From positions 2,604,001-2,668,000 of the forward strand of contig NZ_CP076024.1 of assembly GCF_022788635.1 (NCBI RefSeq): 64,000 nt of DNA, read 5' to 3'. The notes below the pieces were generated by a model. The model was not told the DNA's origin, made no database searches, and worked only from the letters and a program-made list of their open reading frames with translations. Positions 1 to 64,000 of the stretch are shown one piece after another (the first letter of the stretch is position 1; each line of letters opens with the position of its first letter). The translations under genes and the position numbers were made by a program. This DNA comes from Methylobacter sp. S3L5C. GTDB lineage: Bacteria > Pseudomonadota > Gammaproteobacteria > Methylococcales > Methylomonadaceae.

Positions 1-2190
1 TTAACGCTGTCCTCTGAAGGTCAAATTGAAGAAATAAATCTGACCGCAACGGCGCTTTTTGGCATCGAACGTAACCAACTGCAAAACCGGAATTTTGCGG
101 ATTTGGTTGCACCTCATGACCGAGATCGCTGGAAACGTTTGCTGATAAGTATGCTTCAATGCGAAGCCCTCGAAAGTATTGAATTACAACTTTTATGCAA
201 CGAAAATGCCGTTTTTGACGCGCATCTTAAAGTACTCAGTCTGTCTGCAGATGGCAATATTCAGGCCATCCGTATTAACTTCAGCGATATTAGCAAGCTT
301 AAGGAATTGGCCTTACATCAGCAAAAAGAGGCCTTAAATAAAGCCGGTGCCTTGCAAAACGCAATTTTTAATAGCGCCAATTTCTCAAGTATTGCCACCG
401 ATGCCAAGGGGGTTATCCAAATCTTTAACGTCGGTGCCCAGCACATGCTTGGTTATAGCGCAGACGAAGTGATGAATAAAATCACACCGGCGGATATTTC
501 CGATCCACAGGAAATCATTGCGCGTGCCACAGCCTTAAGTCTTGAACTGGGTACGCCTATTAAACCGGGCTTTGACGCACTGGTATTTAAAGCCGCACGG
601 AGTATTGAAGATATTTATGAGCTGACTTATATTCGTAAAGATGGCAGTCGCTTTCCTGCAATGGTGTCCGTCACGGCACTACGTGATGCAGAGGACAGTA
701 TTATCGGTTACCTACTGATCGGTACCAACAATACAGAACGTAAACAGCTCCAAGAGATTATTCTGCTTAATAAAGAAAATGAAGCCAGGCTTTTGTTAGA
801 TAAAGAGCAAGCCGAGTATTTATTAACCATAAAATCCCAATTTATCGCCACCATGTCGCATGAAATTCGCACGCCAATGAGTGCGATTATGGGACTTTCC
901 CAATTGGCGCTCAATCAGGCTCTGCCCGCTGAAACGCAGAATTATCTGAAAAATATTATTGCAGCCTCCAGGAGCCTTATGAATATACTTAATGATATTC
1001 TGGATTTTTCAAAACTGGATGCCGGGCGTCTCGTCATTGAGCCAGTACCTTTCCCTCTTAATGATCTGCTGGATGTACTCTACAGTCTATTTATTGACGC
1101 TGCCAAAGAGAAACTACTGAGCTTTAACATAGAGGTTGCATCCAATATCCCCTGCACCTTGATTGGTGACCGGCTTAGGTTGCAACAAATATTAAGTAAT
1201 CTGCTTGGTAACGCGATCAAATTTACCGCGCAGGGTGCCGTCACCCTCAAAATTACGCTTTTGCAAATTGATCTCTCACAAGTCCGCCTGTTATTTTGCG
1301 TGTCGGATACCGGTATAGGTATCTCTGCCGAGTATCAGGACAAGCTGTTCCAGCCTTTCAGTCAGGTGGACGGCTCCATTACCCGTCGTTTTGGCGGCAC
1401 CGGTCTTGGGCTGGCTATCAGCAATAATCTGTTGCAGTTGATGGACAGCGAATTTTTACTAACCAGTACGCCAGAGCTAGGCAGCTCCTTCAGCTTTGAG
1501 TTGGCTTTGGGCGTATCGACTACGTCCATTCAATACCGCGTTACCGAACCTTCTGCAATAGTAAGTCCGACCTTGAATTATTATCAACAACTGGTCGGTT
1601 CCAGAATTCTGGTGGCTGAAGATAACCTGCTCATTCAACAGGTTGTACGAGAATCTCTAATTCCCTCAGGTATCATCGTCACTATTGCCAACAATGGTCA
1701 GGAAGTGCTGGAGTTATTGGCACAGAGTGAATTTGATGGCATTTTGATGGACATTCACATGCCGGTTATGGATGGCTTTGAAACAACGCAACGGTTACGT
1801 AGTCTGCCGGGTTTGGCAACACTACCGGTGATCGCGCTGACCGCTGGCGTAACCGAAGAGGAACAGGTGCAATGCCTGGCCGCAGGTATGAATGATTTTA
1901 TCAGTAAACCTATTGATTTAAGTCAGCTTCTGCTGACACTGGCGCAATGGCTCATGTCTGAGAGTGATATGAATGCGCTTAGGCAGTGCGCCATTGAGCT
2001 TGACGAACTTATACAAGAACAAGAATTTATTCCCGAAGCCTTGCTAAACACCATGAAGACACATTTGTCCCCTACGCAGCTTGAGCTGTTTAGCCGTCTA
2101 CACCAGATGATACGTGACCTTCGTTATAAAGAGGCACGCACCTTGCTTCATCAACTGATTTCACCATCCAATCCTCAGGAAATGTTATGA
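1..2190 (+). CDS. Hybrid sensor histidine kinase (PAS-PAS-HisKA-HATPase-REC), 5' end outside window
   Basis: The reading frame is open from base 1 with no convincing start, and the first residues already look like a PAS fold, so the gene begins upstream of the window. Visible order (codon 1 = base 1): partial PAS, a second PAS at about 115-235, a dimerisation/phosphoacceptor domain with the H-box MSHEIRTPM near codon 285, an ATPase domain with the N-box NLLGNAIKF, G1 DTGIGIS and G2 GGTGLGLAIS, then a receiver domain with acceptor Asp in MDIHMPVMDG. It ends with a roughly 50-residue helical tail that is also found at the end of the larger kinase at 3188-7867. There is no Hpt domain. The last base overlaps the next response-regulator gene (ATGA), so the two are translationally coupled. 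The signal sensed cannot be deduced. The close similarity of its second PAS, kinase and tail to the 3188 gene indicates local duplication. Confidence 0.9.
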   Translation, partial: LTLSSEGQIEEINLTATALFGIERNQLQNRNFADLVAPHDRDRWKRLLISMLQCEALESIELQLLCNENAVFDAHLKVLSLSADGNIQAIRINFSDISKLKELALHQQKEALNKAGALQNAIFNSANFSSIATDAKGVIQIFNVGAQHMLGYSADEVMNKITPADISDPQEIIARATALSLELGTPIKPGFDALVFKAARSIEDIYELTYIRKDGSRFPAMVSVTALRDAEDSIIGYLLIGTNNTERKQLQEIILLNKENEARLLLDKEQAEYLLTIKSQFIATMSHEIRTPMSAIMGLSQLALNQALPAETQNYLKNIIAASRSLMNILNDILDFSKLDAGRLVIEPVPFPLNDLLDVLYSLFIDAAKEKLLSFNIEVASNIPCTLIGDRLRLQQILSNLLGNAIKFTAQGAVTLKITLLQIDLSQVRLLFCVSDTGIGISAEYQDKLFQPFSQVDGSITRRFGGTGLGLAISNNLLQLMDSEFLLTSTPELGSSFSFELALGVSTTSIQYRVTEPSAIVSPTLNYYQQLVGSRILVAEDNLLIQQVVRESLIPSGIIVTIANNGQEVLELLAQSEFDGILMDIHMPVMDGFETTQRLRSLPGLATLPVIALTAGVTEEEQVQCLAAGMNDFISKPIDLSQLLLTLAQWLMSESDMNALRQCAIELDELIQEQEFIPEALLNTMKTHLSPTQLELFSRLHQMIRDLRYKEARTLLHQLISPSNPQEML

Positions 2191-3092
2191 GAGATATTCA
2201 ACAAGGCCCCATTATACTCATTGTTGATGATATACCCGATAACATCAAGATTCTTGCGGAAGCGCTTCGTTCTGATTACCGGATTAAGGTGGCCAATAAT
2301 GGCCATGATGCGCTCGATCTGGCTGAACGGGTGCAACCGGATTTGATTTTACTGGATATCATGATGCCCGATATGGATGGCTTTGAAACCTGCCGACGCC
2401 TGAAAGAAAACGCCAAAACCCGTAAAATCGCCGTCATCTTTGTCACCGCCATGAGCGGTGAAACCGATGCAGAAAGAGGTCTTAATCTGGGGGCGGTTGA
2501 CTATATCATTAAGCCTTTCGTAATTCCGGTCGCCAAAGCCCGTATTCGCAACCACCTTCTCATCAAGCAACAAGCCGATTTACTCGACTCGCGGGCGTTG
2601 CTTGATGCGCTGACGCTTATTCCCAATCGCCGCTGTTTTGATGAAACTTTCGCAGCAGCATGGCAGCAAGCGAGCCAGGATAAAACGCCGCTATCACTGG
2701 CGATAATCGAAGTAGATGATTTTAAGCACTATAACGACCGGTATGGCCACGGCATCGGAGATAGCTGTTTAAAAAAGCTGGCGACTGTATTAACCAACAG
2801 TCAAAACCAACCCGGCGACCTTAGCGCACGCCTTGACGGTAATGCCTTTGCGCTTATCCTCCCTAACACCGATTCGACCGCTGCCCGGCAAATTACCGAA
2901 GGCTTGCGTGAGTGTATCCAGAACATGGGCATGGCCCATGCTGAATCAAAAGCCGGTGCAGTGGTTACGATTAGTGTCGGCGTAGCCACGCAAATGGCTA
3001 TGCCAACTTATAGCTCTTCGCAGGAACTTTATGAGGCGGCAAACAACGCATTGCACACGGCAACAGCCAATGGCGGCAATCAAGTCGCGTAG
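2187..3092 (+). CDS. Response regulator: receiver domain plus degenerate GGDEF domain
   Basis: 301 residues. Residues 8-125 form a receiver domain: acidic pair VDD near the N-terminus, acceptor Asp in LLDIMMPDMDG, and the conserved Thr/Lys positions (FVTAMSG, IIKPF). Residues about 130-300 are a GGDEF-type domain with recognisable flanks (LIPNRRCFDETF, then FALILP, then TISVGVAT). The catalytic signature reads DGNAF where GGDEF is expected, and no RxxD inhibitory site is seen just upstream. From family knowledge the domain should therefore not make cyclic di-GMP; it may act as a binding or interaction module. The start ATG overlaps the stop of the upstream hybrid kinase, so this is the probable partner of that kinase. 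It could also receive phosphate from the 3188 kinase. Confidence 0.85.
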   Translation: MRDIQQGPIILIVDDIPDNIKILAEALRSDYRIKVANNGHDALDLAERVQPDLILLDIMMPDMDGFETCRRLKENAKTRKIAVIFVTAMSGETDAERGLNLGAVDYIIKPFVIPVAKARIRNHLLIKQQADLLDSRALLDALTLIPNRRCFDETFAAAWQQASQDKTPLSLAIIEVDDFKHYNDRYGHGIGDSCLKKLATVLTNSQNQPGDLSARLDGNAFALILPNTDSTAARQITEGLRECIQNMGMAHAESKAGAVVTISVGVATQMAMPTYSSSQELYEAANNALHTATANGGNQVA

Positions 3093-3187
3093 TATTTGTG
3101 TCGGTTTACGCTAGAGTTTAACCCCTACGAATGAAAGTCTATCGCTTATTAATTAACACATTTTAATCATTAAAGAATACCAGCACC

Positions 3188-6100
3188 ATGCTTAAAGATA
3201 ATCCTGGCTTTGTATCGCCGATAACTCACCCACCGCGTCAATCTTATCGCGGGTTGCTGCACATTATCGGCCTGGCGCTCGCTTACCTGATAGCCAGCAA
3301 ACTCAGTTATTTTACGAGGATTCCACCCGGCTATGCGGCAACTATTTGGCCGCCAGCCGGTATTGCCCTGGCGGCCATGTTGGTTTACGGCTACCGTATC
3401 TGGCCGGGCGTTATGCTGGGCACGTTAATGGTGAATGGTTTGATCTCGGAAGTGATCGGTTCGATTACAGAAAACCTGCTGTCGGTACTGATCAATTTAG
3501 CTATCAGTTGCGGTGCAACGCTGCAAGCGCTAGCAGGTACTTATCTCGTTAAACGTTTTGCCGGCTATCCCAACGGATTGATCAAGGCAAAGGATATTAT
3601 TCGCTTCTGGCTGACGGGTGGCGTTCTTGCTGCGCTGATTAATTCCACGTTGGCAGTGACTCTGTTCGTCGCCATCGGCACCACAGCGGCAGCCGATTTT
3701 GTGGCTAACTGGGCCACTTGGTGGTTGGGAGATGCCTTGGGCATTATACTCTTTACGCCACTGATGCTAGCCTGGCTATGCCAGGCTGATTCAGCGTGGC
3801 ACAACCGAAAAGGGCTGATTACCCTGCCAATGGTCGTCATGTTTATACTAACCATTGGCGCCACTTATTATCAAAATAAAAATAGCCAGCAGCGATTAAG
3901 GCTGATGTTGGACCAAGAAGTACAAACATTCAGCGTAGCGCTGGAAAACTCGTTTTTGACCCATATCAACGCGCTACGTGCTCTCGGCAGTTTCTATAAA
4001 AGCTCAACCGAGGTTACCCGGGCAGATTTTAAATCCTTCACTACGGATGCTTTGGACCAGTTACCGGGTATTCAGGCGCTGAGCTGGACTACCGTTATTT
4101 TGGACTCCCAACGGGATGCCTACGAAGCAACCATCAAAAACGAAGGCTACCCCAACTTTGAGATTACCGAACAAGATGCCAACCAACAGCGCTTAACAGC
4201 GGAAAATCGCCCGGAATATGCGCCCATCACTTTTATTGAACCTTCTCAAGGCAATGAAAAATTCCTGGGATTTGATAACTATGCCAATGCCCTGCGGCGA
4301 GAGGCTCTTGAGCGGGCAAGGGATAGCGGAGACATCGCTCTGACCGCGCGGATTGTTTTACTTCAGGGACAAAACCGGCACTATGGCGTACTCGCTATTA
4401 TGCCCGTGTATGGCAACGGCCGCCCGCACCAAACCGTAAAAGAACGCCGTCAGAACGTGACCGGTTATCTCGTTGCCGCCTTTAAAATCGATGCTATTAT
4501 CACAGCGGCACTTAAAACCTCACAAACTGCCAAATTGTCCTATCGCTTGCTAGACCAGAGTGCACCGGCCGCAGAGCAATTACTGTTTGTAAACGGCCAA
4601 CCGGAACCGTCAGCCTGGGTGGTACAGAAAGAAAATTTTTTCAACGGTCCAAGAGATCTGCTCAGTGCGACAACGCTTAACCTGGGCGGTCGAAGCTGGC
4701 GGTTTGAAATCACCGTCACACCTAATTATATCGCCCAACACCACTCAGATAGCGCATGGTTACTATTATTGTCAGGCTTTCTGTTAACCTGTTTTGTGAA
4801 TGCCTTCAGTTTGATGGCTTCCGGTCAAGGCCGCCTGCTCCAGTTACAGCTAATAAAGCGTACCTCTGCGCTAAAAGTCAGCAAGCGGCGCTTTGATTCC
4901 ACGTTTAATAATGCACCATTCGCTATTGCCCATCTATCGCCACAGGGCGATTGTTTGGAAATCAATCAACGTTTTTGCGAGTTTATTGGTTATAGCAATG
5001 CCGAGGCGCTCACCATACCCTGCCTGCAATTGATGCATCCCGATCATCACCAGCTTAATAATGAGAAAATTGCGCAATGCCTGAGTGGTGAAATTTCAGG
5101 TTTTACTCTGGAAAGTCAATATCAACACAAGCTGGGGCATCACCTTTGGGGTAATCTAACGGTAAAATTAATCCGCAATGAAGCAGGCAGACCGGATTAC
5201 TTTATTAAAATGATTGAGGATATCACGGTGCGTAAAGCCATTGAAAAGGCACTGTATAAAGCCGATATTCTAAAAAACGCGATTGTTAACAGTAGCACTT
5301 TTTCCAGTATCGCCACCGATGCCAAAGGCATTATTCAGATTTTTAACCGGGGCGCAGAAAATATGCTCGGCTATCAGGCCGATGAAGTACTAAACCAACT
5401 TACACCAGCGGATTTTTCCGACCCTAAGGAATTGCTAAACCGTGCAATCGCCTTAAGTGAAGAGCAGTCAGCTTTTATTACCCCCGGCTTTGAAGCGTTG
5501 GTATTCAAAGCTTCGCGTGGTATTGAAGATATTTACGAGTTAACCTATATCCGTAAAAATGGCAGCAGCTTTCCTGCGGTGGTTTCAATTACTGCGTTGC
5601 GTGATGATGATGATGATGATGTTATTATTGGTTACCTGTTGATAACCATCGATAATACCGTCAAAAAACAGGCCGAAGACACCATCAGAATACTGTCCCT
5701 GGCAGTAGAGCAAAGCCCCAATTCGGTGACCATCACTGACCGTAATGGCATAATTGAATATGTCAACGCGGTACTGATAAAAACTTCCGGTTATCGTTCT
5801 GATGAGCTTATCGGCAAGCATCAAAGCATAATCGCATCCGGCAAGACTTCAGAGGCAGTCTATATGGATATGCGGAGTGCTTTAAGTCGGGGCGAAATCT
5901 GGCGAGGCGAATTTATCAACAAAAGCAAATCCGGTGTTGAATACATAGTGTTAACCTGGATTTCGCCGATACGTCAGCCTGATGGCTGCGTCACCCATTA
6001 TTTGGAACTTACAGAAGACATCACCGAGCGCAAGCAAAACGAAGCGATTATCATCCTGGCTAAAGAGCGGGCTGAAGCCTTGGCAAAATCAAAATCACAA

Positions 6101-7867
6101 TTTCTTGCCAACATGTCCCACGAGATTCGCACGCCCATGAACGCAATCATCGGTCTGTCGCAACTGGCGCTAAACAAAAAATTTTCGCCTGAAGCAGTGG
6201 ATTATCTGGATAAAATCAACCGTGCCTCGACCAGTCTATTGGTGATACTGAACGATATTCTGGACTTGTCCAGACTGGAAGTCGGGCGTGTCACCATTGA
6301 GCACAAACACTTTCACCTTGATGGACTACTCGATACGCTTCACAATCTGTTTGACGCAGCCGCTAAGGAAAAAAATCTGGCTTTCACTATTGTGCTGGCA
6401 GGTGATGTTCCATTGGGTTTAATCGGCGATGCCGCCAGATTGCAACAAGTATTAATTAACCTGCTCGGTAATGCCATCAAGTTTACCGCTGACGGCAGCG
6501 TAACTATGACCATCATGCTACAACAAATTGACCAGTCACAAGCGCGGTTATTATTTAGTGTAGCGGATACCGGTATCGGTTTGTCCAGCCAGGATCAGGA
6601 AAAGCTGTTTAAACCGTTCAGTCAAGTGGATGATTCTATCACCCGTCGTTTTGGGGGCTCAGGCCTTGGCCTGGCGATCAGTAATAATCTGTTGCAGCTT
6701 ATGGGTAGCCGGTTTACGTTGGACAGTACGCCGGGACGCGGCAGTTGCTTTAGCTTTGAATTGGTCATGGCTGTTTTACCCTTAACCCGCCCCTATAAAC
6801 TGGAGTCGCCCACGGGAAGATTGGCGTCGACATTAAGTGATTTTAGTCAATTACTGGCCGGCACCCGTATTCTGATCGCAGAAGACAATCTTTTAAATCA
6901 GCAAGTAGTCAGTGAATTTTTGGAATTATCGGGTATCAGCGTCAAGATTGCCAATAATGGTCAGGAGGCGCTGACATTACTGCTTGAGCAGGGCGAATTT
7001 GATGCGGTGTTGATGGACATGCACATGCCGGTGATGGATGGTTTTAAAGCCACCCGACAAATGCGCAACCAGCTTCGTTTTGCAACACTACCGGTGCTTG
7101 CACTGTCTGCCGGTGTAACCCAAGAGGAACAGGAGGAGTGCCTGGCCTCAGGAATTAACGATTTCATCAGTAAACCGATCAATCCGGTAAAACTGCTGTC
7201 AACGCTTGCACAGTGGATCAAACCCGATAACAGCAAAATCGAAAGCTTGAAGGAGGAAGTTGTGGCAGTGCCGGCTATCGATACGCTACCGGATTTCGAC
7301 CAGAAAAATCTGTTGGCCATGCTCGGTAATAATAAAGAACTGGCAATGCAATTACTGCTTAACTTCAAGCATAGTATGCAAAACCTGCCCGCTGAACTTG
7401 CCGAGCTTATCGCCTCAGGATCACTGGTTATCGCTAAAGAAAAAATACACAGCCTTAAAGGTGTAGCCGGCAATTTTGGCGCAGTGCGATTGTATGCAGC
7501 AACCGAAATACTGGAAGCAGAATTTAAAAAAGGGCTACCCACAACGGCTGCTATCAACCACTTTACGGCAGCCTTTAATCAGACGATGTCGGTCATTGAG
7601 GCGCAGTCTCCTCCTGATATTGTATTGCCGCATAATGCCGGTAATCGTGACGAACTAATGCTGTCAGCTGCCGAACTTGACGAACTGCTCAAGGAGCAGG
7701 ATTTCATTCCTGAAGATTTGTTGAACACGCTAAAAATGCATCTGGCCACAGAACAGCTTGAGCTGTTTATTCGCCTACGTAAACTAATCCACGATCTTGA
7801 CTATAAAAATGCACGGCTACTGCTGCAACAACTCATAATGCAACCAGACAATAAAGATGGCTTATGA
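3188..7867 (+). CDS. Large hybrid sensor kinase (MASE1-CHASE-PAS3-HisKA-HATPase-REC-Hpt)
   Basis: 1559 residues. An N-terminal block of about eight hydrophobic segments (about 20-225) resembles a MASE1 membrane sensor. It is followed by a periplasmic region of CHASE type (about 250-460, with the PGIQALSW-type stretch) and another membrane segment near 520. Three PAS domains follow (about 575-680, 690-830, 835-950), then the H-box MSHEIRTPM, the ATPase motifs NLLGNAIKF and DTGIGLS, a receiver with MDMHMPVMDG and an Hpt domain with the phosphorylatable His in KIHSLKGVAGNFGA. It can therefore run a complete phosphorelay internally. The middle PAS, kinase, receiver and final tail are close copies of the gene at 1-2190. 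A run of six GAT codons (5603-5620) gives six aspartates at the end of the second PAS. The ligand is unknown. Confidence 0.9.
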   Translation: MLKDNPGFVSPITHPPRQSYRGLLHIIGLALAYLIASKLSYFTRIPPGYAATIWPPAGIALAAMLVYGYRIWPGVMLGTLMVNGLISEVIGSITENLLSVLINLAISCGATLQALAGTYLVKRFAGYPNGLIKAKDIIRFWLTGGVLAALINSTLAVTLFVAIGTTAAADFVANWATWWLGDALGIILFTPLMLAWLCQADSAWHNRKGLITLPMVVMFILTIGATYYQNKNSQQRLRLMLDQEVQTFSVALENSFLTHINALRALGSFYKSSTEVTRADFKSFTTDALDQLPGIQALSWTTVILDSQRDAYEATIKNEGYPNFEITEQDANQQRLTAENRPEYAPITFIEPSQGNEKFLGFDNYANALRREALERARDSGDIALTARIVLLQGQNRHYGVLAIMPVYGNGRPHQTVKERRQNVTGYLVAAFKIDAIITAALKTSQTAKLSYRLLDQSAPAAEQLLFVNGQPEPSAWVVQKENFFNGPRDLLSATTLNLGGRSWRFEITVTPNYIAQHHSDSAWLLLLSGFLLTCFVNAFSLMASGQGRLLQLQLIKRTSALKVSKRRFDSTFNNAPFAIAHLSPQGDCLEINQRFCEFIGYSNAEALTIPCLQLMHPDHHQLNNEKIAQCLSGEISGFTLESQYQHKLGHHLWGNLTVKLIRNEAGRPDYFIKMIEDITVRKAIEKALYKADILKNAIVNSSTFSSIATDAKGIIQIFNRGAENMLGYQADEVLNQLTPADFSDPKELLNRAIALSEEQSAFITPGFEALVFKASRGIEDIYELTYIRKNGSSFPAVVSITALRDDDDDDVIIGYLLITIDNTVKKQAEDTIRILSLAVEQSPNSVTITDRNGIIEYVNAVLIKTSGYRSDELIGKHQSIIASGKTSEAVYMDMRSALSRGEIWRGEFINKSKSGVEYIVLTWISPIRQPDGCVTHYLELTEDITERKQNEAIIILAKERAEALAKSKSQFLANMSHEIRTPMNAIIGLSQLALNKKFSPEAVDYLDKINRASTSLLVILNDILDLSRLEVGRVTIEHKHFHLDGLLDTLHNLFDAAAKEKNLAFTIVLAGDVPLGLIGDAARLQQVLINLLGNAIKFTADGSVTMTIMLQQIDQSQARLLFSVADTGIGLSSQDQEKLFKPFSQVDDSITRRFGGSGLGLAISNNLLQLMGSRFTLDSTPGRGSCFSFELVMAVLPLTRPYKLESPTGRLASTLSDFSQLLAGTRILIAEDNLLNQQVVSEFLELSGISVKIANNGQEALTLLLEQGEFDAVLMDMHMPVMDGFKATRQMRNQLRFATLPVLALSAGVTQEEQEECLASGINDFISKPINPVKLLSTLAQWIKPDNSKIESLKEEVVAVPAIDTLPDFDQKNLLAMLGNNKELAMQLLLNFKHSMQNLPAELAELIASGSLVIAKEKIHSLKGVAGNFGAVRLYAATEILEAEFKKGLPTTAAINHFTAAFNQTMSVIEAQSPPDIVLPHNAGNRDELMLSAAELDELLKEQDFIPEDLLNTLKMHLATEQLELFIRLRKLIHDLDYKNARLLLQQLIMQPDNKDGL
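5603..5620 (+). repeat. (GAT)6 triplet repeat inside hybrid kinase gene
   Basis: Six tandem GAT triplets in the coding frame encode six consecutive aspartates. The matching position of the paralogous PAS at 1-2190 has no such run (it reads RDAEDS). Triplet units keep the frame, so slippage would change only loop length. Confidence 0.9.
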
Positions 7868-8009
7868 CGTAAATAATAGTCGGGGGATTGGGCACGAATA
7901 ACTCTGTTAGCGCCCACAGTAAGATATCTATTACTGGCAGTAGCCGAACGTCAGCAATCGCTTATATTGCAGACGCTGGTTGATAGCAACCAGCGGACCG
8001 CTGTTGGCC

Positions 8010-8054
8010 GCTATGCATAGCGCCCCCTATTTATAGTTGCACACTATACATAGT
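8010..8054. repeat. Cluster of short palindromes related to CTATGCATAG
   Basis: GCTATGCATAGC at 8010-8021 is a perfect 12-bp palindrome. TATAGT-TGCAC-ACTATA follows (about 8032-8048) and runs into ACTATACATAGT at 8043-8054, so half sites are nested. A half site (ACATAGT) recurs near 8124. The arrangement resembles operator sites or a decayed palindromic element; which one is unknown. Confidence 0.6.
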
Positions 8055-8340
8055 TTTAAAAGGCTATCGGCTGCATAACCTGATTTCACAGACGCTTCGA
8101 CCAGCCATTAGTTAAAAAACTTTACATAGTTTTACATGATTTCTGAGGTGAAAATTTATTCCTTCAGACAAGTCAATGGACATCTGCCAAACATTACATA
8201 TGAAGATGCCTGCTTGAGTGCCAATTGGCACTCTTCAGTTAATGATTTCATAGTACACTTGCTTGAATGTCGCCATGCATATCCCGTTTATAGTTATCAT
8301 CCAGTTGGTAATAATTTTTGCATTTCCTTTCGGTATTAAA

Positions 8341-8352
8341 ACTATGCATAGT
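8341..8352. repeat. Perfect palindrome ACTATGCATAGT
   Basis: A 12-bp perfect palindrome, the same core as the palindromes about 290-330 bp upstream. It lies about 370 bp before the cupin gene, too far for a classical operator unless the promoter is distant. Confidence 0.55.
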
Positions 8353-8718
8353 GGCCTTTACCCGTTATTCGGAAGTTTCAAAAAGCCAATTTCATTACCG
8401 GCCTTTTAGAGTTGTAATATTTGTAATTCGATAAAAGTCTCCACACCCGATCTATAGTCTGTTGAGCAAACTAATTTTACAAGGCATAACGACAGGCACA
8501 GATGGCGAAGTAAAAGATAATATGAACCATTGATAAAAAATGGCTGTTAAAAAACGAATTGCACTTTCAGCGGTTAACTGGAGCGCTTGGATAGGCATTT
8601 TTTAACGATGAGATTATTGAAAAAATAGATTCCTCTAGGCAAAATAGGGGGGGCAACATACTATGGCTCATCCAAAATCATTCTGATTCTGGATATAAAT
8701 CTAAATTTTAGGAATAAC

Positions 8719-9069
8719 ATGAAAGAAATTACAGTTAATAGCAACCCCGGCGAAGCACTTTTAAAAAAAATGGGCGTTGCTAACTGGCCAACATGGCAAA
8801 AAGAAGTATCTACATTCCCATGGGAATTTGTTACTACAGAAACATCATTTATTTTAGAAGGTGAATGTGTCATGACACCTGCAGATGGTGGCCCTTCAAT
8901 TACTTTCAAAGCGGGTGACTTAGTGGTATTTCCATTAGGCTACAAAGGTACTTGGGAAGTGAAAAAAGCACTTAAAAAGAGCTACAGACACAGCGGCGGT
9001 AAACTTGTTAAATGTTTTTTTAACCGTTTGACCATATTTTCAAATTTCGCTAAATCAATCATGAAATGA
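8719..9069 (+). CDS. Small cupin-domain protein (DUF861/Cupin_3 type)
   Basis: 116 residues. The first ~90 residues have the small single-domain cupin pattern: ANWPTWQKE, then FILEGECVMTP, then FKAGDLVVFPLGYKGTWEV. Cytoplasmic; no signal peptide. Members of this family are usually annotated as ureidoglycine-aminohydrolase-like, but most have no proven substrate. An AGGA ribosome site lies about 7 bases before the ATG. Family members normally end shortly after the WEV motif, whereas here a further ~30 residues of unrelated, basic and hydrophobic sequence follow, so the C-terminus may be a frameshifted or fused tail. It stands alone between intergenic DNA and an insertion sequence. Confidence 0.7.
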   Translation: MKEITVNSNPGEALLKKMGVANWPTWQKEVSTFPWEFVTTETSFILEGECVMTPADGGPSITFKAGDLVVFPLGYKGTWEVKKALKKSYRHSGGKLVKCFFNRLTIFSNFAKSIMK

Positions 9070-9390
9070 AGTTCACTTCCATTATTCCCACAATAAGAGC
9101 TTCTGGCCGTTCTGAGACGACCAAGCAACATAAAAGATACTAATTATCAGTGGCTGCTACTTTATCTATCTTAGCGAGAAAAATTGGAGTAATTAGTGCC
9201 TGAACGAAAAAGCCACTTTTCAAAAAAACCAGCTCAACATCCGGAAATATTTTTTGGAAAAATCTTTCCGGAGTGGAACAAACGACTTATTTTCTGATTT
9301 ACCATCAGTTTTTCAGAATTATTTCTAATAATCACAAATTATAAGCGCACCTTTCCTGTGGATAACCTGTTGGCTGTTCTCAAAAAAGCG
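9070..9390. other. Intergenic region with an inverted repeat
   Basis: No gene is seen. TCCGGAAA (9240-9247) and its complement TTTCCGGA (9265-9272) can form an 8-bp stem with a 17-base AT-rich loop. This is the flank of the downstream transposase, so it may be part of an element end; terminal repeats could not be settled. Confidence 0.4.
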
Positions 9391-10887
9391 TCAGGCAGCT
9401 AGTTTTTGTTGCTCGTTAACAAGCCTTAGCCGTTCCATGTCGCGTTTAATTGTGCCGAGCTTTTGAATGTTACGCGATAACACGGCTAAGCCAACATAAC
9501 GCTCGAAGGCTTCAATGCCATGATCAAGGCACTTATCCAGCCCATGTACTTCTAACGCATTAATAGCCGATTCTACGGCGGAATGTTGCTTTTTTGCCTG
9601 TTTAAATTCCGCGGTGTATTCACGATTCTGGTCGGCTTTGGATAGCTTGCCTTTTTTGGGTAAAACGACTTGCTCAAGGAGGGCTTTCAGGTCGGTTTGA
9701 TTGGCCGGACTGTGGAAACCTTTGTCAAAGCTACAGGCGTTAAAACTTGGGAATTTTACTTGAGTCGCTTTAACCATCGGCACGGCGACTTTGTCGTCGG
9801 TAGTCTTTTGCATGACTTGACTGTGCAATATAAAGCCCTGATGGTCTTCCATGATACAGACCCGCAAGCCCAGTTCAACCGGGACTCCGGCTTTGCCTTT
9901 GCTGATCCATTCGGTGTGGGTCTGGAACAGGGAAAAGACTTTTTCATCATGGGGAATGGTTTCTCCTTGAATAGCGCGACGTCTAATCTGCTCGATTTGA
10001 CGTTCGGCATGCAGGCTAAAAGTGCTCAGATCGGTAAGCAACACTTCTGGTATGTGAAAGTGATTTTTTAACGTCAACATACTGGCTTTAGTGCGCTCAA
10101 GATAAAACCCTGCCAAATCAATATAGTCCTGGTAGGCCTGTTTGATCTCAAGTGCTTTGGCGGCCTTGATAGCGTCATTTTTTGACGTGGAATGTTTGAG
10201 TTTTTGCAGCGTGCGATACCGCCTTTTAAATTTAGACAGGTTGTGCTTATGCAATCGCCATTCAGGCAAGGCATGTTGCAAGCTCCATTTGACGCACGTC
10301 CGAATCAGAATCCGGATCGCATCATGCAGTAAACTGATATCGGTTGGAAAATGCACGTTGGTTTTTAACACAAAAGAATCGCAACGGCCTCTGATCAGCG
10401 CATGAATATCCAGATCCAGTAATTGATAGCCGGCTCGAATAACTTCAGTACTAATACGCGCCATGATCGCTGGCGTAAACAGCTTGAGATTGTCTTTCAA
10501 GGTTTGCAGGCGATAGCGTTTGTCGGCATCAAAGCAACCAAGACCGAGCATTTCACGTAGGGTGTTATGCTGATTGGCCAACTCCAGAATGCGATCATAG
10601 TCTGTATTCAGTCCTACGCGTAGCGATCCTAACACCAAAATCGACCATTGATTCATACCGGGGCGGCCTTTGTCGATGGCAACGATTTTTGTCACTTCGG
10701 CGTCAATTTTAGTAGGCACCACATCCTCCAGTATTTTAAAAACAGCATCCCTTAATGGCTGAGTCGTATAAATGTGTTGCAAGCCCAGCAAGATGATCGG
10801 AATGTCATCACGGGAGGAAACATCTATTTTGATATCAGCAATATCGCGTTGACCGATGCTCATTTGTGGAGAAAATACCTTTCTCAT
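9391..10887 (-). CDS. ISNCY-family transposase (IS1202-like group)
   Basis: 498 residues, uninterrupted. The order of an N-terminal helix-turn-helix region, a long basic middle (LKRRYRTLQKLKHS), the stretch IMEDHQGFILHSQVMQKTTDDKV (split across the DDE core) and a C-terminal AFERYVGLAVLSRNIQKLG is that of the IS1202-type ISNCY transposases; I recognise the family by pattern only. The C-terminal AVESAINALE is consistent with the catalytic Glu region. Terminal inverted repeats were not defined with confidence: GGATAA at 9360-9365 and TTATCC near 10927 are weak candidates. The frame is full length, so the element may still be active. Confidence 0.75.
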   Translation of the reverse strand: MRKVFSPQMSIGQRDIADIKIDVSSRDDIPIILLGLQHIYTTQPLRDAVFKILEDVVPTKIDAEVTKIVAIDKGRPGMNQWSILVLGSLRVGLNTDYDRILELANQHNTLREMLGLGCFDADKRYRLQTLKDNLKLFTPAIMARISTEVIRAGYQLLDLDIHALIRGRCDSFVLKTNVHFPTDISLLHDAIRILIRTCVKWSLQHALPEWRLHKHNLSKFKRRYRTLQKLKHSTSKNDAIKAAKALEIKQAYQDYIDLAGFYLERTKASMLTLKNHFHIPEVLLTDLSTFSLHAERQIEQIRRRAIQGETIPHDEKVFSLFQTHTEWISKGKAGVPVELGLRVCIMEDHQGFILHSQVMQKTTDDKVAVPMVKATQVKFPSFNACSFDKGFHSPANQTDLKALLEQVVLPKKGKLSKADQNREYTAEFKQAKKQHSAVESAINALEVHGLDKCLDHGIEAFERYVGLAVLSRNIQKLGTIKRDMERLRLVNEQQKLAA

Positions 10888-11109
10888 CGGGAGTTTTCCA
10901 ACGAGAATTTGAAAGCTGAGGCGCTTATCCGGGAGGTAGCTTTTGCCAAGCCCTTTTCGATGAAAATAATAATCATAATTATCAGCAAGTTACTTAAATT
11001 CAGCATTTTATACGCCAATAGGCTGTTATTTGATTTTCAATAGCCTATTTTATCGCAACTTATTGTTTTGTATTAAATAATTTATTACCGTTCAAACACT
11101 AATTAGGTA

Positions 11110-11337
11110 TTAATGTAGGCGGCATTTGTTAAATTTCTTGCGACTGCCGCAGGGACAAGGATCGTTCCGGCCTACCTTGGTTGCTGGTCTTATTTCTGGC
11201 GAATCAGAAAAATCATCTGAACCGGTGTCCTCCAAGTTGAATAGCGATCTCAAACCGTGAACGGCTTCTTGGATGTCAGGATGATAGCTTGGTGGCGGTG
11301 TAGACCGTTTATGTCTTAAACCCAGGTTGATTTCCAT
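11110..11337 (-). CDS. Small SEC-C motif protein
   Basis: 75 residues. It ends with the zinc-binding SEC-C signature VGRNDPCPCGSRKKFNKCRLH (split: CPCGS then KKFNKC then H), the same tail that terminates SecA and many YecA-like proteins. The N-terminal ~45 residues are not recognised. Its ATG lies within about 40 bases of the 5' end of the IS3-type element on the other strand, so the gene may be a remnant left after insertion or an element-linked passenger. Function unknown beyond a likely metal-binding tail. Confidence 0.6.
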   Translation of the reverse strand: MEINLGLRHKRSTPPPSYHPDIQEAVHGLRSLFNLEDTGSDDFSDSPEIRPATKVGRNDPCPCGSRKKFNKCRLH

Positions 11338-11375
11338 GGCTTCAATATCTCCGAGCAGGCTTCAAAAAACAGGCC

Positions 11376-11831
11376 TTGGTAAAAGTATACAATCGTAGCA
11401 ATGACCAATCGGTTCAGTCCGTCGCAAACGAATTGAATATCCATTTAACTACCTTGAAGGCTTGGATGAAAAAGAAAGAACAGGACGTCAAACCTGCACC
11501 CCGGAAATCAAAGCGTCCCGAAGATTGGAGCTCTGAAGAACGCTTTACCGCTTTACAAAAAACCTATAATTTGATTGGTGAAGACTTAAATGTCTGGTGT
11601 CGTGAACGCGGCGTTTTTATTCATCAACTGGAGCAGTGGAAAACAGATTTTTGTAGCCAGGGTGACTCAGTAGGCAAACGCGAAGAAGCGCGGATTTTAC
11701 GTACATTGAAAGAAGAAAACCAAACTCTTGAGCGCGAATTATTACGTAAAGACAAGGCCTTGGCAGAGGCCGCAGCGCTGTTGGTGCTGCAAAAAAAGTT
11801 CCGTGCGCTCTTGGGGGGAGAGGTCGAATGA
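11376..11831 (+). CDS. IS3-family transposase OrfA (helix-turn-helix), 5' end uncertain
   Basis: 151 residues if started at TTG 11376. The frame is open further upstream (FKKQALVKVY), where related proteins have an N-terminal FK(Q/K)QALVK stretch, so the true start is unclear or lost. It contains SVQSVANELNIHLTTLKAWMK, a helix-turn-helix (split), and a C-terminal leucine-zipper-like coiled coil. The stop overlaps the start of OrfB (11828), the usual IS3 arrangement. It binds the element ends and partners with OrfB. Confidence 0.75.
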   Translation: MVKVYNRSNDQSVQSVANELNIHLTTLKAWMKKKEQDVKPAPRKSKRPEDWSSEERFTALQKTYNLIGEDLNVWCRERGVFIHQLEQWKTDFCSQGDSVGKREEARILRTLKEENQTLERELLRKDKALAEAAALLVLQKKFRALLGGEVE

Positions 11832-12856
11832 CTCCTCACGAAGAGCGCAAGCAAGTGATTGTTTTACTGAATGAATCGGTAACAGCGGGGGCTCGCAAAG
11901 CTAAAGCCTGTGAGGTGCTGGGCCTGAGCGAACGGACCTTGCAACGCTGGCAGACCGGTGAGACGATTCACTGCGATCAACGCCCTTTGCGTGACTATCA
12001 ACCGCCACACAAACTAACAGCAATCGAGCGCACCGAGGTGCTGACACTCGCCAATTCAGATGAATTTGGTCATCTGCCACCGAGTCAGATCGTGCCACGA
12101 CTGGCCGACCAAGGCAGCTATCTGGCGTCTGAGTCGACCTTCTATCGCATCCTGCGCGAGGAAAAACAGCTTACCCATCGGCGTAGCGAACGGCCAGTTC
12201 AAATACGCACCAAGCCGCGCGCGGTCTGTGCTACAGCACCTAATCAACTGTACAGTTGGGACATTACTTATCTGCCATCACTGATCCGTGGACAGTTTTT
12301 CTATCTGTATCTATTTGTTGATATTTTCAGCCGAAAGATCGTCGGTTGGCAGGTATATGAAGAAGAAAACAGCGCCTTGGCTGGCGAATTGTTACGTGAT
12401 CTTTGTCATCGTGAAGGTATACAGGCAGAACAGCTTATCCTGCATTCTGACAACGGCAGCCCAATGAAGGGATCGACTATGCTGGCGACCTTGCAACAGC
12501 TTGGTGTCATGCCTTCGTTTAGTCGGCCATCGGTTAGCAACGATAATCCGTACTCAGAATCGCTGTTTAAGACCTTGAAATATCGTCCTAACTATCCGCT
12601 AAAGCCGTTCGCCGATGTTACGGAAGCGCGCCAGTGGGTCACAAGCTTAGTGGAATGGTACAACCATGAGCATCGTCACAGCGCTATCCGCTTTGTTACA
12701 CCAGCACAACGTCATGAAGGCTTGGACGACAAGCTTCTGGATAACCGTAAAGCCGTCTACAAAGCAGCACGTGCTAAACATCCGCAACGCTGGACTGGAA
12801 GCTCCCGTAATTGGGGAAAAATCCAGACAGTCCACCTTAACCCAGACAAGGCCTAA
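11828..12856 (+). CDS. IS3-family transposase OrfB, DDE integrase core
   Basis: 342 residues. An N-terminal helix-turn-helix (KACEVLGLSERTLQRW) is followed by the integrase catalytic core: first Asp in YSWDITYLPS, second in ILHSDNGSPM, and the Glu in NPYSESLFKTLK. It ends with the typical WYNHEHRHSAIRFVTPAQRH. Full length with no interruption, so possibly functional. It is expressed by overlap with OrfA. The terminal inverted repeats were not located. Confidence 0.85.
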   Translation: MTPHEERKQVIVLLNESVTAGARKAKACEVLGLSERTLQRWQTGETIHCDQRPLRDYQPPHKLTAIERTEVLTLANSDEFGHLPPSQIVPRLADQGSYLASESTFYRILREEKQLTHRRSERPVQIRTKPRAVCATAPNQLYSWDITYLPSLIRGQFFYLYLFVDIFSRKIVGWQVYEEENSALAGELLRDLCHREGIQAEQLILHSDNGSPMKGSTMLATLQQLGVMPSFSRPSVSNDNPYSESLFKTLKYRPNYPLKPFADVTEARQWVTSLVEWYNHEHRHSAIRFVTPAQRHEGLDDKLLDNRKAVYKAARAKHPQRWTGSSRNWGKIQTVHLNPDKA

Positions 12857-12966
12857 ACAAAAAAATGCTATCAAGGAAGTGATTATTCAGAAAACAAACC
12901 AGAGTAAGATTTAACCGTCGAGGCGACAACTACATTGACAATTACCGATACTCGAAACCTTGTTTA

Positions 12967-13611
12967 TTAGAGGACTTGGCTATCCTCGATGGCTCGCAGT
13001 ATTTCGTCATAACATCCAACTACCCGCAAGTCGCCAGCGGCATTGATAGTCTGTTGCGATGGACGAAATAAAAACCCAAGGTCGGCCAAGTGCAGCATGG
13101 CCAGATCATTAAAGGCATCTCCCACGGCGAGAATGTGGTGTCCTGCCTCCTGAAAAGCACGCGCAGTTTCCTCTTTTCCTCGTCGTGGCAAGAAGTGGCA
13201 ACCATCAATAAATCCATCACTTGCGACTGAGAGTCGGTGACATTGAAGTTCCGGTTCACCAAGCTGTGTGCAGAATTGGGCCGCCAGTTCGGTAAATGCG
13301 TCAGAAACCACCAGTACACGATAATCGCGCCTTAACGCCAATACGAAATCGACTGCACCATCCAGCACCGGCAGAGTGGCCACGATGCGCTGAACGTCGA
13401 TCAGTTTTAGCCCATGTTGCCGCAACAATGCAATACGTCGCCGCATCAGCTGCAGATAATCCGGTTCTTCCCGAGTCGTGACGAACAGCTCGGGAATGCC
13501 GGCGCATAGCCCGACGTGCGGCCACATTTCTGGCGCCAGTACGCCCTCCAGATCAATACATGCTATATTAGGTGACCGTAAAGATTGCTTCGTAAATAAA
13601 TAAGACATCAT
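12967..13611 (-). CDS. thrH: ThrH-like HAD phosphatase / phosphotransferase
   Basis: 214 residues. The N-terminal HAD motif I reads ACIDLEGVLAPEMW, the distinctive form of ThrH (phosphoserine phosphatase with phosphoserine:homoserine phosphotransferase activity in Pseudomonas). Further agreement: LMRRRIALLRQHGLKL, motif II VVSDAF, and motif III/IV AVGDAFNDLAML. ThrH is about 205 residues; the extra N-terminus here suggests that either Met1 or Met2 is the start. It is the last gene of a minus-strand group behind a LysE exporter and a (broken) amino-acid dioxygenase, which points to amino-acid phosphate chemistry; the exact substrate is inferred. GC content is higher than in the sMMO genes. Confidence 0.75.
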   Translation of the reverse strand: MMSYLFTKQSLRSPNIACIDLEGVLAPEMWPHVGLCAGIPELFVTTREEPDYLQLMRRRIALLRQHGLKLIDVQRIVATLPVLDGAVDFVLALRRDYRVLVVSDAFTELAAQFCTQLGEPELQCHRLSVASDGFIDGCHFLPRRGKEETARAFQEAGHHILAVGDAFNDLAMLHLADLGFLFRPSQQTINAAGDLRVVGCYDEILRAIEDSQVL

Positions 13612-13652
13612 TCAGCTCGTTGAATTAAAACTAATAATTCGTTAGTTTTTTA

Positions 13653-14264
13653 TTAAACATTGGTGAAGGCCAGAGACACACCTAGTCCCATTAAAACTGA
13701 ACCGATCAGTTTGTCGATCACATTCTGGTGACTTATCATGCGGGAACGAAACGCCTGTTGTGAGAAAAATACGGCAACCAGTGAAAACCAAATGAAGTGG
13801 ATTGTGGACATGAATAGCCCGTAGCTGAACTGGATCGTCAGCGGCGTTCCAGCCTGCACTACCTGGGTATAGGTGCTAATGACAAACAACGTCGTCTTCG
13901 GGTTCAGTGCATTGGTCAAAAAGCCATTAAGAAACACTTTGAAGGGTGACGCAGGAACTTTAAAATGTAAATCTATAGCCAGTTTTGACTGGTTGTTGAA
14001 GGTTTTCCATCCGATCACGATCAAATACAAGGCGCCGACGACCTTGATCAAGATGAACAGAGAAGGAGAGTTAGCGATGATGAGTCCAATACCAAACATC
14101 GTATAGAAAACATGTACCTGGACTCCAAGCGCAATACCGAGCGCAGCGAGCAGGCCGGCATTACGGCCATGTAAATAGCTATTACGCGTGACCATTGCGA
14201 AATCCGGGCCTGGACTGATGGTGGCTAGTATGGTGATCAATGCAACAGCAATTAGTTCGCTCAT
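13653..14264 (-). CDS. LysE/RhtB-family amino-acid exporter
   Basis: 203 residues from the ATG at 14264, which has AGAGA just upstream; an in-frame ATG at 14279 is possible but has a poorer context. About six membrane segments. The family hallmark TISPGPDFAMVTRNS occurs at residues 15-30, followed by GRNAGLLAALGIALG. Members export amino acids or their derivatives by proton antiport. It sits between the 2-oxoglutarate dioxygenase and the ThrH-like gene on the same strand, so a likely cargo is a hydroxylated amino acid made by the dioxygenase (inference). Confidence 0.85.
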   Translation of the reverse strand: MSELIAVALITILATISPGPDFAMVTRNSYLHGRNAGLLAALGIALGVQVHVFYTMFGIGLIIANSPSLFILIKVVGALYLIVIGWKTFNNQSKLAIDLHFKVPASPFKVFLNGFLTNALNPKTTLFVISTYTQVVQAGTPLTIQFSYGLFMSTIHFIWFSLVAVFFSQQAFRSRMISHQNVIDKLIGSVLMGLGVSLAFTNV

Positions 14265-14334
14265 AGGTTTCTCTTTCAATTATTGTGACGATCGCGCGGG
14301 GTCTTCGAAATGACCTCGCGCGACATTCCTAAAC

Positions 14335-15099
14335 TTATTTTTTGCGGAAGGTGACCACTAAAACATCACGACTCGCGGGTTGATCAATATCAAGTTGGAT
14401 GATGCGCGTTACCCCGTGCAGTACATGCTGGTCATTGACGATCGCAGTATCGAACATGTTGGTCAACGTGAAGCTGTCGATCTTTTGCTTGTTCAGGTCA
14501 TAGATCTGAGTGCAGCCGTTGACGACGTTGGTCCGCTTGACCATCATCATCAATACGAAGTTGACCCCGTCGCGATGTATGCCTTCCGGTGTGGGCTTGC
14601 CTTCGGCCGCAAGCTTGGCATCGATACGGAACTGGTGGATCTCGATATGTCAATGGGCGTAAGGCGACAGCCGTCCGAAAATTCCGCAGCACAGCCGCAA
14701 AATCGCTGTCATGGTCGAGCCGCCCAGAATTTTTCTGGCAATAGGCTGGAAGTAGCGTGCAATGTTACCGTTGAGACTGTTGTAGGTGAGGCTTTGGTAA
14801 TGTGGTTGATGGGGCTCTATATACACAATATGGCTCGATGGCAGTCCGCGCAGCGTGGCATGCCTGCGCGATCGGTAATGTCCGCCGTCCGCCATATATT
14901 CGTCGCAGGGCAAATCGTTCCAGCTATCTTGAAACGCCAATGCATCGTTCAATGGCTCAGCCGAGCCTTCGGATAAATACTGCTGTACTCTCTCAGCTGG
15001 AATGAAACAACGATCCTTACGACTAATGAGGCTGCATAATCGATTAATTATCGTATCTGGCTCGGCGAAAATCCGACCTTCATTTAACAAAGTTGTCAT
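14335..15099 (-). pseudogene. 2-oxoglutarate/Fe(II) amino-acid dioxygenase (PF10014, IDO-like) with in-frame TGA
   Basis: The start ATG at 15099 has AGGAG eight bases upstream. The frame reads as one protein of about 254 codons, but a TGA at 14652-14650 breaks it after RLSPYAH; the same frame then continues HIEIHQFRIDAK, PTPEGIHRDGVNFVL, QHVLHGVTRI and DVLVVTFRKK. The iron-binding triad (HRD plus distal His) and the 2-oxoglutarate-binding Arg all lie after the stop, so a truncated product would be inactive. I expect a Trp (TGG) at this place in relatives, so a single G-to-A change would explain it. The family hydroxylates free L-amino acids (isoleucine dioxygenase and its Methylobacillus relatives). 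It leads a minus-strand group with the exporter and ThrH, divergent from a LysR regulator. Confidence 0.75.
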
Positions 15100-15277
15100 G
15101 CTATGTATCTCCTGGAGAGACCTCATTTGAATTCTCTTCATCGGTTAATAATCATCGTCTTAATGTGACAGAAAGATGACTTCCAGACAGGGTGCCTAGA
15201 TACAAATTATCTATATAATGGTCAGTAATGAAAAGCGATTAAACCTGTCGATAATGTGTGACTAAAACTAACTGATT

Positions 15278-16153
15278 ATGGCTAGACAAATACCACTAAA
15301 TACTTTGCGTTTTTTCGAGGCAGCAGGAAGGCTTGGCAGTTTCGTTAAGGCTGCAGACGAGTTGCGAATCACGCATGGCGCAGTCAGTCGGCAAATTCGT
15401 TTGCTGGAAGAGTCGCTTGGCATGGCCTTGTTCGAACGTCGTAACCGTGGCGTGTTCCTGACGCCGCAAGGGTCACAACTGTTGGTCGCCGCCCAGCAGG
15501 TATTCGAGCGTCTCGATGCCACGATCGATGCATTGCGCAAGCCGGTGCGTCATGTGCCTTTGGTGGTTTCATGTGAACCGACGATTTCGATGAAATGGCT
15601 GATACCTCGGTTGAGCCATTTTTATAAACAACATCCCGAGGTGCAACTACACCTTTTTGCCTCCGGTGGGTCGGTTGCATTCCAGCGCGATGGTGTCGAC
15701 GTTGCATTGCGCCGCAATGACTTCAATTGGGCTGTTGGCATCCACGCGGAAAAAGTGTGCGATGAGTGGATAGCACCAGTGTGCGCGCCTGCGCTGTTGA
15801 AACGAGGTCAGTTACATTTGCCATTGCAAAAAGTGTTGCACACTTCCTCGCGCATGACAGCCTGGGCAAATTGGCGCAGCGTCAGCAAAACCGACACCGG
15901 TCATGGCGACAGCCAGACATACGAGCATTTCTATCTCAGTTTGCAGGCAGCCTGCGCAGGTTTGGGTGTAGCGATCGGTTCCGTGTTCATGGTTCAGGAA
16001 GAAATCGACAGCGGTCGTCTGGTGGCACCTTTTGGTTTCATGCGCGACGGCTCCGAGTATTTCCTGCTTTCGCCTCTACCATTCGAAAGTGATCCTCGTC
16101 GCACTGCGTTCTTGCAATGGATGCGCCAGCAAATGCACCATGAGCCTCCTTGA
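15278..16153 (+). CDS. LysR-family transcriptional regulator (GcvA-like)
   Basis: 291 residues. The N-terminal winged helix-turn-helix (PLNTLRFFEAAGRLGSF, then ADELRITHGAVSRQI) matches the GcvA subgroup. A substrate-binding domain follows from about residue 90 (PLVVSCEPTISMKWLIPRL). It is transcribed divergently from the dioxygenase-LysE-ThrH group with a ~180-base spacer, the classical arrangement of a LysR activator and its target. The likely inducer is an amino acid (inference from neighbours). Confidence 0.88.
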   Translation: MARQIPLNTLRFFEAAGRLGSFVKAADELRITHGAVSRQIRLLEESLGMALFERRNRGVFLTPQGSQLLVAAQQVFERLDATIDALRKPVRHVPLVVSCEPTISMKWLIPRLSHFYKQHPEVQLHLFASGGSVAFQRDGVDVALRRNDFNWAVGIHAEKVCDEWIAPVCAPALLKRGQLHLPLQKVLHTSSRMTAWANWRSVSKTDTGHGDSQTYEHFYLSLQAACAGLGVAIGSVFMVQEEIDSGRLVAPFGFMRDGSEYFLLSPLPFESDPRRTAFLQWMRQQMHHEPP

Positions 16154-16258
16154 TGCCAGAGTTCCAAACGATCTGTTTATACCCGCTATTCGCGAAGTTT
16201 AACAAACAACAATAACTAGGCACCCAAAACATTAGACAGTCCGTATCCTTTTGTCTAA

Positions 16259-16753
16259 TTAGCTTGCCAGCTTCTTGTACATGACCAAGGCATCGACAAA
16301 TCCAAGGCTTTGATGGTGGAAAGCACGCGGAAGTGTGCCGACGACGTGGAAGCCGAGCCTCTTCCAGAGTCGGACCGCCCGTTCATTCGTAGAAACAACC
16401 AGATTGAATTGCATCGCGATGAAACCCATAGACACAGCTTCCCGCTGAGAATGTTCACACATGGCTGAAGCAACGCCTTGGCGCTGAGCTTCTGGCGCGA
16501 CGATGTAGCCGCAGTTGCAGACATGTGAACCGAGACCAGGTTGGTTCGCTTTGATGATGTACGTTCCCAACAGCCGGCCATCTTTGGTACAGGAGACATA
16601 CGTTGCGGCCGCAGTCTCAACCCAAGCTTTATGTATTTCGGACTCGCTGCTATCGGGGGAGAATGCATAGGTATCACCCGAGGAAAATGTAGTCTGGAGC
16701 AGGGGCCAGACGACCGGCCAATCGGGTTTTTGATAGCGACGAATAGAGGTCAT
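16259..16753 (-). CDS. GNAT-family N-acetyltransferase
   Basis: 164 residues. GNAT fold signs: IRRYQKPDWPVVWPLL at the start, the acetyl-CoA-binding stretch GYIVAPEAQRQGVASAMCEH (Q/R-x-x-G-x-A), then FNLVVSTNERAVRLWKRLGF and VVGTLPRAFHHQ. Members with this last motif acetylate small molecules or protein N-termini; the substrate is not known. It converges with the LysR gene and shares the elevated GC of the 13-16.7 kb block. Confidence 0.85.
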   Translation of the reverse strand: MTSIRRYQKPDWPVVWPLLQTTFSSGDTYAFSPDSSESEIHKAWVETAAATYVSCTKDGRLLGTYIIKANQPGLGSHVCNCGYIVAPEAQRQGVASAMCEHSQREAVSMGFIAMQFNLVVSTNERAVRLWKRLGFHVVGTLPRAFHHQSLGFVDALVMYKKLAS

Positions 16754-17376
16754 GGAAGGTACTATGGCAACCTAACAAATGATTATAGAGAGCTTCATAA
16801 TACACGATTTTACATGTTACCCAGCTTCTGGATAATTTTTTAGTCTGGCGACTAGACAAAATAAGCCAAAATGTCTAACAATAGCAATTGTATAACTTGA
16901 TTTTAATCCCTTTTCAAGGTGTAAAGGTACCAAAAAATAATAGTACATGCTGCCCAACTTCATTCTGTCATATTCATCGCTATAAAGCGGCCTGTCGCCA
17001 ATGACAGCAGTTGGCCGTTACTTGATGATCACTACTTCGAATTTGACTCAATGGTTTAGCTTTCCGGGGTTACTGCACTATCAACTTTTTGAATATCAGA
17101 GTTTTCGATAGTAACTCAATTTGACCCGTGCGCTTAAATTTACGCCTAATATTCAACGTAAAATCTCATTACCCTGTATTCATCAATCCTTCCAACCCAT
17201 TAAACTTGATGCTTTTTTAGCGATACATGGCAAGAATTCGCATAAATTTCACTTCGGAGACGAATCCACCTGTCCTTTTTTGCTCAACTAAGGCAAGTTG
17301 CTTTTATAGAAAATCCTTGTATATCTTTATTACCATAAATGGTGTGGGCATTAAATTTTGTTAGGAGGAATTTATC
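16754..17376. other. Intergenic region, 620 bp, no gene recognised
   Basis: AT-rich, with no supported frame. It contains a copy of the dispersed GCAGTTGGCCGT element (17007-17018). A near repeat of CTCAATTTGACCC-like sequence (about 17040 and 17115) is also present. It likely holds the promoter of the downstream small gene. Confidence 0.5.
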
Positions 17377-17541
17377 ATGAGAATATTAACCACGTTAGGC
17401 GTTTTTATTTTTTTGTTTTTATTGATGTTAATTAACTGTAGTCGTGGTTGTTCACCGGCAGAGTTTTCGGTAACTTTATTTCCAATAATCTTGATTTCAC
17501 TTTTTATTTGGTACCGATTATCTGCCAAAAAGTCTGATTAA
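17377..17541 (+). CDS. Small hydrophobic membrane protein (54 aa)
   Basis: 54 codons from ATG 17377 to TAA 17541, preceded by an excellent ribosome site (AGGAGG at 17364-17369). Residues 5-21 form one hydrophobic segment and residues 32-46 a second, separated by a short loop with two Cys (NCSRGCSPAEF). It ends two bases before the GNAT gene, so the two are likely co-translated. No family recognised. The strong ribosome site and spacing argue that it is real. Confidence 0.6.
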   Translation: MRILTTLGVFIFLFLLMLINCSRGCSPAEFSVTLFPIILISLFIWYRLSAKKSD

Positions 17542-17543
17542 CT

Positions 17544-18125
17544 ATGGCTGAATTTTTTGATGTTCATGTCATCACATTGAATGATTTAAGGTCAGATCAA
17601 TACGGTCTTTTGATATCAGATCTGGCAGAAATTATTTGTGAAGTATTCAGTGAGTCTCCATGGAACGAGAACTTTTCAGCGACAAGAATCATGTTTGGAC
17701 TGGGTGTCGAAATGATGAGAAAGAATTCCATATTGATCATCGCAAGGCATAAACAAGAAGGTCATTTAATAGGTTATATGCTTGGTCAGGAGTTGGTTGT
17801 GGCGTCTGATGATCCTCGTGATCAGACTTTTTTTAAGATTTCCGGTGGCTATGCTTTGGATTTTCTTGCTAATAGTAACCAGCGAACTTTTTATGTGGGT
17901 GGTCTGGGTGTAAGATCAAAATATCGAAGATTTGGTGTTGCAGAGCAGTTGTCTGCGACATTGATTTCGGAGTTACGTCGACATAAGTTTGATTATCGGA
18001 TAGGTCGAACAGACCTGCAAGCCTATGGCATGCGCAATCTGTATATTAAACAAGGATTCAAAGAATTGCCGGTTCATGACATTAATTACCCAGAGCGCAG
18101 TTACTGGTTGTTATCGTTAAATTAA
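17544..18125 (+). CDS. GNAT-family N-acetyltransferase coupled to a small membrane protein
   Basis: 193 residues. The GNAT core is seen in YVGGLGVRSKYRRFGVAEQL (beta4 plus the acetyl-CoA R-x-x-G-x-A loop) and in YGMRNLYIKQGFKELP near the C-terminus. The N-terminal ~60 residues (LAEIICEVFSESPWNE) also fit the family. Its start is two bases after the stop of the 54-aa membrane protein, indicating an operon. Substrate unknown. Confidence 0.8.
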   Translation: MAEFFDVHVITLNDLRSDQYGLLISDLAEIICEVFSESPWNENFSATRIMFGLGVEMMRKNSILIIARHKQEGHLIGYMLGQELVVASDDPRDQTFFKISGGYALDFLANSNQRTFYVGGLGVRSKYRRFGVAEQLSATLISELRRHKFDYRIGRTDLQAYGMRNLYIKQGFKELPVHDINYPERSYWLLSLN

Positions 18126-18426
18126 CACTTAAGAATGATGTTGTTGTTCGTATTTTTCGACCACCATAAAAAGCAGGACAGATAAATAAAACTTGCCTAT
18201 TGATTCCATGAGCGCTGAGCCCCAGCTCGGCGTAGTCACCCATAGTCAGTAATCGCTTTGACTATCCCGTGCCAAACTGGAGCTCGGCGTTCCCGGAAAG
18301 TTATCTGTCCCGGCTTAAGTTGGTAGCCTATTTTTCAGGTCAAATAAGGTAAGTTGTTGCATCACTGTCCGGAAAAAAAATTCAAGCAATAGAACTGACT
18401 ATTTTAAATTAGGAAAATAAAGCTGT
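18126..18426. other. Intergenic region with a repeated AGCTCGGCGT motif
   Basis: AGCTCGGCGT occurs twice (18224-18233 and 18281-18290) within locally GC-rich sequence that differs from the AT-rich surroundings. The surrounding text resembles short dispersed intergenic repeats known from many bacteria; this is a pattern impression only. No gene is seen. Confidence 0.45.
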
Positions 18427-19902
18427 ATGACCACTGTTACCTTGATTTTCCCTCATCAACTTTTTGCCAACCATACTTGCATAGTAAAAGGCCAGGCTGT
18501 TTATCTCATTGAAGAATGTCTGTTTTTCAAGCAATACCGTTTTCATCAGCACAAGCTGGTATTACATCGGGCCAGCATGAAAAAATATGCCCACTTTTTA
18601 GATCAAAAAAATGTAAAGGTGCACTATATTGACAGCCAAAATGAGTTAAGCGATGTCAGAAAGTTGATCAATCACCTGGCTCAACAAAACATTACTGGTA
18701 TAAAGTTTGCCGATGTTGCTGATAACTGGTTAAAGTCCCGAATCAAAAGCGGTTGCAACTCACATAACATCAAAATTACAGAAACGGCATCACCGAATTT
18801 TTTAAATACGCTTGTTGACGTAAAACCCTTTTTCGATAAAAAGAAAACCTATTTTCAAACCGCCTTTTATATTGAGCAGCGCAAGCAACGGTTGATTTTA
18901 TTGGATACAGCAGGACACCCGCTCGGAGGCCAGTGGACTTTTGATGCAGACAATCGCCTCAAGTATCCAAAAAATGACAAGCCGCCAGTAGTCACTGTTG
19001 CAAAAGACGATAACCATGTAAAAGAAGCCAAGGCTTATGTCGTGAAATATTTTCCCGACAACTATGCCAGTACAGAAAATTTTATTTATCCAACCGACCA
19101 TGCCGGTGCTTCCGTCTGGCTGGATGAGTTTTTAGAAACGCGTTTTGAAAAATTCGGCAGTTATGAAGATGCGATGGTAGGAAACGAACATTATTTGCAT
19201 CATTCCGTGTTAACGCCCATGCTGAATATTGGTTTGCTTTCTCCACAACAAATTATCGATAGGGCTTTACAAGTAGGCGACAACAAAAATATCCCCTTGA
19301 ATTCTTTAGAAGGCTTCATCAGACAAATTCTGGGCTGGCGCGAGTTTATCCGGATTGTGTATGAACGGGAGGGCAGCAATCAACGGAGCAAAAATTTCTG
19401 GGGCTTTAAAAGAAAGATTCCAGACAGTTTTTGGCAAGGTACAACAGGGATTTTTCCTGTCGACAATGTGATACAAAAACTGCTGCAAACAGGCTACAGC
19501 CATCATATCGAACGCTTGATGGTCATGGGTAACTTTATGCTGCTTTGTGAGTTTCATTCTGATGAGGTCTATCGCTGGTTTATGGAAATGTACGTGGATG
19601 CCTATGATTGGGTGATGGTGCCTAATGTCTATGGCATGAGCCAATTTGCCGATGGTGGCCTGATGACGACCAAGCCCTATATCAGCGGAAGTAATTACCT
19701 GCTGAAAATGAGTGACTATCCAAAAGGCGCCTGGACTGAAATATGGGATGGTTTGTTCTGGCGGTTCATGCATGTACACAGGCAGTTCTTTTTGACAAAC
19801 CCACGGATGGGTATGCTGGTAAAAATGTTTGATAAAATGCCGGAAGAGAAAAGAAATAAACATATCGATGTTGCAGAAAACTATCTAAAGCAACTCAATT
19901 AA
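18427..19902 (+). CDS. PhrB-type photolyase/cryptochrome homologue lacking the FeS cysteines
   Basis: 491 residues. The N-terminal Rossmann-like domain starts TLIFPHQLFANH; the helical FAD domain contains LEGFIRQILGWREFIR, NFWGFKRKIPDSFW, DWVMVPNVYGMSQFADGG (split) and the segment TTKPYISGSNYLLKMSDY, all hallmarks of the bacterial (6-4)/FeS-BCP photolyase clade. In PhrB the region after MSDY carries a CxxC and a further Cys that, with one upstream Cys, bind a 4Fe-4S cluster. Here it reads PKGAWTEIWDGLFWRF with no Cys, so the cluster is very probably absent. FAD-dependent DNA repair or a photosensory role are both possible. Stand-alone gene. Confidence 0.85.
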   Translation: MTTVTLIFPHQLFANHTCIVKGQAVYLIEECLFFKQYRFHQHKLVLHRASMKKYAHFLDQKNVKVHYIDSQNELSDVRKLINHLAQQNITGIKFADVADNWLKSRIKSGCNSHNIKITETASPNFLNTLVDVKPFFDKKKTYFQTAFYIEQRKQRLILLDTAGHPLGGQWTFDADNRLKYPKNDKPPVVTVAKDDNHVKEAKAYVVKYFPDNYASTENFIYPTDHAGASVWLDEFLETRFEKFGSYEDAMVGNEHYLHHSVLTPMLNIGLLSPQQIIDRALQVGDNKNIPLNSLEGFIRQILGWREFIRIVYEREGSNQRSKNFWGFKRKIPDSFWQGTTGIFPVDNVIQKLLQTGYSHHIERLMVMGNFMLLCEFHSDEVYRWFMEMYVDAYDWVMVPNVYGMSQFADGGLMTTKPYISGSNYLLKMSDYPKGAWTEIWDGLFWRFMHVHRQFFLTNPRMGMLVKMFDKMPEEKRNKHIDVAENYLKQLN

Positions 19903-20433
19903 CGAATAAAGCAATCTAAAAACATGTCCAAGGTTTGGAGTAACCATCGGACCGCAGTTGGCCGTACTTATTCTGTCGGGTAGAAAAATAATATTCTTTT
20001 TCGGCAATTTCTTATTAGTTACAGGTAAGCTTATTTTTCAATAAGTTAGCGCCCTTGAAATTCACTAAAACTCGCTTTTTTAGTGCTGGATAATCAGAAA
20101 TCAAATCGAGTTGCGATAACTTCTTATAAGAAAAGGCATGGTTTTTAAATTTTATCGTCATGTAAGTCATTGATTTATAATGTACCTGCAGCTAATGAGA
20201 AGTTACTCCAATCGGTTGCAATGACATAATTTAATCACTATTGACCAGTATACTCTTCCTAATATCTGTCAGTATTTATGGTCTACATGCATTAGGTCAT
20301 TCATCTTGATCCTAACGAATCACTTGAAAGTAATCAAAAGCGATCATAGTGAGTAAATTAATGGACAGTCAATCGACAGCAACCCAAACCTGACGGTGAA
20401 ACGGTGTAATAATTATTTTGAATGCTGATAATG
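19903..20433. other. Intergenic region, 530 bp, convergent genes
   Basis: AT-rich DNA between the photolyase homologue and a HAD gene that converge on it. It includes the dispersed element CGGACCGCAGTTGGCCG at 19948-19964. No gene is supported. Confidence 0.55.
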
Positions 20434-21090
20434 TCAGAATTTGGCAATGCCAGCAAAGTGAGCGAGTAGTTTAGGAAGCTGAGACATATCGTCAAATCGC
20501 ACTATAGATCGGCATGACGAGGTTTCACCCTTTCGTACATACTGAAATGCTTGCATTCCTGCTGCTGTGGCAGCCTCAATCCCAACGTCACTATCTTCTA
20601 CAACCACGCATTGTCCAGGTCTAAAGCCCATCGCATTTGCTGCGAATTGGAATAGACCTGGTTCCGGCTTCCATGATCCCACTTCATATGAACTAAAGAT
20701 GCTCTCACCAAAGTAAGGTGCAAGGCCGCTAACTTGCAGCGCCTGACGAATTTTCAAAGGAGGCCCACTTGAGGCAATACACCTGGAGAAGTTTGTGGCT
20801 TCGAGCATCTCAACAACGCCTGGCATAGGTTTCAATTCACGAGAGAAAAGTTCCGTAACACGTTGGCGATAATGTTGTTCAAAGTCATCTGGTAGATTCT
20901 GGCAAAGGCGGCCCTCAAGATCAGCAAGAATTGGGGCCAGCTTTTTGCCACGATACTGCTGAATCAATGATTCCACTGTATCGCTCAGTTGTGGGAGCAG
21001 ATCAAGAAATGCTTGATTGCAAAGCCCCTCGCTATCTACGAGCGTGCCGTCCAAATCAAAGATTACACAGATATCTAAATGGGATAACAT
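20434..21090 (-). CDS. HAD-superfamily phosphatase, beta-phosphoglucomutase/YieH type
   Basis: 218 residues. Motif I VIFDLDGTLVDSE, motif II CIASSGPPLKIRQAL, the conserved Lys in SWKPEPGLFQFAANAMG, and motif IV VVVEDSDVGIEAATAAGM define a subfamily IA HAD hydrolase with an alpha-helical cap. Relatives dephosphorylate sugar phosphates or similar small metabolites. Cytoplasmic. No operon partner. Confidence 0.85.
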   Translation of the reverse strand: MLSHLDICVIFDLDGTLVDSEGLCNQAFLDLLPQLSDTVESLIQQYRGKKLAPILADLEGRLCQNLPDDFEQHYRQRVTELFSRELKPMPGVVEMLEATNFSRCIASSGPPLKIRQALQVSGLAPYFGESIFSSYEVGSWKPEPGLFQFAANAMGFRPGQCVVVEDSDVGIEAATAAGMQAFQYVRKGETSSCRSIVRFDDMSQLPKLLAHFAGIAKF

Positions 21091-21253
21091 GTCAATGTAC
21101 GAAAAAAGTTATCCAGATAACATCTGATCATAATTAATCATCAATTTTCAATGGTCGGTTTTGGTCAGTTGGTTTATAGCCAATTAGTCACTAACTACTT
21201 ACTGGAAACAGTATAACAATAAGACTCCTTTACTTACATTTTAGGAGTTTGTC

Positions 21254-21609
21254 ATGAAGCAAGATACCAACGATCAAAAGAACTATCAAGTCCCATGGAA
21301 CAAGGGCAAATTGATTGGTCAGAAATCATCGCTCAAATTGAAAGAGATTTGGGCAATTCGGATTCGTTTGCAGATGGTTAAAAACACTCGGGAGTTGGCG
21401 TTGTTCAACTTGGCCATTGACAGCAAATTACGTGGCTGCGATCTGGTCAAACTTCGAATAGGCGCGTAGTCCAGAGTAACCGGGTATCATCGCGAGCTAT
21501 TATCATGCAACAGAAAACACATCACCCTGTTCAGTTCGAGATAACAGAACAAAACAGAGATTCGCTTGAAGCGTGGATTAACCAAACAAAGCATGAGTGT
21601 TTCCCTTAA
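21254..21609 (+). pseudogene. Tyrosine recombinase/integrase fragment, frameshifted and truncated
   Basis: The first 71 codons (21254-21469) read as the N-terminal part of a phage-type integrase (VPWNKGKLIGQKSSLKLKEI, then LFNLAIDSKLRGCDLVKLR). A stop follows, but in another frame from about 21480 the protein continues with QQKTHHPVQFEITEQNRDSL and EAWINQTKHE before a stop at 21607-21609. The catalytic R-H-R-Y region is missing. A good ribosome site (TAGGAG) precedes the ATG. It is a dead remnant marking an old integration event. Confidence 0.75.
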
Positions 21610-22027
21610 AGCCCCAAGGATAACAAGGAAATGCTCAGACCAACAGCTCCTTAAAGAGTGCTGTGAAGCTTTTCTTTGTATTTTACAAAATAGAGTGACA
21701 GCTACAAAAAGAAGGGGCAATTGATTCAAACATTAAACAAAAAAAGACTTGCAATTTTAAAATAAATTTTTTCAGGTTTTACATTTTTTGACCCTTTAAT
21801 GGAACAATACTTCGGACAGCTTTTTTAACTATTTGATTTTAAAAGATTTTAAAATTTTCACTTAAAAGTTAAAATCGTTATTTTTCAACGACCTGAATTC
21901 AAGTCACCTGAATTCGTATAATAAGTGCATAACCTCTGCAAGTAACGGTTAGCAATACACCATAATTGAATAGAATCAAGACATAGGTGTATGTAAACGG
22001 CTACCAAACGATCTACAGAGGCTACAA
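21610..22027. repeat. AT-rich remnant with a solitary insertion-sequence end
   Basis: CAATACTTCGGACAGC at 21805-21820 is nearly identical to the left terminus of the intact IS4-type element at 48519-49936, but the sequence diverges just inside it. It is therefore a related element end or solo inverted repeat. No gene is seen in this stretch. Confidence 0.5.
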
Positions 22028-22267
22028 ATGAGCTATAAACACCTACGTCCTGAAGAGAGACATTATATAGAGATCGAATTAAAAAAGGGAATATCTCAGA
22101 ATCAAATCGCTAAATCCCTGGGGCGAAACCAAAGTAGCCTTTCACGCGAACTTAGTCGAAACAAAGGTCAGCGAGGCTGCCGACATAAACAGGCTGGCGA
22201 ATTGGCTCAAGAACGCCATAAAAATAAGCCTAAAAAAGTTAAATTAAGCGCTGAAATAAAAGTTTGA
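22028..22267 (+). pseudogene. IS30-family transposase, N-terminal fragment
   Basis: 79 codons. It contains the IS30 helix-turn-helix: YKHLRPEERHYIEIELKKG, then QNQIAKSLGRNQSSLSREL, then RGCRHKQAGELAQER. IS30 transposases are about 320-340 residues and carry a C-terminal DDE core, which is absent here, so the gene is truncated. Confidence 0.8.
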
Positions 22268-22386
22268 TGGCAATATCGCTGCACCTATCGTTGACAGAAC
22301 CATCCATCATTCACACATTTTTATGTTGGGAAGGGAAAGTTATTGACTGAAATCAATGCTGAATAAGTGATTTTTCTCTGGAAAAG

Positions 22387-22429
22387 TGGCTCAATATTAA
22401 TGGCCGAAAATGGCTCAATTCTGTTGGCC
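22387..22429. repeat. Two direct repeats resembling IS21-type terminal repeats
   Basis: TGGCTCAATATTAATGGCC (22387-22405) is followed by TGGCTCAATTCTGTTGGCC (22411-22429). The tandem TGGCTCA...TGGCC pattern is reminiscent of the multiple terminal repeats of IS21-like elements, of which no gene remains here. The family assignment is inference. Confidence 0.4.
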
Positions 22430-22485
22430 ATTGACAACAAGCATTACAAATTTTTTAAATATAGTAATATTTATGCCGAATGGTA

Positions 22486-22941
22486 TTAATTACGGCTTAA
22501 TGTTAATATTTTTTTATGATTATCAATATGGTAACTAAGGTTTTTTAATAAACTCTGCCCAATTAAAATTTCAGAGTTGTTTGCACCAACTATTGCACTT
22601 ATATTATGAAATGTATTATTTCCAATTACAATTTTTGTAATATTTACTCGTTCCCTGATTTTTGTACTGCCATCAGCTAATTTATAAAAACCCTCTTTTA
22701 AAATATCTTTTATAGCAATTGATTTTGATTGTATTAACATGGCTATCACATTAAATGGAATAAACATTTCGCTGGCGCCCGTATCTAATATTCCGTTTAC
22801 GGTAACGGAATCATTGAGTGTAATAGGCATGATGTATACACCATTATGCTCAGTTAATGCTATCTCATCTGAAAAACTGCTAAAACTAAATGCTAAAATA
22901 AGTAGGCAAAAAAATGGTTTTATTATTTTTATAGGTATCAT
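22486..22941 (-). CDS. Exported retropepsin-like aspartic protease
   Basis: 151 residues. A signal peptide (basic start, hydrophobic 8-20, ending about SFSSFS-D) is followed by a single-domain retropepsin fold: substrate-like strand VYIMPITLND, catalytic motif GILDTGASEMFIP near residues 50-62, flap region ADGSTKIRERV, and a C-terminal ILIGQSLLKNL that matches the hydrophobic-hydrophobic-G motif. Such proteins act as dimers, usually in the periplasm; targets are unknown. It is very AT-rich and lies alone among insertion-sequence debris, so it could be an acquired gene. Confidence 0.75.
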   Translation of the reverse strand: MIPIKIIKPFFCLLILAFSFSSFSDEIALTEHNGVYIMPITLNDSVTVNGILDTGASEMFIPFNVIAMLIQSKSIAIKDILKEGFYKLADGSTKIRERVNITKIVIGNNTFHNISAIVGANNSEILIGQSLLKNLSYHIDNHKKILTLSRN

Positions 22942-23518
22942 TAGATTGATGTTTTTAAATGGTCTGGTTTTAGTAGTTCATGTAGGTAATTAATTAATTA
23001 AATGCATGATATAATTAAGGGTATTTACTTGTTAATCTGAAAATTTCATTATGACAATATCAAAAAATCAGCATTTTTTAATACTAGTCTTTCATGCTGT
23101 AATTATTGCTTAATGTTTGATTTTTTTAGCTTGACTAAGACGACTTTATATAAATCAAGATGTTGTTGTCATTATCTCTAAGCACTACATGATAAGAGCT
23201 TGCAGTTTTGAAAGCTGATTTATCAGGATTTTTTAAAATCAAAAAATTTAAATATCAGGTATTAGACATTAATTTAAAAAACTACATATTTTTTAAAAGG
23301 ATTTTAAAAGTTCATGAGAATAGCTTCAAAGACTACAGTATTATAGTAATTGCAAGTTGATATAATAGTTCAATCTACTTTAAATTACTTCATGTAACCT
23401 GAAATATTTTTTACATCAATATTCTGAATGATAAGAATGCGTTTATGTTGAATAGTCTAACCTGTTTTTTTGTTTAAAAACTTATAACTAAGACGATTTC
23501 CTGAAATTAATTTACTTA
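22942..23518. other. Very AT-rich intergenic region, 577 bp
   Basis: No gene is seen. The strong AT bias is shared with the retropepsin gene and suggests one acquired segment. It is bounded on the right by the 3' end of the ISAzo13 transposase. Confidence 0.5.
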
Positions 23519-24735
23519 TCAGATAGGCCGAATCATAATGTCCGATTTGGGCAAGATTGGGTTACATTCCAGTCTGGCTTCAATCGCCAACATCGTTTTC
23601 TTAGACAGTGAAATTCCTTTTTGATAAATCGTCTTGCTTAATTTGACTACTGGCTTTAATCCCTTCCAAGTCATGCTTTTTGCCCATTCCAGCATGGTAT
23701 CAACGGTTACCAACTTCGTACCATTCCAATGTTGCTCCAAAATACCCCAGCAGCGCTCAATTGGATTGTACTTGCTGTGGTAAGGCGGATAGTAGAGCAG
23801 CTGAACTATTTTTCTGGTGTGGGGTCCGCAAAGTCGACAATGCGTTTAAGGAACTGCGTGCGCACACCGCTGCTTTTTGGGCCATTATCAACCTTTATCT
23901 GGACATGCGCGATTGCCGCACGGTCTTGTGTGCCGGTGTTTTTCCACCAACTCATCAAACTGTCTACGATGAAATCGCTGGTCTTGAAGGAGCTACCGAA
24001 TGTCAGATATAACGCCCCTTCGTTCTCATCTATGATACCAAAGGGAACGTATTTTTCCTTACACCCCATATCATGGTGAGCAGCACGGTGGTCACCACGC
24101 GTCTTTCCACCCTGTGAGTAATCGCCGACATTGACTGTGGCTTTGCCGTCTATACTGAGACGTTTGACTTGTCTATTACCCATAGAATCCTCGTCTGCCA
24201 AGATTTTTCCATCTTTTTCATGGATATTGTCAAAGATGGCATCTGTTTCTGGAAGTTTCTTTTGCGGCTTGGCCTTAACCACCCTACTTAGTTGGTAACT
24301 ATTGCGGTTCAAAACCTCCGCCATGGTGCTGGATGAGGGTAGTTGATCCGCTTGGAAGCCTTGGGCAGTTAACTGCTCCAAAGCTTTCGCTGCGGTCAGT
24401 CGCGTGTATAACAGCGAAGTATGAAAGGTCGGATCTTGCTGACGGTAAGAATCTGCCATTGCCCATAGTGCCTGGGCCACATCAGGATGCTTTTCTTCCC
24501 ATAATTTATCTCCACTGCAAGCCGCTTGTGCTCCCTGACAAATAATTCCGGTGCGTTGCTCATTAAGTCCTAACTGAACGGTATAACGACCCCAACCAAA
24601 TATCCTCTCCGCTAATCGGGTGTTACCTGTGCAATGTTTTAATGTCATAAGCGCCTGAAAAGCCCTGCGTTCTGCACCTGACATTTTAGTACTCGCCAAC
24701 TTCAAAGCTTCGATTTGAGATACACTTAAGGGCAA
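23519..24735 (-). pseudogene. ISAzo13-family transposase in two frames (frameshift at an A-run)
   Basis: The 5' part (24735-23806, 309 codons) runs from MPLSVSQIEALKLASTKMSG through DAIFDNIHEKDGK, GGKTRGDHRAAHHDMGCKEK and VDNGPKSSGVRTQFLKRIVD. It stops at TAG directly after GAA AAA. One base earlier the frame continues IVQLLYYPPYHSKYNPIERC into the 3' part with EQHWNGTKLV and TMTWKG-like motifs, ending at 23519. So the whole transposase is present but split by one base at a run of five A (minus strand; 23809-23813). It may be a dead copy, or be expressed by -1 slippage of the Lys tRNA at the stop. It lies at the 3' end of the O-antigen ligase-like gene. Confidence 0.8.
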
Positions 24736-26096
24736 TATTTTCTGGTGGGTAAAGATTGGGCAACAGCGGCACCCATTATTAAAGCATAGGTATAAGCGAT
24801 AGCAGGTATTTGTAAGCTGAAATCAACCAAGGCATGCGCACCAATCAGTAAACTTGCAGAGAAACCAATGGCCGGATAAATCCAGTTTCTTTGTCTTATC
24901 CAAACACCGCGTAAACAAACTAAAGCCATCAAGAAAATAGCCATAAACAAACACGAAGCTTGTAATAAACCTAATTCAAAAATATTTTCCAGATAAGTGT
25001 TATGGGCTTTATCATAAAACCCAACTATAGTTTCATCACGATATAAACGGAAACTCTTTTCAAAACTTCCATAACCCATACCTAACCAACTATTATCAGC
25101 ATTGGCTTTTGCCAAAAGATCATATACCATCCAGCGCCCTTCATTCTCAGGTGACGTGGCATTAAGACGGTCGATTAATTTATCACCACTACGCGTAAAT
25201 ACCCCCCAAGAAACCAGACTAACAACTCCTAATAACAGCATGACAGCAAAATTATTTATTATTTTATGATTTACTAATAAAATAATAAAAAAAGCAACAA
25301 TAGCCAATGCTGTACTTAAAAAACCACCGCGAGACTGGGTTAAAAACAATGCGGTTGCTATGGTAATAATAAGCAATAAAGCAAACCAACCGCGAATAAA
25401 TACATTTTCAAAAAAAAACTGCCGGCCATAGTTATTTTTAAGGCCATACTGAAAGCTGGACTGAATTTTTTCAAATAATAACGGTAATCCAGCTAGTAGC
25501 GTTAAGCCTGCATAAGTAGCATAAGAATTACGATTAACAAAGGTACTGGTTACCGCATTCATGGGTGCCCATTGGTCAAACCATAATAGCGTTTTAAACT
25601 GGCCTAAATAGATAATCAGGCCGTAAACAGCATAAAGTAACCCGGCATAAGCTAAATTATTAAAGGTGAATAGGGCGTTTTGACTATGACGGTTAAATTG
25701 TAAGCTAATAAAAAACACCAATAAATAACTGCCCAGTTTCATTAATGCTGTTGCAGTTTCATGGGGTGTCAAACTAATATGTGCCGGGACAGGTAGTGAT
25801 AATTGTTCAGCAGCTAATTGCCAAAAAGGATGACTCCAATCCAGGGGAGAAACATTAGAAAGTTGCAATAAAGCCCAGCCAATCGGGATACAGATCAGAA
25901 AAAATGAATATTTAACCGGCCTTATAGTAAGTTGCACGGGCGATTGTCTGAATAAAATAGCAATGCTGGCCAGCAAACCGCCTAACGCCAGTAACATCGC
26001 GTATAAACTCCAGGCCCATGGACGATTGGCGCCAAAAGGAATAGGGGCCAATAATATGGTAAATAAGAAAATTTTAAACATTAGTATTATCGTCAC
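24726..26096 (-). CDS. O-antigen ligase/polymerase-like membrane protein (Wzy_C), C-terminus cut by ISAzo13
   Basis: 456 residues with about ten to twelve hydrophobic segments. It has the Wzy_C hallmarks: TQSRGGFLSTALAI, and the periplasmic-loop-to-membrane stretch GFYDKAHNTYLENIFELGLL. Proteins of this type ligate or polymerise surface glycans at the inner membrane. Its last residues (SLPTRKYCP) lie in sequence shared with the start of the ISAzo13 transposase, so the natural C-terminus was probably replaced by the insertion, after the last membrane span. No other glycan genes lie nearby, so its role is uncertain. Confidence 0.75.
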   Translation of the reverse strand: MTIILMFKIFLFTILLAPIPFGANRPWAWSLYAMLLALGGLLASIAILFRQSPVQLTIRPVKYSFFLICIPIGWALLQLSNVSPLDWSHPFWQLAAEQLSLPVPAHISLTPHETATALMKLGSYLLVFFISLQFNRHSQNALFTFNNLAYAGLLYAVYGLIIYLGQFKTLLWFDQWAPMNAVTSTFVNRNSYATYAGLTLLAGLPLLFEKIQSSFQYGLKNNYGRQFFFENVFIRGWFALLLIITIATALFLTQSRGGFLSTALAIVAFFIILLVNHKIINNFAVMLLLGVVSLVSWGVFTRSGDKLIDRLNATSPENEGRWMVYDLLAKANADNSWLGMGYGSFEKSFRLYRDETIVGFYDKAHNTYLENIFELGLLQASCLFMAIFLMALVCLRGVWIRQRNWIYPAIGFSASLLIGAHALVDFSLQIPAIAYTYALIMGAAVAQSLPTRKYCP

Positions 26097-26621
26097 AGGA
26101 AATTATTTAAGTAACCATGAAAGGTTAACGGTAATTTTTAGTTCCCCTTTTCAAAGGGGGGAGGGCATTGTGACGGTGCCTGAAAACTTATATCAATAGA
26201 ATGGAACATCCTTGCCGTATTCTTAATCTTTAAAACTTGAATATTGCACATTATGTAAGCTTAACTTACCTTGGTAAGCAATTAAACAGGTTAACACTCG
26301 CTTTAGTCAAAAAAAAATTTTTATGAGTTTTACTCCTGTATAATTTTTGTACCTCTAGATTAGAGGATATAGTGAAATTACATATTTTTATCTTACACGA
26401 TATCCACCCACTCACTTTAAAGATAACGTCAGGATTTATTAACATTTTTATGGCCATAGAAAAAATAATAAACTTTTATAAAGTACCTTTTATTGCAATA
26501 GTAACAAGAATATTTTTTATATTATTAATAATATTTGTTGGAAAATTATTTTTTTCATTATTTAAATAATTATTAAGTGTTAGTAACTACTCAGCCCAGC
26601 AGCAATCCAAAAAAGTGTTTT
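26097..26621. other. AT-rich intergenic region
   Basis: CCCCTTTTCAAAGGGG at about 26143-26158 is a perfect inverted repeat of a kind often dispersed in genomes. A 65-codon frame beginning with GTG at 26372, with a GAGG four to five bases upstream and two hydrophobic stretches, could be a small membrane protein, but no family supports it. Confidence 0.4.
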
Positions 26622-27343
26622 TTAAAATTGAAGGTACGGAATGAAGGAATCACCAGCAACAGTATTATTGATGGCGGTGAAAATACTTACTGAATTTTTA
26701 CGCGCAGTGGAGATATAGCCGCGAATGGAAGCAAACTGTTGCGCACCAACAAAAGTCCGAAATCCCCCGGAAACTTTCTGCTTCACTTTCACCATGCGGA
26801 TATCCCGCTCGGTAAGATTATTGTCAAACGGCACAGAAAAATAATACATAAAGGCCAATGTCCCGCCTTTATAGTCCCTTAAACGAGCCAGAAGATTATG
26901 GGCGGCGGTCTGTTTAGGTTTGCCTCGTTTTTTCATCCCACCCTCCGGCGTTTTGCTGCTGTGTAGGGGTTTTCTGCCAAGCCCTTTTTAACCAGTCCAT
27001 CGTATTGCTGTGCAAATAAAATGATTTGTCCGGGGCTTAAAGAGTCTTGTTCTGGCGGCAAGTCGGCCAGGGTGTTTTTAATGTTGACCAATAAAGTCAC
27101 CATCTCGCCCGCCCAGGTTTGTTGGAATTGCTTTTTCAGATAATCCACATCCCTTAGGTGATGGGCATTGCAGGCAACGTGTTTGCAACCATCGTAGCTG
27201 AAATAAACTTTCCAATGGTCATGCACCAATTTGCCATGAAAATTTTTCCATAATCCCGGCAGAATTCATGGCTTCTCTACCCCGTTTGGCGTGAACTTCA
27301 TAATCGGTGAGTTTGTCGATTGAGGCTGAATGCAAGTAATGCA
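26622..27343 (-). pseudogene. IS66-family transposase remnant, broken into fragments
   Basis: Three fragments of one IS66 TnpC-like protein are recognisable in order on the minus strand. About 27343-27240 reads LHYLHSASIDKLTDYEVHAK. A frame at 27229-26933 reads VHDHWKVYFSYDGCKHVACN, then AHHLRDVDYLKKQF. A frame at 26936-26622 reads FDNNLTERDIRMVKVKQKVS, then GGFRTFVGAQQFASIRGYIS. The N-terminal third, TnpA and TnpB are missing and frames are shifted. The element ends within a few hundred bases of the sMMO promoter. Confidence 0.8.
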
Positions 27344-27578
27344 ACTTGGCCTACCATCATCTTCCAATGAGCTTATACACATCTGACCACAATTTTTTTT
27401 CATCTAATGCCAGTCTGTGTGCCTGTGGCACACTCCAAGATTTTCAGCGAATGCTCATAAATTGAACGTCCGATAACTGGACAGTGTTCAACTATTATAC
27501 AGTTTTCAGGCTATTGGCAATCCCCGAAATTATTTTCAACCAGCTGATTTATATTGTTATATTTATGTAATTAATATT
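27344..27578. other. Upstream region of the sMMO promoter
   Basis: This 230-base stretch would be expected to contain the upstream activator sites for MmoR. GTGTGCC-TGT-GGCACAC near 27417-27433 is a perfect 7-bp hairpin. ACTGGACAGTGTTCAAC and TACAGTTTTCAG (about 27477-27510) share AC(A)GT half sites and could be activator sites, but this is a guess. Confidence 0.3.
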
Positions 27579-27594
27579 TGGCACAGCACTTGCT
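27579..27594 (+). promoter_or_regulatory. Sigma-54 promoter of the sMMO operon
   Basis: TGGCAC (27579-27584), five bases, then TTGCT (27590-27594) is a textbook -24/-12 element with correct spacing. The predicted transcription start is about 27604-27606, leaving a ~108-base leader before mmoX. A sigma-54 promoter in front of mmoX, driven by MmoR, is known from other methanotrophs. mmoR itself, with an intact sigma-54 interaction loop, lies in the same locus. Confidence 0.9.
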
Positions 27595-27712
27595 TATAGT
27601 ATTTCAGGTCATTAGTTCAGCCTTGGCAACCCGCATTAAGACGTGTCATGTTTCCTTAAAACGCACAGCAACGATGACCTTATTTAATTTAATTATAAAC
27701 AGGAGTAGTCAC

Positions 27713-29296
27713 ATGGCTATAAGTACAGCAACAAAAGCAGCAACCGATGCCTTGGCCGTTAATCGCGCGCCAGTCAGCGTAGGAGCACAAGAAGTACATA
27801 AATGGATGCAAAGCTTTACTTGGGATTTTGATAAAAATCGGACTAAATATTCGACTAAATACAAAATGGCCAATGATACCAAAGAGCAATTCAAGCTAAT
27901 CGCCAAAGAATATGCACGTATGGAATCGGTTAAAGACGAACGTCAATTTGGTAGTTTACAAGACGTTTTGACACGTGTTGATGCTGCTAACCGTGTACAT
28001 CCTAAATGGAATGAGTCCATGAAAGTTATTTCCAACTTTCTGGAAGTAGGTGAGTACAACGCGATTGCCGCAACCGGTATGCTGTGGGATTCTGCGTCTG
28101 CACCTGAACAAAAAAATGGTTATTTGGGTCAGGTGATGGATGAAATCCGTCATACCAACCAATGTGCCTATATTAACTACTACTTTGCCAAGCAAGGCCA
28201 AGATGCCGCCGGTCATAATGATGCCCGTCGTACACGCGCTATCGGTCCACTGTGGAAAGGTATGAAACGCGTATTCGCAGATGGCTTTATTTCCGGTGAT
28301 GCGGTTGAGTGTTCCATTAACTTGCAGTTAGTCGGTGAAGCTTGCTTTACCAATCCGTTAATCGTTGCGGTGACCGAATGGGCATCAGCAAACGGCGATG
28401 AAATGACCCCTACGGTTTTTCTGTCCATTGAAACCGATGAATTACGCCACATGGCAAACGGTTATCAAACCATCGTATCGATTGCTAATGACGAAGCGGC
28501 TTCAAAATACTTGAACACTGATTTGAACAATGCCTTCTGGACTCAACAAAAATATTTCACACCGGTACTGGGTATGATGTTTGAGTACGGCTCACATTTT
28601 AAAGTCGAGCCTTGGGTAAAAACCTGGAACCGTTGGGTATATGAAGATTGGGGCGGTATCTGGATTGGTCGTTTAGGCAAATACGGCGTTGAATCACCAG
28701 CCAGCTTACGCGATGCCAAAAAAGATGCTTACTGGGCACATCACGATTTATTCTTGCTTGCTTACGCTATGTGGCCAACAGGCTTTTTCCGTGTCTCTCT
28801 GCCGACTGCCGAAGAAGCAGAATGGTACGAAGCCAACTACCCCGGCTGGTATGAGATGTACGGAAAGGTTTATGAAGAATGGCGTGCACGTGGCTGTGAA
28901 GATCCCAACAGCGGCTTCTTGCCACTGCAATGGTTTGCTGAAAACAACCATCCAATCTATATTGACCGCGTCTCACAAGTCCCCTTTTGCCCAAGCTATT
29001 GCAAAGGTGCCAGCACGCTGCGTGTTCTTGAATCGAATGGTAAAAAACATTCGTTTAGTGATCCATGGGGCGAACGTATGTGGCTGTCTGAGCCGGAACG
29101 TTATGAGTGCCAAAATATCTTTGAACAATATGAAGGTCGTGAGTTATCAGAAGTGATTGCCGAAGGCCATGGCGTACGTAGTGACGGCTTTACTTTAATT
29201 AGTCAGCCACACACCAATAAAGACGGCAAGCTATGGACTTTGGATGATATCAAAAAGATCGGCTGCGTATTTACTGATCCTTTGAAAGCATTGTAA
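27713..29296 (+). CDS. mmoX: Soluble methane monooxygenase hydroxylase, alpha subunit
   Basis: 527 residues from the ATG at 27713, chosen because AGGAG (27701-27705) sits seven bases upstream; the frame is open further 5' but that part has no protein similarity. It carries the diiron site that oxidises methane to methanol in the cytoplasm. All ligands are present at the same numbers as in Methylococcus capsulatus: Glu114, Glu144 and His147 (DEIRH), Glu209, Glu243 and His246 (DELRH). Cys151 and Thr213 near the active site are also conserved. First gene of mmoXYBZDC, behind a sigma-54 promoter. Not truncated. Confidence 0.98.
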   Translation: MAISTATKAATDALAVNRAPVSVGAQEVHKWMQSFTWDFDKNRTKYSTKYKMANDTKEQFKLIAKEYARMESVKDERQFGSLQDVLTRVDAANRVHPKWNESMKVISNFLEVGEYNAIAATGMLWDSASAPEQKNGYLGQVMDEIRHTNQCAYINYYFAKQGQDAAGHNDARRTRAIGPLWKGMKRVFADGFISGDAVECSINLQLVGEACFTNPLIVAVTEWASANGDEMTPTVFLSIETDELRHMANGYQTIVSIANDEAASKYLNTDLNNAFWTQQKYFTPVLGMMFEYGSHFKVEPWVKTWNRWVYEDWGGIWIGRLGKYGVESPASLRDAKKDAYWAHHDLFLLAYAMWPTGFFRVSLPTAEEAEWYEANYPGWYEMYGKVYEEWRARGCEDPNSGFLPLQWFAENNHPIYIDRVSQVPFCPSYCKGASTLRVLESNGKKHSFSDPWGERMWLSEPERYECQNIFEQYEGRELSEVIAEGHGVRSDGFTLISQPHTNKDGKLWTLDDIKKIGCVFTDPLKAL

Positions 29297-29311
29297 GCAT
29301 TATTTTATTGG

Positions 29312-29394
29312 GTGTTGTTAGCTTTGCCATGGAGTTTTTTTAAGGTTGTGGACTTGCTATCCAAAAACAACAAGCCATGGCGGTCCAACAACAC
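29312..29394 (+). promoter_or_regulatory. Large stem-loop between mmoX and mmoY
   Basis: GTGTTGTT (29312-29319) pairs with AACAACAC (29387-29394), and GCCATGG (29326-29332) pairs with CCATGGC (29375-29381), with weaker inner pairing. There is no T-run after the stem, so it looks like an RNA processing or stability element, or an attenuator that sets the mmoX to mmoY ratio, and not a simple terminator. Confidence 0.6.
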
Positions 29395-29424
29395 TACCTA
29401 TCATTATTGTAAAGGAATTAAATT

Positions 29425-30603
29425 ATGTCAATTGAAGTATCCGGCGGCAAACGCGGCCTGACAGATCCTGTTATTGCCGCGCAAATTTTAGCAGCAATCC
29501 CTGACAAGCCATTAGAAACACAACGTAAAATGAATTACTTTGTTACGCCGCGAGGTCGTAGGCTAAACGAGTATGAAGTTTTATGTTGTTACACGCAACC
29601 GACACCCGACTGGATTGCTGGTGGTTTGGATTGGGGTGACTGGACGCAAAAATTCCACGGTGGTCGCCCGTCATGGAGCAACGAGTCTACTGAAATGCGT
29701 ACGACTGACTGGCACAAACATCGTGATCCGGCTTTTCGCTGGCATTACCTGTATGTAAAAGATAAAGCTGAAGAATGGCGCTATACCGACCGTTTTCTTA
29801 AAGCTTATTCTGCCGACGGTCATGTTCGTTCAATTGATCCGGTTTGGCGCGATGAAGTGCTGGGTGATTATTTGGGTGCTTTTGGCTTTAGTGAGTATGG
29901 TTTATTCAATTCGCATTCATCGGTAACCCGTGATTGCCTGGGTGATACCATCCGCATGAGTACCGCCATGATCGGCCTGGATAAAGTTGATAATGCACAA
30001 ATGATTCAGGCAGAAAGAACTTTTCTGGCCAAAATTGTACCTGGATTTAACGAGTCTACTGATATCCCCAAAGCAGAATGGACTAAAGGCCAAATCTACA
30101 AGGGCGCAAGAGAAACCGTTGAAGATATTTGGCAGACAACTTATGACTGGAACGAGATTTTATTCTCGGGTCACATGATTTACGATCCGTTGTTCGGTCA
30201 GTTTGTACGCAGGGAATTCTTTTTAAGATTGTCGGCTTATTACGGCGATAACTTAACACCATTCTTTATCAATCAAATGCAGTTATATCATTCACAAACC
30301 AAAGGCATTACTACTGACATGTTCCACACCTGTCTCAGTGCTGACTCTGAGTTTGGTGAATACAACGATCGTTTGATGCGTGCCTGGAGCGATAAATGGT
30401 TGCCTAGAACAGTCAATGCGCTGAAAGATTTTATGGGTATTTTTGCGAAAATCCCTGAAATTAAAGGCGTAACCAGCAAAGAGGCGATTCAAGCAGCATT
30501 AGAGCGGGTTTTTGAAGATTGGGAACGGGATTACGCAGCCCCAATTGGCTATAAAGTCGATACAGCCGCATACATTAAAACCATATTAACCGGTCTTAAA
30601 TAA
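29425..30603 (+). CDS. mmoY: Soluble methane monooxygenase hydroxylase, beta subunit
   Basis: 392 residues, the usual length. Structural subunit of the (alpha-beta-gamma)2 hydroxylase. It is related in fold to MmoX but lacks the diiron ligands. Recognisable by the N-terminal KRGLTDPVIAAQILAAIPD, the DWIAGGLDWGDWTQKFHGG stretch, and SSVTRDCLGDTIR. AAGGAA precedes the ATG by about seven bases. Third-position use resembles mmoX. It follows a 128-base spacer with a large stem-loop and leads without gaps into mmoB. Confidence 0.97.
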   Translation: MSIEVSGGKRGLTDPVIAAQILAAIPDKPLETQRKMNYFVTPRGRRLNEYEVLCCYTQPTPDWIAGGLDWGDWTQKFHGGRPSWSNESTEMRTTDWHKHRDPAFRWHYLYVKDKAEEWRYTDRFLKAYSADGHVRSIDPVWRDEVLGDYLGAFGFSEYGLFNSHSSVTRDCLGDTIRMSTAMIGLDKVDNAQMIQAERTFLAKIVPGFNESTDIPKAEWTKGQIYKGARETVEDIWQTTYDWNEILFSGHMIYDPLFGQFVRREFFLRLSAYYGDNLTPFFINQMQLYHSQTKGITTDMFHTCLSADSEFGEYNDRLMRAWSDKWLPRTVNALKDFMGIFAKIPEIKGVTSKEAIQAALERVFEDWERDYAAPIGYKVDTAAYIKTILTGLK

Positions 30604-30612
30604 GGAATTATT

Positions 30613-31038
30613 ATGTCTACCAATGCCAATTCGTACGGCGCAGGTATCATGGCAAAAACAGGCAAAGCCTTTGCTGATGAATACTTCGCCGAAGAAAATC
30701 AAGTTTGTAAAGAAACCAACGATGTCGTTTTGGTTCTGAAAAAATCAGATGAAATGAACACCGTCGTTCAAGAAATTTTGCTGGGTGATCATAAAGATGA
30801 CAACCCCACACTGGTCGTAGAAGATCGTGCCGGTTACTGGTGGCTAAAAGCGACCGGTAAAATTGAAGTTGATTGTCGTGAAGTCTCTGAACTGCTGGGT
30901 AAACACTTTAGCGTTTATGACTTTTTGGTGGATGTTTCTTCAACTATTGGTCGCGCTTATACGTTGGATGAGACCTTTACCATCACATCAGAACTGATGG
31001 GTCTTGACGTCAAACTGAAAGATCTTGAAACCGTATAG
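30613..31038 (+). CDS. mmoB: Soluble methane monooxygenase regulatory protein B
   Basis: 141 residues, identical in length to the Methylococcus protein. It has no cofactor; it binds the hydroxylase near the diiron site and controls substrate and oxygen access and the redox state. Visible features: a flexible N-terminal tail (about 1-35) and the conserved core DNPTLVVEDRAGYWWLKATG. Nine bases separate it from mmoY and nine from mmoZ, with AAGGAA upstream. Confidence 0.96.
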   Translation: MSTNANSYGAGIMAKTGKAFADEYFAEENQVCKETNDVVLVLKKSDEMNTVVQEILLGDHKDDNPTLVVEDRAGYWWLKATGKIEVDCREVSELLGKHFSVYDFLVDVSSTIGRAYTLDETFTITSELMGLDVKLKDLETV

Positions 31039-31047
31039 GAGATAATA

Positions 31048-31548
31048 ATGGCTAACATTCATGATAACCCAACGCGTGATGCCTGGGTCAAACAAATCGC
31101 TGGATTGAACACCATGGCAAAAGGCCATGCATTTTTAAAAGATTTTCGTGCCAAACACATTAATCCTTTTAAAACTGATTTTTCACTGGAACTGGATGGC
31201 CTGTGGATTGAAAGCAAAATTGAAGAAAAAGTCGCTTTATTGAAGCATGCAGAACTCAATGATGTAGAGTTTTTTAACAATACTATCAGTGGTGAAAATG
31301 CCCAAAAAGTGGCTGACGGTGTAGTCGCCAAAATGGATGCTTGTACCAATATGTACGAAGCCGAAAAAATCCATATCAACTTCAGACTGGCTAACAAGCC
31401 GCCTGTCATGCCGGTTAATGTCTTCATGGACACTGATCGTTTGTTAGGTACCAAGTTGATGGAACTTAGAAACGTTGATTACTATGCCTTGTCTTTAGAA
31501 GACTTGCGTAAAGCGCGTGGCGTCAAAGTCATCGCTTTACAATCGTAA
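31048..31548 (+). CDS. mmoZ: Soluble methane monooxygenase hydroxylase, gamma subunit
   Basis: 166 residues, all-helical small subunit of the hydroxylase, close to the usual ~169. Recognised by the start NIHDNPTRDAWVKQIAGLNT, the WIESKIEEKVALLKH stretch and the C-terminal LLGTKLMELRNVDYYALSLE. AGGAG lies just before the ATG. A ~106-base spacer follows before mmoD, with a possible imperfect hairpin (GATGTAG with CTGCATC region, about 31592-31620). Confidence 0.96.
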   Translation: MANIHDNPTRDAWVKQIAGLNTMAKGHAFLKDFRAKHINPFKTDFSLELDGLWIESKIEEKVALLKHAELNDVEFFNNTISGENAQKVADGVVAKMDACTNMYEAEKIHINFRLANKPPVMPVNVFMDTDRLLGTKLMELRNVDYYALSLEDLRKARGVKVIALQS

Positions 31549-31654
31549 TTTGACTGATAATTGAAACTCGCCCTGAGTTCCAATTAGGGTGTCGATGTAG
31601 CGCCTGATGGTACTGCATCGGCATTTTTAAAATCTATAAACAACACGGTAAACC

Positions 31655-31924
31655 ATGTTAGAAGCACCAGACATTTTATCTACTTCACAAGATCAGCAAA
31701 CGGATAATCCTAATACTGATCTCACTGTACTTTATGATAGCCATCCCTACACTGCTTATGCAGAAGATCTGCAATTTATGTGGCGGTGGACTATCTATCG
31801 CGACCACGTACTGATTCAGGAAGGGTGTTCGTTAACATTGGATGCATCAAAGCATTCAATAAAACATGTCATGGCTTTTTTCAACATGAAAAGTCCGAAC
31901 TCCCAGACAGAAGAGGCACTGTAG
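31655..31924 (+). CDS. mmoD: MmoD, sMMO regulatory/assembly protein
   Basis: 89 residues, a little shorter than the ~100 typical of the family. The conserved middle YAEDLQFMWRWTIYRDHVLI and EGCSLTLDASKHSIKHVMAF identify it. MmoD is not part of the active enzyme. It has been shown to bind the hydroxylase and is proposed to take part in the copper switch between soluble and particulate enzymes. Stop and mmoC start are three bases apart, so the two are coupled. Confidence 0.9.
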   Translation: MLEAPDILSTSQDQQTDNPNTDLTVLYDSHPYTAYAEDLQFMWRWTIYRDHVLIQEGCSLTLDASKHSIKHVMAFFNMKSPNSQTEEAL

Positions 31925-31927
31925 TTT

Positions 31928-32965
31928 ATGGCAAGTACCCATCAGGTAACAATTGTTACCCAGGACGATGAATCCATCACATTTGAATGTCGTTCAGATG
32001 AAGATGTCATCAGCGCCGGATTACGGCAAGATATTTATTTAATGGCGTCATGCCGCGAAGGTGGCTGTGCCACTTGCAAAGGCTTTTGCTCGGAAGGTGA
32101 TTACGTCTTGGGTAAATTCAGCTCCCAGGCGCTGCCTTCAGAGGAAGAAGATGCAGGGGAAGTGTTGCTATGTCGCTGTTATCCGACTACCGACATTGAA
32201 GTTGAAGTACCTTACACTTACGACCGTATATCATTTTCCCCGGAAGGCTTATCTTTTGAAGCAGAAGTAACTGACTTGGCGCAAATATCCAGTAACGTTA
32301 TGCGTTTACTCGTGCGCCGAATCGGTGATGATAAACAAGTTAAATTTGATTCCGGACAATTTTTTGATCTGGAAATTCCTGGTACAACGACTACCCGCTC
32401 TTATTCACCGGCAAACATAACCAACAAGCAAGGTGACCTGGAATTTTTGATTCGGATAGTCGATGGCGGCAAGTTTTCAACCTATATGAAAGACGATGCC
32501 AAAATTGGGCAAAAAATACTGGTTAAAGGCCCGTCAGGTATTTTTGGTCTAAAAGAAAACGGCTTTACACCGCGCTATTTTATTGCTGGTGGCACAGGTT
32601 TAGCCCCCATATTATCAATGGTCAGACGTATGCACGAATGGCAAGAGCCACAAAAATGCGTGATCTATTTTGGCGTTAATACTGAAGCAGAAATTTTTCA
32701 TCTGGACGAACTTGATCAGTTAGCGGCTGAAATGCCAACGTTGGAACTGAGAAATTGCGTATGGAAATGTTCAGATGATTGGCATTGTGAAAAAGGCAGT
32801 GTTGTCGATATTTTACGTCGCGATTTGCAATTAACAGGCGTCAAGCCTGATATTTATTTATGCGGTCCTCCCGGTATGGTGGATGCCACCTTCGCGGTCT
32901 GCGAAGATCAAGGTATTCCCAAAGATCGCATTTATCTGGAAAAATTCTTGCCCAGTGGATCGTAG
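31928..32965 (+). CDS. mmoC: Soluble methane monooxygenase reductase
   Basis: 345 residues. It transfers electrons from NADH to the hydroxylase. The N-terminal plant-type 2Fe-2S domain has Cys42, Cys47, Cys50 and Cys82 (CREGGCATC, then LLCRC). The FAD domain contains TTTRSYSPANI. The NAD domain contains FIAGGTGLAPILSM and the C-terminal YLCGPPGMVD. All motifs are intact and the length is normal. Last structural gene of the operon, followed by a hairpin and then a BLUF gene on the same strand. Confidence 0.97.
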   Translation: MASTHQVTIVTQDDESITFECRSDEDVISAGLRQDIYLMASCREGGCATCKGFCSEGDYVLGKFSSQALPSEEEDAGEVLLCRCYPTTDIEVEVPYTYDRISFSPEGLSFEAEVTDLAQISSNVMRLLVRRIGDDKQVKFDSGQFFDLEIPGTTTTRSYSPANITNKQGDLEFLIRIVDGGKFSTYMKDDAKIGQKILVKGPSGIFGLKENGFTPRYFIAGGTGLAPILSMVRRMHEWQEPQKCVIYFGVNTEAEIFHLDELDQLAAEMPTLELRNCVWKCSDDWHCEKGSVVDILRRDLQLTGVKPDIYLCGPPGMVDATFAVCEDQGIPKDRIYLEKFLPSGS

Positions 32966-32979
32966 AAATACCTTAATAG

Positions 32980-33008
32980 AAGAGACCAGGCAATCCGTAT
33001 GGTCTCTT
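32980..33008 (+). terminator. Hairpin after mmoC
   Basis: AAGAGACCA (32980-32988) pairs with TGGTCTCTT (33000-33008), a perfect 9-bp stem with an 11-base loop. No U-run follows, so it may be a weak terminator or an RNA-stability element that lowers expression of the downstream BLUF, mmoG group relative to the enzyme genes. Confidence 0.5.
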
Positions 33009-33079
33009 ATGGCGGCCCCAACACAACGCCTGCTACCGAATTAAAAAAACAATAAATCATCATAAAAGAGGAGCACATA

Positions 33080-33505
33080 ATGTCACTTAATTGTTTAGTC
33101 TACGTAAGTTTGGCCAACCAAGAGATGTCTGATAAACATCTACAGGATCTGCTCAAGAAAGCCAGAGAAAAAAATGAAGCGTTAAGTATCACTGGAATGT
33201 TGCTCTTTCGTGATGGTTTTTTTATGCAAGCACTTGAAGGTGAACAACAAGACCTCGAAGAGCTGTTTACTACCATTGCCAATGATCGTCGACATCGCGA
33301 TGTGTTACAGATTTATAAAAAGCCAATTTCGCAAAGAAGTTTTCCCGATTGGAAGATGGGCTTTAATAAAATTGACGATAAAACCGTAGCAGACATTGAT
33401 GGCTTTACAGATTTTTTAAAAAATCCAACACCCGATTTTTTTATGCATCGTGCCAGTGAAGCAGAAGCACTACTCGATCAATTTAAGCACCAACTGTTCT
33501 TTTGA
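33080..33505 (+). CDS. BLUF-domain blue-light sensor inside the sMMO locus
   Basis: 141 residues, with GAGGAG six bases before the ATG. Residues 1-97 are a BLUF (FAD-binding blue-light) domain. The key residues are all present with AppA spacing: Tyr8 (LVYVSLA), Asn32 (KNEALSITGMLL), Gln50 (FFMQALEG), Trp91 and Met93 (FPDWKMGF). The signalling Tyr-Gln pair is therefore intact and photochemistry is expected. The last ~45 residues form a short tail without an enzymatic domain, so it is a short BLUF protein that must signal by protein contact. It lies 114 bases after mmoC, abuts an unknown gene and precedes mmoG. A role in light control of sMMO is inference from position alone. Confidence 0.92.
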   Translation: MSLNCLVYVSLANQEMSDKHLQDLLKKAREKNEALSITGMLLFRDGFFMQALEGEQQDLEELFTTIANDRRHRDVLQIYKKPISQRSFPDWKMGFNKIDDKTVADIDGFTDFLKNPTPDFFMHRASEAEALLDQFKHQLFF

Positions 33506-33841
33506 ATGTCGACAAGACCGTTAACTGCAACGTTATTTGAGGTGGGTATGAAACCTGATGATGTTGATTTTCTTGGCGAGATGGTTGTTCAACTGGATGT
33601 AACCATTAGAAGATTAGTGATAGAAGAGCATGAACTGGTTCTCAAATTAGGCTCTTTTAGGGTTCAGGAATTAAAAGAATTCTGGAATCAGGAATTAACC
33701 AGCGAAGAAGATGCTGAATTTAAAAGAACCCTGGATTATTGGGAAAAAATCCTTATTCGTACTTGGGCACACTTAAGTCGAGCACATAAATCCCGTGCAC
33801 AAGTAGGACAGACATTTATGAAATTAAATTCAAAACTTTAA
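33506..33841 (+). CDS. Unrecognised small protein coupled to the BLUF gene
   Basis: 111 residues from the ATG that touches the BLUF stop (TGAATG), implying translational coupling. An in-frame ATG at 33548, after a purine-rich GAGGTGGG, is an alternative start giving 97 residues. Predicted mostly helical, with alternating charged and hydrophobic residues (RRLVIEEHELVLKL, then LTSEEDAEFKRTLDYW). No signal peptide, membrane segment or known domain was recognised. It ends 20 bases before mmoG. The position makes it a candidate partner of the BLUF protein or an assembly factor of the monooxygenase; nothing in the sequence proves either. Confidence 0.75.
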   Translation: MSTRPLTATLFEVGMKPDDVDFLGEMVVQLDVTIRRLVIEEHELVLKLGSFRVQELKEFWNQELTSEEDAEFKRTLDYWEKILIRTWAHLSRAHKSRAQVGQTFMKLNSKL

Positions 33842-33861
33842 CTGATTGAGACAGCATAGCC

Positions 33862-35547
33862 ATGAGTAAACAGATTATTTACAACCCTGAAGCACGCTTA
33901 AAAATGATGGCCGGGATTGATAGAGTTGCACGTGCAGTCATTGTAACAATGGGTAGTAATGGCCCTGCCGTCATGATTCAGCATCGCACCGACGGCATTA
34001 TGCCCATTTTTACCCGGGACGGTGTTACGGTAGCCAGATCAATCAATTTTGATGACAGAATTACCGATTTGGGCGGACGGATGCTGCGTGATGTTGCCGG
34101 TGCTGTTTCACGACAAGTCGGTGACGGTACAACCACCTCGATTGTACTGGCACAAAAACTGGCGCAAGACTGTTTAAAAAGTGTTGCCGCAGGCTTTCAC
34201 CCTTTACAGTTAAAAAAAGGCCTGGATATTGGCCTGGCTTTAGTGGAAAAAAATCTGGCAGACAAAGCCTTTACCGAGGTTAGCGCCGACTGGATAGAAA
34301 AAATTTCTGCGGTGGCGACTAAAGATGAACCGGGGGTCGGTAAACTGCTGGCTGAAGCTCTCGATAAATTAGGTGTACAAGGTACATTAACCTTTCAAAT
34401 GGGTAACAGCCGACAAGATGAATTGGAGATTGTTGACGGCGCACAATATCCACAAGGCTTCATATCGCCTTATTTTATGACCGATAAAACCCGTGAAGAA
34501 GCGGTGTTGGAGAACCCTTATATTCTGCTTTACGACCGTGACATTGATGACATGATGGACTTGGTGCCACTTTTGGAAGTGGTCAAAGCACAAGGACGTT
34601 CGCTGTTAATTATTGCTGAAAATGTCATTGATAAAGCTTTAACCGGCTTATTGCTGAATCATGTGCGTGGAATTTTTAAGGTTGTGGCGGTTAAGCCCCC
34701 GGGTTTTGGTGATAAACGCCTTAATCGTTTTAAAGATTTAGCCCTGTTAACCGGTGGCCATGCAATTCTTGATGACTATAGCTCGCCCAAACTTGAGGAC
34801 GTTACCTTGGATCTGTTGGGCCAAGCAACGCGGGTAATCGTTACCGCGAATTCAACAACGATTATCGGTGCGGCAGGTGACCAAACTGCTATCGACGTGC
34901 GCACGGAAACATTACGCCAGGAAGCGGCAATTATTTTAGCCAAAAAGCCCGGACAAGGCTCTGCTACCGGTAATAAACACGACTATGAAGAATTGGAAGA
35001 TCGCATTGCCTTCCTGAAAGGTAGAACCGGTGTATTTAGTGTCGGCGGAATGGCTGATTTTGAAATAAAAGAACGTCTGATCCGTATTGAAAATGCTTAT
35101 ATGTCGGCTATAGCCGCTCTTGAAGAAGGTGTTTTACCCGGTGGCGGCGTTGCCTTGTTTTGCTGTATTAAAGCGCTTGATAGCGTCATTGCCGAAAATG
35201 CAGAGCAACAGCAAGGTATCAAGATTTTGCAAGCCGCATTAAGCGCTCCCTTGCAAAAAATAGCCCAAAATGCCGGTTTAAATAGTGAGGCCGTAATTGC
35301 CCGCTTAAATGCGCAAGATGATGACAGTTTCACACTGGATACCCAGCGTCAGCTGTACGGAAACTTTTTGGAGATTGGCATTATTGATCCCGTTAAAGTT
35401 ATGCGTCTGGCATTACGCAATGCTGTCAGCGTGGTAAGTACTATGATGACGACAGAAACCATTGTTATGGATGTCCCCGATAATTCAATTATGGAGGGTT
35501 ATTCACCGGAATGGGCAGCGGCGACCCGCGAGGATCCTAGAGCCTAA
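33862..35547 (+). CDS. mmoG: MmoG, GroEL-like chaperonin of the sMMO operon
   Basis: 561 residues. A full-length chaperonin-60 relative with the ATP-binding loop VGDGTTTSIVLAQKL and the C-terminal ATPase-domain stretch ALEEGVLPGGGVALF, but divergent from housekeeping GroEL and without the GGM tail. In Methylosinus and Methylococcus the mmoG gene is needed for sMMO expression and is thought to fold MmoX and/or MmoR. It sits between the BLUF/unknown pair and mmoR, and is followed by two hairpins. Confidence 0.95.
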   Translation: MSKQIIYNPEARLKMMAGIDRVARAVIVTMGSNGPAVMIQHRTDGIMPIFTRDGVTVARSINFDDRITDLGGRMLRDVAGAVSRQVGDGTTTSIVLAQKLAQDCLKSVAAGFHPLQLKKGLDIGLALVEKNLADKAFTEVSADWIEKISAVATKDEPGVGKLLAEALDKLGVQGTLTFQMGNSRQDELEIVDGAQYPQGFISPYFMTDKTREEAVLENPYILLYDRDIDDMMDLVPLLEVVKAQGRSLLIIAENVIDKALTGLLLNHVRGIFKVVAVKPPGFGDKRLNRFKDLALLTGGHAILDDYSSPKLEDVTLDLLGQATRVIVTANSTTIIGAAGDQTAIDVRTETLRQEAAIILAKKPGQGSATGNKHDYEELEDRIAFLKGRTGVFSVGGMADFEIKERLIRIENAYMSAIAALEEGVLPGGGVALFCCIKALDSVIAENAEQQQGIKILQAALSAPLQKIAQNAGLNSEAVIARLNAQDDDSFTLDTQRQLYGNFLEIGIIDPVKVMRLALRNAVSVVSTMMTTETIVMDVPDNSIMEGYSPEWAAATREDPRA

Positions 35548-35603
35548 AAAAGCCATAGGCACTGACTGCCAGTTTTGACGCCCTAAATAGTAATAAACCA
35601 GTA

Positions 35604-35641
35604 TTTATCGGGGGGTTATTTTTAAAAAGAACCCCGATAAA
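35604..35641. terminator. Hairpin downstream of mmoG
   Basis: TTTATCGGGG (35604-35613) pairs with CCCCGATAAA (35632-35641), a 10-bp stem extended inward by GGTT/AACC. It is AT-bordered and could end transcription from either side, though a clean U-run is lacking. Confidence 0.6.
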
Positions 35642-35843
35642 CGCCATGTTTAATCGCTGGCAATTAAGTAATTGAAAACGTGATACTCAGCAAAACCAAG
35701 GCTTGCCGTCAACCGGCATAGTCCCTGTACCTTATTAATTTATATCATTTTTTTATTAATCCGGTTTTATTTTTTTGTTTTACTTGTTTTGTCTTCCCTA
35801 CCTGCATCTGAAATAGATGCCCCCGTTATTTTTTAATAGCGTG

Positions 35844-35884
35844 TAGGCAATGCGTCACTATGACGCATTGCCTATTTTTTTTAT
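35844..35884 (+). terminator. Strong rho-independent terminator before mmoR
   Basis: TAGGCAATGCGTCA, loop CTA, TGACGCATTGCCTA forms a perfect 14-bp stem (35844-35857 with 35861-35874) followed at once by a run of T. It separates the sMMO operon from mmoR, so mmoR probably has its own promoter in the ~110 bases before its start. Confidence 0.92.
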
Positions 35885-35993
35885 TTTGTTATCTTGGTTG
35901 CTTATTATTGTAGTTATGACAAATTCATTAAAATGTAAAATTAATGTTTTTTGCTTATACTAACTTTAAGGTGATATCCATCAAGAGACAACA

Positions 35994-37772
35994 ATGACTA
36001 TTGATTATACAATTCCTAATAAAGTAAGAATCATTCAAGAAGCATTATTAGTCCGACACACCATTGAATTTGAAGTTGACCGCCCTGCCCAGGCATGGCA
36101 ATGGATGAATCAAACCCGTACGATTCCGGATCAAGGCGAATGGGTACGTCCGGAAGTTACCGAGGCCTGGCGACGTTGCCTGGAAGATTACCAATTACCG
36201 TTGGGTAATTATGTCAATTGGGAAAAGTATCCCGCCATTAATAAAACAGTCAACAGCACGCATCAGTTAAGAAATATAGAAGAACTGATCAAACAATTAA
36301 GCCATAACTTCACGATATTTCTCAAAGAAGCGGGCGTCATGATGGTTCTCACTACGGCAGAAGGACGGCTGTTGTATGTCTCCGGTGAAAATCATTTACT
36401 GAGTTCATTTATAAACCAACTATATGAGCAGGGAGCAAACTGGCATGAACCTGTTTTGGGTAATAATGGTATCGGCACGGCAATCACTCTAAAAAAACCC
36501 ATTGCCTTTCAGGGTATGGAGCATTTTTTAAGTGTATTACACCCGTTTACAACGGTTGGTTATCCGTTACTGGATGATGCCGGGAACTTACTGGCGGTTA
36601 TAGGTCTGGTCAGTAATAATCACGAATGTATGAACTCACTGTTTGCTTTCCTGCATTTAATTTGTGTCTTGGTAAATACCAACTTACCTTTGGCTCAAAA
36701 TAAAATCGCTCAAGAACGGGTGTTAGAAAAATTTCATTTTAAACCGGCCATCAAGCCGTCAAACCAAGACAATGAATCCGGCATTTCAGAAGCATTGAAT
36801 TTACTCATTCAAAAAGCCGTAAAACTACAAACGCATAAAATACCTATCCTGATTACCGGTGAATCAGGCGTTGGTAAAGATCACTTCGTCAATTTACTTA
36901 AACAGGCAGGCCCCAGAAAAAATGCGCCCTTTATTGCCATCAATTGCGCATCAATACCGCATGATTTAATAGAAAGTGAATTGTTTGGTTATGAAGCAGG
37001 TAGCTTTACCGGAGCGCGAAGTAATGGCAAACCGGGAAAATTTAAGCTGGCTGACAAAGGTATTTTATTTCTGGATGAAATAGGCGATATGAGTTTTGAT
37101 TTACAATCAACTTTATTGCGGGTGTTGGAAACTTCGGAGTTTACCCCGGTAGGCGGCTGTTCGCCTATTCGTGTGGATGTGCAAGTCGTTGCGGCAACCA
37201 ATGTACAATTAATTGAGGCGGTAGAAGCCGGGCGTTTTCGGCGTGATCTTTATTATCGGCTCAATGGTGCGCAAATTCATCTTCTACCTTTACGAGAACG
37301 GCCTGATAAAAAAACCATCATTCATCATATCTTGCAACGTGAATTAAATACTATTTCCGTAACAGACCCTTTTGAAATTTGCCCGGAAGTCATTAGCCTG
37401 ATTGAACGCCATCCTTGGCCAGGTAATATTCGTCAACTGATTAACGTGATAAGAGCTACGCTTTATACCGCCAGTAATCCATTTATCAGCAAAAAAGATC
37501 TGCCGCTGGATTTTATGGCCGAACTCAAATTAAATGACGACAACTGGCAATCATCTGATGGTCACCAAACGTTTACCTCAATGCCGTTAACTCAAGAAGT
37601 GCCGATTAAGAGCTTATCGAACTGGGAATTACATGGTATAAAAACCGCATTAAAAGAATGTGACGGTAATATTTCTTTGGCGGCAAAAAGATTAGGTATT
37701 ACCCGCTCGACGCTATATAAAAAAATTGATTACTTTAGGTTGGATAAAATGGGCGACGGGTTACTCGCATGA
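35994..37772 (+). CDS. mmoR: MmoR, sigma-54-dependent activator of sMMO
   Basis: 592 residues. The N-terminal ~270 residues include a GAF-like sensor region (GVMMVLTTAEGRLLYVSGEN split, then GNNGIGTAITLKKPIAF), as in AcoR-type activators. The central AAA+ domain has Walker A GESGVGKD (about 288-297), the sigma-54 loop GSFTGA (about 336), Walker B ILFLDEIGDM and the arginine-finger region RFRRDLYYRL. The C-terminal Fis-type helix-turn-helix reads SLAAKRLGITRSTLYKKI. It is the expected activator of the -24/-12 promoter before mmoX. The signal is unknown; copper is implied by work in other methanotrophs. Confidence 0.95.
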   Translation: MTIDYTIPNKVRIIQEALLVRHTIEFEVDRPAQAWQWMNQTRTIPDQGEWVRPEVTEAWRRCLEDYQLPLGNYVNWEKYPAINKTVNSTHQLRNIEELIKQLSHNFTIFLKEAGVMMVLTTAEGRLLYVSGENHLLSSFINQLYEQGANWHEPVLGNNGIGTAITLKKPIAFQGMEHFLSVLHPFTTVGYPLLDDAGNLLAVIGLVSNNHECMNSLFAFLHLICVLVNTNLPLAQNKIAQERVLEKFHFKPAIKPSNQDNESGISEALNLLIQKAVKLQTHKIPILITGESGVGKDHFVNLLKQAGPRKNAPFIAINCASIPHDLIESELFGYEAGSFTGARSNGKPGKFKLADKGILFLDEIGDMSFDLQSTLLRVLETSEFTPVGGCSPIRVDVQVVAATNVQLIEAVEAGRFRRDLYYRLNGAQIHLLPLRERPDKKTIIHHILQRELNTISVTDPFEICPEVISLIERHPWPGNIRQLINVIRATLYTASNPFISKKDLPLDFMAELKLNDDNWQSSDGHQTFTSMPLTQEVPIKSLSNWELHGIKTALKECDGNISLAAKRLGITRSTLYKKIDYFRLDKMGDGLLA

Positions 37773-37885
37773 ATAGAAACTGTTACAACCTATAAAACTT
37801 TTATTTTCCCAGGCCATCTCCAAACAACCGATAGTCATAATTTGCCAAGATATGACCTGATTTTAAAAACGATTAAGCTATCGAC

Positions 37886-39139
37886 TTAGGTAATCAATAA
37901 ACCTGCAATAACGGCTCCAGCCAAAGTACTGCTAACTCTAAGCGCCAAAGCCCTGCCACCAATAAACCATGAAAAAATACTTTTTATGCCCGAATTAACA
38001 GATACTGCAATAAGAATTGCCTTGGCTGCTACACTGACCTCCAAGCCTTGCTTGCTCATTTGTGCCATCGAAAGGGTAATCGGATCAACATCAGCCAAAC
38101 CTGCAGTCGCCGCCAAAAAATAAGTCCCCATGTCGCCAAAATAAATTTTTAACACATTAGATAGCAACATGATGATAACCAAAAATGCACCAAACTTCAT
38201 CGCCATTATTAATTGAAAAGGGTTTTCCAGTGTTATCTCGTCAATGGTATGGAATTCTTGCCGGTTCCACCACAACAGAAAAGCCGCAAGATAAGTAAAA
38301 ATAGTCATTACCAGCAGCGCAGGGAACAGCATTTGGAACAAAGCAGGATTCATAACGGATGTTAACAGTAGAGTACGTGCAAACATGGTGGCACAGGCCG
38401 TTAAAATACCAGCCGCGAGCACGTTGCTCATCGTTGGATTTTGCGCTGATAACTTTGATAAATTAAGCGTAACGGCAGTCGAAGAAACCAATCCACCCAA
38501 GGCACCGGTTAAAACCGGCCCATGCTGGTTACCAAGAATCCTGATGGCAAAATAACCCAGATAAGAAATACCGGCAATCAACACCACCATCAACCAAATA
38601 TGATAAGGATTAAAGGCAGCCCAAGGGCCATAACCCTGATTGGGTAGTATCGGAAGCATAACAACCGAGATCAGTAACAATTTCAGCGTTGCATATAATT
38701 CGTGTTGTTCCAGTTTTTTAAGCCAACCATGAAGTAATGGCTTAAAACCGAGTAGTGAAGTAATAATTACCGCACTTGCAGAAGCCAGCATAATATGGCC
38801 GAAAACCGTTAACGCGCCCAACGTAAAAGTGATTAGCGAGGCAATAATACTGGTGATACTAAAATCTGCAAATTTATCGAGGCTTTTACTATAAGCCAGT
38901 AACAACACCGCTGTGAGACCCAGAAAAAAAAAGCCCATCAGATAAGCATCGACCTGCTGCGCCAGAATACCTGACAAACCACCCAACAAGCCAATCATTC
39001 CATAGGTACGTAAGCCTGCAACCCGCATACCTTCCTCCCGATCACGAGTGCGCCAACCACGTTCGAGGCCAATTAACAAACCTATTGCCAAAGCAATTCC
39101 CAGAAGTTTGAAGTTTTCCAGTTCAGTCATTTTTGTCAA
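37886..39139 (-). CDS. MgtC/SapB-like membrane protein with DUF4010
   Basis: 417 residues with about twelve hydrophobic segments. The N-terminus (GIALAIGLLIGLERGWRTRD, then AGLRTYGMIGLLGGLSGIL) has the MgtC/SapB pattern; the C-terminal half fits DUF4010 (HGPVLTGALGGLVSSTAVTL). Inner-membrane protein of unknown transport function. It converges with mmoR. No link to methane metabolism is apparent. Confidence 0.82.
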   Translation of the reverse strand: MTKMTELENFKLLGIALAIGLLIGLERGWRTRDREEGMRVAGLRTYGMIGLLGGLSGILAQQVDAYLMGFFFLGLTAVLLLAYSKSLDKFADFSITSIIASLITFTLGALTVFGHIMLASASAVIITSLLGFKPLLHGWLKKLEQHELYATLKLLLISVVMLPILPNQGYGPWAAFNPYHIWLMVVLIAGISYLGYFAIRILGNQHGPVLTGALGGLVSSTAVTLNLSKLSAQNPTMSNVLAAGILTACATMFARTLLLTSVMNPALFQMLFPALLVMTIFTYLAAFLLWWNRQEFHTIDEITLENPFQLIMAMKFGAFLVIIMLLSNVLKIYFGDMGTYFLAATAGLADVDPITLSMAQMSKQGLEVSVAAKAILIAVSVNSGIKSIFSWFIGGRALALRVSSTLAGAVIAGLLIT

Positions 39140-39168
39140 TCCGGCTGTGTAGGAACTATAAAATGTAT

Positions 39169-39238
39169 CGTCTCATGCCTGCGGCATCGGGCTTATGATT
39201 ACCGAAATCAGATCAGTAACGCTCGCGGGCATGAGACG
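39169..39238. repeat. 11-bp inverted repeat with 48-bp spacer
   Basis: CGTCTCATGCC (39169-39179) and GGCATGAGACG (39228-39238) are exact complements. It lies between the MarR gene and the DUF4010 gene (both minus strand), so it could be an operator pair, a terminator or a small palindromic element. Confidence 0.5.
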
Positions 39239-39261
39239 CTCCTGCAAAATTTATTTAAGGT

Positions 39262-39831
39262 TTATAAAGGTGTGTGCTCCTGGCATATTTTTTCGCTATC
39301 GTTTTGGCTGAGAGGCTCCTTGGTTAACCCGCAGCTAAAACCTACGGATGTTGAGGTAAAATATTGACAGGTTTTACAAAGACCAAATGATTTTGACTTA
39401 TTGGCTTTTTGTAATGATGTGAGTGCTTTCATGAACATTTCTTCATTATCAATAAAATTATATTCTTTAAATAATAATGCCGCACTCTTAAATAAATCCG
39501 ATGTTCTCGCCTGTTTTAAAATAGCGTGACCTTCGGCCAGAAGACTAAGATGCACTATACGCCGATCAGTGGTATCACTGGTTTTTTCTATAAAGCCCTT
39601 TTTTACCAGCAATAATAACGTTTGAGAAACCGTTCCACGCGTCATACCCAGAAAACTGGTCAATGCTGCCGGTGTATCGCTGTAACGATTACAGCGTGAC
39701 AAATAATCCAGCGCTTGAAAATGTACCGGCTGCAAGCCTAATTCGGTACATTTTTTACGCTCTTCTGAACGAATTAATGTGGACATGCGTTCAATCAAGT
39801 CAAAAACATCAACTTTTTCCATATTATGCAT
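39262..39831 (-). CDS. MarR-family regulator with a cysteine-rich C-terminus
   Basis: 189 residues. The winged helix is seen in LQPVHFQALDYLSRC, ALTSFLGMTRGTVSQTLLLL and IEKTSDTTDRRIVHLSLLAEG. The C-terminal ~45 residues hold four conserved-looking cysteines (LCKTCQYF, FSCGL, KICQEH), which suggests binding of a metal or redox sensing. It could control the adjacent membrane protein or the divergent DUF2024 gene. Confidence 0.85.
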   Translation of the reverse strand: MHNMEKVDVFDLIERMSTLIRSEERKKCTELGLQPVHFQALDYLSRCNRYSDTPAALTSFLGMTRGTVSQTLLLLVKKGFIEKTSDTTDRRIVHLSLLAEGHAILKQARTSDLFKSAALLFKEYNFIDNEEMFMKALTSLQKANKSKSFGLCKTCQYFTSTSVGFSCGLTKEPLSQNDSEKICQEHTPL

Positions 39832-40040
39832 ACAAACAATGATTTAGTCAGTTGATAATAAGCTTTATAGTAACACAATAACTTTATGTATCGAATCGAT
39901 ATTGTTATACTGACCAATAAAATTTTACTTAATTTGCTGGCTTGGGAGTTGGTTATTAGGTATGTCGCTTATGAATACAGCTCTGACTTAACACTTGTTT
40001 AACTTCATTTTTCACTTAAACCACTTTACAGGAAACTATT

Positions 40041-40304
40041 ATGCCCATGTCACATGTATTTGATACCTACGCAAAAACAAGCAAAGGTAAAACGTTACAT
40101 TTTGATGTTGTTCTTGATGAACAAGATCAACAAAAAGCAATAAATTGTGCTAAAGAATGGTTACAAATAATAGGCGAGACCGATGCCATAGTGACCTCGG
40201 AAAACTGCTATTTTTGTCATAGCGCTGAAGCACCAACAGAATTAAGACAACAAATAAACGCGCAAGGATATGCTATTTACAAGCTGGAAGGCTGTCCAAA
40301 ATAA
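40041..40304 (+). CDS. DUF2024 family protein
   Basis: 87 residues. The pattern HVFDTYAKTSKGKTLHFDV, then CAKEWLQIIGE and CYFCHSAEAP matches DUF2024, small cytoplasmic proteins of unknown function. The CYFCH motif could bind a metal. AGGAAA lies upstream. Divergent from the MarR gene. Confidence 0.8.
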   Translation: MPMSHVFDTYAKTSKGKTLHFDVVLDEQDQQKAINCAKEWLQIIGETDAIVTSENCYFCHSAEAPTELRQQINAQGYAIYKLEGCPK

Positions 40305-40364
40305 CATCCTGTCGCTAAAAAAGACTATACTCAATCAACTTGAATTTTCGGCAGCAAAAAACAA

Positions 40365-40703
40365 ATGAAACTAAAACTCGAAAAAATAAATGATTGTAGT
40401 GTTATATTTATTGAGGAAGAAAGAATAGATGCTCACAATTCGGGCGAATTAAAAGCCTACATCCTGCAGTTGATAGAAAATGGCGACGTTAATATTATCG
40501 TTCAACTCGAAAATGTTCGCTTTATAGACAGTTCCGGCTTGGGTGCCTTACTATCAGGACATAAAAATGCGGTAGCTAAATCCGGCAAGCTTGGTTTAGC
40601 CTGTTGCAGGCAACAAGTATTATCAATGTTTGAGTTAACCCGGTTAAACCGGGTTTTTGAGATTTATACTGATCTAAATGAAGCTTTTGAAAACGAAGCC
40701 TAG
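40365..40703 (+). CDS. STAS-domain anti-sigma-factor antagonist
   Basis: 112 residues, a single STAS domain. The conserved motif FIDSSGLGALLSGHKNA contains the Ser that a partner kinase phosphorylates. Ten bases later comes the gene for an RsbW-type kinase, so this is the antagonist of a partner-switching module. The controlled output (sigma factor or other target) is not in this window. Confidence 0.88.
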   Translation: MKLKLEKINDCSVIFIEEERIDAHNSGELKAYILQLIENGDVNIIVQLENVRFIDSSGLGALLSGHKNAVAKSGKLGLACCRQQVLSMFELTRLNRVFEIYTDLNEAFENEA

Positions 40704-40712
40704 GGGTTATGT

Positions 40713-41135
40713 ATGTGTAATTCGGTTCTACAGGTAGATGTAATCATTCCGACGCAGACCAAATATCTGGATTTAATCGGCAGTATTGGTGAACATATAG
40801 CGAAAGATATTGATGATTTTTCTGGTGACAGGGAGGCGTTGGCTTATCATTTAAACCTGGTATTGACTGAAGCCACGACTAATGCCATTAAGCATGCCAC
40901 GCTAACTACCCCGAAAGATACCGTCAGGATAACCATCCATATTCAGGATAATGAGCTGAATATCAAGGTTTATGACCATGGTCAGGGCTTTGACCTGGAA
41001 ACGGTGCCGTTACCTGATTTTGAGCAACCTGAAGAAAGCGGTATGGGGCTCTACTTCATTAGAACCTTTATGGATTCAGTTACTTACACCAAGCAAGATG
41101 ATTGTAATGTGTTGGAAATTACAAAATATCTATAG
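40713..41135 (+). CDS. Serine-protein kinase / anti-sigma factor (RsbW-like HATPase)
   Basis: 140 residues, a GHKL ATPase of the RsbW/SpoIIAB type: N-box LTEATTNAIKHA, the ATP-lid region VYDHGQGFD and the final G-box ESGMGLYFIRTFMD. It should phosphorylate the STAS protein encoded just upstream. No PP2C phosphatase lies nearby. The next gene, NAD-glutamate dehydrogenase, begins 57 bases later on the same strand and may share the transcript. Confidence 0.88.
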   Translation: MCNSVLQVDVIIPTQTKYLDLIGSIGEHIAKDIDDFSGDREALAYHLNLVLTEATTNAIKHATLTTPKDTVRITIHIQDNELNIKVYDHGQGFDLETVPLPDFEQPEESGMGLYFIRTFMDSVTYTKQDDCNVLEITKYL

Positions 41136-41191
41136 CACCATCAGGCAGGTAAAAAGCGTATTTTTAAGATAATTCTACAGACGGTGAATAA

Positions 41192-44100
41192 ATGGACGTA
41201 AAAATAAACAGCCTTACCCAATCCTGGATAGCTTCATTTCAACAATTCATTGAACGGGCTTTGGGCAAGGAAACCGGTAAACGATTGTGGCAAAAATATC
41301 AGTCCGCTTTTCCTGTTGACTATCAAACCTTGGTGTCTCCGCGTTACGCATTAAAAGACCTGCTTCATCTTGAACAACTATCTCCCTTAAAAAGTCACGA
41401 CATAAGCCTGCTTAAACCTTACAAAGAAATAAAAAATTATCGGCTACATTTTTACAGTCAACAGGAACATTTTTTGGATGAGTACATTCCTGTTCTGGAA
41501 AACCTGCACTTAAGAGTTATGGATCAGGTGCAGTTTACGATTACCGTAGGAAGTAAGACGCAATTTATCAGAAGCTTCACCATTAAAACAGCAACAAGCC
41601 AATGTTTATCTTTAAGCTTGGTCAATGAACAACTGCTGAAAACCATTCAAGTTATATCGGCTGGAAAATGTGAAAATGACGCGCTCAATAAACTGCTGGT
41701 TTTAACCGGAATGGACTGGCAAGAAATTGATGTGCTTAGGGCCTACCGAAATTATTATTTACAACTAGGCCATCAAACAAGTAAAGCCACTGTTCATCAT
41801 GCTTTAATCAATAATCCACACCTTGCCTTGTGTCTGTTTAATTATTTTGAGGCCCGCTTCAGACCTAATCCGGCCTGGGATGATCCGGTACTTCGGGAAG
41901 AACAGGCCTTATTTCCCTTACGCCTGCAATTACTGGACAGCATGGCATCGGTTGTTGAGATTAATGATGACCGAATTTTGCGTACCCTGTTTAATCTAAT
42001 AGATGCAACTATGCGCTGTAATTTCCATTTACGGCGTAAGCTGGATGATTATTTTGTTGCGTTTAAAATTAACAGTTTAGGTATTATTGACATGCCATCC
42101 CCTAAACCCCAAAATGAGATTTATGTTCATGCAGTAGGCATGGAAGGTATTCATCTGCGTGGTGGCAAAGTCTCTCGGGGCGGAATACGCTGGTCTGATC
42201 GTTCCGATGACTTTAGAACTGAAATACTGGGACTCATGCAAACCCAGATCAGCAAAAATGCCTTAATTATTCCGACCGGAGCGAAAGGCGGGTTTGTATT
42301 AAAGAAAAGCAATCTGAAATTTTCCCTGCAAAGTACCGGCATGAGCATAAAAGAGGCAGGTAAAAAAGCTTACATTACCCTGATTCGCAGCCTGCTGGAT
42401 TTAACCGACAACTATAGTGAAGACACCGTCATTCGGCCGCAAAATATTGTCAGCTTTGATGATCCTGATCCTTATCTGGTGGTGGCAGCGGATAAGGGCA
42501 CAGCCAGTTTTTCAGATATTGCCAACGCCGTGTCAAAAGACTATCAGTTTTGGTTGGGTGATGCCTTTGCCAGTGGCGGCTCTAACGGCTATGACCACAA
42601 AGCACTGGGTATTACTGCTCGAGGAGCCTGGAAGTGCGTCCAACGGCACTTTCAGGAATTAGGTATTGATATACAAAGCGAAGCCTTTACTGTCGTCGGT
42701 ATTGGTAGCATGGATGGCGATGTTTTTGGTAATGGCATGTTATTGTCGCCCTGCATCCGCTTGTTGGCAGCTTTTAGCGGGCAACACATTTTTATTGACC
42801 CCACCCCATCTGCCAGCAACGCACTATTTAATGAACGTAAACGCTTGTTTGAATTATCAGGATCCAGTTGGAATGATTACGACCGCACTCTGATATCTCA
42901 AGGAGGCGGTGTTTATTTTCGGTCAGACAAAGATATCCCCATTTCTGCCGAACTAAAAAAATGGTTGGGGATACGCTATAAAACACTGGATGGAGAATCC
43001 CTGATACGCTACCTGTTGGCAGCGCCGGTAGATCTGTTATGGCTGGGTGGTATTGGTACTTATGTCAAAGCCGGTACTGAAAAACACGAAGAGGTCGGTG
43101 ACCGAAGCAATGATAATGTACGAGTAAATGCCGCCAATCTGGGCGCTCGTGTTGTTGGCGAAGGTGCTAATCTGGGTTTCACCCAAAAAGCTCGTATTGA
43201 GTACAGTTTACGCGGAGGCCACATCAATACCGATGCCGTCGATAATTCGGCAGGCGTCGATACCTCTGATCATGAAGTTAATCTAAAAATATTGCTGACA
43301 GGTTTACAAAAGAAACACATTATTACTGACTATCAACCGTTATTTATCAGTATGACTGACGCTGTTTGCAAACAGGTCTTGGCCAATAATTATGCCCAGA
43401 GTCTTTGTTTATCGTTGGATCAATTACGTAGTGCCGATAATCCGGTAGTTTTTTTGCAACTTGCTGAACGCCTTGAAGGTGCAGGATTTTTGGATCGGGT
43501 TGTTGAATCTTTTCCTCCCGCAAAAATCATTTTAGCCAGACCCGGACAACTAATAACCCGTCCCGAACTGGCCGTATTAATGGCTGCCAGCAAAATGTAT
43601 TTAACCCGGCAGATACAAGACCAAACGGCATTGCTGCATGATGAATGCTGTGAATGTTATTTACAGGCCTACTTTCCTGATCAGGTTAATGCCCAATACA
43701 AAAATGACTTATCCGCCCATCCTCTGGCCAACGAAATCAAGGCCACAGTCGTCAGTAATAAAATAATCAATCAGGCCGGATGTAGTTTTTTAAGCCTGGA
43801 TGGCAACAGCGAAAATACCACGATGTTGGATCATGTCGCTTGTTACTTAACTTTTGACCGGGTTTTGGACGGTGATGCACTGCGTCTGGCGATTTATGCG
43901 CTGGATAATAAAATTGCCGCAGACAAACAGTATAACTATTTGCTGGAACTTGAACACATGCTGACTGGTTTTTGTCGCTGGACGTTACTACACAACAAAA
44001 AAAATCGTCCCGATACTCAGACCATCAGCGACTATAGTAGTTATTTACAAGACTTTGAACAATATTTTAATCGGCAAGATAGCCTTCAAGGTAAAGAACA

Positions 44101-44551
44101 ACTGGAGCGATACGTGCAGGACGGGCTTCCAGAAAAGCTGGCACAAAGACTGATGTTTATAGCCACTCTTAACGATTTCCCATTTATCGTTTCTTTATCC
44201 ATTGAAACTGCCACCGATTTTATAACGGTTTTTAAACTGTTCAATGACATTAGCCGTTATCTGGGTTTGTATGAAATTGACGAACAGTTCACAAAAATGT
44301 CTCCTCATGATTATTGGGAACAAAAAGTATCGTCTGATTTACAGGCCGATATAAAACGCATTACCGGTTTATTGCTTAATAACATCTTGTTAAGCAATAC
44401 GTTAACCTGTGCCGACTATTTTGATTTGCCCGCTGAAAAACAAAAAATCAATCGATACCGGCGAGTTTATCAGGAAATCAAGTCGGTTTTCCCGGTCAAT
44501 CTGATGCCTTATATTGCCTTAACCAAAGAGTTGGAGAAATTACTTGCGTAA
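41192..44551 (+). CDS. Large NAD-specific glutamate dehydrogenase
   Basis: 1119 residues, in the size range of the shorter large-type NAD-GDH enzymes. It converts glutamate to 2-oxoglutarate and ammonia with NAD. The catalytic core is clear: HLRGGKVSRGGIRWSDRSDD (glutamate loop), NALIIPTGAKGGFV, VVAADKGTASFSDIAN, and FTVVGIGSMDGDVFGNG in the NAD domain. The N-terminal ~280 residues are the helical/ACT-like region and the C-terminal ~350 are the family-specific extension. Full length. Confidence 0.92.
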   Translation: MDVKINSLTQSWIASFQQFIERALGKETGKRLWQKYQSAFPVDYQTLVSPRYALKDLLHLEQLSPLKSHDISLLKPYKEIKNYRLHFYSQQEHFLDEYIPVLENLHLRVMDQVQFTITVGSKTQFIRSFTIKTATSQCLSLSLVNEQLLKTIQVISAGKCENDALNKLLVLTGMDWQEIDVLRAYRNYYLQLGHQTSKATVHHALINNPHLALCLFNYFEARFRPNPAWDDPVLREEQALFPLRLQLLDSMASVVEINDDRILRTLFNLIDATMRCNFHLRRKLDDYFVAFKINSLGIIDMPSPKPQNEIYVHAVGMEGIHLRGGKVSRGGIRWSDRSDDFRTEILGLMQTQISKNALIIPTGAKGGFVLKKSNLKFSLQSTGMSIKEAGKKAYITLIRSLLDLTDNYSEDTVIRPQNIVSFDDPDPYLVVAADKGTASFSDIANAVSKDYQFWLGDAFASGGSNGYDHKALGITARGAWKCVQRHFQELGIDIQSEAFTVVGIGSMDGDVFGNGMLLSPCIRLLAAFSGQHIFIDPTPSASNALFNERKRLFELSGSSWNDYDRTLISQGGGVYFRSDKDIPISAELKKWLGIRYKTLDGESLIRYLLAAPVDLLWLGGIGTYVKAGTEKHEEVGDRSNDNVRVNAANLGARVVGEGANLGFTQKARIEYSLRGGHINTDAVDNSAGVDTSDHEVNLKILLTGLQKKHIITDYQPLFISMTDAVCKQVLANNYAQSLCLSLDQLRSADNPVVFLQLAERLEGAGFLDRVVESFPPAKIILARPGQLITRPELAVLMAASKMYLTRQIQDQTALLHDECCECYLQAYFPDQVNAQYKNDLSAHPLANEIKATVVSNKIINQAGCSFLSLDGNSENTTMLDHVACYLTFDRVLDGDALRLAIYALDNKIAADKQYNYLLELEHMLTGFCRWTLLHNKKNRPDTQTISDYSSYLQDFEQYFNRQDSLQGKEQLERYVQDGLPEKLAQRLMFIATLNDFPFIVSLSIETATDFITVFKLFNDISRYLGLYEIDEQFTKMSPHDYWEQKVSSDLQADIKRITGLLLNNILLSNTLTCADYFDLPAEKQKINRYRRVYQEIKSVFPVNLMPYIALTKELEKLLA

Positions 44552-44671
44552 GTAGCGTTTTTTATAATCTGCGATAGACTGTTTATCATTCATTTACTTA
44601 TTTCCAGGATGAGACGAGCCACCGCCATTCTGCTCATGAAATACAGCTATAAAATCTTCCAGGACTCTATA

Positions 44672-45301
44672 ATGAAATACAACCGCAATACATTAGCAAT
44701 TATGCTGGGGCTTTTAATTGCCTGCCCGTTAAATGCCTTGGCCGATAATCCCTGGACCTATCAGCAAGGCAGGAACAGCTTAACCAATCAGACTTATAGC
44801 TTTGCCCAATCGCCCCTGCCACAACCGGGTCGTTATGACGACATGATGCTGGAAATTGTTTGCAAGGAAAACAAGTTGCAAGTGGTTATTGATACGGATG
44901 ACTTGATTGCCTCACAAGGCAGTAGTTTTAATCTGGAATATCAAATTGACAAAAAGACACCGGTTGTCATTCAAATGAAAACATTTCCGGACTCCAAACG
45001 CAGAGGCTATACAGAAGAATTTGCCAAACGTATGGCGGATGATCTATTGACCGGGCAAGCTGTTTTTATTCGCATCACCACCATGATACGAACCGCACTA
45101 TCAAGCTCAATTCCCTTGGACAATACCGCAAAACCCATTCAACAAGTATTTGCCGATTGTGGCATCAACGCATCAAGCAGCGCTGCCAGTCAACCAATCT
45201 ACGATTTAACTGAATTTGAACAGGAATTTGGCAAACTTGGCGCAGATCAACAACAGCAAATATTAATCAAAATAAAAAAAATAATGACGGAAATACGCTA
45301 A
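44672..45301 (+). CDS. Exported protein of unknown function
   Basis: 209 residues from ATG 44672, chosen because it gives a clean signal peptide (MKYNRNTLAIMLGLLIACPLNALA, split here as a statement of residues 1-24: basic start, hydrophobic core, ALA cleavage site). An AGGA lies ~7 bases upstream. The mature part (YDDMMLEIVCKENKLQVVI, then EFAKRMADDLLTGQAVFIRI) suggests a beta-rich periplasmic protein, somewhat like VasI-type proteins, but I do not recognise the family with confidence. Confidence 0.65.
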   Translation: MKYNRNTLAIMLGLLIACPLNALADNPWTYQQGRNSLTNQTYSFAQSPLPQPGRYDDMMLEIVCKENKLQVVIDTDDLIASQGSSFNLEYQIDKKTPVVIQMKTFPDSKRRGYTEEFAKRMADDLLTGQAVFIRITTMIRTALSSSIPLDNTAKPIQQVFADCGINASSSAASQPIYDLTEFEQEFGKLGADQQQQILIKIKKIMTEIR

Positions 45302-45457
45302 GGGCTAGTCAGAACAATCACGCTAACGAATGTGTATCAAATAAAATCACTCATAGACTATTGGCCGGCTAGTGTAGGAATAAAGTTATTGATTCTCGCT
45401 GGTGGGCGACGATACCAACCATAAACCCTTTGCCTATCCCATCAACAACGACTGGCA

Positions 45458-46255
45458 TTAATGGTAAAAGCCGATTTTTGCCGACTTTACCACAGGTGAC
45501 AGGGCTTTGATTTCGCGGGAGATAATCGAATAAAGCTCCGGTGTCCATTTCGGAAGTTCTGCGGAATTAGCTTCCAGAGGATAGGTCCTCGGATCATGAG
45601 GGGCAATCACTACTTTTACATTCTCGGCACCCACTTGCGCTGTGAGAACAAAAAGCTCCTCTATCGCTTCATTACCTATGGCCAAACAACCGATGGAGAC
45701 AGCTTTACCATGGATGAAAATATCAGAGCCCGGGTTGACGCGCCCCTCCTGTCTCGCATGGAAAAGGTCGAACTCGTTGGGATAATTTATTTTCATCGAC
45801 AAGTGGTAATGACTATTGGGATTTAGCCCCGCAATGCCATAAATGCCTTCCGGCACCTGTTTGTCGCCTTGGCGCAATTTGGGGCCGGCCATGCCGCTGG
45901 CAGCCTGAATATGATAGTCACGAATGAAACGGAACTCGCCGTTGCCCCTTGCCCATAGCTCAAGTTTCTTTTCAGCTTTTAAAGCAATGAAGATGACTTC
46001 CCGAGGCGGATAAGATACCTTGGCTTTAACAAAATAGGGATTGAGCTTACGCGACGTATAGGTGCCATAATCTTGTAAAATATTCGCTACAGTCCATTGA
46101 CCGGGCAATCTAAGAGCTGGGATGTTATACGTTTTTCGGACGACCTGAGCATGGGGTTTGACGGCAACGGTGATACTGGCGGGCTTATGTACCGAGCACG
46201 CGCCCAGCAATCCTGTCAATGTTAAACCGACAATGATTTTAGCTGTTGATTTCAT
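45458..46255 (-). CDS. YafK-like L,D-transpeptidase family lipoprotein
   Basis: 265 residues from the ATG at 46255, which gives a lipoprotein signal (LTGLLGAC, Cys at about 20). The YkuD-type catalytic motif is DIFIHGKAVSIGCLAIG (His, then S-x-G-C). This form is that of YafK/DpaA-type proteins, which cut or remodel Lpp-peptidoglycan links. It is placed at the outer or inner membrane by lipidation. Preceding in-frame ATG (46288) is less likely. Confidence 0.85.
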   Translation of the reverse strand: MKSTAKIIVGLTLTGLLGACSVHKPASITVAVKPHAQVVRKTYNIPALRLPGQWTVANILQDYGTYTSRKLNPYFVKAKVSYPPREVIFIALKAEKKLELWARGNGEFRFIRDYHIQAASGMAGPKLRQGDKQVPEGIYGIAGLNPNSHYHLSMKINYPNEFDLFHARQEGRVNPGSDIFIHGKAVSIGCLAIGNEAIEELFVLTAQVGAENVKVVIAPHDPRTYPLEANSAELPKWTPELYSIISREIKALSPVVKSAKIGFYH

Positions 46256-46883
46256 AATGTGCGTTGAAAATAAAGTGGCAATTGACATAGTTTAAGTAAA
46301 ACCATCACAGAATTGCAAATTATGATCAAGTGTCTTGGAGATGCAACAGCTTTTTGCCATGATCATCTCACCAATAAACATCAAAATCGTCCGGTGTGAA
46401 TTGCAGGTTAAATATCCAAGAATTAATTACTCAATTTTGTTTATTCATTTATAGGAAAAACAGGTGCGTAGCTGGCTACGTGACTATTTTGACAATGCAG
46501 TCAATGAATAAAAAGACTAGCAAGCCGGGTATATTATTTGCAGGAAATCACCTTAGTCTAATTTGTAGCGTAAAATATGCTTGAATGAAATTTTTCACTC
46601 CTAGCCTTGTTCGAATCGGGATCGACACACAAACTGCCTGTTCGATAATACCAGCCAGTAATTATTTTAATTTGTTCCCTTGGGGCTGATTTTGCAAGAT
46701 TTTCTTCTGGCGGTAATAGTTGTAGTAAAATATCGACGATGGAATGGGCATAAAACTGATTATGACTGCCGACCAACGATTCGCCGTCAAACCTTAAGAC
46801 ATCCCGAACTGGGTACCTTGAGACTTGATGGCGGGTATGCCCAGCTTTTAATTAATACGCCTATTTTGGCGGGAGGTGACTCG
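46256..46883. other. Intergenic region between divergent L,D-transpeptidase genes
   Basis: No gene is supported. Short frames (46396-46584, 46558-46776) lack ribosome sites and family similarity. It should hold the promoters of the two divergent genes. Confidence 0.5.
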
Positions 46884-48389
46884 ATGAAAATAGCCACTTA
46901 TTCCAGTGCGGTCAAACCGCATTTCTTCTGGCTGGCGACCCTGATTATGGCTTTGTCGACAGCCGTGCAAGCCGAAAATTTTGTCAGCCAGGACATACTG
47001 TCCTATGGATTTTCCATGACAGCCTTCCACGGCGATAACGACGTCGATCCGCACAAGACCATCACTTTGGAAGCTGTGGGTTTAGGTGCCCGCTTGTCCA
47101 AGGTCGAATTGTTCGATAGCACCGGAAAAAGCCTGTTTGAGACGAAAAATCAAACCAGCCTTAGCTTGCCCGCGCCACTGGCTTTCGAGACTCACTATAT
47201 ACTCAAGGTAACTGCGGAGCGGTCTTGGTCAGGACAATCCCAGACCCGCGAAGTTAACTTCACAACGGTCGCCGTGCCGAAGTTGGAAGGGTCCGCACTT
47301 AGAATACTCGATCCGGACGCATCGGTGACGCTGCATTTTGACCGCCCAGTAAGTGAAGTACAGGCTACAGGGGACTTGACGTTACGTGCAGAACCCGATG
47401 CCACAGGCCAAAACATCCGGTTGCTGGCCAGCGCTTATGCGCAAGACCATCACTATACGATCCAGTTGAACTATAAAACCACGACGGGCGTAGCCTTGCC
47501 TGCGCTAAATCTGGAGTTGACGACCCCGCCTGCACTTGCCGCCGAGACCAATGTCAAGGGCTTGACTAATTTAGGCTTGGTGTTGCCCTTGCAAGTGACT
47601 TTCAGCGAACCGTTGATTGATCGGGCTAATGCGTCGAGCAATCTTCAGGTGCAGACCCGCGATGGCAAAACCATCGCTGGAAAATGGCGCTGGATTGGAC
47701 CGCGCCTTCTTAAATTCACCCCTAATCCTGCATGGCCGGCCTCAAGCACTATTGAAGTCAGCGCTCTCGATAAAAACTTAAAAAGCATAAGGGGCGGCAC
47801 GCTACAACAAGCCCTAATCGAGCAATTCAGCACAGGCACAGACCGAAAGCTTTTTGTTTACCTGGACAGCCAACGTGTGGAAGCTGTAGAAAATGGCGAG
47901 GTGATTCGCACCTTCAAGGTCAGTACGGGCAAAAGCAAAACACCCACGGTAACGGGTTCTTTTTATATCTATGACCGCTATCGCCACAAGAGGATGCGTA
48001 GCGACGTCGGTCGGGGGCAGCGCGATTTTTATGAAGTGGAAGATGTTCCGTATACGCAATTCTTCCATAAAGACTTTGCCTTTCATGGTGCGTTTTGGCA
48101 CAATAATTTTGGCCGTCCCGCCAGCCATGGTTGCATCAACATGGCCACCAAAGACCAAAACAAGCGCTGGAGCAATGTCTCCGAAGATGCCGGATGGCTT
48201 TATGGCTGGGCGGCGCTAGGCCTGCCGGTGATAGTAACAAATAAGGCGCTCGAACCCATGCAGCCAGGTCATATGCCAACCAAAGAAAGTAAAAGCGCGA
48301 ATCAAGAGGCTCGTGCCGAATCACCCGAGACGGTTACCAAGCAAGAACTTTCCGGTAAAATAGCTGTTAAAACAGGCAGTCATATTTAA
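46884..48389 (+). CDS. L,D-transpeptidase with Ig-like domains (LdtMt2-like architecture)
   Basis: 501 residues from ATG 46884 with GGGAGGTG upstream; the start yields a signal peptide ending about VQA-E at residue 30. Residues ~35-320 are repeated beta domains of Ig type (TLHFDRPVSEVQATGD and similar), and residues ~335-460 are the YkuD catalytic domain: FAFHGAFWHNNFGRPASHGC, with catalytic Cys followed by INM. It should form 3-3 crosslinks in peptidoglycan. GC is higher than in neighbouring genes, and codon use differs, suggesting separate origin. Confidence 0.88.
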   Translation: MKIATYSSAVKPHFFWLATLIMALSTAVQAENFVSQDILSYGFSMTAFHGDNDVDPHKTITLEAVGLGARLSKVELFDSTGKSLFETKNQTSLSLPAPLAFETHYILKVTAERSWSGQSQTREVNFTTVAVPKLEGSALRILDPDASVTLHFDRPVSEVQATGDLTLRAEPDATGQNIRLLASAYAQDHHYTIQLNYKTTTGVALPALNLELTTPPALAAETNVKGLTNLGLVLPLQVTFSEPLIDRANASSNLQVQTRDGKTIAGKWRWIGPRLLKFTPNPAWPASSTIEVSALDKNLKSIRGGTLQQALIEQFSTGTDRKLFVYLDSQRVEAVENGEVIRTFKVSTGKSKTPTVTGSFYIYDRYRHKRMRSDVGRGQRDFYEVEDVPYTQFFHKDFAFHGAFWHNNFGRPASHGCINMATKDQNKRWSNVSEDAGWLYGWAALGLPVIVTNKALEPMQPGHMPTKESKSANQEARAESPETVTKQELSGKIAVKTGSHI

Positions 48390-48518
48390 TTACAGGGCAC
48401 TGATCTTCCAGTATGGTTATTATCTAATTGCCTACAAAAAATAGTGATAGAAAAATTTTAAAACTATTACCGGTGACAAATAACATTCAGAAATTAAATT
48501 TCCGAATTTATCCGTTAA

Positions 48519-49936
48519 CAATACTTCGGACAGTTTTGCTTTGATTAAAAATAGTCTGGAAGCCTTCAGCATGTAAAGATGTCGTCAACGACGATAACAA
48601 CTCAACACGCCAAAAGCCTCCATGAACTTAATAGAACCCATTTTTCAGCAAATGTCCAGTGTAGCAAAACCGCAGCGTAAGTTTATGTTCATCTTGCTAA
48701 CAACCCTGACTTATCTGCCGGGACGGGTAAATTTGCGAAACCTTGGCCGTTATAGTGCTCTGAATGAAAAAACCTTTTCGAGATGGTTTCGTCGCTCGTT
48801 CGATTTTGTTACCTTCAATTTGTTGAGCTTGAAGGATTTAACGGATAAGGGTGAATGGGTAGCAGCAATTGATGCCAGCTTTTTACCTAAAAGTGGTCGT
48901 AGCAGTTACGGCCTGGACTGGTTTTGGAACGGTTCACAGGGACAAGCGGAACGCGGACTGGAAATTTCACTGCTGGCCTTGGTGGATGTAACACACAACA
49001 CAGCCTATACACTGTCGGCTTATCAAACGCCCGCTTTGCCCAAAGCACCGAAGGTACCTAAAGTCGTCAAAGAGTCGACCGTAAATAGCGAAACCAAGGT
49101 GGCTCAAGATGTCGAGAAGACACCGAATAGCAAAGCCGAGAAAACGCCCAAAGAAACCCGGATCACCCGGGTAGATAGCTACCTTGATCATGTCAAACGC
49201 GATACCAAGGGACTGTTGGGGAAAATCCGTTATCTGGTCGCCGACAGCTTTTACGCCAAGACCAAGTTTATTAATGGCGTGGTAGAACATGGCTTGCACG
49301 TGACCAGTAAGTTACGGCATGATGCCGATCTGCGCTGGTTATATACCGGTGAACAAAAAGCCAAAGGTCGACCTCGCAAGTTTGCAGGCAAAGTGTGTTT
49401 TGATGATTTATCACGCTTTGAACTGGCCGGAGAAATCGATGGCCAGCACGTCTATACCGCTATCGTCAATTCGCCAACGTTCAAACGTAATCTGCGGATT
49501 GTCTATATCGTGCGAGAAGAAAAAGGTAAAACCTATACGGCATTATTATTTTGCACTGACACTGACTGTGCGGCGCTGGACATCCTGCGCTATTACAAAG
49601 CAAGATTTCAGATTGAGTTCGTGTTTCGCGATGCCAAGCAATACACTGGACTATGCGATTGCCAAGCGACTTCCGAAGCAAAGTTGGGCTTTCATTTCAA
49701 TGCTTCACTGACAGCACTGAATTTGCTGCGTCTGGAAGACCGGCAACAGGCCGTGGAAGGTGCAGACCGCAACGTCATTTCCATCGCCAGTTGGAAGACT
49801 CGTAAATTCAATGCCCATTTATTGGAAAGGTTTTCTTGCCACTTAGGGATCGACTTTACTGCCATAAAATCTAGCCAAGGCTTTGCAGCCCTCTGTAACT
49901 ATGGGGCTATCGCCGCGTAAACTGTCTGAAGTATTG
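48519..49936 (+). mobile_element. Intact IS4-type insertion sequence with terminal repeats and target duplication
   Basis: The left end CAATACTTCGGACAGTTTT (48519-48537) and right end (49918-49936, whose complement reads CAATACTTCAGACAGTTTA) are inverted repeats matching at 17 of 19 bases. CGTTAA occurs directly outside both ends (48513-48518 and 49937-49942), a 6-bp target duplication. Size 1418 bp. The transposase stop codon lies inside the right repeat. All parts are intact, so the insertion is probably recent. Confidence 0.88.
48622..49920 (+). CDS. IS4-family transposase
   Basis: 432 residues, uninterrupted. DDE transposase with the first Asp in WVAAIDASFLPKSG, the second in YLVADSFYAKTKF, and the Y-R-E-K-like signature YYKARFQIEFVFRDAKQYTG near residue 340 containing the catalytic Glu. 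An Ala/Lys/Pro-rich linker (about 140-190) lies in the middle. It ends in the element's right inverted repeat. Confidence 0.88.
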   Translation: MNLIEPIFQQMSSVAKPQRKFMFILLTTLTYLPGRVNLRNLGRYSALNEKTFSRWFRRSFDFVTFNLLSLKDLTDKGEWVAAIDASFLPKSGRSSYGLDWFWNGSQGQAERGLEISLLALVDVTHNTAYTLSAYQTPALPKAPKVPKVVKESTVNSETKVAQDVEKTPNSKAEKTPKETRITRVDSYLDHVKRDTKGLLGKIRYLVADSFYAKTKFINGVVEHGLHVTSKLRHDADLRWLYTGEQKAKGRPRKFAGKVCFDDLSRFELAGEIDGQHVYTAIVNSPTFKRNLRIVYIVREEKGKTYTALLFCTDTDCAALDILRYYKARFQIEFVFRDAKQYTGLCDCQATSEAKLGFHFNASLTALNLLRLEDRQQAVEGADRNVISIASWKTRKFNAHLLERFSCHLGIDFTAIKSSQGFAALCNYGAIAA

Positions 49937-49942
49937 CGTTAA

Positions 49943-50093
49943 AAAGCCTTTAAAATCGCCACTATTTTATACATTTCTCAATCTTATATAGCAAATGAAA
50001 ACCTATAACTCGATGTTCAGGTTTTTAAGCTTAGAAAAACAGCAGGAAAACGGGTAAGCCAAGCAGTGTTAGAGTTGAAAGTATTTCAACAGC
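49943..50093. other. Short spacer between two insertion sequences
   Basis: AT-rich sequence between the intact IS4 element and the decayed IS701-like element. GAAAGTATTTC near 50076 is a small palindrome that could be part of the second element's end. No gene. Confidence 0.35.
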
Positions 50094-51283
50094 ATGTTGA
50101 TGAACGAGTCGGCGCACTTTATAAAAACTTTTGTTACTGGTTTAGATGCGGCTTTGGGAAAGCTAAAGCCCACGGCTAAACTGACGCCACTACAAAAGAT
50201 TTGGTTGGGATTTTGTTTGACGGGAATATTGCTGACCAATTCGATATGCTGGGCGAAATTCGAGCGTGCGAGCTTGGGAGAACGCAAGATCGCCGCGCTT
50301 TCGTGGATGTTTCGCGAAGCAAAAGTAGCCTGGGATTATTTGCTTTTGGCGAGTGTGCATTGGTTTTAAAGCGGCACGGGATTACAGAAGGCGTACTGGT
50401 TCTTGATGAATCGGATCGGGCACGCTCAAAGCGAACTAAGCGAATTTATGGCGTTCATAAGCAAAAACACAAGGTTTCAGGGGGCTATGTCAACGGACAG
50501 ACGGTGGTTTTATTATTGCTGGTGACGCAGATGGTCACGCTTCCGGTAGGCTTTGCTTTTTACCGACCCGATCCGGCGCTAACGGCATGGAGTAAGGAAG
50601 ATAAACGCTTGAAAAAAGCGGGCATGGCGAAAAAAGATCGCCCTGTTCAGCCTGTGCGCGATAGCCGGTGTCCAACAAAAACACAACTTGCTTTACGACT
50701 ACTGCAAGCTTTTAAGGATGCCCATGGCGATATCAAAATCAAAGCCGTGTTGGCTGATGCCTTGTACGGCGAAGCGGGTTTTATGGATACCGCTTCACGG
50801 ATATTTGATATTAACCAGGTTATCAGCCAGTTACGCGAGAACCAGATCATTGAATATAAAAGCAAGAAAAGCAATTTGAAGGCCTATTTCAATACCATCA
50901 ACAAAGGCATAGAGGTGACTTTGCAGGTGCGTGGCGGTGAACAGGTTAAAGCGACCGTGAGTAGTGCGCGATTAAAAGTACTTGCGCAGGGTAAAAAACG
51001 CTTGGTTGTTGCCGTGAAATATGAAGGCGAAAGCGATTACCGCTATTTAGTGGCCACCGATATGACGTGGCGTACCATGGATATTATTCAAGCCTACACG
51101 TTGAGGTGGCTTGTAGGAAGCGGTGGTCGGGAAGGGTATTACTTAAACTATTGTCCTCATTTAAAAAAAAGCTTTGTTGTTTCACGCGAATCACTTCCTA
51201 AAAATTCAGGGCCTTTAAAAAAAACGAAAATTTCCTTGTTATTATCAGGAAATTTACCCAATACCTTTTACCCTTATTTGTGA
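50094..51283 (+). pseudogene. IS701-like transposase, frameshifted and 3'-truncated
   Basis: The 5' part (50094-50369) reads TPLQKIWLGFCLTGILLTNS and AALSWMFREAKVAWDYLLLA, then stops. With a -1 shift near 50363 the protein continues LKRHGITEGVLVLDESDRAR, KVSGGYVNGQTVVLLLLVTQ, and DALYGEAGFMDTASRIFD, up to TLRWLV at about 51111. Relatives continue for a further ~100 residues (a DWK-containing stretch) that is missing, replaced by unrelated codons before a stop at 51283. The element is dead. The deletion joins it to sequence just upstream of mxaD. Confidence 0.78.
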
Positions 51284-51316
51284 ATAATAGACTATTTTAT
51301 TAATGGCATTAATTAC

Positions 51317-51847
51317 ATGAAGCGTTTACCGTTATTTTTATTGAGTTTTTTATTATTTCCCGTTACTTCTACTGCGCATGGACCCACCCCACAAAAAGCG
51401 AAAGAAAGTGTCACTATTAATGCCTCTGTTGAAGCCGTCTGGGACATGATTAAGCAATTCGATGCGATCGCCAGTTGGCATCCTGACGTAAAAGCCAGTT
51501 CAGGCGATGGAAAAAATGTTTCTGATGGTACCAGAACGATTATCTTGCAAAATGACGGACAGTTGGTAGAAAGTCTGGATTATTACAGTGACAAAGATCA
51601 TGAATATAATTACCGCCTTAAAACCGAAAACGTAACGGCATTTCCGGTTAGTTCTTACACGACCAACCTTCAAGTTATTGCGGGAAGTGACGCTAAGACC
51701 AGTGTGGTGACACTAAAAAGTAGATTTTACCGTGGCGATACCGGCAATACGCCGATTGAAAAAATGAACGATGCAGCAGCCGTTGAAACGATGAATACCT
51801 TTTTTAAGAATGGCTTGGTCGGGCTAAAAAACAAGCTGGAAAAATAA
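51317..51847 (+). CDS. mxaD: MxaD, SRPBCC-fold protein of methanol oxidation
   Basis: 176 residues. Signal peptide (LPLFLLSFLLFPVTSTAHG) followed by a START/SRPBCC-like domain beginning ESVTINASVEAVWDMIKQFD. MxaD is a periplasmic protein that, in Methylobacterium, helps interaction of methanol dehydrogenase with cytochrome cL. It lies upstream of the mxaF cluster and convergent with mxaB, separate from the main operon. Confidence 0.9.
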   Translation: MKRLPLFLLSFLLFPVTSTAHGPTPQKAKESVTINASVEAVWDMIKQFDAIASWHPDVKASSGDGKNVSDGTRTIILQNDGQLVESLDYYSDKDHEYNYRLKTENVTAFPVSSYTTNLQVIAGSDAKTSVVTLKSRFYRGDTGNTPIEKMNDAAAVETMNTFFKNGLVGLKNKLEK

Positions 51848-51887
51848 TAGCAAGCCTCACACTGTTGATGTTAGAGCCAAGATAAAG

Positions 51888-52000
51888 TATAGATTTTCAG
51901 AAATTAAATTTCCATTTGCATCTCTGTAAACTCCTATGGATACCATCCCTTCAGGGGATGTTATCTGTTAGCATCGAAATTATTTATCTGAAAATCTATA
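51888..52000. terminator. Nested palindrome between convergent mxaD and mxaB
   Basis: TATAGATTTTCAGA (51888-51901) pairs exactly with TCTGAAAATCTATA (51987-52000). Inside lies a second hairpin, GATACCATCCC-TTCAG-GGGATGTTATC. It sits between the ends of two convergent genes, so bidirectional termination is likely; a palindromic mobile repeat is an alternative. The left arm contains TTCAGAAATTAAATTTCC (51896-51913), repeated at 48486-48503. Confidence 0.6.
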
Positions 52001-52068
52001 GATACCTATGATCGAAGAGAGGGAGTCGTAGGCGATTTTCTGTTTTCCGATAGTCTCTCAGGTTCCGA

Positions 52069-52725
52069 TTAAATTTCGATCGCTTCAATAAGGCCTTGTC
52101 GGTTTGCCAGCAAGGTTAGCTCTGCGAGCGTTTGGGCACCTATCTTTTCTTTGATAACAGTACCATGATTACAAACCGTTTTGTAACTCAAGCATAGTTT
52201 CTCTGCGGCTTTTCGGGTGGTATAGCCATTTGCCAATAGACAGAAGACATCGAACTCTCTGGGGGACAGCAGTTTTATTTTTTCTGATTCATCCTGATCA
52301 CTTGCCATGGAAATGGCCAGTTGCTGGGCAATATCGGGATCAATATAAGTTCCGCCTTGAGCTATCTTATATACTGCCGTGACCAGCATTTCAGGATCAC
52401 TATTTTTGGTAATATAGCCTTTGGCACCCGCTTTAAGTATACGTGATACATAAACCAGTTCATTGTGAATACTAAATACCAGGATTTTACAGTGCGGATC
52501 ACGATTAATCAGTCTTCTGATGCTCTCAAAGCCACCAATGCCGGGCATTGATAAATCCAATACGACAATATCCGGTTTATATTGGATGTACATTTGGCAA
52601 GCGGTTTCACCTCTGTCCGCTTCAAAAATCTGTCCGATTTTATCGGACAATGCGAGATAGGTTTTGTAACCCGCCCGCACTACCGCATGGTCATCGACCA
52701 ATAAAACACTAATCTTACCTGTCAC
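52069..52725 (-). CDS. mxaB: MxaB, LuxR-type response regulator
   Basis: 218 residues. Receiver domain 1-125 (VLLVDDHAVVRAGYK, acceptor Asp in VVLDLSMPGIGGFE, Lys in YITK) and a C-terminal LuxR helix-turn-helix (LLSPREFDVFCLLANGYTTR, then AAEKLCLSYKTVCNH). MxaB is the response regulator required for methanol dehydrogenase expression in methylotrophs. Here it is divergent from mxaF with a 320-base spacer. No cognate kinase is adjacent. Confidence 0.88.
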   Translation of the reverse strand: MTGKISVLLVDDHAVVRAGYKTYLALSDKIGQIFEADRGETACQMYIQYKPDIVVLDLSMPGIGGFESIRRLINRDPHCKILVFSIHNELVYVSRILKAGAKGYITKNSDPEMLVTAVYKIAQGGTYIDPDIAQQLAISMASDQDESEKIKLLSPREFDVFCLLANGYTTRKAAEKLCLSYKTVCNHGTVIKEKIGAQTLAELTLLANRQGLIEAIEI

Positions 52726-53045
52726 GACTTCACTCCCGTCATTATCAAAACTGTAATCATGCCTTTTTATAAAAGGGAAATCGATAGGAGCTTTTCCTGT
52801 TTTTCGCTTTTAAAAGATGCGGGAAATTTTCATGGTTTATTTAAGGCTTTGTTCCCGCTTATTTCCGGTTTTATTCTGTAACGCGAATAGTAAAGACCCT
52901 ATTACTATAAACACATGCTTAGCCCTGTATCTCAATGAGCCATTGCAAGCGTTTTGATCAAGAAAGCAGGTTGTCATACTTTATCCTTATTGGTATGCAA
53001 GGGCTTGGCTTTTATACATATAACTAAAATAACTCAGGAGAAAAC
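52726..53045. promoter_or_regulatory. Divergent promoter region mxaB / mxaF
   Basis: The 320 bases between the starts of mxaB and mxaF carry no gene. They should contain the promoters of both genes. CAGGAG at 53036-53041 is the mxaF ribosome site. I could not define -35/-10 elements with confidence. Confidence 0.6.
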
Positions 53046-54860
53046 ATGCGGATTTCCAAATTCACCCGCACTGCTGTCGCATCTGCTATTTGTAGCAGTG
53101 TCTTATTGACAGCTTCCATGCCGTCATTGGCCAATAAAGACCTCGACAGACTGTCAAAAGAAGATACTAACTGGGCCATGCAAACTAAAGACTACAGTGC
53201 GAGTCACTTTAGTAAAATGACGCAGATTAACACCCACAACGTTCAGCATCTGAAGCCGGTCTGGTCATTTTCTACCGGTGTATTGAACGGACATGAGGGT
53301 GGACCGTTGGTCATTGATGGCATTATGTATGTTCATACGCCATACCCTAATAATATTTTTGCGATTGATCTGGATGAGCCAGACAAAATTTTATGGGAAC
53401 ACAAACCTAAACAAAGTCCGGCAGCCCGTGCCGTAGCTTGTTGTGATGTTGTTAACAGGGGCCTGGCTTACGCACCTGCAGGGGAGGGTTATCCGGCGAC
53501 TATTTTCCAGAACCAACTGGACGGACATATTGTTGCGTTGAACGCCAAGACAGGTGAGTTGTTGTGGAAAATGGAGAACTCCGATATTGCCATGGGTTCT
53601 ACGCTGACTATTGCGCCGTTTGTTGCCAAGGACATGGTAATAGTCGGCAGCTCAGGTGCTGAATTAGGGGTAAGAGGTTACGCTACTGCCTATAACATTA
53701 AAGACGGCAAGCAAGCCTGGCGGGTTTATGCTACCGGTCCTGATGAAGATATCAAGTTGGCAAAAGATTTTAACAGCCACAACCCCCATTATGGACAGTT
53801 CGGATTGGGCCTTAAAACCTGGGAAGGTGATGCCTGGAAAATTGGCGGCGGTACTAACTGGGGTTGGTATGCTTTTGATCCTGATTTGGATATGCTCTAT
53901 TACGGATCTGGTAATCCTGCCCCGTGGAACGAAACCATGCGTCCTGGTGATAATAAATGGACCATGACAATTTGGGGTCGCGATGTTAATACCGGTGAAG
54001 CAAAGTTTGGCTACCAAAAAACGCCGCATGATGAATGGGATTATGCCGGTGTTAACTACATGGGTTTATCAGAACAGTTAGTTGATGGCAAGATGACCAA
54101 GCTTCTTACCCATCCAGATCGTAATGGCCTGGTTTATACCCTTAATCGTGAAAACGGAGATTTGGTTAACGCTTTTAAAATTGATGATACCGTCAATTGG
54201 GTAAAAAAAGTCGATTTAAAAACCGGTTTGCCGATTCGTGATCCCGAGTTTTCTACTCATATGGATCATGAAGCCAAAGGAATATGCCCGTCGGCAATGG
54301 GGTATCACAATCAGGGCATAGAATCTTATGATCCCGATAAAAAGTTGTTCTTTATGGGCACCAACCATATTTGTATGGACTGGGAACCGTTCATGTTGCC
54401 GTATCGTGCCGGACAATTTTTTGTAGGAGCAACGCTAAATATGTATCCGGGACCTAAAGGTACCTTGGGCCAAGTTAAAGCGATGAATTCAGTGAGCGGT
54501 AAATTTGAATGGGAAATTAAGGAAAAATTTGCTGTCTGGGGTGGTACCACCGCGACTGCGGGTGATTTGGTTTTCTACGGTACTCTGGATGGTAATATCA
54601 AGGCACTGGATTCCAAAAATGGTAAAGAACTCTGGAAGTTCAAACTTCCTTCCGGCGTTATTGGCCACCCCATTACTTTTGGACATAAAGGCAAGCAGTA
54701 TGTGGCAATTTATTACGGCGTTGGTGGCTGGCCTGGTGTAGGTTTAGTCTTTGACTTGCAGGATCCTACTGCCGGTTTAGGTGCCGTTGGTGCGTTTAAA
54801 GAGCTGGCTCACTACACGCAGCAAGGTGGTGGTGTCATGGTATTCGCATTGGGCTATTAA
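53046..54860 (+). CDS. mxaF: Methanol dehydrogenase large subunit, calcium type
   Basis: 604 residues. Signal peptide cut after SLA (residue 29), giving a mature enzyme with standard numbering. PQQ-dependent periplasmic oxidation of methanol to formaldehyde. Vicinal disulfide Cys103-Cys104 (VACCDV), Ca ligands Glu177 (GAELGV) and Asn261 (GSGNPAPW), catalytic Asp303 (DEWDYAG). The residue two after Asp303 is Ala (305), where lanthanide-dependent XoxF has Asp, so this is the calcium MxaF type. Followed by mxaJ after a strong hairpin. Confidence 0.97.
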
Positions 54861-54870
54861 AAATTGAGTA

Positions 54871-54896
54871 GCCGGTACGATGTTATTCGTACCGGC
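54871..54896 (+). terminator. Hairpin between mxaF and mxaJ
   Basis: GCCGGTACGA (54871-54880), loop TGTTAT, TCGTACCGGC (54887-54896): a perfect 10-bp GC-rich stem directly after the mxaF stop. No T-run follows, so it likely acts as a partial terminator or 3' stabiliser, allowing mxaF to be made in excess over the accessory genes. Confidence 0.7.
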
Positions 54897-54937
54897 AGCG
54901 GTATTACGATTTTAACCAGTTAATGATGAGAATAACC

Positions 54938-55786
54938 ATGCACAGAAACAAGTTCTTAATAACAGCGTTGTGTTTGGGGGTCGGTTTGGCTGTAACCCAA
55001 GCTCATGCTGAAACAAGCAAGCCGCTAAAAGTTTGCGCGGCAGAAAATGAAATGCCTTACTCCAATAAGGCAGGTGAAGGCTTTGAGAATAAATTGGCGG
55101 AGCTGGTTGGTTCTGCTTTGGGCAGAAAAATCGTTTATGTTACCTGGAGCGACCCGCGTTATTACATACGTGATACGCTGGATAAGGGCTTGTGTGATCT
55201 GGCCATAGGTGTCGATAAAGGTGATCCCAGGGTATTGACTACCCAGGCTTATTACCGTTCTGGTTATGTCTTTATCTCGCGTGAAACCGATAAGCTGGAT
55301 TTAAAAAATTGGGATAGCGATGTGTTACGTAAGGCAAAACGCATTGCCTTTGTGCCCGAAACACCCGCAGAAGTAATGATGCGAGCTATCGGACGATATA
55401 ACGATATGTTTAATTATTCTCATGAACTGGTTGGCTTTAAATCCAGGCGCAATGAGTACATTAAATACGAACCATCAAAATTGGTTTCCGAGATTTCTTT
55501 AGGTCATGCCGAGGTAGCCGCTCTTTGGGGGCCATCTGCAGCACGTTATGTTAAAGAGTCGACAACACCGTTGGTGATGACGATCATTCCTGATGACAAT
55601 GTGCGTGCGGACGGACAAAAAGTCGGTTCTCATTACAGTTCATCAATGGGCGTTCGTAAAAACGATCCTACCCTGCTGGCTCAGTTAAACAAAGTGATTG
55701 CAGACAACCAAAGTGAAATAACAGAATTATTGGAAAAAGAAGGAATTCCATTGGTTTCTGAGCCAGATGCTGCTGATAAATCATGA
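54938..55786 (+). CDS. mxaJ: MxaJ, periplasmic solute-binding-like protein
   Basis: 282 residues from the ATG at 54938, chosen because it gives the most regular signal peptide (HRNKFLITALCLGVGLAVTQ, ending AHA-E). In-frame ATGs at 54923 and 54926 are also possible. The mature part is a type II periplasmic-binding fold (LKVCAAENEMPYSNKAGEGF, then DLAIGVDKGDPRVLTTQAYY). MxaJ is needed for assembly and activity of methanol dehydrogenase. It overlaps or abuts mxaG. Confidence 0.92.
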   Translation: MHRNKFLITALCLGVGLAVTQAHAETSKPLKVCAAENEMPYSNKAGEGFENKLAELVGSALGRKIVYVTWSDPRYYIRDTLDKGLCDLAIGVDKGDPRVLTTQAYYRSGYVFISRETDKLDLKNWDSDVLRKAKRIAFVPETPAEVMMRAIGRYNDMFNYSHELVGFKSRRNEYIKYEPSKLVSEISLGHAEVAALWGPSAARYVKESTTPLVMTIIPDDNVRADGQKVGSHYSSSMGVRKNDPTLLAQLNKVIADNQSEITELLEKEGIPLVSEPDAADKS

Positions 55787-55803
55787 AAGAGATAGGTTAT
55801 AAA

Positions 55804-56277
55804 ATGAAGAGAAAAAAATTATTGGCCATATCGGCTATCAGTCTTGCATTACTAAGTTCGGCGGCTGTTGCGGAAATCACTTTTCGTAATGTCATTACCG
55901 GTGATCCTCTGGATATGAGTGTTGCCAAGCAGGGTGGTAATCCTGAAGCGTTTAAGCAGTTTAAGGAAACCGGTAAAAATCCTTACAATGGCGATAAAGT
56001 GGCCATACAAAAAGGCCATGATCTTTTTATGCCGGCTTGTTCCGGCTGTCATGGTCATGAAGCGGAAGGTAAATTGGGGCCAGGTCTTGCCGATGATTAC
56101 TGGACGTATCCGGCTAATGCCAAAGATCAGGGCTTGTTTGAAGTCCTGTTTGGCGGTGCCAACGGCATGATGGGGCCGCAATATCTTAGTTTATCAACTG
56201 ATGAGATGCTTTTGATTATGTCCTGGATTCGGGATATTTATAAAGGTGATCCTAAAAAAGCCAAGTGGTTAAAATAA
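55804..56277 (+). CDS. mxaG: MxaG, cytochrome cL
   Basis: 157 residues from ATG 55804, which begins a good signal peptide (KRKKLLAISAISLALLSSAA, ending AVA-E); an in-frame ATG at 55783 overlaps the mxaJ stop and may serve for coupling. One heme-binding CSGCH motif (MPACSGCHGHEAEGKLGPG), with the later Met ligand probably within NGMMGPQYLS. It is the specific electron acceptor of MxaF in the periplasm. Confidence 0.93.
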   Translation: MKRKKLLAISAISLALLSSAAVAEITFRNVITGDPLDMSVAKQGGNPEAFKQFKETGKNPYNGDKVAIQKGHDLFMPACSGCHGHEAEGKLGPGLADDYWTYPANAKDQGLFEVLFGGANGMMGPQYLSLSTDEMLLIMSWIRDIYKGDPKKAKWLK

Positions 56278-56292
56278 TAGCGAGGATAACAC

Positions 56293-56577
56293 ATGAAAAA
56301 AATGACTTTAATTAATGCAGGTGCAATGTTGGCAGTGATGTCCTTGTCGGCCAATGCTTATGATGGCCAAAATTGCAGTGAGCCGGGTGTTTGCTGGGAA
56401 CCCAAACCGGGTTATCCTGAAAAAGTGGCTGGCAGCAAGTATGATCCGAAACACGATGTTAATGAACTTAATAAACAGGCGCAATCGGTTGTGGAAATGG
56501 AAGCACGCAATAAAAAACGTCAAGAAAATTTAGCCAAGACCGGTACGTTTGTTTTTGACGTTGACGATATCGAATAG
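56293..56577 (+). CDS. mxaI: Methanol dehydrogenase small subunit
   Basis: 94 residues with a signal peptide ending ANA-Y (residue 22). The mature ~72-residue peptide is the Lys-rich small subunit that wraps MxaF: YDGQNCSEPGVCWEPKPGYP with two Cys, then a long basic helix. Sixteen bases after mxaG with AGGATAAC upstream. Confidence 0.95.
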   Translation: MKKMTLINAGAMLAVMSLSANAYDGQNCSEPGVCWEPKPGYPEKVAGSKYDPKHDVNELNKQAQSVVEMEARNKKRQENLAKTGTFVFDVDDIE

Positions 56578-56886
56578 CGATTATTTTTGGGCATAAATAC
56601 GTTATTCCTTATCTCCCCTTACATCCCCCTGTAAGCAGGTTGGTATCTTATGCCCTTTTTTTTAGCATTTTCACAGACTCCGTTTGAATGCAGTCGGAAA
56701 AATCGTTAATAGTTATCGAGATAAGTTTTGTTCTGCTTGGACAGTCTTCTGGTGCTTGCTGCGCGTGTCTCAGTGCGTAAAGCAAGCCATGACACAGAGA
56801 TGTAATTACTGCGAAAGAACAAAATTTCTCTGGATACCTCCTTACTCCTTCACACCTGAAGAATACCCACGTTTTTTATAAAGCCA
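56578..56886. other. 309-bp spacer between mxaI and mxaR
   Basis: No gene is supported; a 65-codon frame at 56684-56881 lacks similarity. The spacer is long compared with the tight packing on either side, so a second promoter for the maturation genes could lie here. Confidence 0.5.
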
Positions 56887-57903
56887 ATGAGCAAAGAGAC
56901 ACAACTTACCGACTGGCGTGACAAAGCGTTACAGTTTGAACAACAAATCAATCAAGTCGTTATTGGCTTGCAACCGGCTGTCAGAAATATCATTCTGGCT
57001 GTTTTTGCCAGGGGTCATGTGTTGCTGGAAGGCAATGTCGGGGTAGGTAAAACCACGCTTCTAAGAGCCGTTGCGCAAGGCTTGGGTGGTGATTATCAAC
57101 GGATAGAAGGTACTATTGATTTAATGCCTGCCGATTTGATCTATTACACTTATTTAAATAGTGAAGGTCGTCCTTGTGTAGATCCCGGGCCATTGCTGAA
57201 ACACGGCGACACTCTCGCCACCTTTTTTTTTAACGAAATCAATCGCGCCCGTCCACAAGTCCATGCCCTGTTATTAAGAGCAATGGCAGAGCGCAGTATT
57301 AACGCTTTCAATCAGGACTATGCACTGCCACACATGCAGGTTTTTGCCGATCGCAACCGCGTTGAAAGGGAAGAAACCTTTGAGTTGCCGGCCGCCGCTA
57401 AAGATCGATTTATGATGGAAATTAATATCGATATGCCGAACTCGGATGCGGTGCTTGACGAGCTGATGTTTAACCCACGCTTTCATGATACCGACCAACT
57501 TATCGGTAATATGTCTAATAACAGGTTTTACTATCAGCTTAATGACTTGGCGCAAACGTTACAGCAACATATACAGACAAGTCCCAAACTCCGAGCCTAC
57601 GCGTTGACTTTATGGAAAGCGACACATCAGCCACAGCATTATGGTGTGCAATTAAGTGATGTTGAAATGCCACAATTATTAATGGCCGGAGCAAGTCCCC
57701 GTGGGATGAGTTATTTAATTCGCGCTGCCAAAACCCGTGCCTGGTTGGAGCATAGAAACCATGTCTTACCGGAGGATTTACAAGGTGTCTTTTCAGTTTG
57801 CATGACTCATCGGCTGTTTTTGAATCCGATGTACGCTTATAGAAAAGAGCAGTTGTTGCCTGAGTTAATAACAGGCATTTTAAACCAGGTCGCTGCACCT
57901 TAA
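56887..57903 (+). CDS. mxaR: MxaR, MoxR-type AAA+ ATPase
   Basis: 338 residues. Walker A GNVGVGKTTLLRAVAQG near residue 50 and Walker B FFFNEINRARPQVHALLLRA near residue 115, as in MoxR ATPases. It works with the VWA and DUF58 proteins encoded downstream to insert calcium into and mature methanol dehydrogenase. First gene of the maturation run mxaRSACKL. Confidence 0.92.
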   Translation: MSKETQLTDWRDKALQFEQQINQVVIGLQPAVRNIILAVFARGHVLLEGNVGVGKTTLLRAVAQGLGGDYQRIEGTIDLMPADLIYYTYLNSEGRPCVDPGPLLKHGDTLATFFFNEINRARPQVHALLLRAMAERSINAFNQDYALPHMQVFADRNRVEREETFELPAAAKDRFMMEINIDMPNSDAVLDELMFNPRFHDTDQLIGNMSNNRFYYQLNDLAQTLQQHIQTSPKLRAYALTLWKATHQPQHYGVQLSDVEMPQLLMAGASPRGMSYLIRAAKTRAWLEHRNHVLPEDLQGVFSVCMTHRLFLNPMYAYRKEQLLPELITGILNQVAAP

Positions 57904-57971
57904 ATGCAGAGTAGTGCAACTTGCACACTCACTATGGCTGACAGGCAATATCACGTTGTAAAAAATAACTC

Positions 57972-58808
57972 ATGACTGAAACGCTTTATTATCGCTTACC
58001 CTGGCAAGCAAATACAGTTTATCCGGGTACACACCCAGGACAAATGGTTGGGGCAGGGCACTTGTTTAAGCGTCATGAACCGCTTATTGCCAGTCCTGAT
58101 CCCCGGCGTCTGGATTTGCGCGCCAGTGTACTGGATCCGTTTGGTGGTTATCGGGTGCGCGTTTACCAACAGCAAAGCACGGTTAATGTCTACGTGCTTG
58201 CCGATATGTCGGCATCTATGGGTTATGCCGATAAACAACAAACCTTGATTCAGCTTTTACTGACGGCAGCTAATTCGGTATTAAGTTATGGCGATAAATT
58301 CGGCTTTATCGGTTGTGCTGACGGTATTGATAAGCGTTGGTTACTTCCCGCTTGCCGACAATCAGGACAGGTCAATGACCTGGTAAAGCGGCTTAAAAAT
58401 CATCGTTATAGCGGAAGTTCAAACGGGCTTAAAAATGCCGCCGCTTTTATGCCCGGTAAGCGTTCACTGGTGTTTTTGTTATCCGATTGTCATTTTCCGC
58501 TTACTCAGTTACGTGACTTGTTGGGCTCACTGCAAGGTCACGATGTTATTCCGTTAATATTATGGAATCAGCATGAATATGCCAGTTTGCCTGACTGGGG
58601 CATGATTTTATTTAAAGACATGGAAAGTACGGCGACGCGCACGCTGTTTATGCGTCCGGCTTTACGACAAAAAATAATGGCCGCCTATCAGCAGCGCCAA
58701 CATGACTTGAAACATACCTTTAGAGCCTTTGGTAACGAGCCTTTGTTTATTACGGAACGCTATAGCACACAAATGATTAATTGTTATTTACAACAGAGAG
58801 TCACATGA
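57972..58808 (+). CDS. mxaS: MxaS, DUF58 protein
   Basis: 278 residues. DUF58-type pattern with a VWA-like middle: DPRRLDLRASVLDPFGGYRV, NVYVLADMSASMGYADKQQT (metal-site-like DxSxS), and VFLLSDCHFPLTQL. The usual partner of a MoxR ATPase. Overlaps mxaA by ATGA. Confidence 0.88.
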   Translation: MTETLYYRLPWQANTVYPGTHPGQMVGAGHLFKRHEPLIASPDPRRLDLRASVLDPFGGYRVRVYQQQSTVNVYVLADMSASMGYADKQQTLIQLLLTAANSVLSYGDKFGFIGCADGIDKRWLLPACRQSGQVNDLVKRLKNHRYSGSSNGLKNAAAFMPGKRSLVFLLSDCHFPLTQLRDLLGSLQGHDVIPLILWNQHEYASLPDWGMILFKDMESTATRTLFMRPALRQKIMAAYQQRQHDLKHTFRAFGNEPLFITERYSTQMINCYLQQRVT

Positions 58809-59695
58809 GAACCCTGTTAATCCTGATACTGTTACTACCGGCTTGCTCCGGCTCGATTAATACACCTGTCAGTTACTTTAACGTTGAAACCCCGCGTCCT
58901 TTTGGTTACGTTATTGGCGATGAAATTCCCCAGCGAATTATTATTGAAACCCGCTCAGGTATCAGTTTGCAAGCCACTAGTTTGCCTGCTAAAGGACAAA
59001 TTAATCGCTGGCTGAATCTTAATCAGGTGGCGGTTAAACAAAATGGGCAGCGTTATCAAATCGACCTTCGCTATCAGGTTTTTTACGCGCCGCCGACGGT
59101 TAAAGCATTAACCTTGCCCGGTTTTACTGTGCAATTTAATCAGGGCGAAAACAGGCCTGAGCAAAAAATACTCAGTCAAAACATACCGGCCTGGTCTTTT
59201 ACCTTGTCGCCTCTAAGAGAGTTGGTGGTTCGTCAAACCGAACAGGGTGAATACCTGCGCCCCGACAGTCCACCGCAGTTATTGGAAAATACGCAGGCGT
59301 GGTATGGCTTGTCTGCCAGTCTGACGGTGACTGTGTTGACCGCAGCTTATTTAAGTTTTCTTTATGGTTTTTTTCCCAAGCTGTTACGACGTACCTTGTT
59401 TAAACAAGCTTTGCGAAAACTGGCTGGGCTGTCCAAAACCGATATGGAACAGGTCTTAAGTATTGTTCATTACGCCTTAAACAGTCTTAATGGACAACCG
59501 CTGTTTTATAACCAGTTGAGTGATTTTTATCAGCGTAATCCACAGTATCGGCAAATAAGCACTAAATTAGAGTGGTTTTTTAATTATTCCAATCGTTATT
59601 TTTTTTCGGCAGGAATGATTACGGTAACGCCGGATTTGCAACAAATTAAAGACCTTTGTGAGCAGTGCCGAAAAATTGAACGAGGCAGTTTATGA
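58805..59695 (+). CDS. mxaA: MxaA, membrane-anchored maturation protein
   Basis: 296 residues from ATG 58805 (overlap with the mxaS stop; GAGAG upstream). The N-terminus has a lipobox-like LILLLPACSGS. Periplasmic beta domain, then one membrane span near residue 175-195 (SLTVTVLTAAYLSFLYGFF), then a cytoplasmic helical tail. In other methylotrophs mxaA mutants make calcium-free, inactive methanol dehydrogenase. Overlaps mxaC by ATGA. Confidence 0.88.
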   Translation: MRTLLILILLLPACSGSINTPVSYFNVETPRPFGYVIGDEIPQRIIIETRSGISLQATSLPAKGQINRWLNLNQVAVKQNGQRYQIDLRYQVFYAPPTVKALTLPGFTVQFNQGENRPEQKILSQNIPAWSFTLSPLRELVVRQTEQGEYLRPDSPPQLLENTQAWYGLSASLTVTVLTAAYLSFLYGFFPKLLRRTLFKQALRKLAGLSKTDMEQVLSIVHYALNSLNGQPLFYNQLSDFYQRNPQYRQISTKLEWFFNYSNRYFFSAGMITVTPDLQQIKDLCEQCRKIERGSL

Positions 59696-60690
59696 ATCTG
59701 GCAGTTAGTACGCCCTGGGTTTTGGCAGGTTTATTACTCGTTTTGTTGCCGTTGTTTACTAGCGGTATGCAAGCAAGCGCTACGCCTTGGCTAGCCTTGA
59801 TGCCCGCTGACAGGTTGTCGAGTTTTATCGACTCGGGTTTGCGTTTGTGCGCAATGACGGTTATTGCCGCATTAGTCTTGGGAATGGCTGGATTGCATCG
59901 TACCGAACAAAGCCTGGAACGTATCGGTCACGGTGCCCATGTCGTGTTGTTGCTGGATCGCAGCAGCAGCATGGATAACAGTTTTGCCGGGCGTGCGCCA
60001 AACGCGAATAACGATGGCAAAGATGCTGAAGAGTCAAAGTCCGGTGCAGCGAGACGATTATTGACTGATTTTGTCAAACACCGAGAAACCGGCTTAATCG
60101 GGGTGGCTGAATACAGTACGTCACCTTTGTTTGTAATGCCACTTACCGAAAACAAAAATGCAGTGCAAGCAGCGATTGCGGCAACGGCGACACCGGCGCT
60201 GGGCTTTACCCATGTCAGTAAAGGCTTGGGAATGGCTTTGTCATTTTTTCAACAACAGTCGGTAACCGGTTCGCGTATTGTGTTGTTGGTTTCAGATGGT
60301 GCGGCTGTGATTGATCATGACAGTGAACAAAAATTACGGGAATGGTTTAAACAGCAACAAGTTCGCCTGTACTGGATTTTTTTGCGCACGGCCAATAGTC
60401 CCGGTATTTTCGATAAGCCTGAAGACAGTCGTGATGACAACGCCCAAGCCATGCCCGAACTTTATCTGCATAAGTTCTTTTTAAGCTTGGGTAGTCCTTA
60501 TCAGGCTTATGAAGCGGAAAGCCCTGGTGCGTTAAAACAGGCAATTGCCGACATTAATCAACTTGAAAATTTACCGATGCATTATTTCGAACGTATCCCC
60601 AAACAGGATTTGTCCGCAACCTGTTATCGCGTAGCGGGTTTGTTAATGCTGGTATTACTGGCAATTAAACTTTGTGAGGTTAAACGATGA
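59692..60690 (+). CDS. mxaC: MxaC, von Willebrand A domain membrane protein
   Basis: 332 residues with membrane segments near the N-terminus (two) and at the C-terminus (LLMLVLLAIKL). The VWA domain has the metal-ion site VVLLLDRSSSMDNSF (DxSxS) and the later VLLVSDGAAVID. Needed with MxaR for calcium insertion. Overlaps mxaA and mxaK by ATGA. Confidence 0.9.
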   Translation: MNLAVSTPWVLAGLLLVLLPLFTSGMQASATPWLALMPADRLSSFIDSGLRLCAMTVIAALVLGMAGLHRTEQSLERIGHGAHVVLLLDRSSSMDNSFAGRAPNANNDGKDAEESKSGAARRLLTDFVKHRETGLIGVAEYSTSPLFVMPLTENKNAVQAAIAATATPALGFTHVSKGLGMALSFFQQQSVTGSRIVLLVSDGAAVIDHDSEQKLREWFKQQQVRLYWIFLRTANSPGIFDKPEDSRDDNAQAMPELYLHKFFLSLGSPYQAYEAESPGALKQAIADINQLENLPMHYFERIPKQDLSATCYRVAGLLMLVLLAIKLCEVKR

Positions 60691-61250
60691 TCAGAAGAAT
60701 CAGGCATATTACCCTGTGGGCGGTTTTATTGGTTGGTTTACTGACGATTTTATATAGTGTCGAGTCGTTGTACAGCACGCATCACGACAATCAATTAATT
60801 CAGCAATTGACCACAGGACAAGATGTGGTTGTTAATCAAGTCATCACTGGCAAGCCCGAGTTAAGGCTGGCAAGGGCTTTTTATTTTAAACAAAAACACC
60901 GTTACGAAGAGGCCTTATCGACGCTAAGTCTGATTATGGATAAAGGCGATAAAGCATTCCAGGCCAAAGCCCGTTATAACCTCGGCAACCTCTATCTGGA
61001 GCAAGCGTTACAGCAAGTAAAAACAATGAACATGAATGCTGCTTTGCCTTTACTGGGCTTGGCGAAACAAGCTTATCGCCAGTCATTAGCTTTGGATAGC
61101 AGTAACTGGGATAGCAAATATAACCTTGAAGTTGCCATGCGTTTATTGCCGGAAATGGATAGTATCATCATGCCGGATGACGATGGCCCGATCAATCAGA
61201 AATCACAGTTATGGACAACTGTGCCAGGCTTTCCGCGCGGCTTGCCTTGA
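60687..61250 (+). CDS. mxaK: MxaK
   Basis: 187 residues. One N-terminal membrane segment (about 9-26) and a TPR-like helical region (ARAFYFKQKHRYEEALSTLS, then AKARYNLGNLYLEQAL). A periplasmic accessory of methanol dehydrogenase maturation. Overlaps mxaC by ATGA and directly precedes mxaL. Confidence 0.88.
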   Translation: MIRRIRHITLWAVLLVGLLTILYSVESLYSTHHDNQLIQQLTTGQDVVVNQVITGKPELRLARAFYFKQKHRYEEALSTLSLIMDKGDKAFQAKARYNLGNLYLEQALQQVKTMNMNAALPLLGLAKQAYRQSLALDSSNWDSKYNLEVAMRLLPEMDSIIMPDDDGPINQKSQLWTTVPGFPRGLP

Positions 61251-61277
61251 TTGGCGTTGCATGATAACGAGAAGATA

Positions 61278-62234
61278 ATGACTCACAGATTAAAAGATTA
61301 CCGACTCTGGTGTTTGCTGTTTGCGCTGATAGCCATGCTGGTGTTGTTCATAATCCCCAGTAAAAAGCAAAAAAGCCCCACTTACAACTACACCTTTATT
61401 ATTGATATTACTCGCAGTATGAATGCAACCGACTACCAGCAAGATAATCAGGCTGTTAGTCGATTGTCTTTTGTTAAACAAACCTTACGTGATTTGTTGC
61501 GGGATTTGCCTTGCCAATCCAAGGTTGGAATAGGGCTGTTTACAGAAAGGCGCTCGACCTTGTTATTCGAACCGTTGGAAGTTTGTTCCGCCTACACCGA
61601 AATAGATACGGTCATTAGTAAAATAGATTGGCGCATGGCTTGGGCCGCAGACAGCAATATTGCTAAAGGGTTGCTGAGTACCCTTGACATGCTAAAAAAG
61701 AGCGATAGTTCGGTGATTTTTATTACCGACGGCCAGGAAGCACCGCCGGTTAATGTTAATTATCAGGCTGATTTTTCAGGTTTACGAGGACAGGTAAAAG
61801 GCATGATTATTGGTGTGGGTGGTTTGCAAACAGTGCCGATCCCAAAATTTAACAGTCAGGGCGAACAAACCGGTTTTTATAAGCCAGAGGATGTACCGCA
61901 TCGTTCTTCATTTGGACAGTCCACGTTGGCCCCGTCGCAAATAAAAGGTTATAACGCTCGTAATGCACCGTTTGGCAATGACGTTGTTACCGGCAACGAA
62001 CATTTAACGGCCTTACATGAAACCTATTTGGAAAAATTGAGCGCAGAATCCGGTTTGGGTTATGCCCGCTTAGCGGATTTGCAAAGTCTTGCTCTGGCAT
62101 TAAAAAACTCCAAGCTGGCGACTGAAAAATTGGTACAGACTGATATTCGTTGGCAATGGGCATTGCTGACATTACTGATGATCAGCCTCGTTTACTTACC
62201 TGGAATATACCAATATCATCGATTTTTCAGATAA
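61278..62234 (+). CDS. mxaL: MxaL, von Willebrand A domain protein
   Basis: 318 residues from ATG 61278 with GAGAAG upstream; the frame is open to a TTG at 61251 but the ATG is better. N-terminal span (LWCLLFALIAMLVLFIIP), a VWA domain with FIIDITRSMNATDY (DxTxS) and VIFITDGQEAPP, and a C-terminal span (LLTLLMISLVYLPGIY). Last of the standard mxaRSACKL set; a second VWA protein beside MxaC. Confidence 0.88.
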   Translation: MTHRLKDYRLWCLLFALIAMLVLFIIPSKKQKSPTYNYTFIIDITRSMNATDYQQDNQAVSRLSFVKQTLRDLLRDLPCQSKVGIGLFTERRSTLLFEPLEVCSAYTEIDTVISKIDWRMAWAADSNIAKGLLSTLDMLKKSDSSVIFITDGQEAPPVNVNYQADFSGLRGQVKGMIIGVGGLQTVPIPKFNSQGEQTGFYKPEDVPHRSSFGQSTLAPSQIKGYNARNAPFGNDVVTGNEHLTALHETYLEKLSAESGLGYARLADLQSLALALKNSKLATEKLVQTDIRWQWALLTLLMISLVYLPGIYQYHRFFR

Positions 62235-62273
62235 AAAAGCTGTTATTTTTATCTATCATCTTGAGAACAGTTT

Positions 62274-62771
62274 ATGAACAAACAAAATTTGTTATCGAAG
62301 CATAGTCTTTTTATATTGCGTTTACTTTTATCGTTACTCGGTGCCGGTATTGATTACCGGTATCAGCATAGAACCCACGATATTTGGTTGGTCATGATGT
62401 TTTTATTTAGCGGTATTGCCATCGTTCCGGGCTACTATCAATTTAAGCTCGATGGCGATAATCTGAAGAAATTTGTACGACCGTTACTGCATTGGGCAGG
62501 TGGCTTGTGTGTCGTCATTATTATTTATTGCTATCAGAGTTCTGGAAGGCTTTATCACGAAGAAGGCGATTTGGTCGTACTCTTGGTACTGGCATTAACA
62601 ACTTATCTGGATGGTTTGCAAACCGACTGGCGCTGTATTTTTACCGGTATTTTTTTAGGCATTACCGCTATTTGCGTAGCTTACTTTGATAGCTATGTTT
62701 GGCAGTTGGTAGCACTGGCGGCACCAGTGATAGCTGTCAGCTATCATTTTCGGGAAAAGGTAGTGAACTGA
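62274..62771 (+). CDS. Unrecognised membrane protein at the end of the mxa operon
   Basis: 165 residues with about four to five hydrophobic segments (for example SLFILRLLLSLLGAG, WLVMMFLFSGIAIVPGYY, LVALAAPVIAVSYHF). 39 bases after mxaL, with TTGAGAAC upstream, and before a strong terminator, so co-transcribed with the mxa genes. It could correspond to one of the less conserved mxa accessory genes, but I do not recognise it. Confidence 0.75.
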   Translation: MNKQNLLSKHSLFILRLLLSLLGAGIDYRYQHRTHDIWLVMMFLFSGIAIVPGYYQFKLDGDNLKKFVRPLLHWAGGLCVVIIIYCYQSSGRLYHEEGDLVVLLVLALTTYLDGLQTDWRCIFTGIFLGITAICVAYFDSYVWQLVALAAPVIAVSYHFREKVVN

Positions 62772-62787
62772 CTTGCCGGTTTTTTTT

Positions 62788-62832
62788 ACAGCACATTTTT
62801 TGCCTGAAGTGGGCAAAAAAGTGCTGTTTTTT
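62788..62832 (+). terminator. Rho-independent terminator ending the mxa operon
   Basis: ACAGCAC then TTTTTTGCC, loop TGAAGTG, GGCAAAAAA then GTGCTGT, followed by TTTTT. A 16-bp stem with a single bulged A (62788-62827). The A- and T-runs on both sides make it effective in both directions. Confidence 0.92.
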
Positions 62833-62858
62833 AGTTGTTTTTAAGCAGGATTGTTGTG

Positions 62859-63812
62859 ATGAAAGGTAAAGTTTTACTGTTAAGTTTATTATTGTCTGTC
62901 AGCAGTTTTGCGGCAGAAAAAACCATTATTAGACTTGGTGTCCAGGTTGGTGGAACCGTAGAGTGGGAATTGCCTGCTTTGCAAGAGGCTTTGGCCGCCA
63001 AATCGGCTGATTTTGAGTTGGATATACACCGCGTTGCCAATATTGAAGCCGGTAAGGCGGCCTTGCAATCCGGAGCAGTGGATATCATTATTTCCGACTG
63101 GATTTGGGTATCCGGCTTGCGTGAAAAAGGCACTGATTTTACTTTTTATCCTTATTCGGATATGTCAGGTGCGTTGGTGGTGCCCAGTACCAGCAACATT
63201 CGTTCCTTACTCGATCTTAACGGTAAGCGCTTGGGAATCGCCGGTGGTGAGCTGGATAAGAACTGGCTGTTACTACAAACCTTGGCCAAGCAGCAGCATA
63301 ATATCGATCTTGATGCTTCAGTGGAAAAAGTCTTTGCTACGCCGCCACTGATCAATGAGCAAATCAAGCAAGGTCAGCTTGACGCTGCGCTTAATTATTG
63401 GCATTTTGCGACCAGACTTGAAGCTGAAGGTTATCGAACGTTAATTGATGGACGTAGTATTTTACAAGGCTTGGGGATTCAGGAGTCAGTCGCCAATCTG
63501 GGTTATGTTTTTAAACAAAGTTGGGCTGATCAGCATAAACCAGCAGTCAGGCAATTTATAGAGCTTGGCAAGCAAGCCCGGCAAACGTTGTGCAGTGTAG
63601 ATGCAGCATGGCAAAAAATTCTCCCGTTGACCAAAGTGGTTGATGAAAAAATCCAAAAACACCTGCGCCAAAATTATTGTACCGGTAATGTTGAGCAATG
63701 GGGAGAGGCTCAGAAAAAAGCGGCGGCGAAAGTTTACGTGCTGTTGCATAAGCAGAGTAAACAGGCATTAACGGGACAATCTGCGGAGTTGCAGCCGGGT
63801 ACTTTTTGGTAA
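62859..63812 (+). CDS. Periplasmic substrate-binding protein (ABC transporter, NMT1/TauA-like)
   Basis: 317 residues from ATG 62859 (AGCAGGA upstream). Signal peptide ending SFA-A. A type II binding-protein fold: IIRLGVQVGGTVEWELPALQ, AALQSGAVDIIISDWIWVSG, and LLDLNGKRLGIAGGELDKNW resemble the sulfonate/nitrate/thiamin-precursor binding group. It starts a new unit after the mxa terminator; permease and ATPase genes would be expected beyond the window. Ligand unknown. Confidence 0.8.
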   Translation: MKGKVLLLSLLLSVSSFAAEKTIIRLGVQVGGTVEWELPALQEALAAKSADFELDIHRVANIEAGKAALQSGAVDIIISDWIWVSGLREKGTDFTFYPYSDMSGALVVPSTSNIRSLLDLNGKRLGIAGGELDKNWLLLQTLAKQQHNIDLDASVEKVFATPPLINEQIKQGQLDAALNYWHFATRLEAEGYRTLIDGRSILQGLGIQESVANLGYVFKQSWADQHKPAVRQFIELGKQARQTLCSVDAAWQKILPLTKVVDEKIQKHLRQNYCTGNVEQWGEAQKKAAAKVYVLLHKQSKQALTGQSAELQPGTFW

Positions 63813-64000
63813 AGCATGGTTGATGCCGAAGCAAACAATTGTTAGTTATCTTGCGTAAGAGTTCCGGCAATCTGTTCGTGTTGGTTTTTTGTGTTAGCTG
63901 AAAAATGGTTTGCTATAAATAGTTGACGTATAATCTTTGAAATCTCGGCATCCATAGTAGAAAATCCGGGTTTCAGAGCATTTCTTTAGTCTTTGCCGCC
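63813..64000. other. Window end, no gene recognised
   Basis: 188 bases without a supported frame. Nothing distinct beyond a possible promoter for a gene outside the window. Confidence 0.4.

Follow-up and report, generated by a model that had tools for sequence, protein, structure and literature searches.

A PixD-like BLUF photoreceptor gene in the soluble methane monooxygenase operon of Methylobacter sp. S3L5C and its recurrence in Methylococcales-type loci

Our study found a gene for a short BLUF protein within the soluble methane monooxygenase (sMMO) operon of Methylobacter sp. S3L5C, between mmoC and mmoE; the gene is truly there and recurs at the same place in other genomes, and we found no earlier description of it. 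Judged from its sequence, the product is a short, PixD-like BLUF receptor for blue light, with clear BLUF identity and intact photoactive residues. Our main reading, to which we give a probability of roughly 0.55, is that the product is a working light receptor tied to sMMO, and that the gene is part of the Methylococcales sMMO operon. Light would then be expected to affect sMMO expression or activity, and an effect on methane oxidation is offered here as a strong and cheaply testable hypothesis rather than as a result. The window is the whole stretch of DNA that was analysed, 64,000 nucleotides of contig NZ_CP076024.1.

Results

Methylobacter sp. S3L5C is a lake methanotroph with a single chromosome of 4,815,745 bp that carries both pmoCAB and mmoXYBZDC, as given in the available part of its description (PMC9723741). 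Our genome search returned one AMO/PmoA-type match, and its sole BLUF match was the gene in the sMMO operon. This gene starts with ATG, a few bases downstream of a GAGGAG motif, in agreement with the good ribosome site claimed in the initial annotation, and the short BLUF protein with photoactive residues described there was borne out by the profile match (Table 1) and by alignment. The protein is a single Pfam domain of PixD length, scoring 109.2 bits (cut-off 25) and covering positions 2-92 of the 92 in the PF04940 profile. At E ≤0.001 it matched 22 distinct entries among the PDB sequences, all of which we take to be BLUF proteins. BLUF domains bind FAD, and those of PixD size act through contacts that are altered in light. 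Because the alignment with Tll0078/TePixD runs without gaps across residues 1-100, Tyr8, Asn32, Gln50, Trp91 and Met93 fall on the corresponding PixD positions (as numbered in the accessible text of PMC5899715). According to the same source, Gln50, Asn32 and Tyr8 of PixD form the FAD network, Met93 relays to the C-terminal helices and Trp91 is less important than its AppA counterpart. The protein is predicted to bind FAD and to undergo the usual BLUF photocycle. A structure model built from 16 relatives was of low confidence (pLDDT 56.8), and its top Foldseek matches in the PDB were BLUF structures (best E 1.2e-9, TM ~0.57); it places a helix at residues 118-140, C-terminal to the domain, with a pLDDT of <50 in that part.

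Table 1. Features of the sMMO locus of Methylobacter sp. S3L5C, in window coordinates
Feature	Position	Strand	Basis or remark
sigma-54 (-24/-12) promoter-like site	27579..27593	+	exact TGGCACN5TTGC, ~120 bp upstream of mmoX
mmoX, sMMO hydroxylase alpha	27713..29296	+	77-100% identity (best segment) to 75 loci fetched with MmoX
mmoY	29425..30603	+	NF045802 above cut-off
mmoB	30613..31038	+	NF045804 above cut-off
mmoZ	31048..31548	+	NF045805 above cut-off
mmoD	31655..31924	+	TIGR04550 above cut-off
mmoC, FAD/2Fe-2S reductase	31928..32965	+	NF045803 above cut-off
intercistronic RNA hairpin, ~9 bp stem, no T run	32980..33008	+	136-base stretch z -2.0; 8/200 shuffles fold as well
short BLUF protein gene	33080..33505	+	141 aa; PF04940 E 1.2e-31; PDB BLUF matches; residues in 19/19 sMMO rows
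mmoE (ORF1)	33506..33841	+	111 aa from first ATG; start near 33548 possible; 34 sequences aligned
mmoG, GroEL-like chaperonin	33862..35547	+	PF00118; GroEL subfamily models, under GroEL equivalog cut-off
terminator, 15-bp stem and T run	35843..35875	+	between mmoG and mmoR; ranks first among 11 terminator-like sites, against 4.4 expected in shuffles
mmoR, sigma-54-dependent activator	35994..37772	+	PF00158 and HTH_8

The genes lie on the forward strand in the order mmoX-Y-B-Z-D-C-BLUF-mmoE-mmoG, followed by mmoR. The BLUF gene had at first been placed between mmoC and mmoG on the same strand; its position in the operon stands, but mmoE, which separates it from mmoG, had been missed. The site upstream of mmoX carries what we take to be the sigma-54 (-24/-12) motif, and it is the one exact copy among five matches in the window, a total that, with one mismatch allowed, compares with 5.9 expected by chance. 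No sigma-70-like or terminator-like site was found on the forward strand of the gap between mmoC and the BLUF gene. Judged from this layout, BLUF is probably co-transcribed with sMMO on a sigma-54/MmoR-driven message. Counted against the main reading were a one-mismatch sigma-54 match at chance level within mmoC (32590-32604), weaker terminator-like sites elsewhere in the unit, including the mmoZ-mmoD gap and the end of mmoC, and gaps of 476 and 154 bp in the locus of M. buryatense (L035). More than one transcript may arise from the unit, as a terminator and a promoter have been predicted between mmoZ and mmoD of another species (PMC9324122, available text).

The hairpin in the gap between mmoC and the BLUF gene has counterparts, mostly unlike it in sequence, in eight relatives that were folded without a shuffle control (L002, L003, L004, L005, L008, L014, L060 and L073), and the same gap folds weakly in L009, L018 and L075. 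Such hairpins may set a lower expression of the downstream genes. Upstream, the sMMO locus borders the remains of mobile elements, as IS66 transposase pieces lie just 5' of mmoX (26622-27229) and a DDE transposase lies beyond an O-antigen ligase gene (23806-24732). Downstream, at 40365-41135, a STAS and HATPase_c_2 pair, presumably of the anti-anti-sigma and anti-sigma type, precedes a large NAD-glutamate dehydrogenase gene.

The first ATG of the mmoE reading frame directly follows the end of the BLUF gene, and the conserved part of MmoE starts ~14 codons later, so that the gap between the two genes is between 0 and ~40 bases. ORF1 has been named MmoE, with its function unknown, and MmoG is a GroEL-like protein (PMC9324122, in the part available). 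MmoE had no match in Pfam or NCBIfam. Its structure was modelled with confidence as a bundle of four helices (pLDDT 88.3), yet the model gave 0 matches in the PDB at E 0.001 or better, and the fold was set aside as a clue to function. Among the 68 loci with mmoG, mmoE lies just 5' of it (gap of -60 to 600 bases) in 66, and no MmoE was found in the other two; this arrangement suggests that MmoE and MmoG form a two-gene assembly module. In alphaproteobacterial loci mmoE sits between mmoR and mmoG, and ORF1/MmoE and ORF2 of Methylocella (PMC5874634, accessible text) may be one family. In some loci that lack BLUF, a tandem pair of mmoE-like stretches lies in the BLUF slot or close to it (L028 6157-6802, L062 4929-5779, G057 and G004).

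The MmoX scan yielded 75 named loci, of which the 67 with mmoC were counted and the 8 without it were left out; a cut on MmoC score, chosen by us, divided the 67 into 48 Methylococcales-type and 19 more distant loci. A full BLUF gene occupied the slot between mmoC and mmoE in 14 of the 67, with mmoE as the next gene in all 14, and these 14 fell among the 48 Methylococcales-type loci, with none among the 19 distant ones. A profile search that included short ORFs revealed two remnants, one whose single short frame keeps just the beginning and the end of the gene (L006 5424-5558) and one with the end only (L015 15072-15308), and the remaining 51 loci had neither gene nor remnant. Of the 34 Methylococcales-type loci that lack the full gene, 23 had an mmoC-mmoE gap of <40 bases. 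The gene is carried, among others, by M. psychrophilus Z-0021 (L002), Crenothrix sp. D3 (L014), M. buryatense 5G (L035) and metagenome bins assigned the names Methylovulum (L036) and Methyloprofundus (L075). One locus, L005, has a second, more diverged BLUF gene 3' of mmoR (20476-20898) besides the usual copy in the slot.

Across 237 genomes of the family, BLUF domains were present in 128 and MmoD in 57. The sMMO-type BLUF was found in 19 genomes from eight genus codes, with 67-100% identity over all 141 residues; 18 of these carriers belong to the 57 MmoD-bearing genomes and have BLUF beside mmoD on the same contig, and the 19th (G010) has mmoC, BLUF, mmoE and mmoG on its contig. In a further genome (G229) an incomplete copy lies next to mmoE, close to the end of a contig. 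The locus and genome surveys share genomes and are not independent. The initial annotation had called for a synteny survey, regarding absence of the gene from all other sMMO loci as a sign of chance insertion; the gene was instead present in 14/67 loci and 19/237 genomes, and its recurrence in the same slot of other genomes argues against such an insertion. Presence was nevertheless patchy, which implies that sMMO works without BLUF. At least 10 changes were needed on a tree of 48 mmo loci, for which L062, with its split mmoC, was under the score cut, and a count as low was reached by 18 of 500 label shuffles; this patchiness was counted against the main reading.

Phylogenetic inference began from 108 BLUF stretches, of which 70 were distinct, and 7 fragments were left out to give a tree of 63 rows. 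The 19 sMMO rows, comprising 18 slot copies and the second BLUF of L005, fell within one group (support 98/88) together with three strays from outside sMMO loci, two of which came from a genome (G227) that also carries a slot copy. Exact monophyly of the sMMO BLUFs was not retained as a description, since the three strays stand against it and the sMMO rows formed one side of a branch in 0 of 200 bootstrap trees, although the AU test does not reject it (p 0.365). The single slot, the one main lineage and the two remnants would together be read most simply as one entry of the gene, which was later lost repeatedly and exchanged to some extent; the count of changes by itself cannot separate gain from loss. 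The BLUF gene of L024 (15300-15722) looks recombinant, as 216 of its first 219 bases match Crenothrix D3 (L014) but only 146 of its last 207 do. The same L024 protein stretch is also found in G042, and the G227 copy is apparently from the same contig as L024.

The five photoactive residues were complete in 19/19 sMMO rows and also in 42/44 other BLUF rows, so their retention is general to the BLUF family. They bear on a further proposal, that the protein serves MmoC, an FAD enzyme, as a flavin or redox helper and is not a light sensor. The gene does come next after mmoC, and FAD binding would suit such a role, but every sMMO row keeps Tyr8, Gln50 and Met93, residues that a protein which only stores FAD should not require; we consider this explanation very unlikely.

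Usable dS was available for 12 of the 105 pairs, over which the median dN/dS of BLUF was 0.109, near that of mmoZ (0.111) and below that of mmoE (0.176), and purifying selection on the sMMO BLUF is evident from these sequence comparisons. A chance insertion or a decaying gene without a present role would agree with the remnants in L006 and L015 and with the 51 loci that show neither gene nor remnant, but it is hard to square with full length in 19 genomes, this dN/dS and intact key residues. We regard it as extremely unlikely overall, and for the S3L5C genome the sequence evidence largely contradicts it.

Protein distances of BLUF correlated with those of its neighbours over all 105 pairs (mmoC 0.77, mmoG 0.77, mmoE 0.76, mmoY 0.75 and mmoX 0.70), and none stands out. 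When L024, L035 and L075 were dropped, the 66 remaining pairs gave 0.82 for mmoG, 0.81 for mmoE, 0.76 for mmoY, 0.71 for mmoC and 0.50 for mmoX. MmoE and MmoG were thus not borne out as co-evolving partners over the full set, and emerged only after these loci were dropped. The correlations fit long co-residence and are not evidence of contact.

The C-terminal motif ASEAEALLDQFKHQ(L/I)FF is strongly conserved in the sMMO BLUFs. At loci without sMMO, other short BLUFs of the family end in similar tails (e.g. KFKHEILF), and an sMMO-specific tail was therefore rejected as proof of a partner; by sequence, the tail belongs to the family at large. A similar tail also ends a PAS-histidine kinase-receiver protein with a C-terminal BLUF domain (L170 5399-7504). 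Inspection by eye revealed no recurring neighbours of the non-sMMO BLUFs among the matches listed.

Discussion

Owing to the gene order and the sigma-54-like site, the BLUF protein would be present only once the sMMO operon is on. With the operon already on by the time the sensor appears, its action would most likely be post-transcriptional and exerted, like that of PixD, through protein contact. The leading candidate target would be the MmoE/MmoG assembly module, MmoR and MmoC being other options, and the protein would tune sMMO assembly or activity or exert feedback on MmoR. A transcription switch seems to us less likely than an effect on assembly or activity, in which MmoE/MmoG may take part. 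That the protein acts as the switch between the two methane monooxygenases is less probable, since its gene belongs to the very operon that the switch would turn on; a post-transcriptional effect or feedback would fit better. In its most specific form the proposal is that sMMO is light-gated, with blue light altering the contact of BLUF with the MmoE/MmoG module (or the hydroxylase) and so setting the amount of active sMMO; this form is tentative, and we think it rather unlikely to hold in full. The direction of a light effect is not confidently predicted, and throttling would fit the reported inhibition of methanotrophy by light (PMC8748455, for a lake, and PMC12211021, both in the parts available).

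Two other explanations also assume a working receptor. The first is that BLUF is a co-expressed passenger, which uses the sMMO operon for its expression alone and signals elsewhere, for example to attachment, motility or stress. The patchy presence of the gene and the occurrence of related BLUFs at unrelated places in other genomes would both be expected of a passenger, and short BLUFs work by contact, so neighbours need not be targets. However, one slot recurs in eight genus codes, before mmoE in 14/14 named loci, and the gene does not move among operons; on balance we hold this to be an improbable, if reasonable, account. The second is transcriptional feedback, in which BLUF would bind MmoR (or a kinase) and tune the sigma-54 promoter in light, by a logic like that of AppA or PixD. 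It draws on the position of mmoR after the unit, on the second BLUF just 3' of mmoR in L005 and on the fusion of a related BLUF to the PAS-kinase-receiver protein of L170. Only feedback would be possible by this route, however, as BLUF itself depends on that promoter, and BLUF distances track those of mmoR (0.70, 66 pairs) no better than those of mmoC (0.77, 105 pairs); we judge it quite unlikely. Our main reading remains a light receptor tied to sMMO, with an action on the enzyme system after transcription favoured.

A blue-light receptor fixed in the operon of a methane-oxidizing enzyme, in eight genus codes and in the tractable M. buryatense, makes the link between light and methane testable by one deletion; markerless genetics are available in M. 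buryatense 5GB1C (PMC7136838, accessible text). If light tunes sMMO, the influence of depth and of day and night on methane emission would have a mechanism, and light might serve to control sMMO production. A light-gated sMMO, if true, would account directly, at the molecular level, for the light sensitivity of methane oxidation in lakes, for which the available text of the lake report names no molecular sensor (PMC8748455). Judged from the listed entries, the open-licence literature on BLUF or blue-light photoreceptors with methanotrophs, methylotrophs or methane monooxygenase yielded no description of an sMMO BLUF gene; in the papers retrieved for BLUF with methane monooxygenase, the word itself matched the names Bluff and Bluffstone. 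One paper, in the portion available, does mention, between mmoC and mmoG, a gene for an 'unknown hypothetical protein' that is said to have been lost from M. methanoversatilis-type loci and from M. miyakonense HT12, and the word BLUF is absent from its main text. That gene is possibly the sMMO BLUF gene; in our survey the HT12 locus (L016) has mmoE and lacks BLUF.

In comparison with known systems, the AppA BLUF domain has the same photoactive residues with the shifted numbering given in the initial annotation, and AppA chains are among the PDB and Foldseek matches, but AppA is a larger, multidomain protein whereas the sMMO BLUF is single-domain. BlsA (6w6z, 6w72) is also a short single-domain BLUF of similar size, differing in organism and setting, and we know of no BlsA operon with a metabolic enzyme. 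MmoE/ORF1 and MmoG are known neighbours in sMMO operons and are the same here, and the available text that describes them does not mention a BLUF between mmoC and mmoE (PMC9324122). PixD (Slr1694, Tll0078/TePixD), a short BLUF of cyanobacteria which acts through PixE, is like the sMMO BLUF in its length, in the gap-free alignment over residues 1-100, in the numbering of the five residues and in supplying top Foldseek matches; the sMMO BLUF differs from it in having another C-terminal tail and in its place within the sMMO operon.
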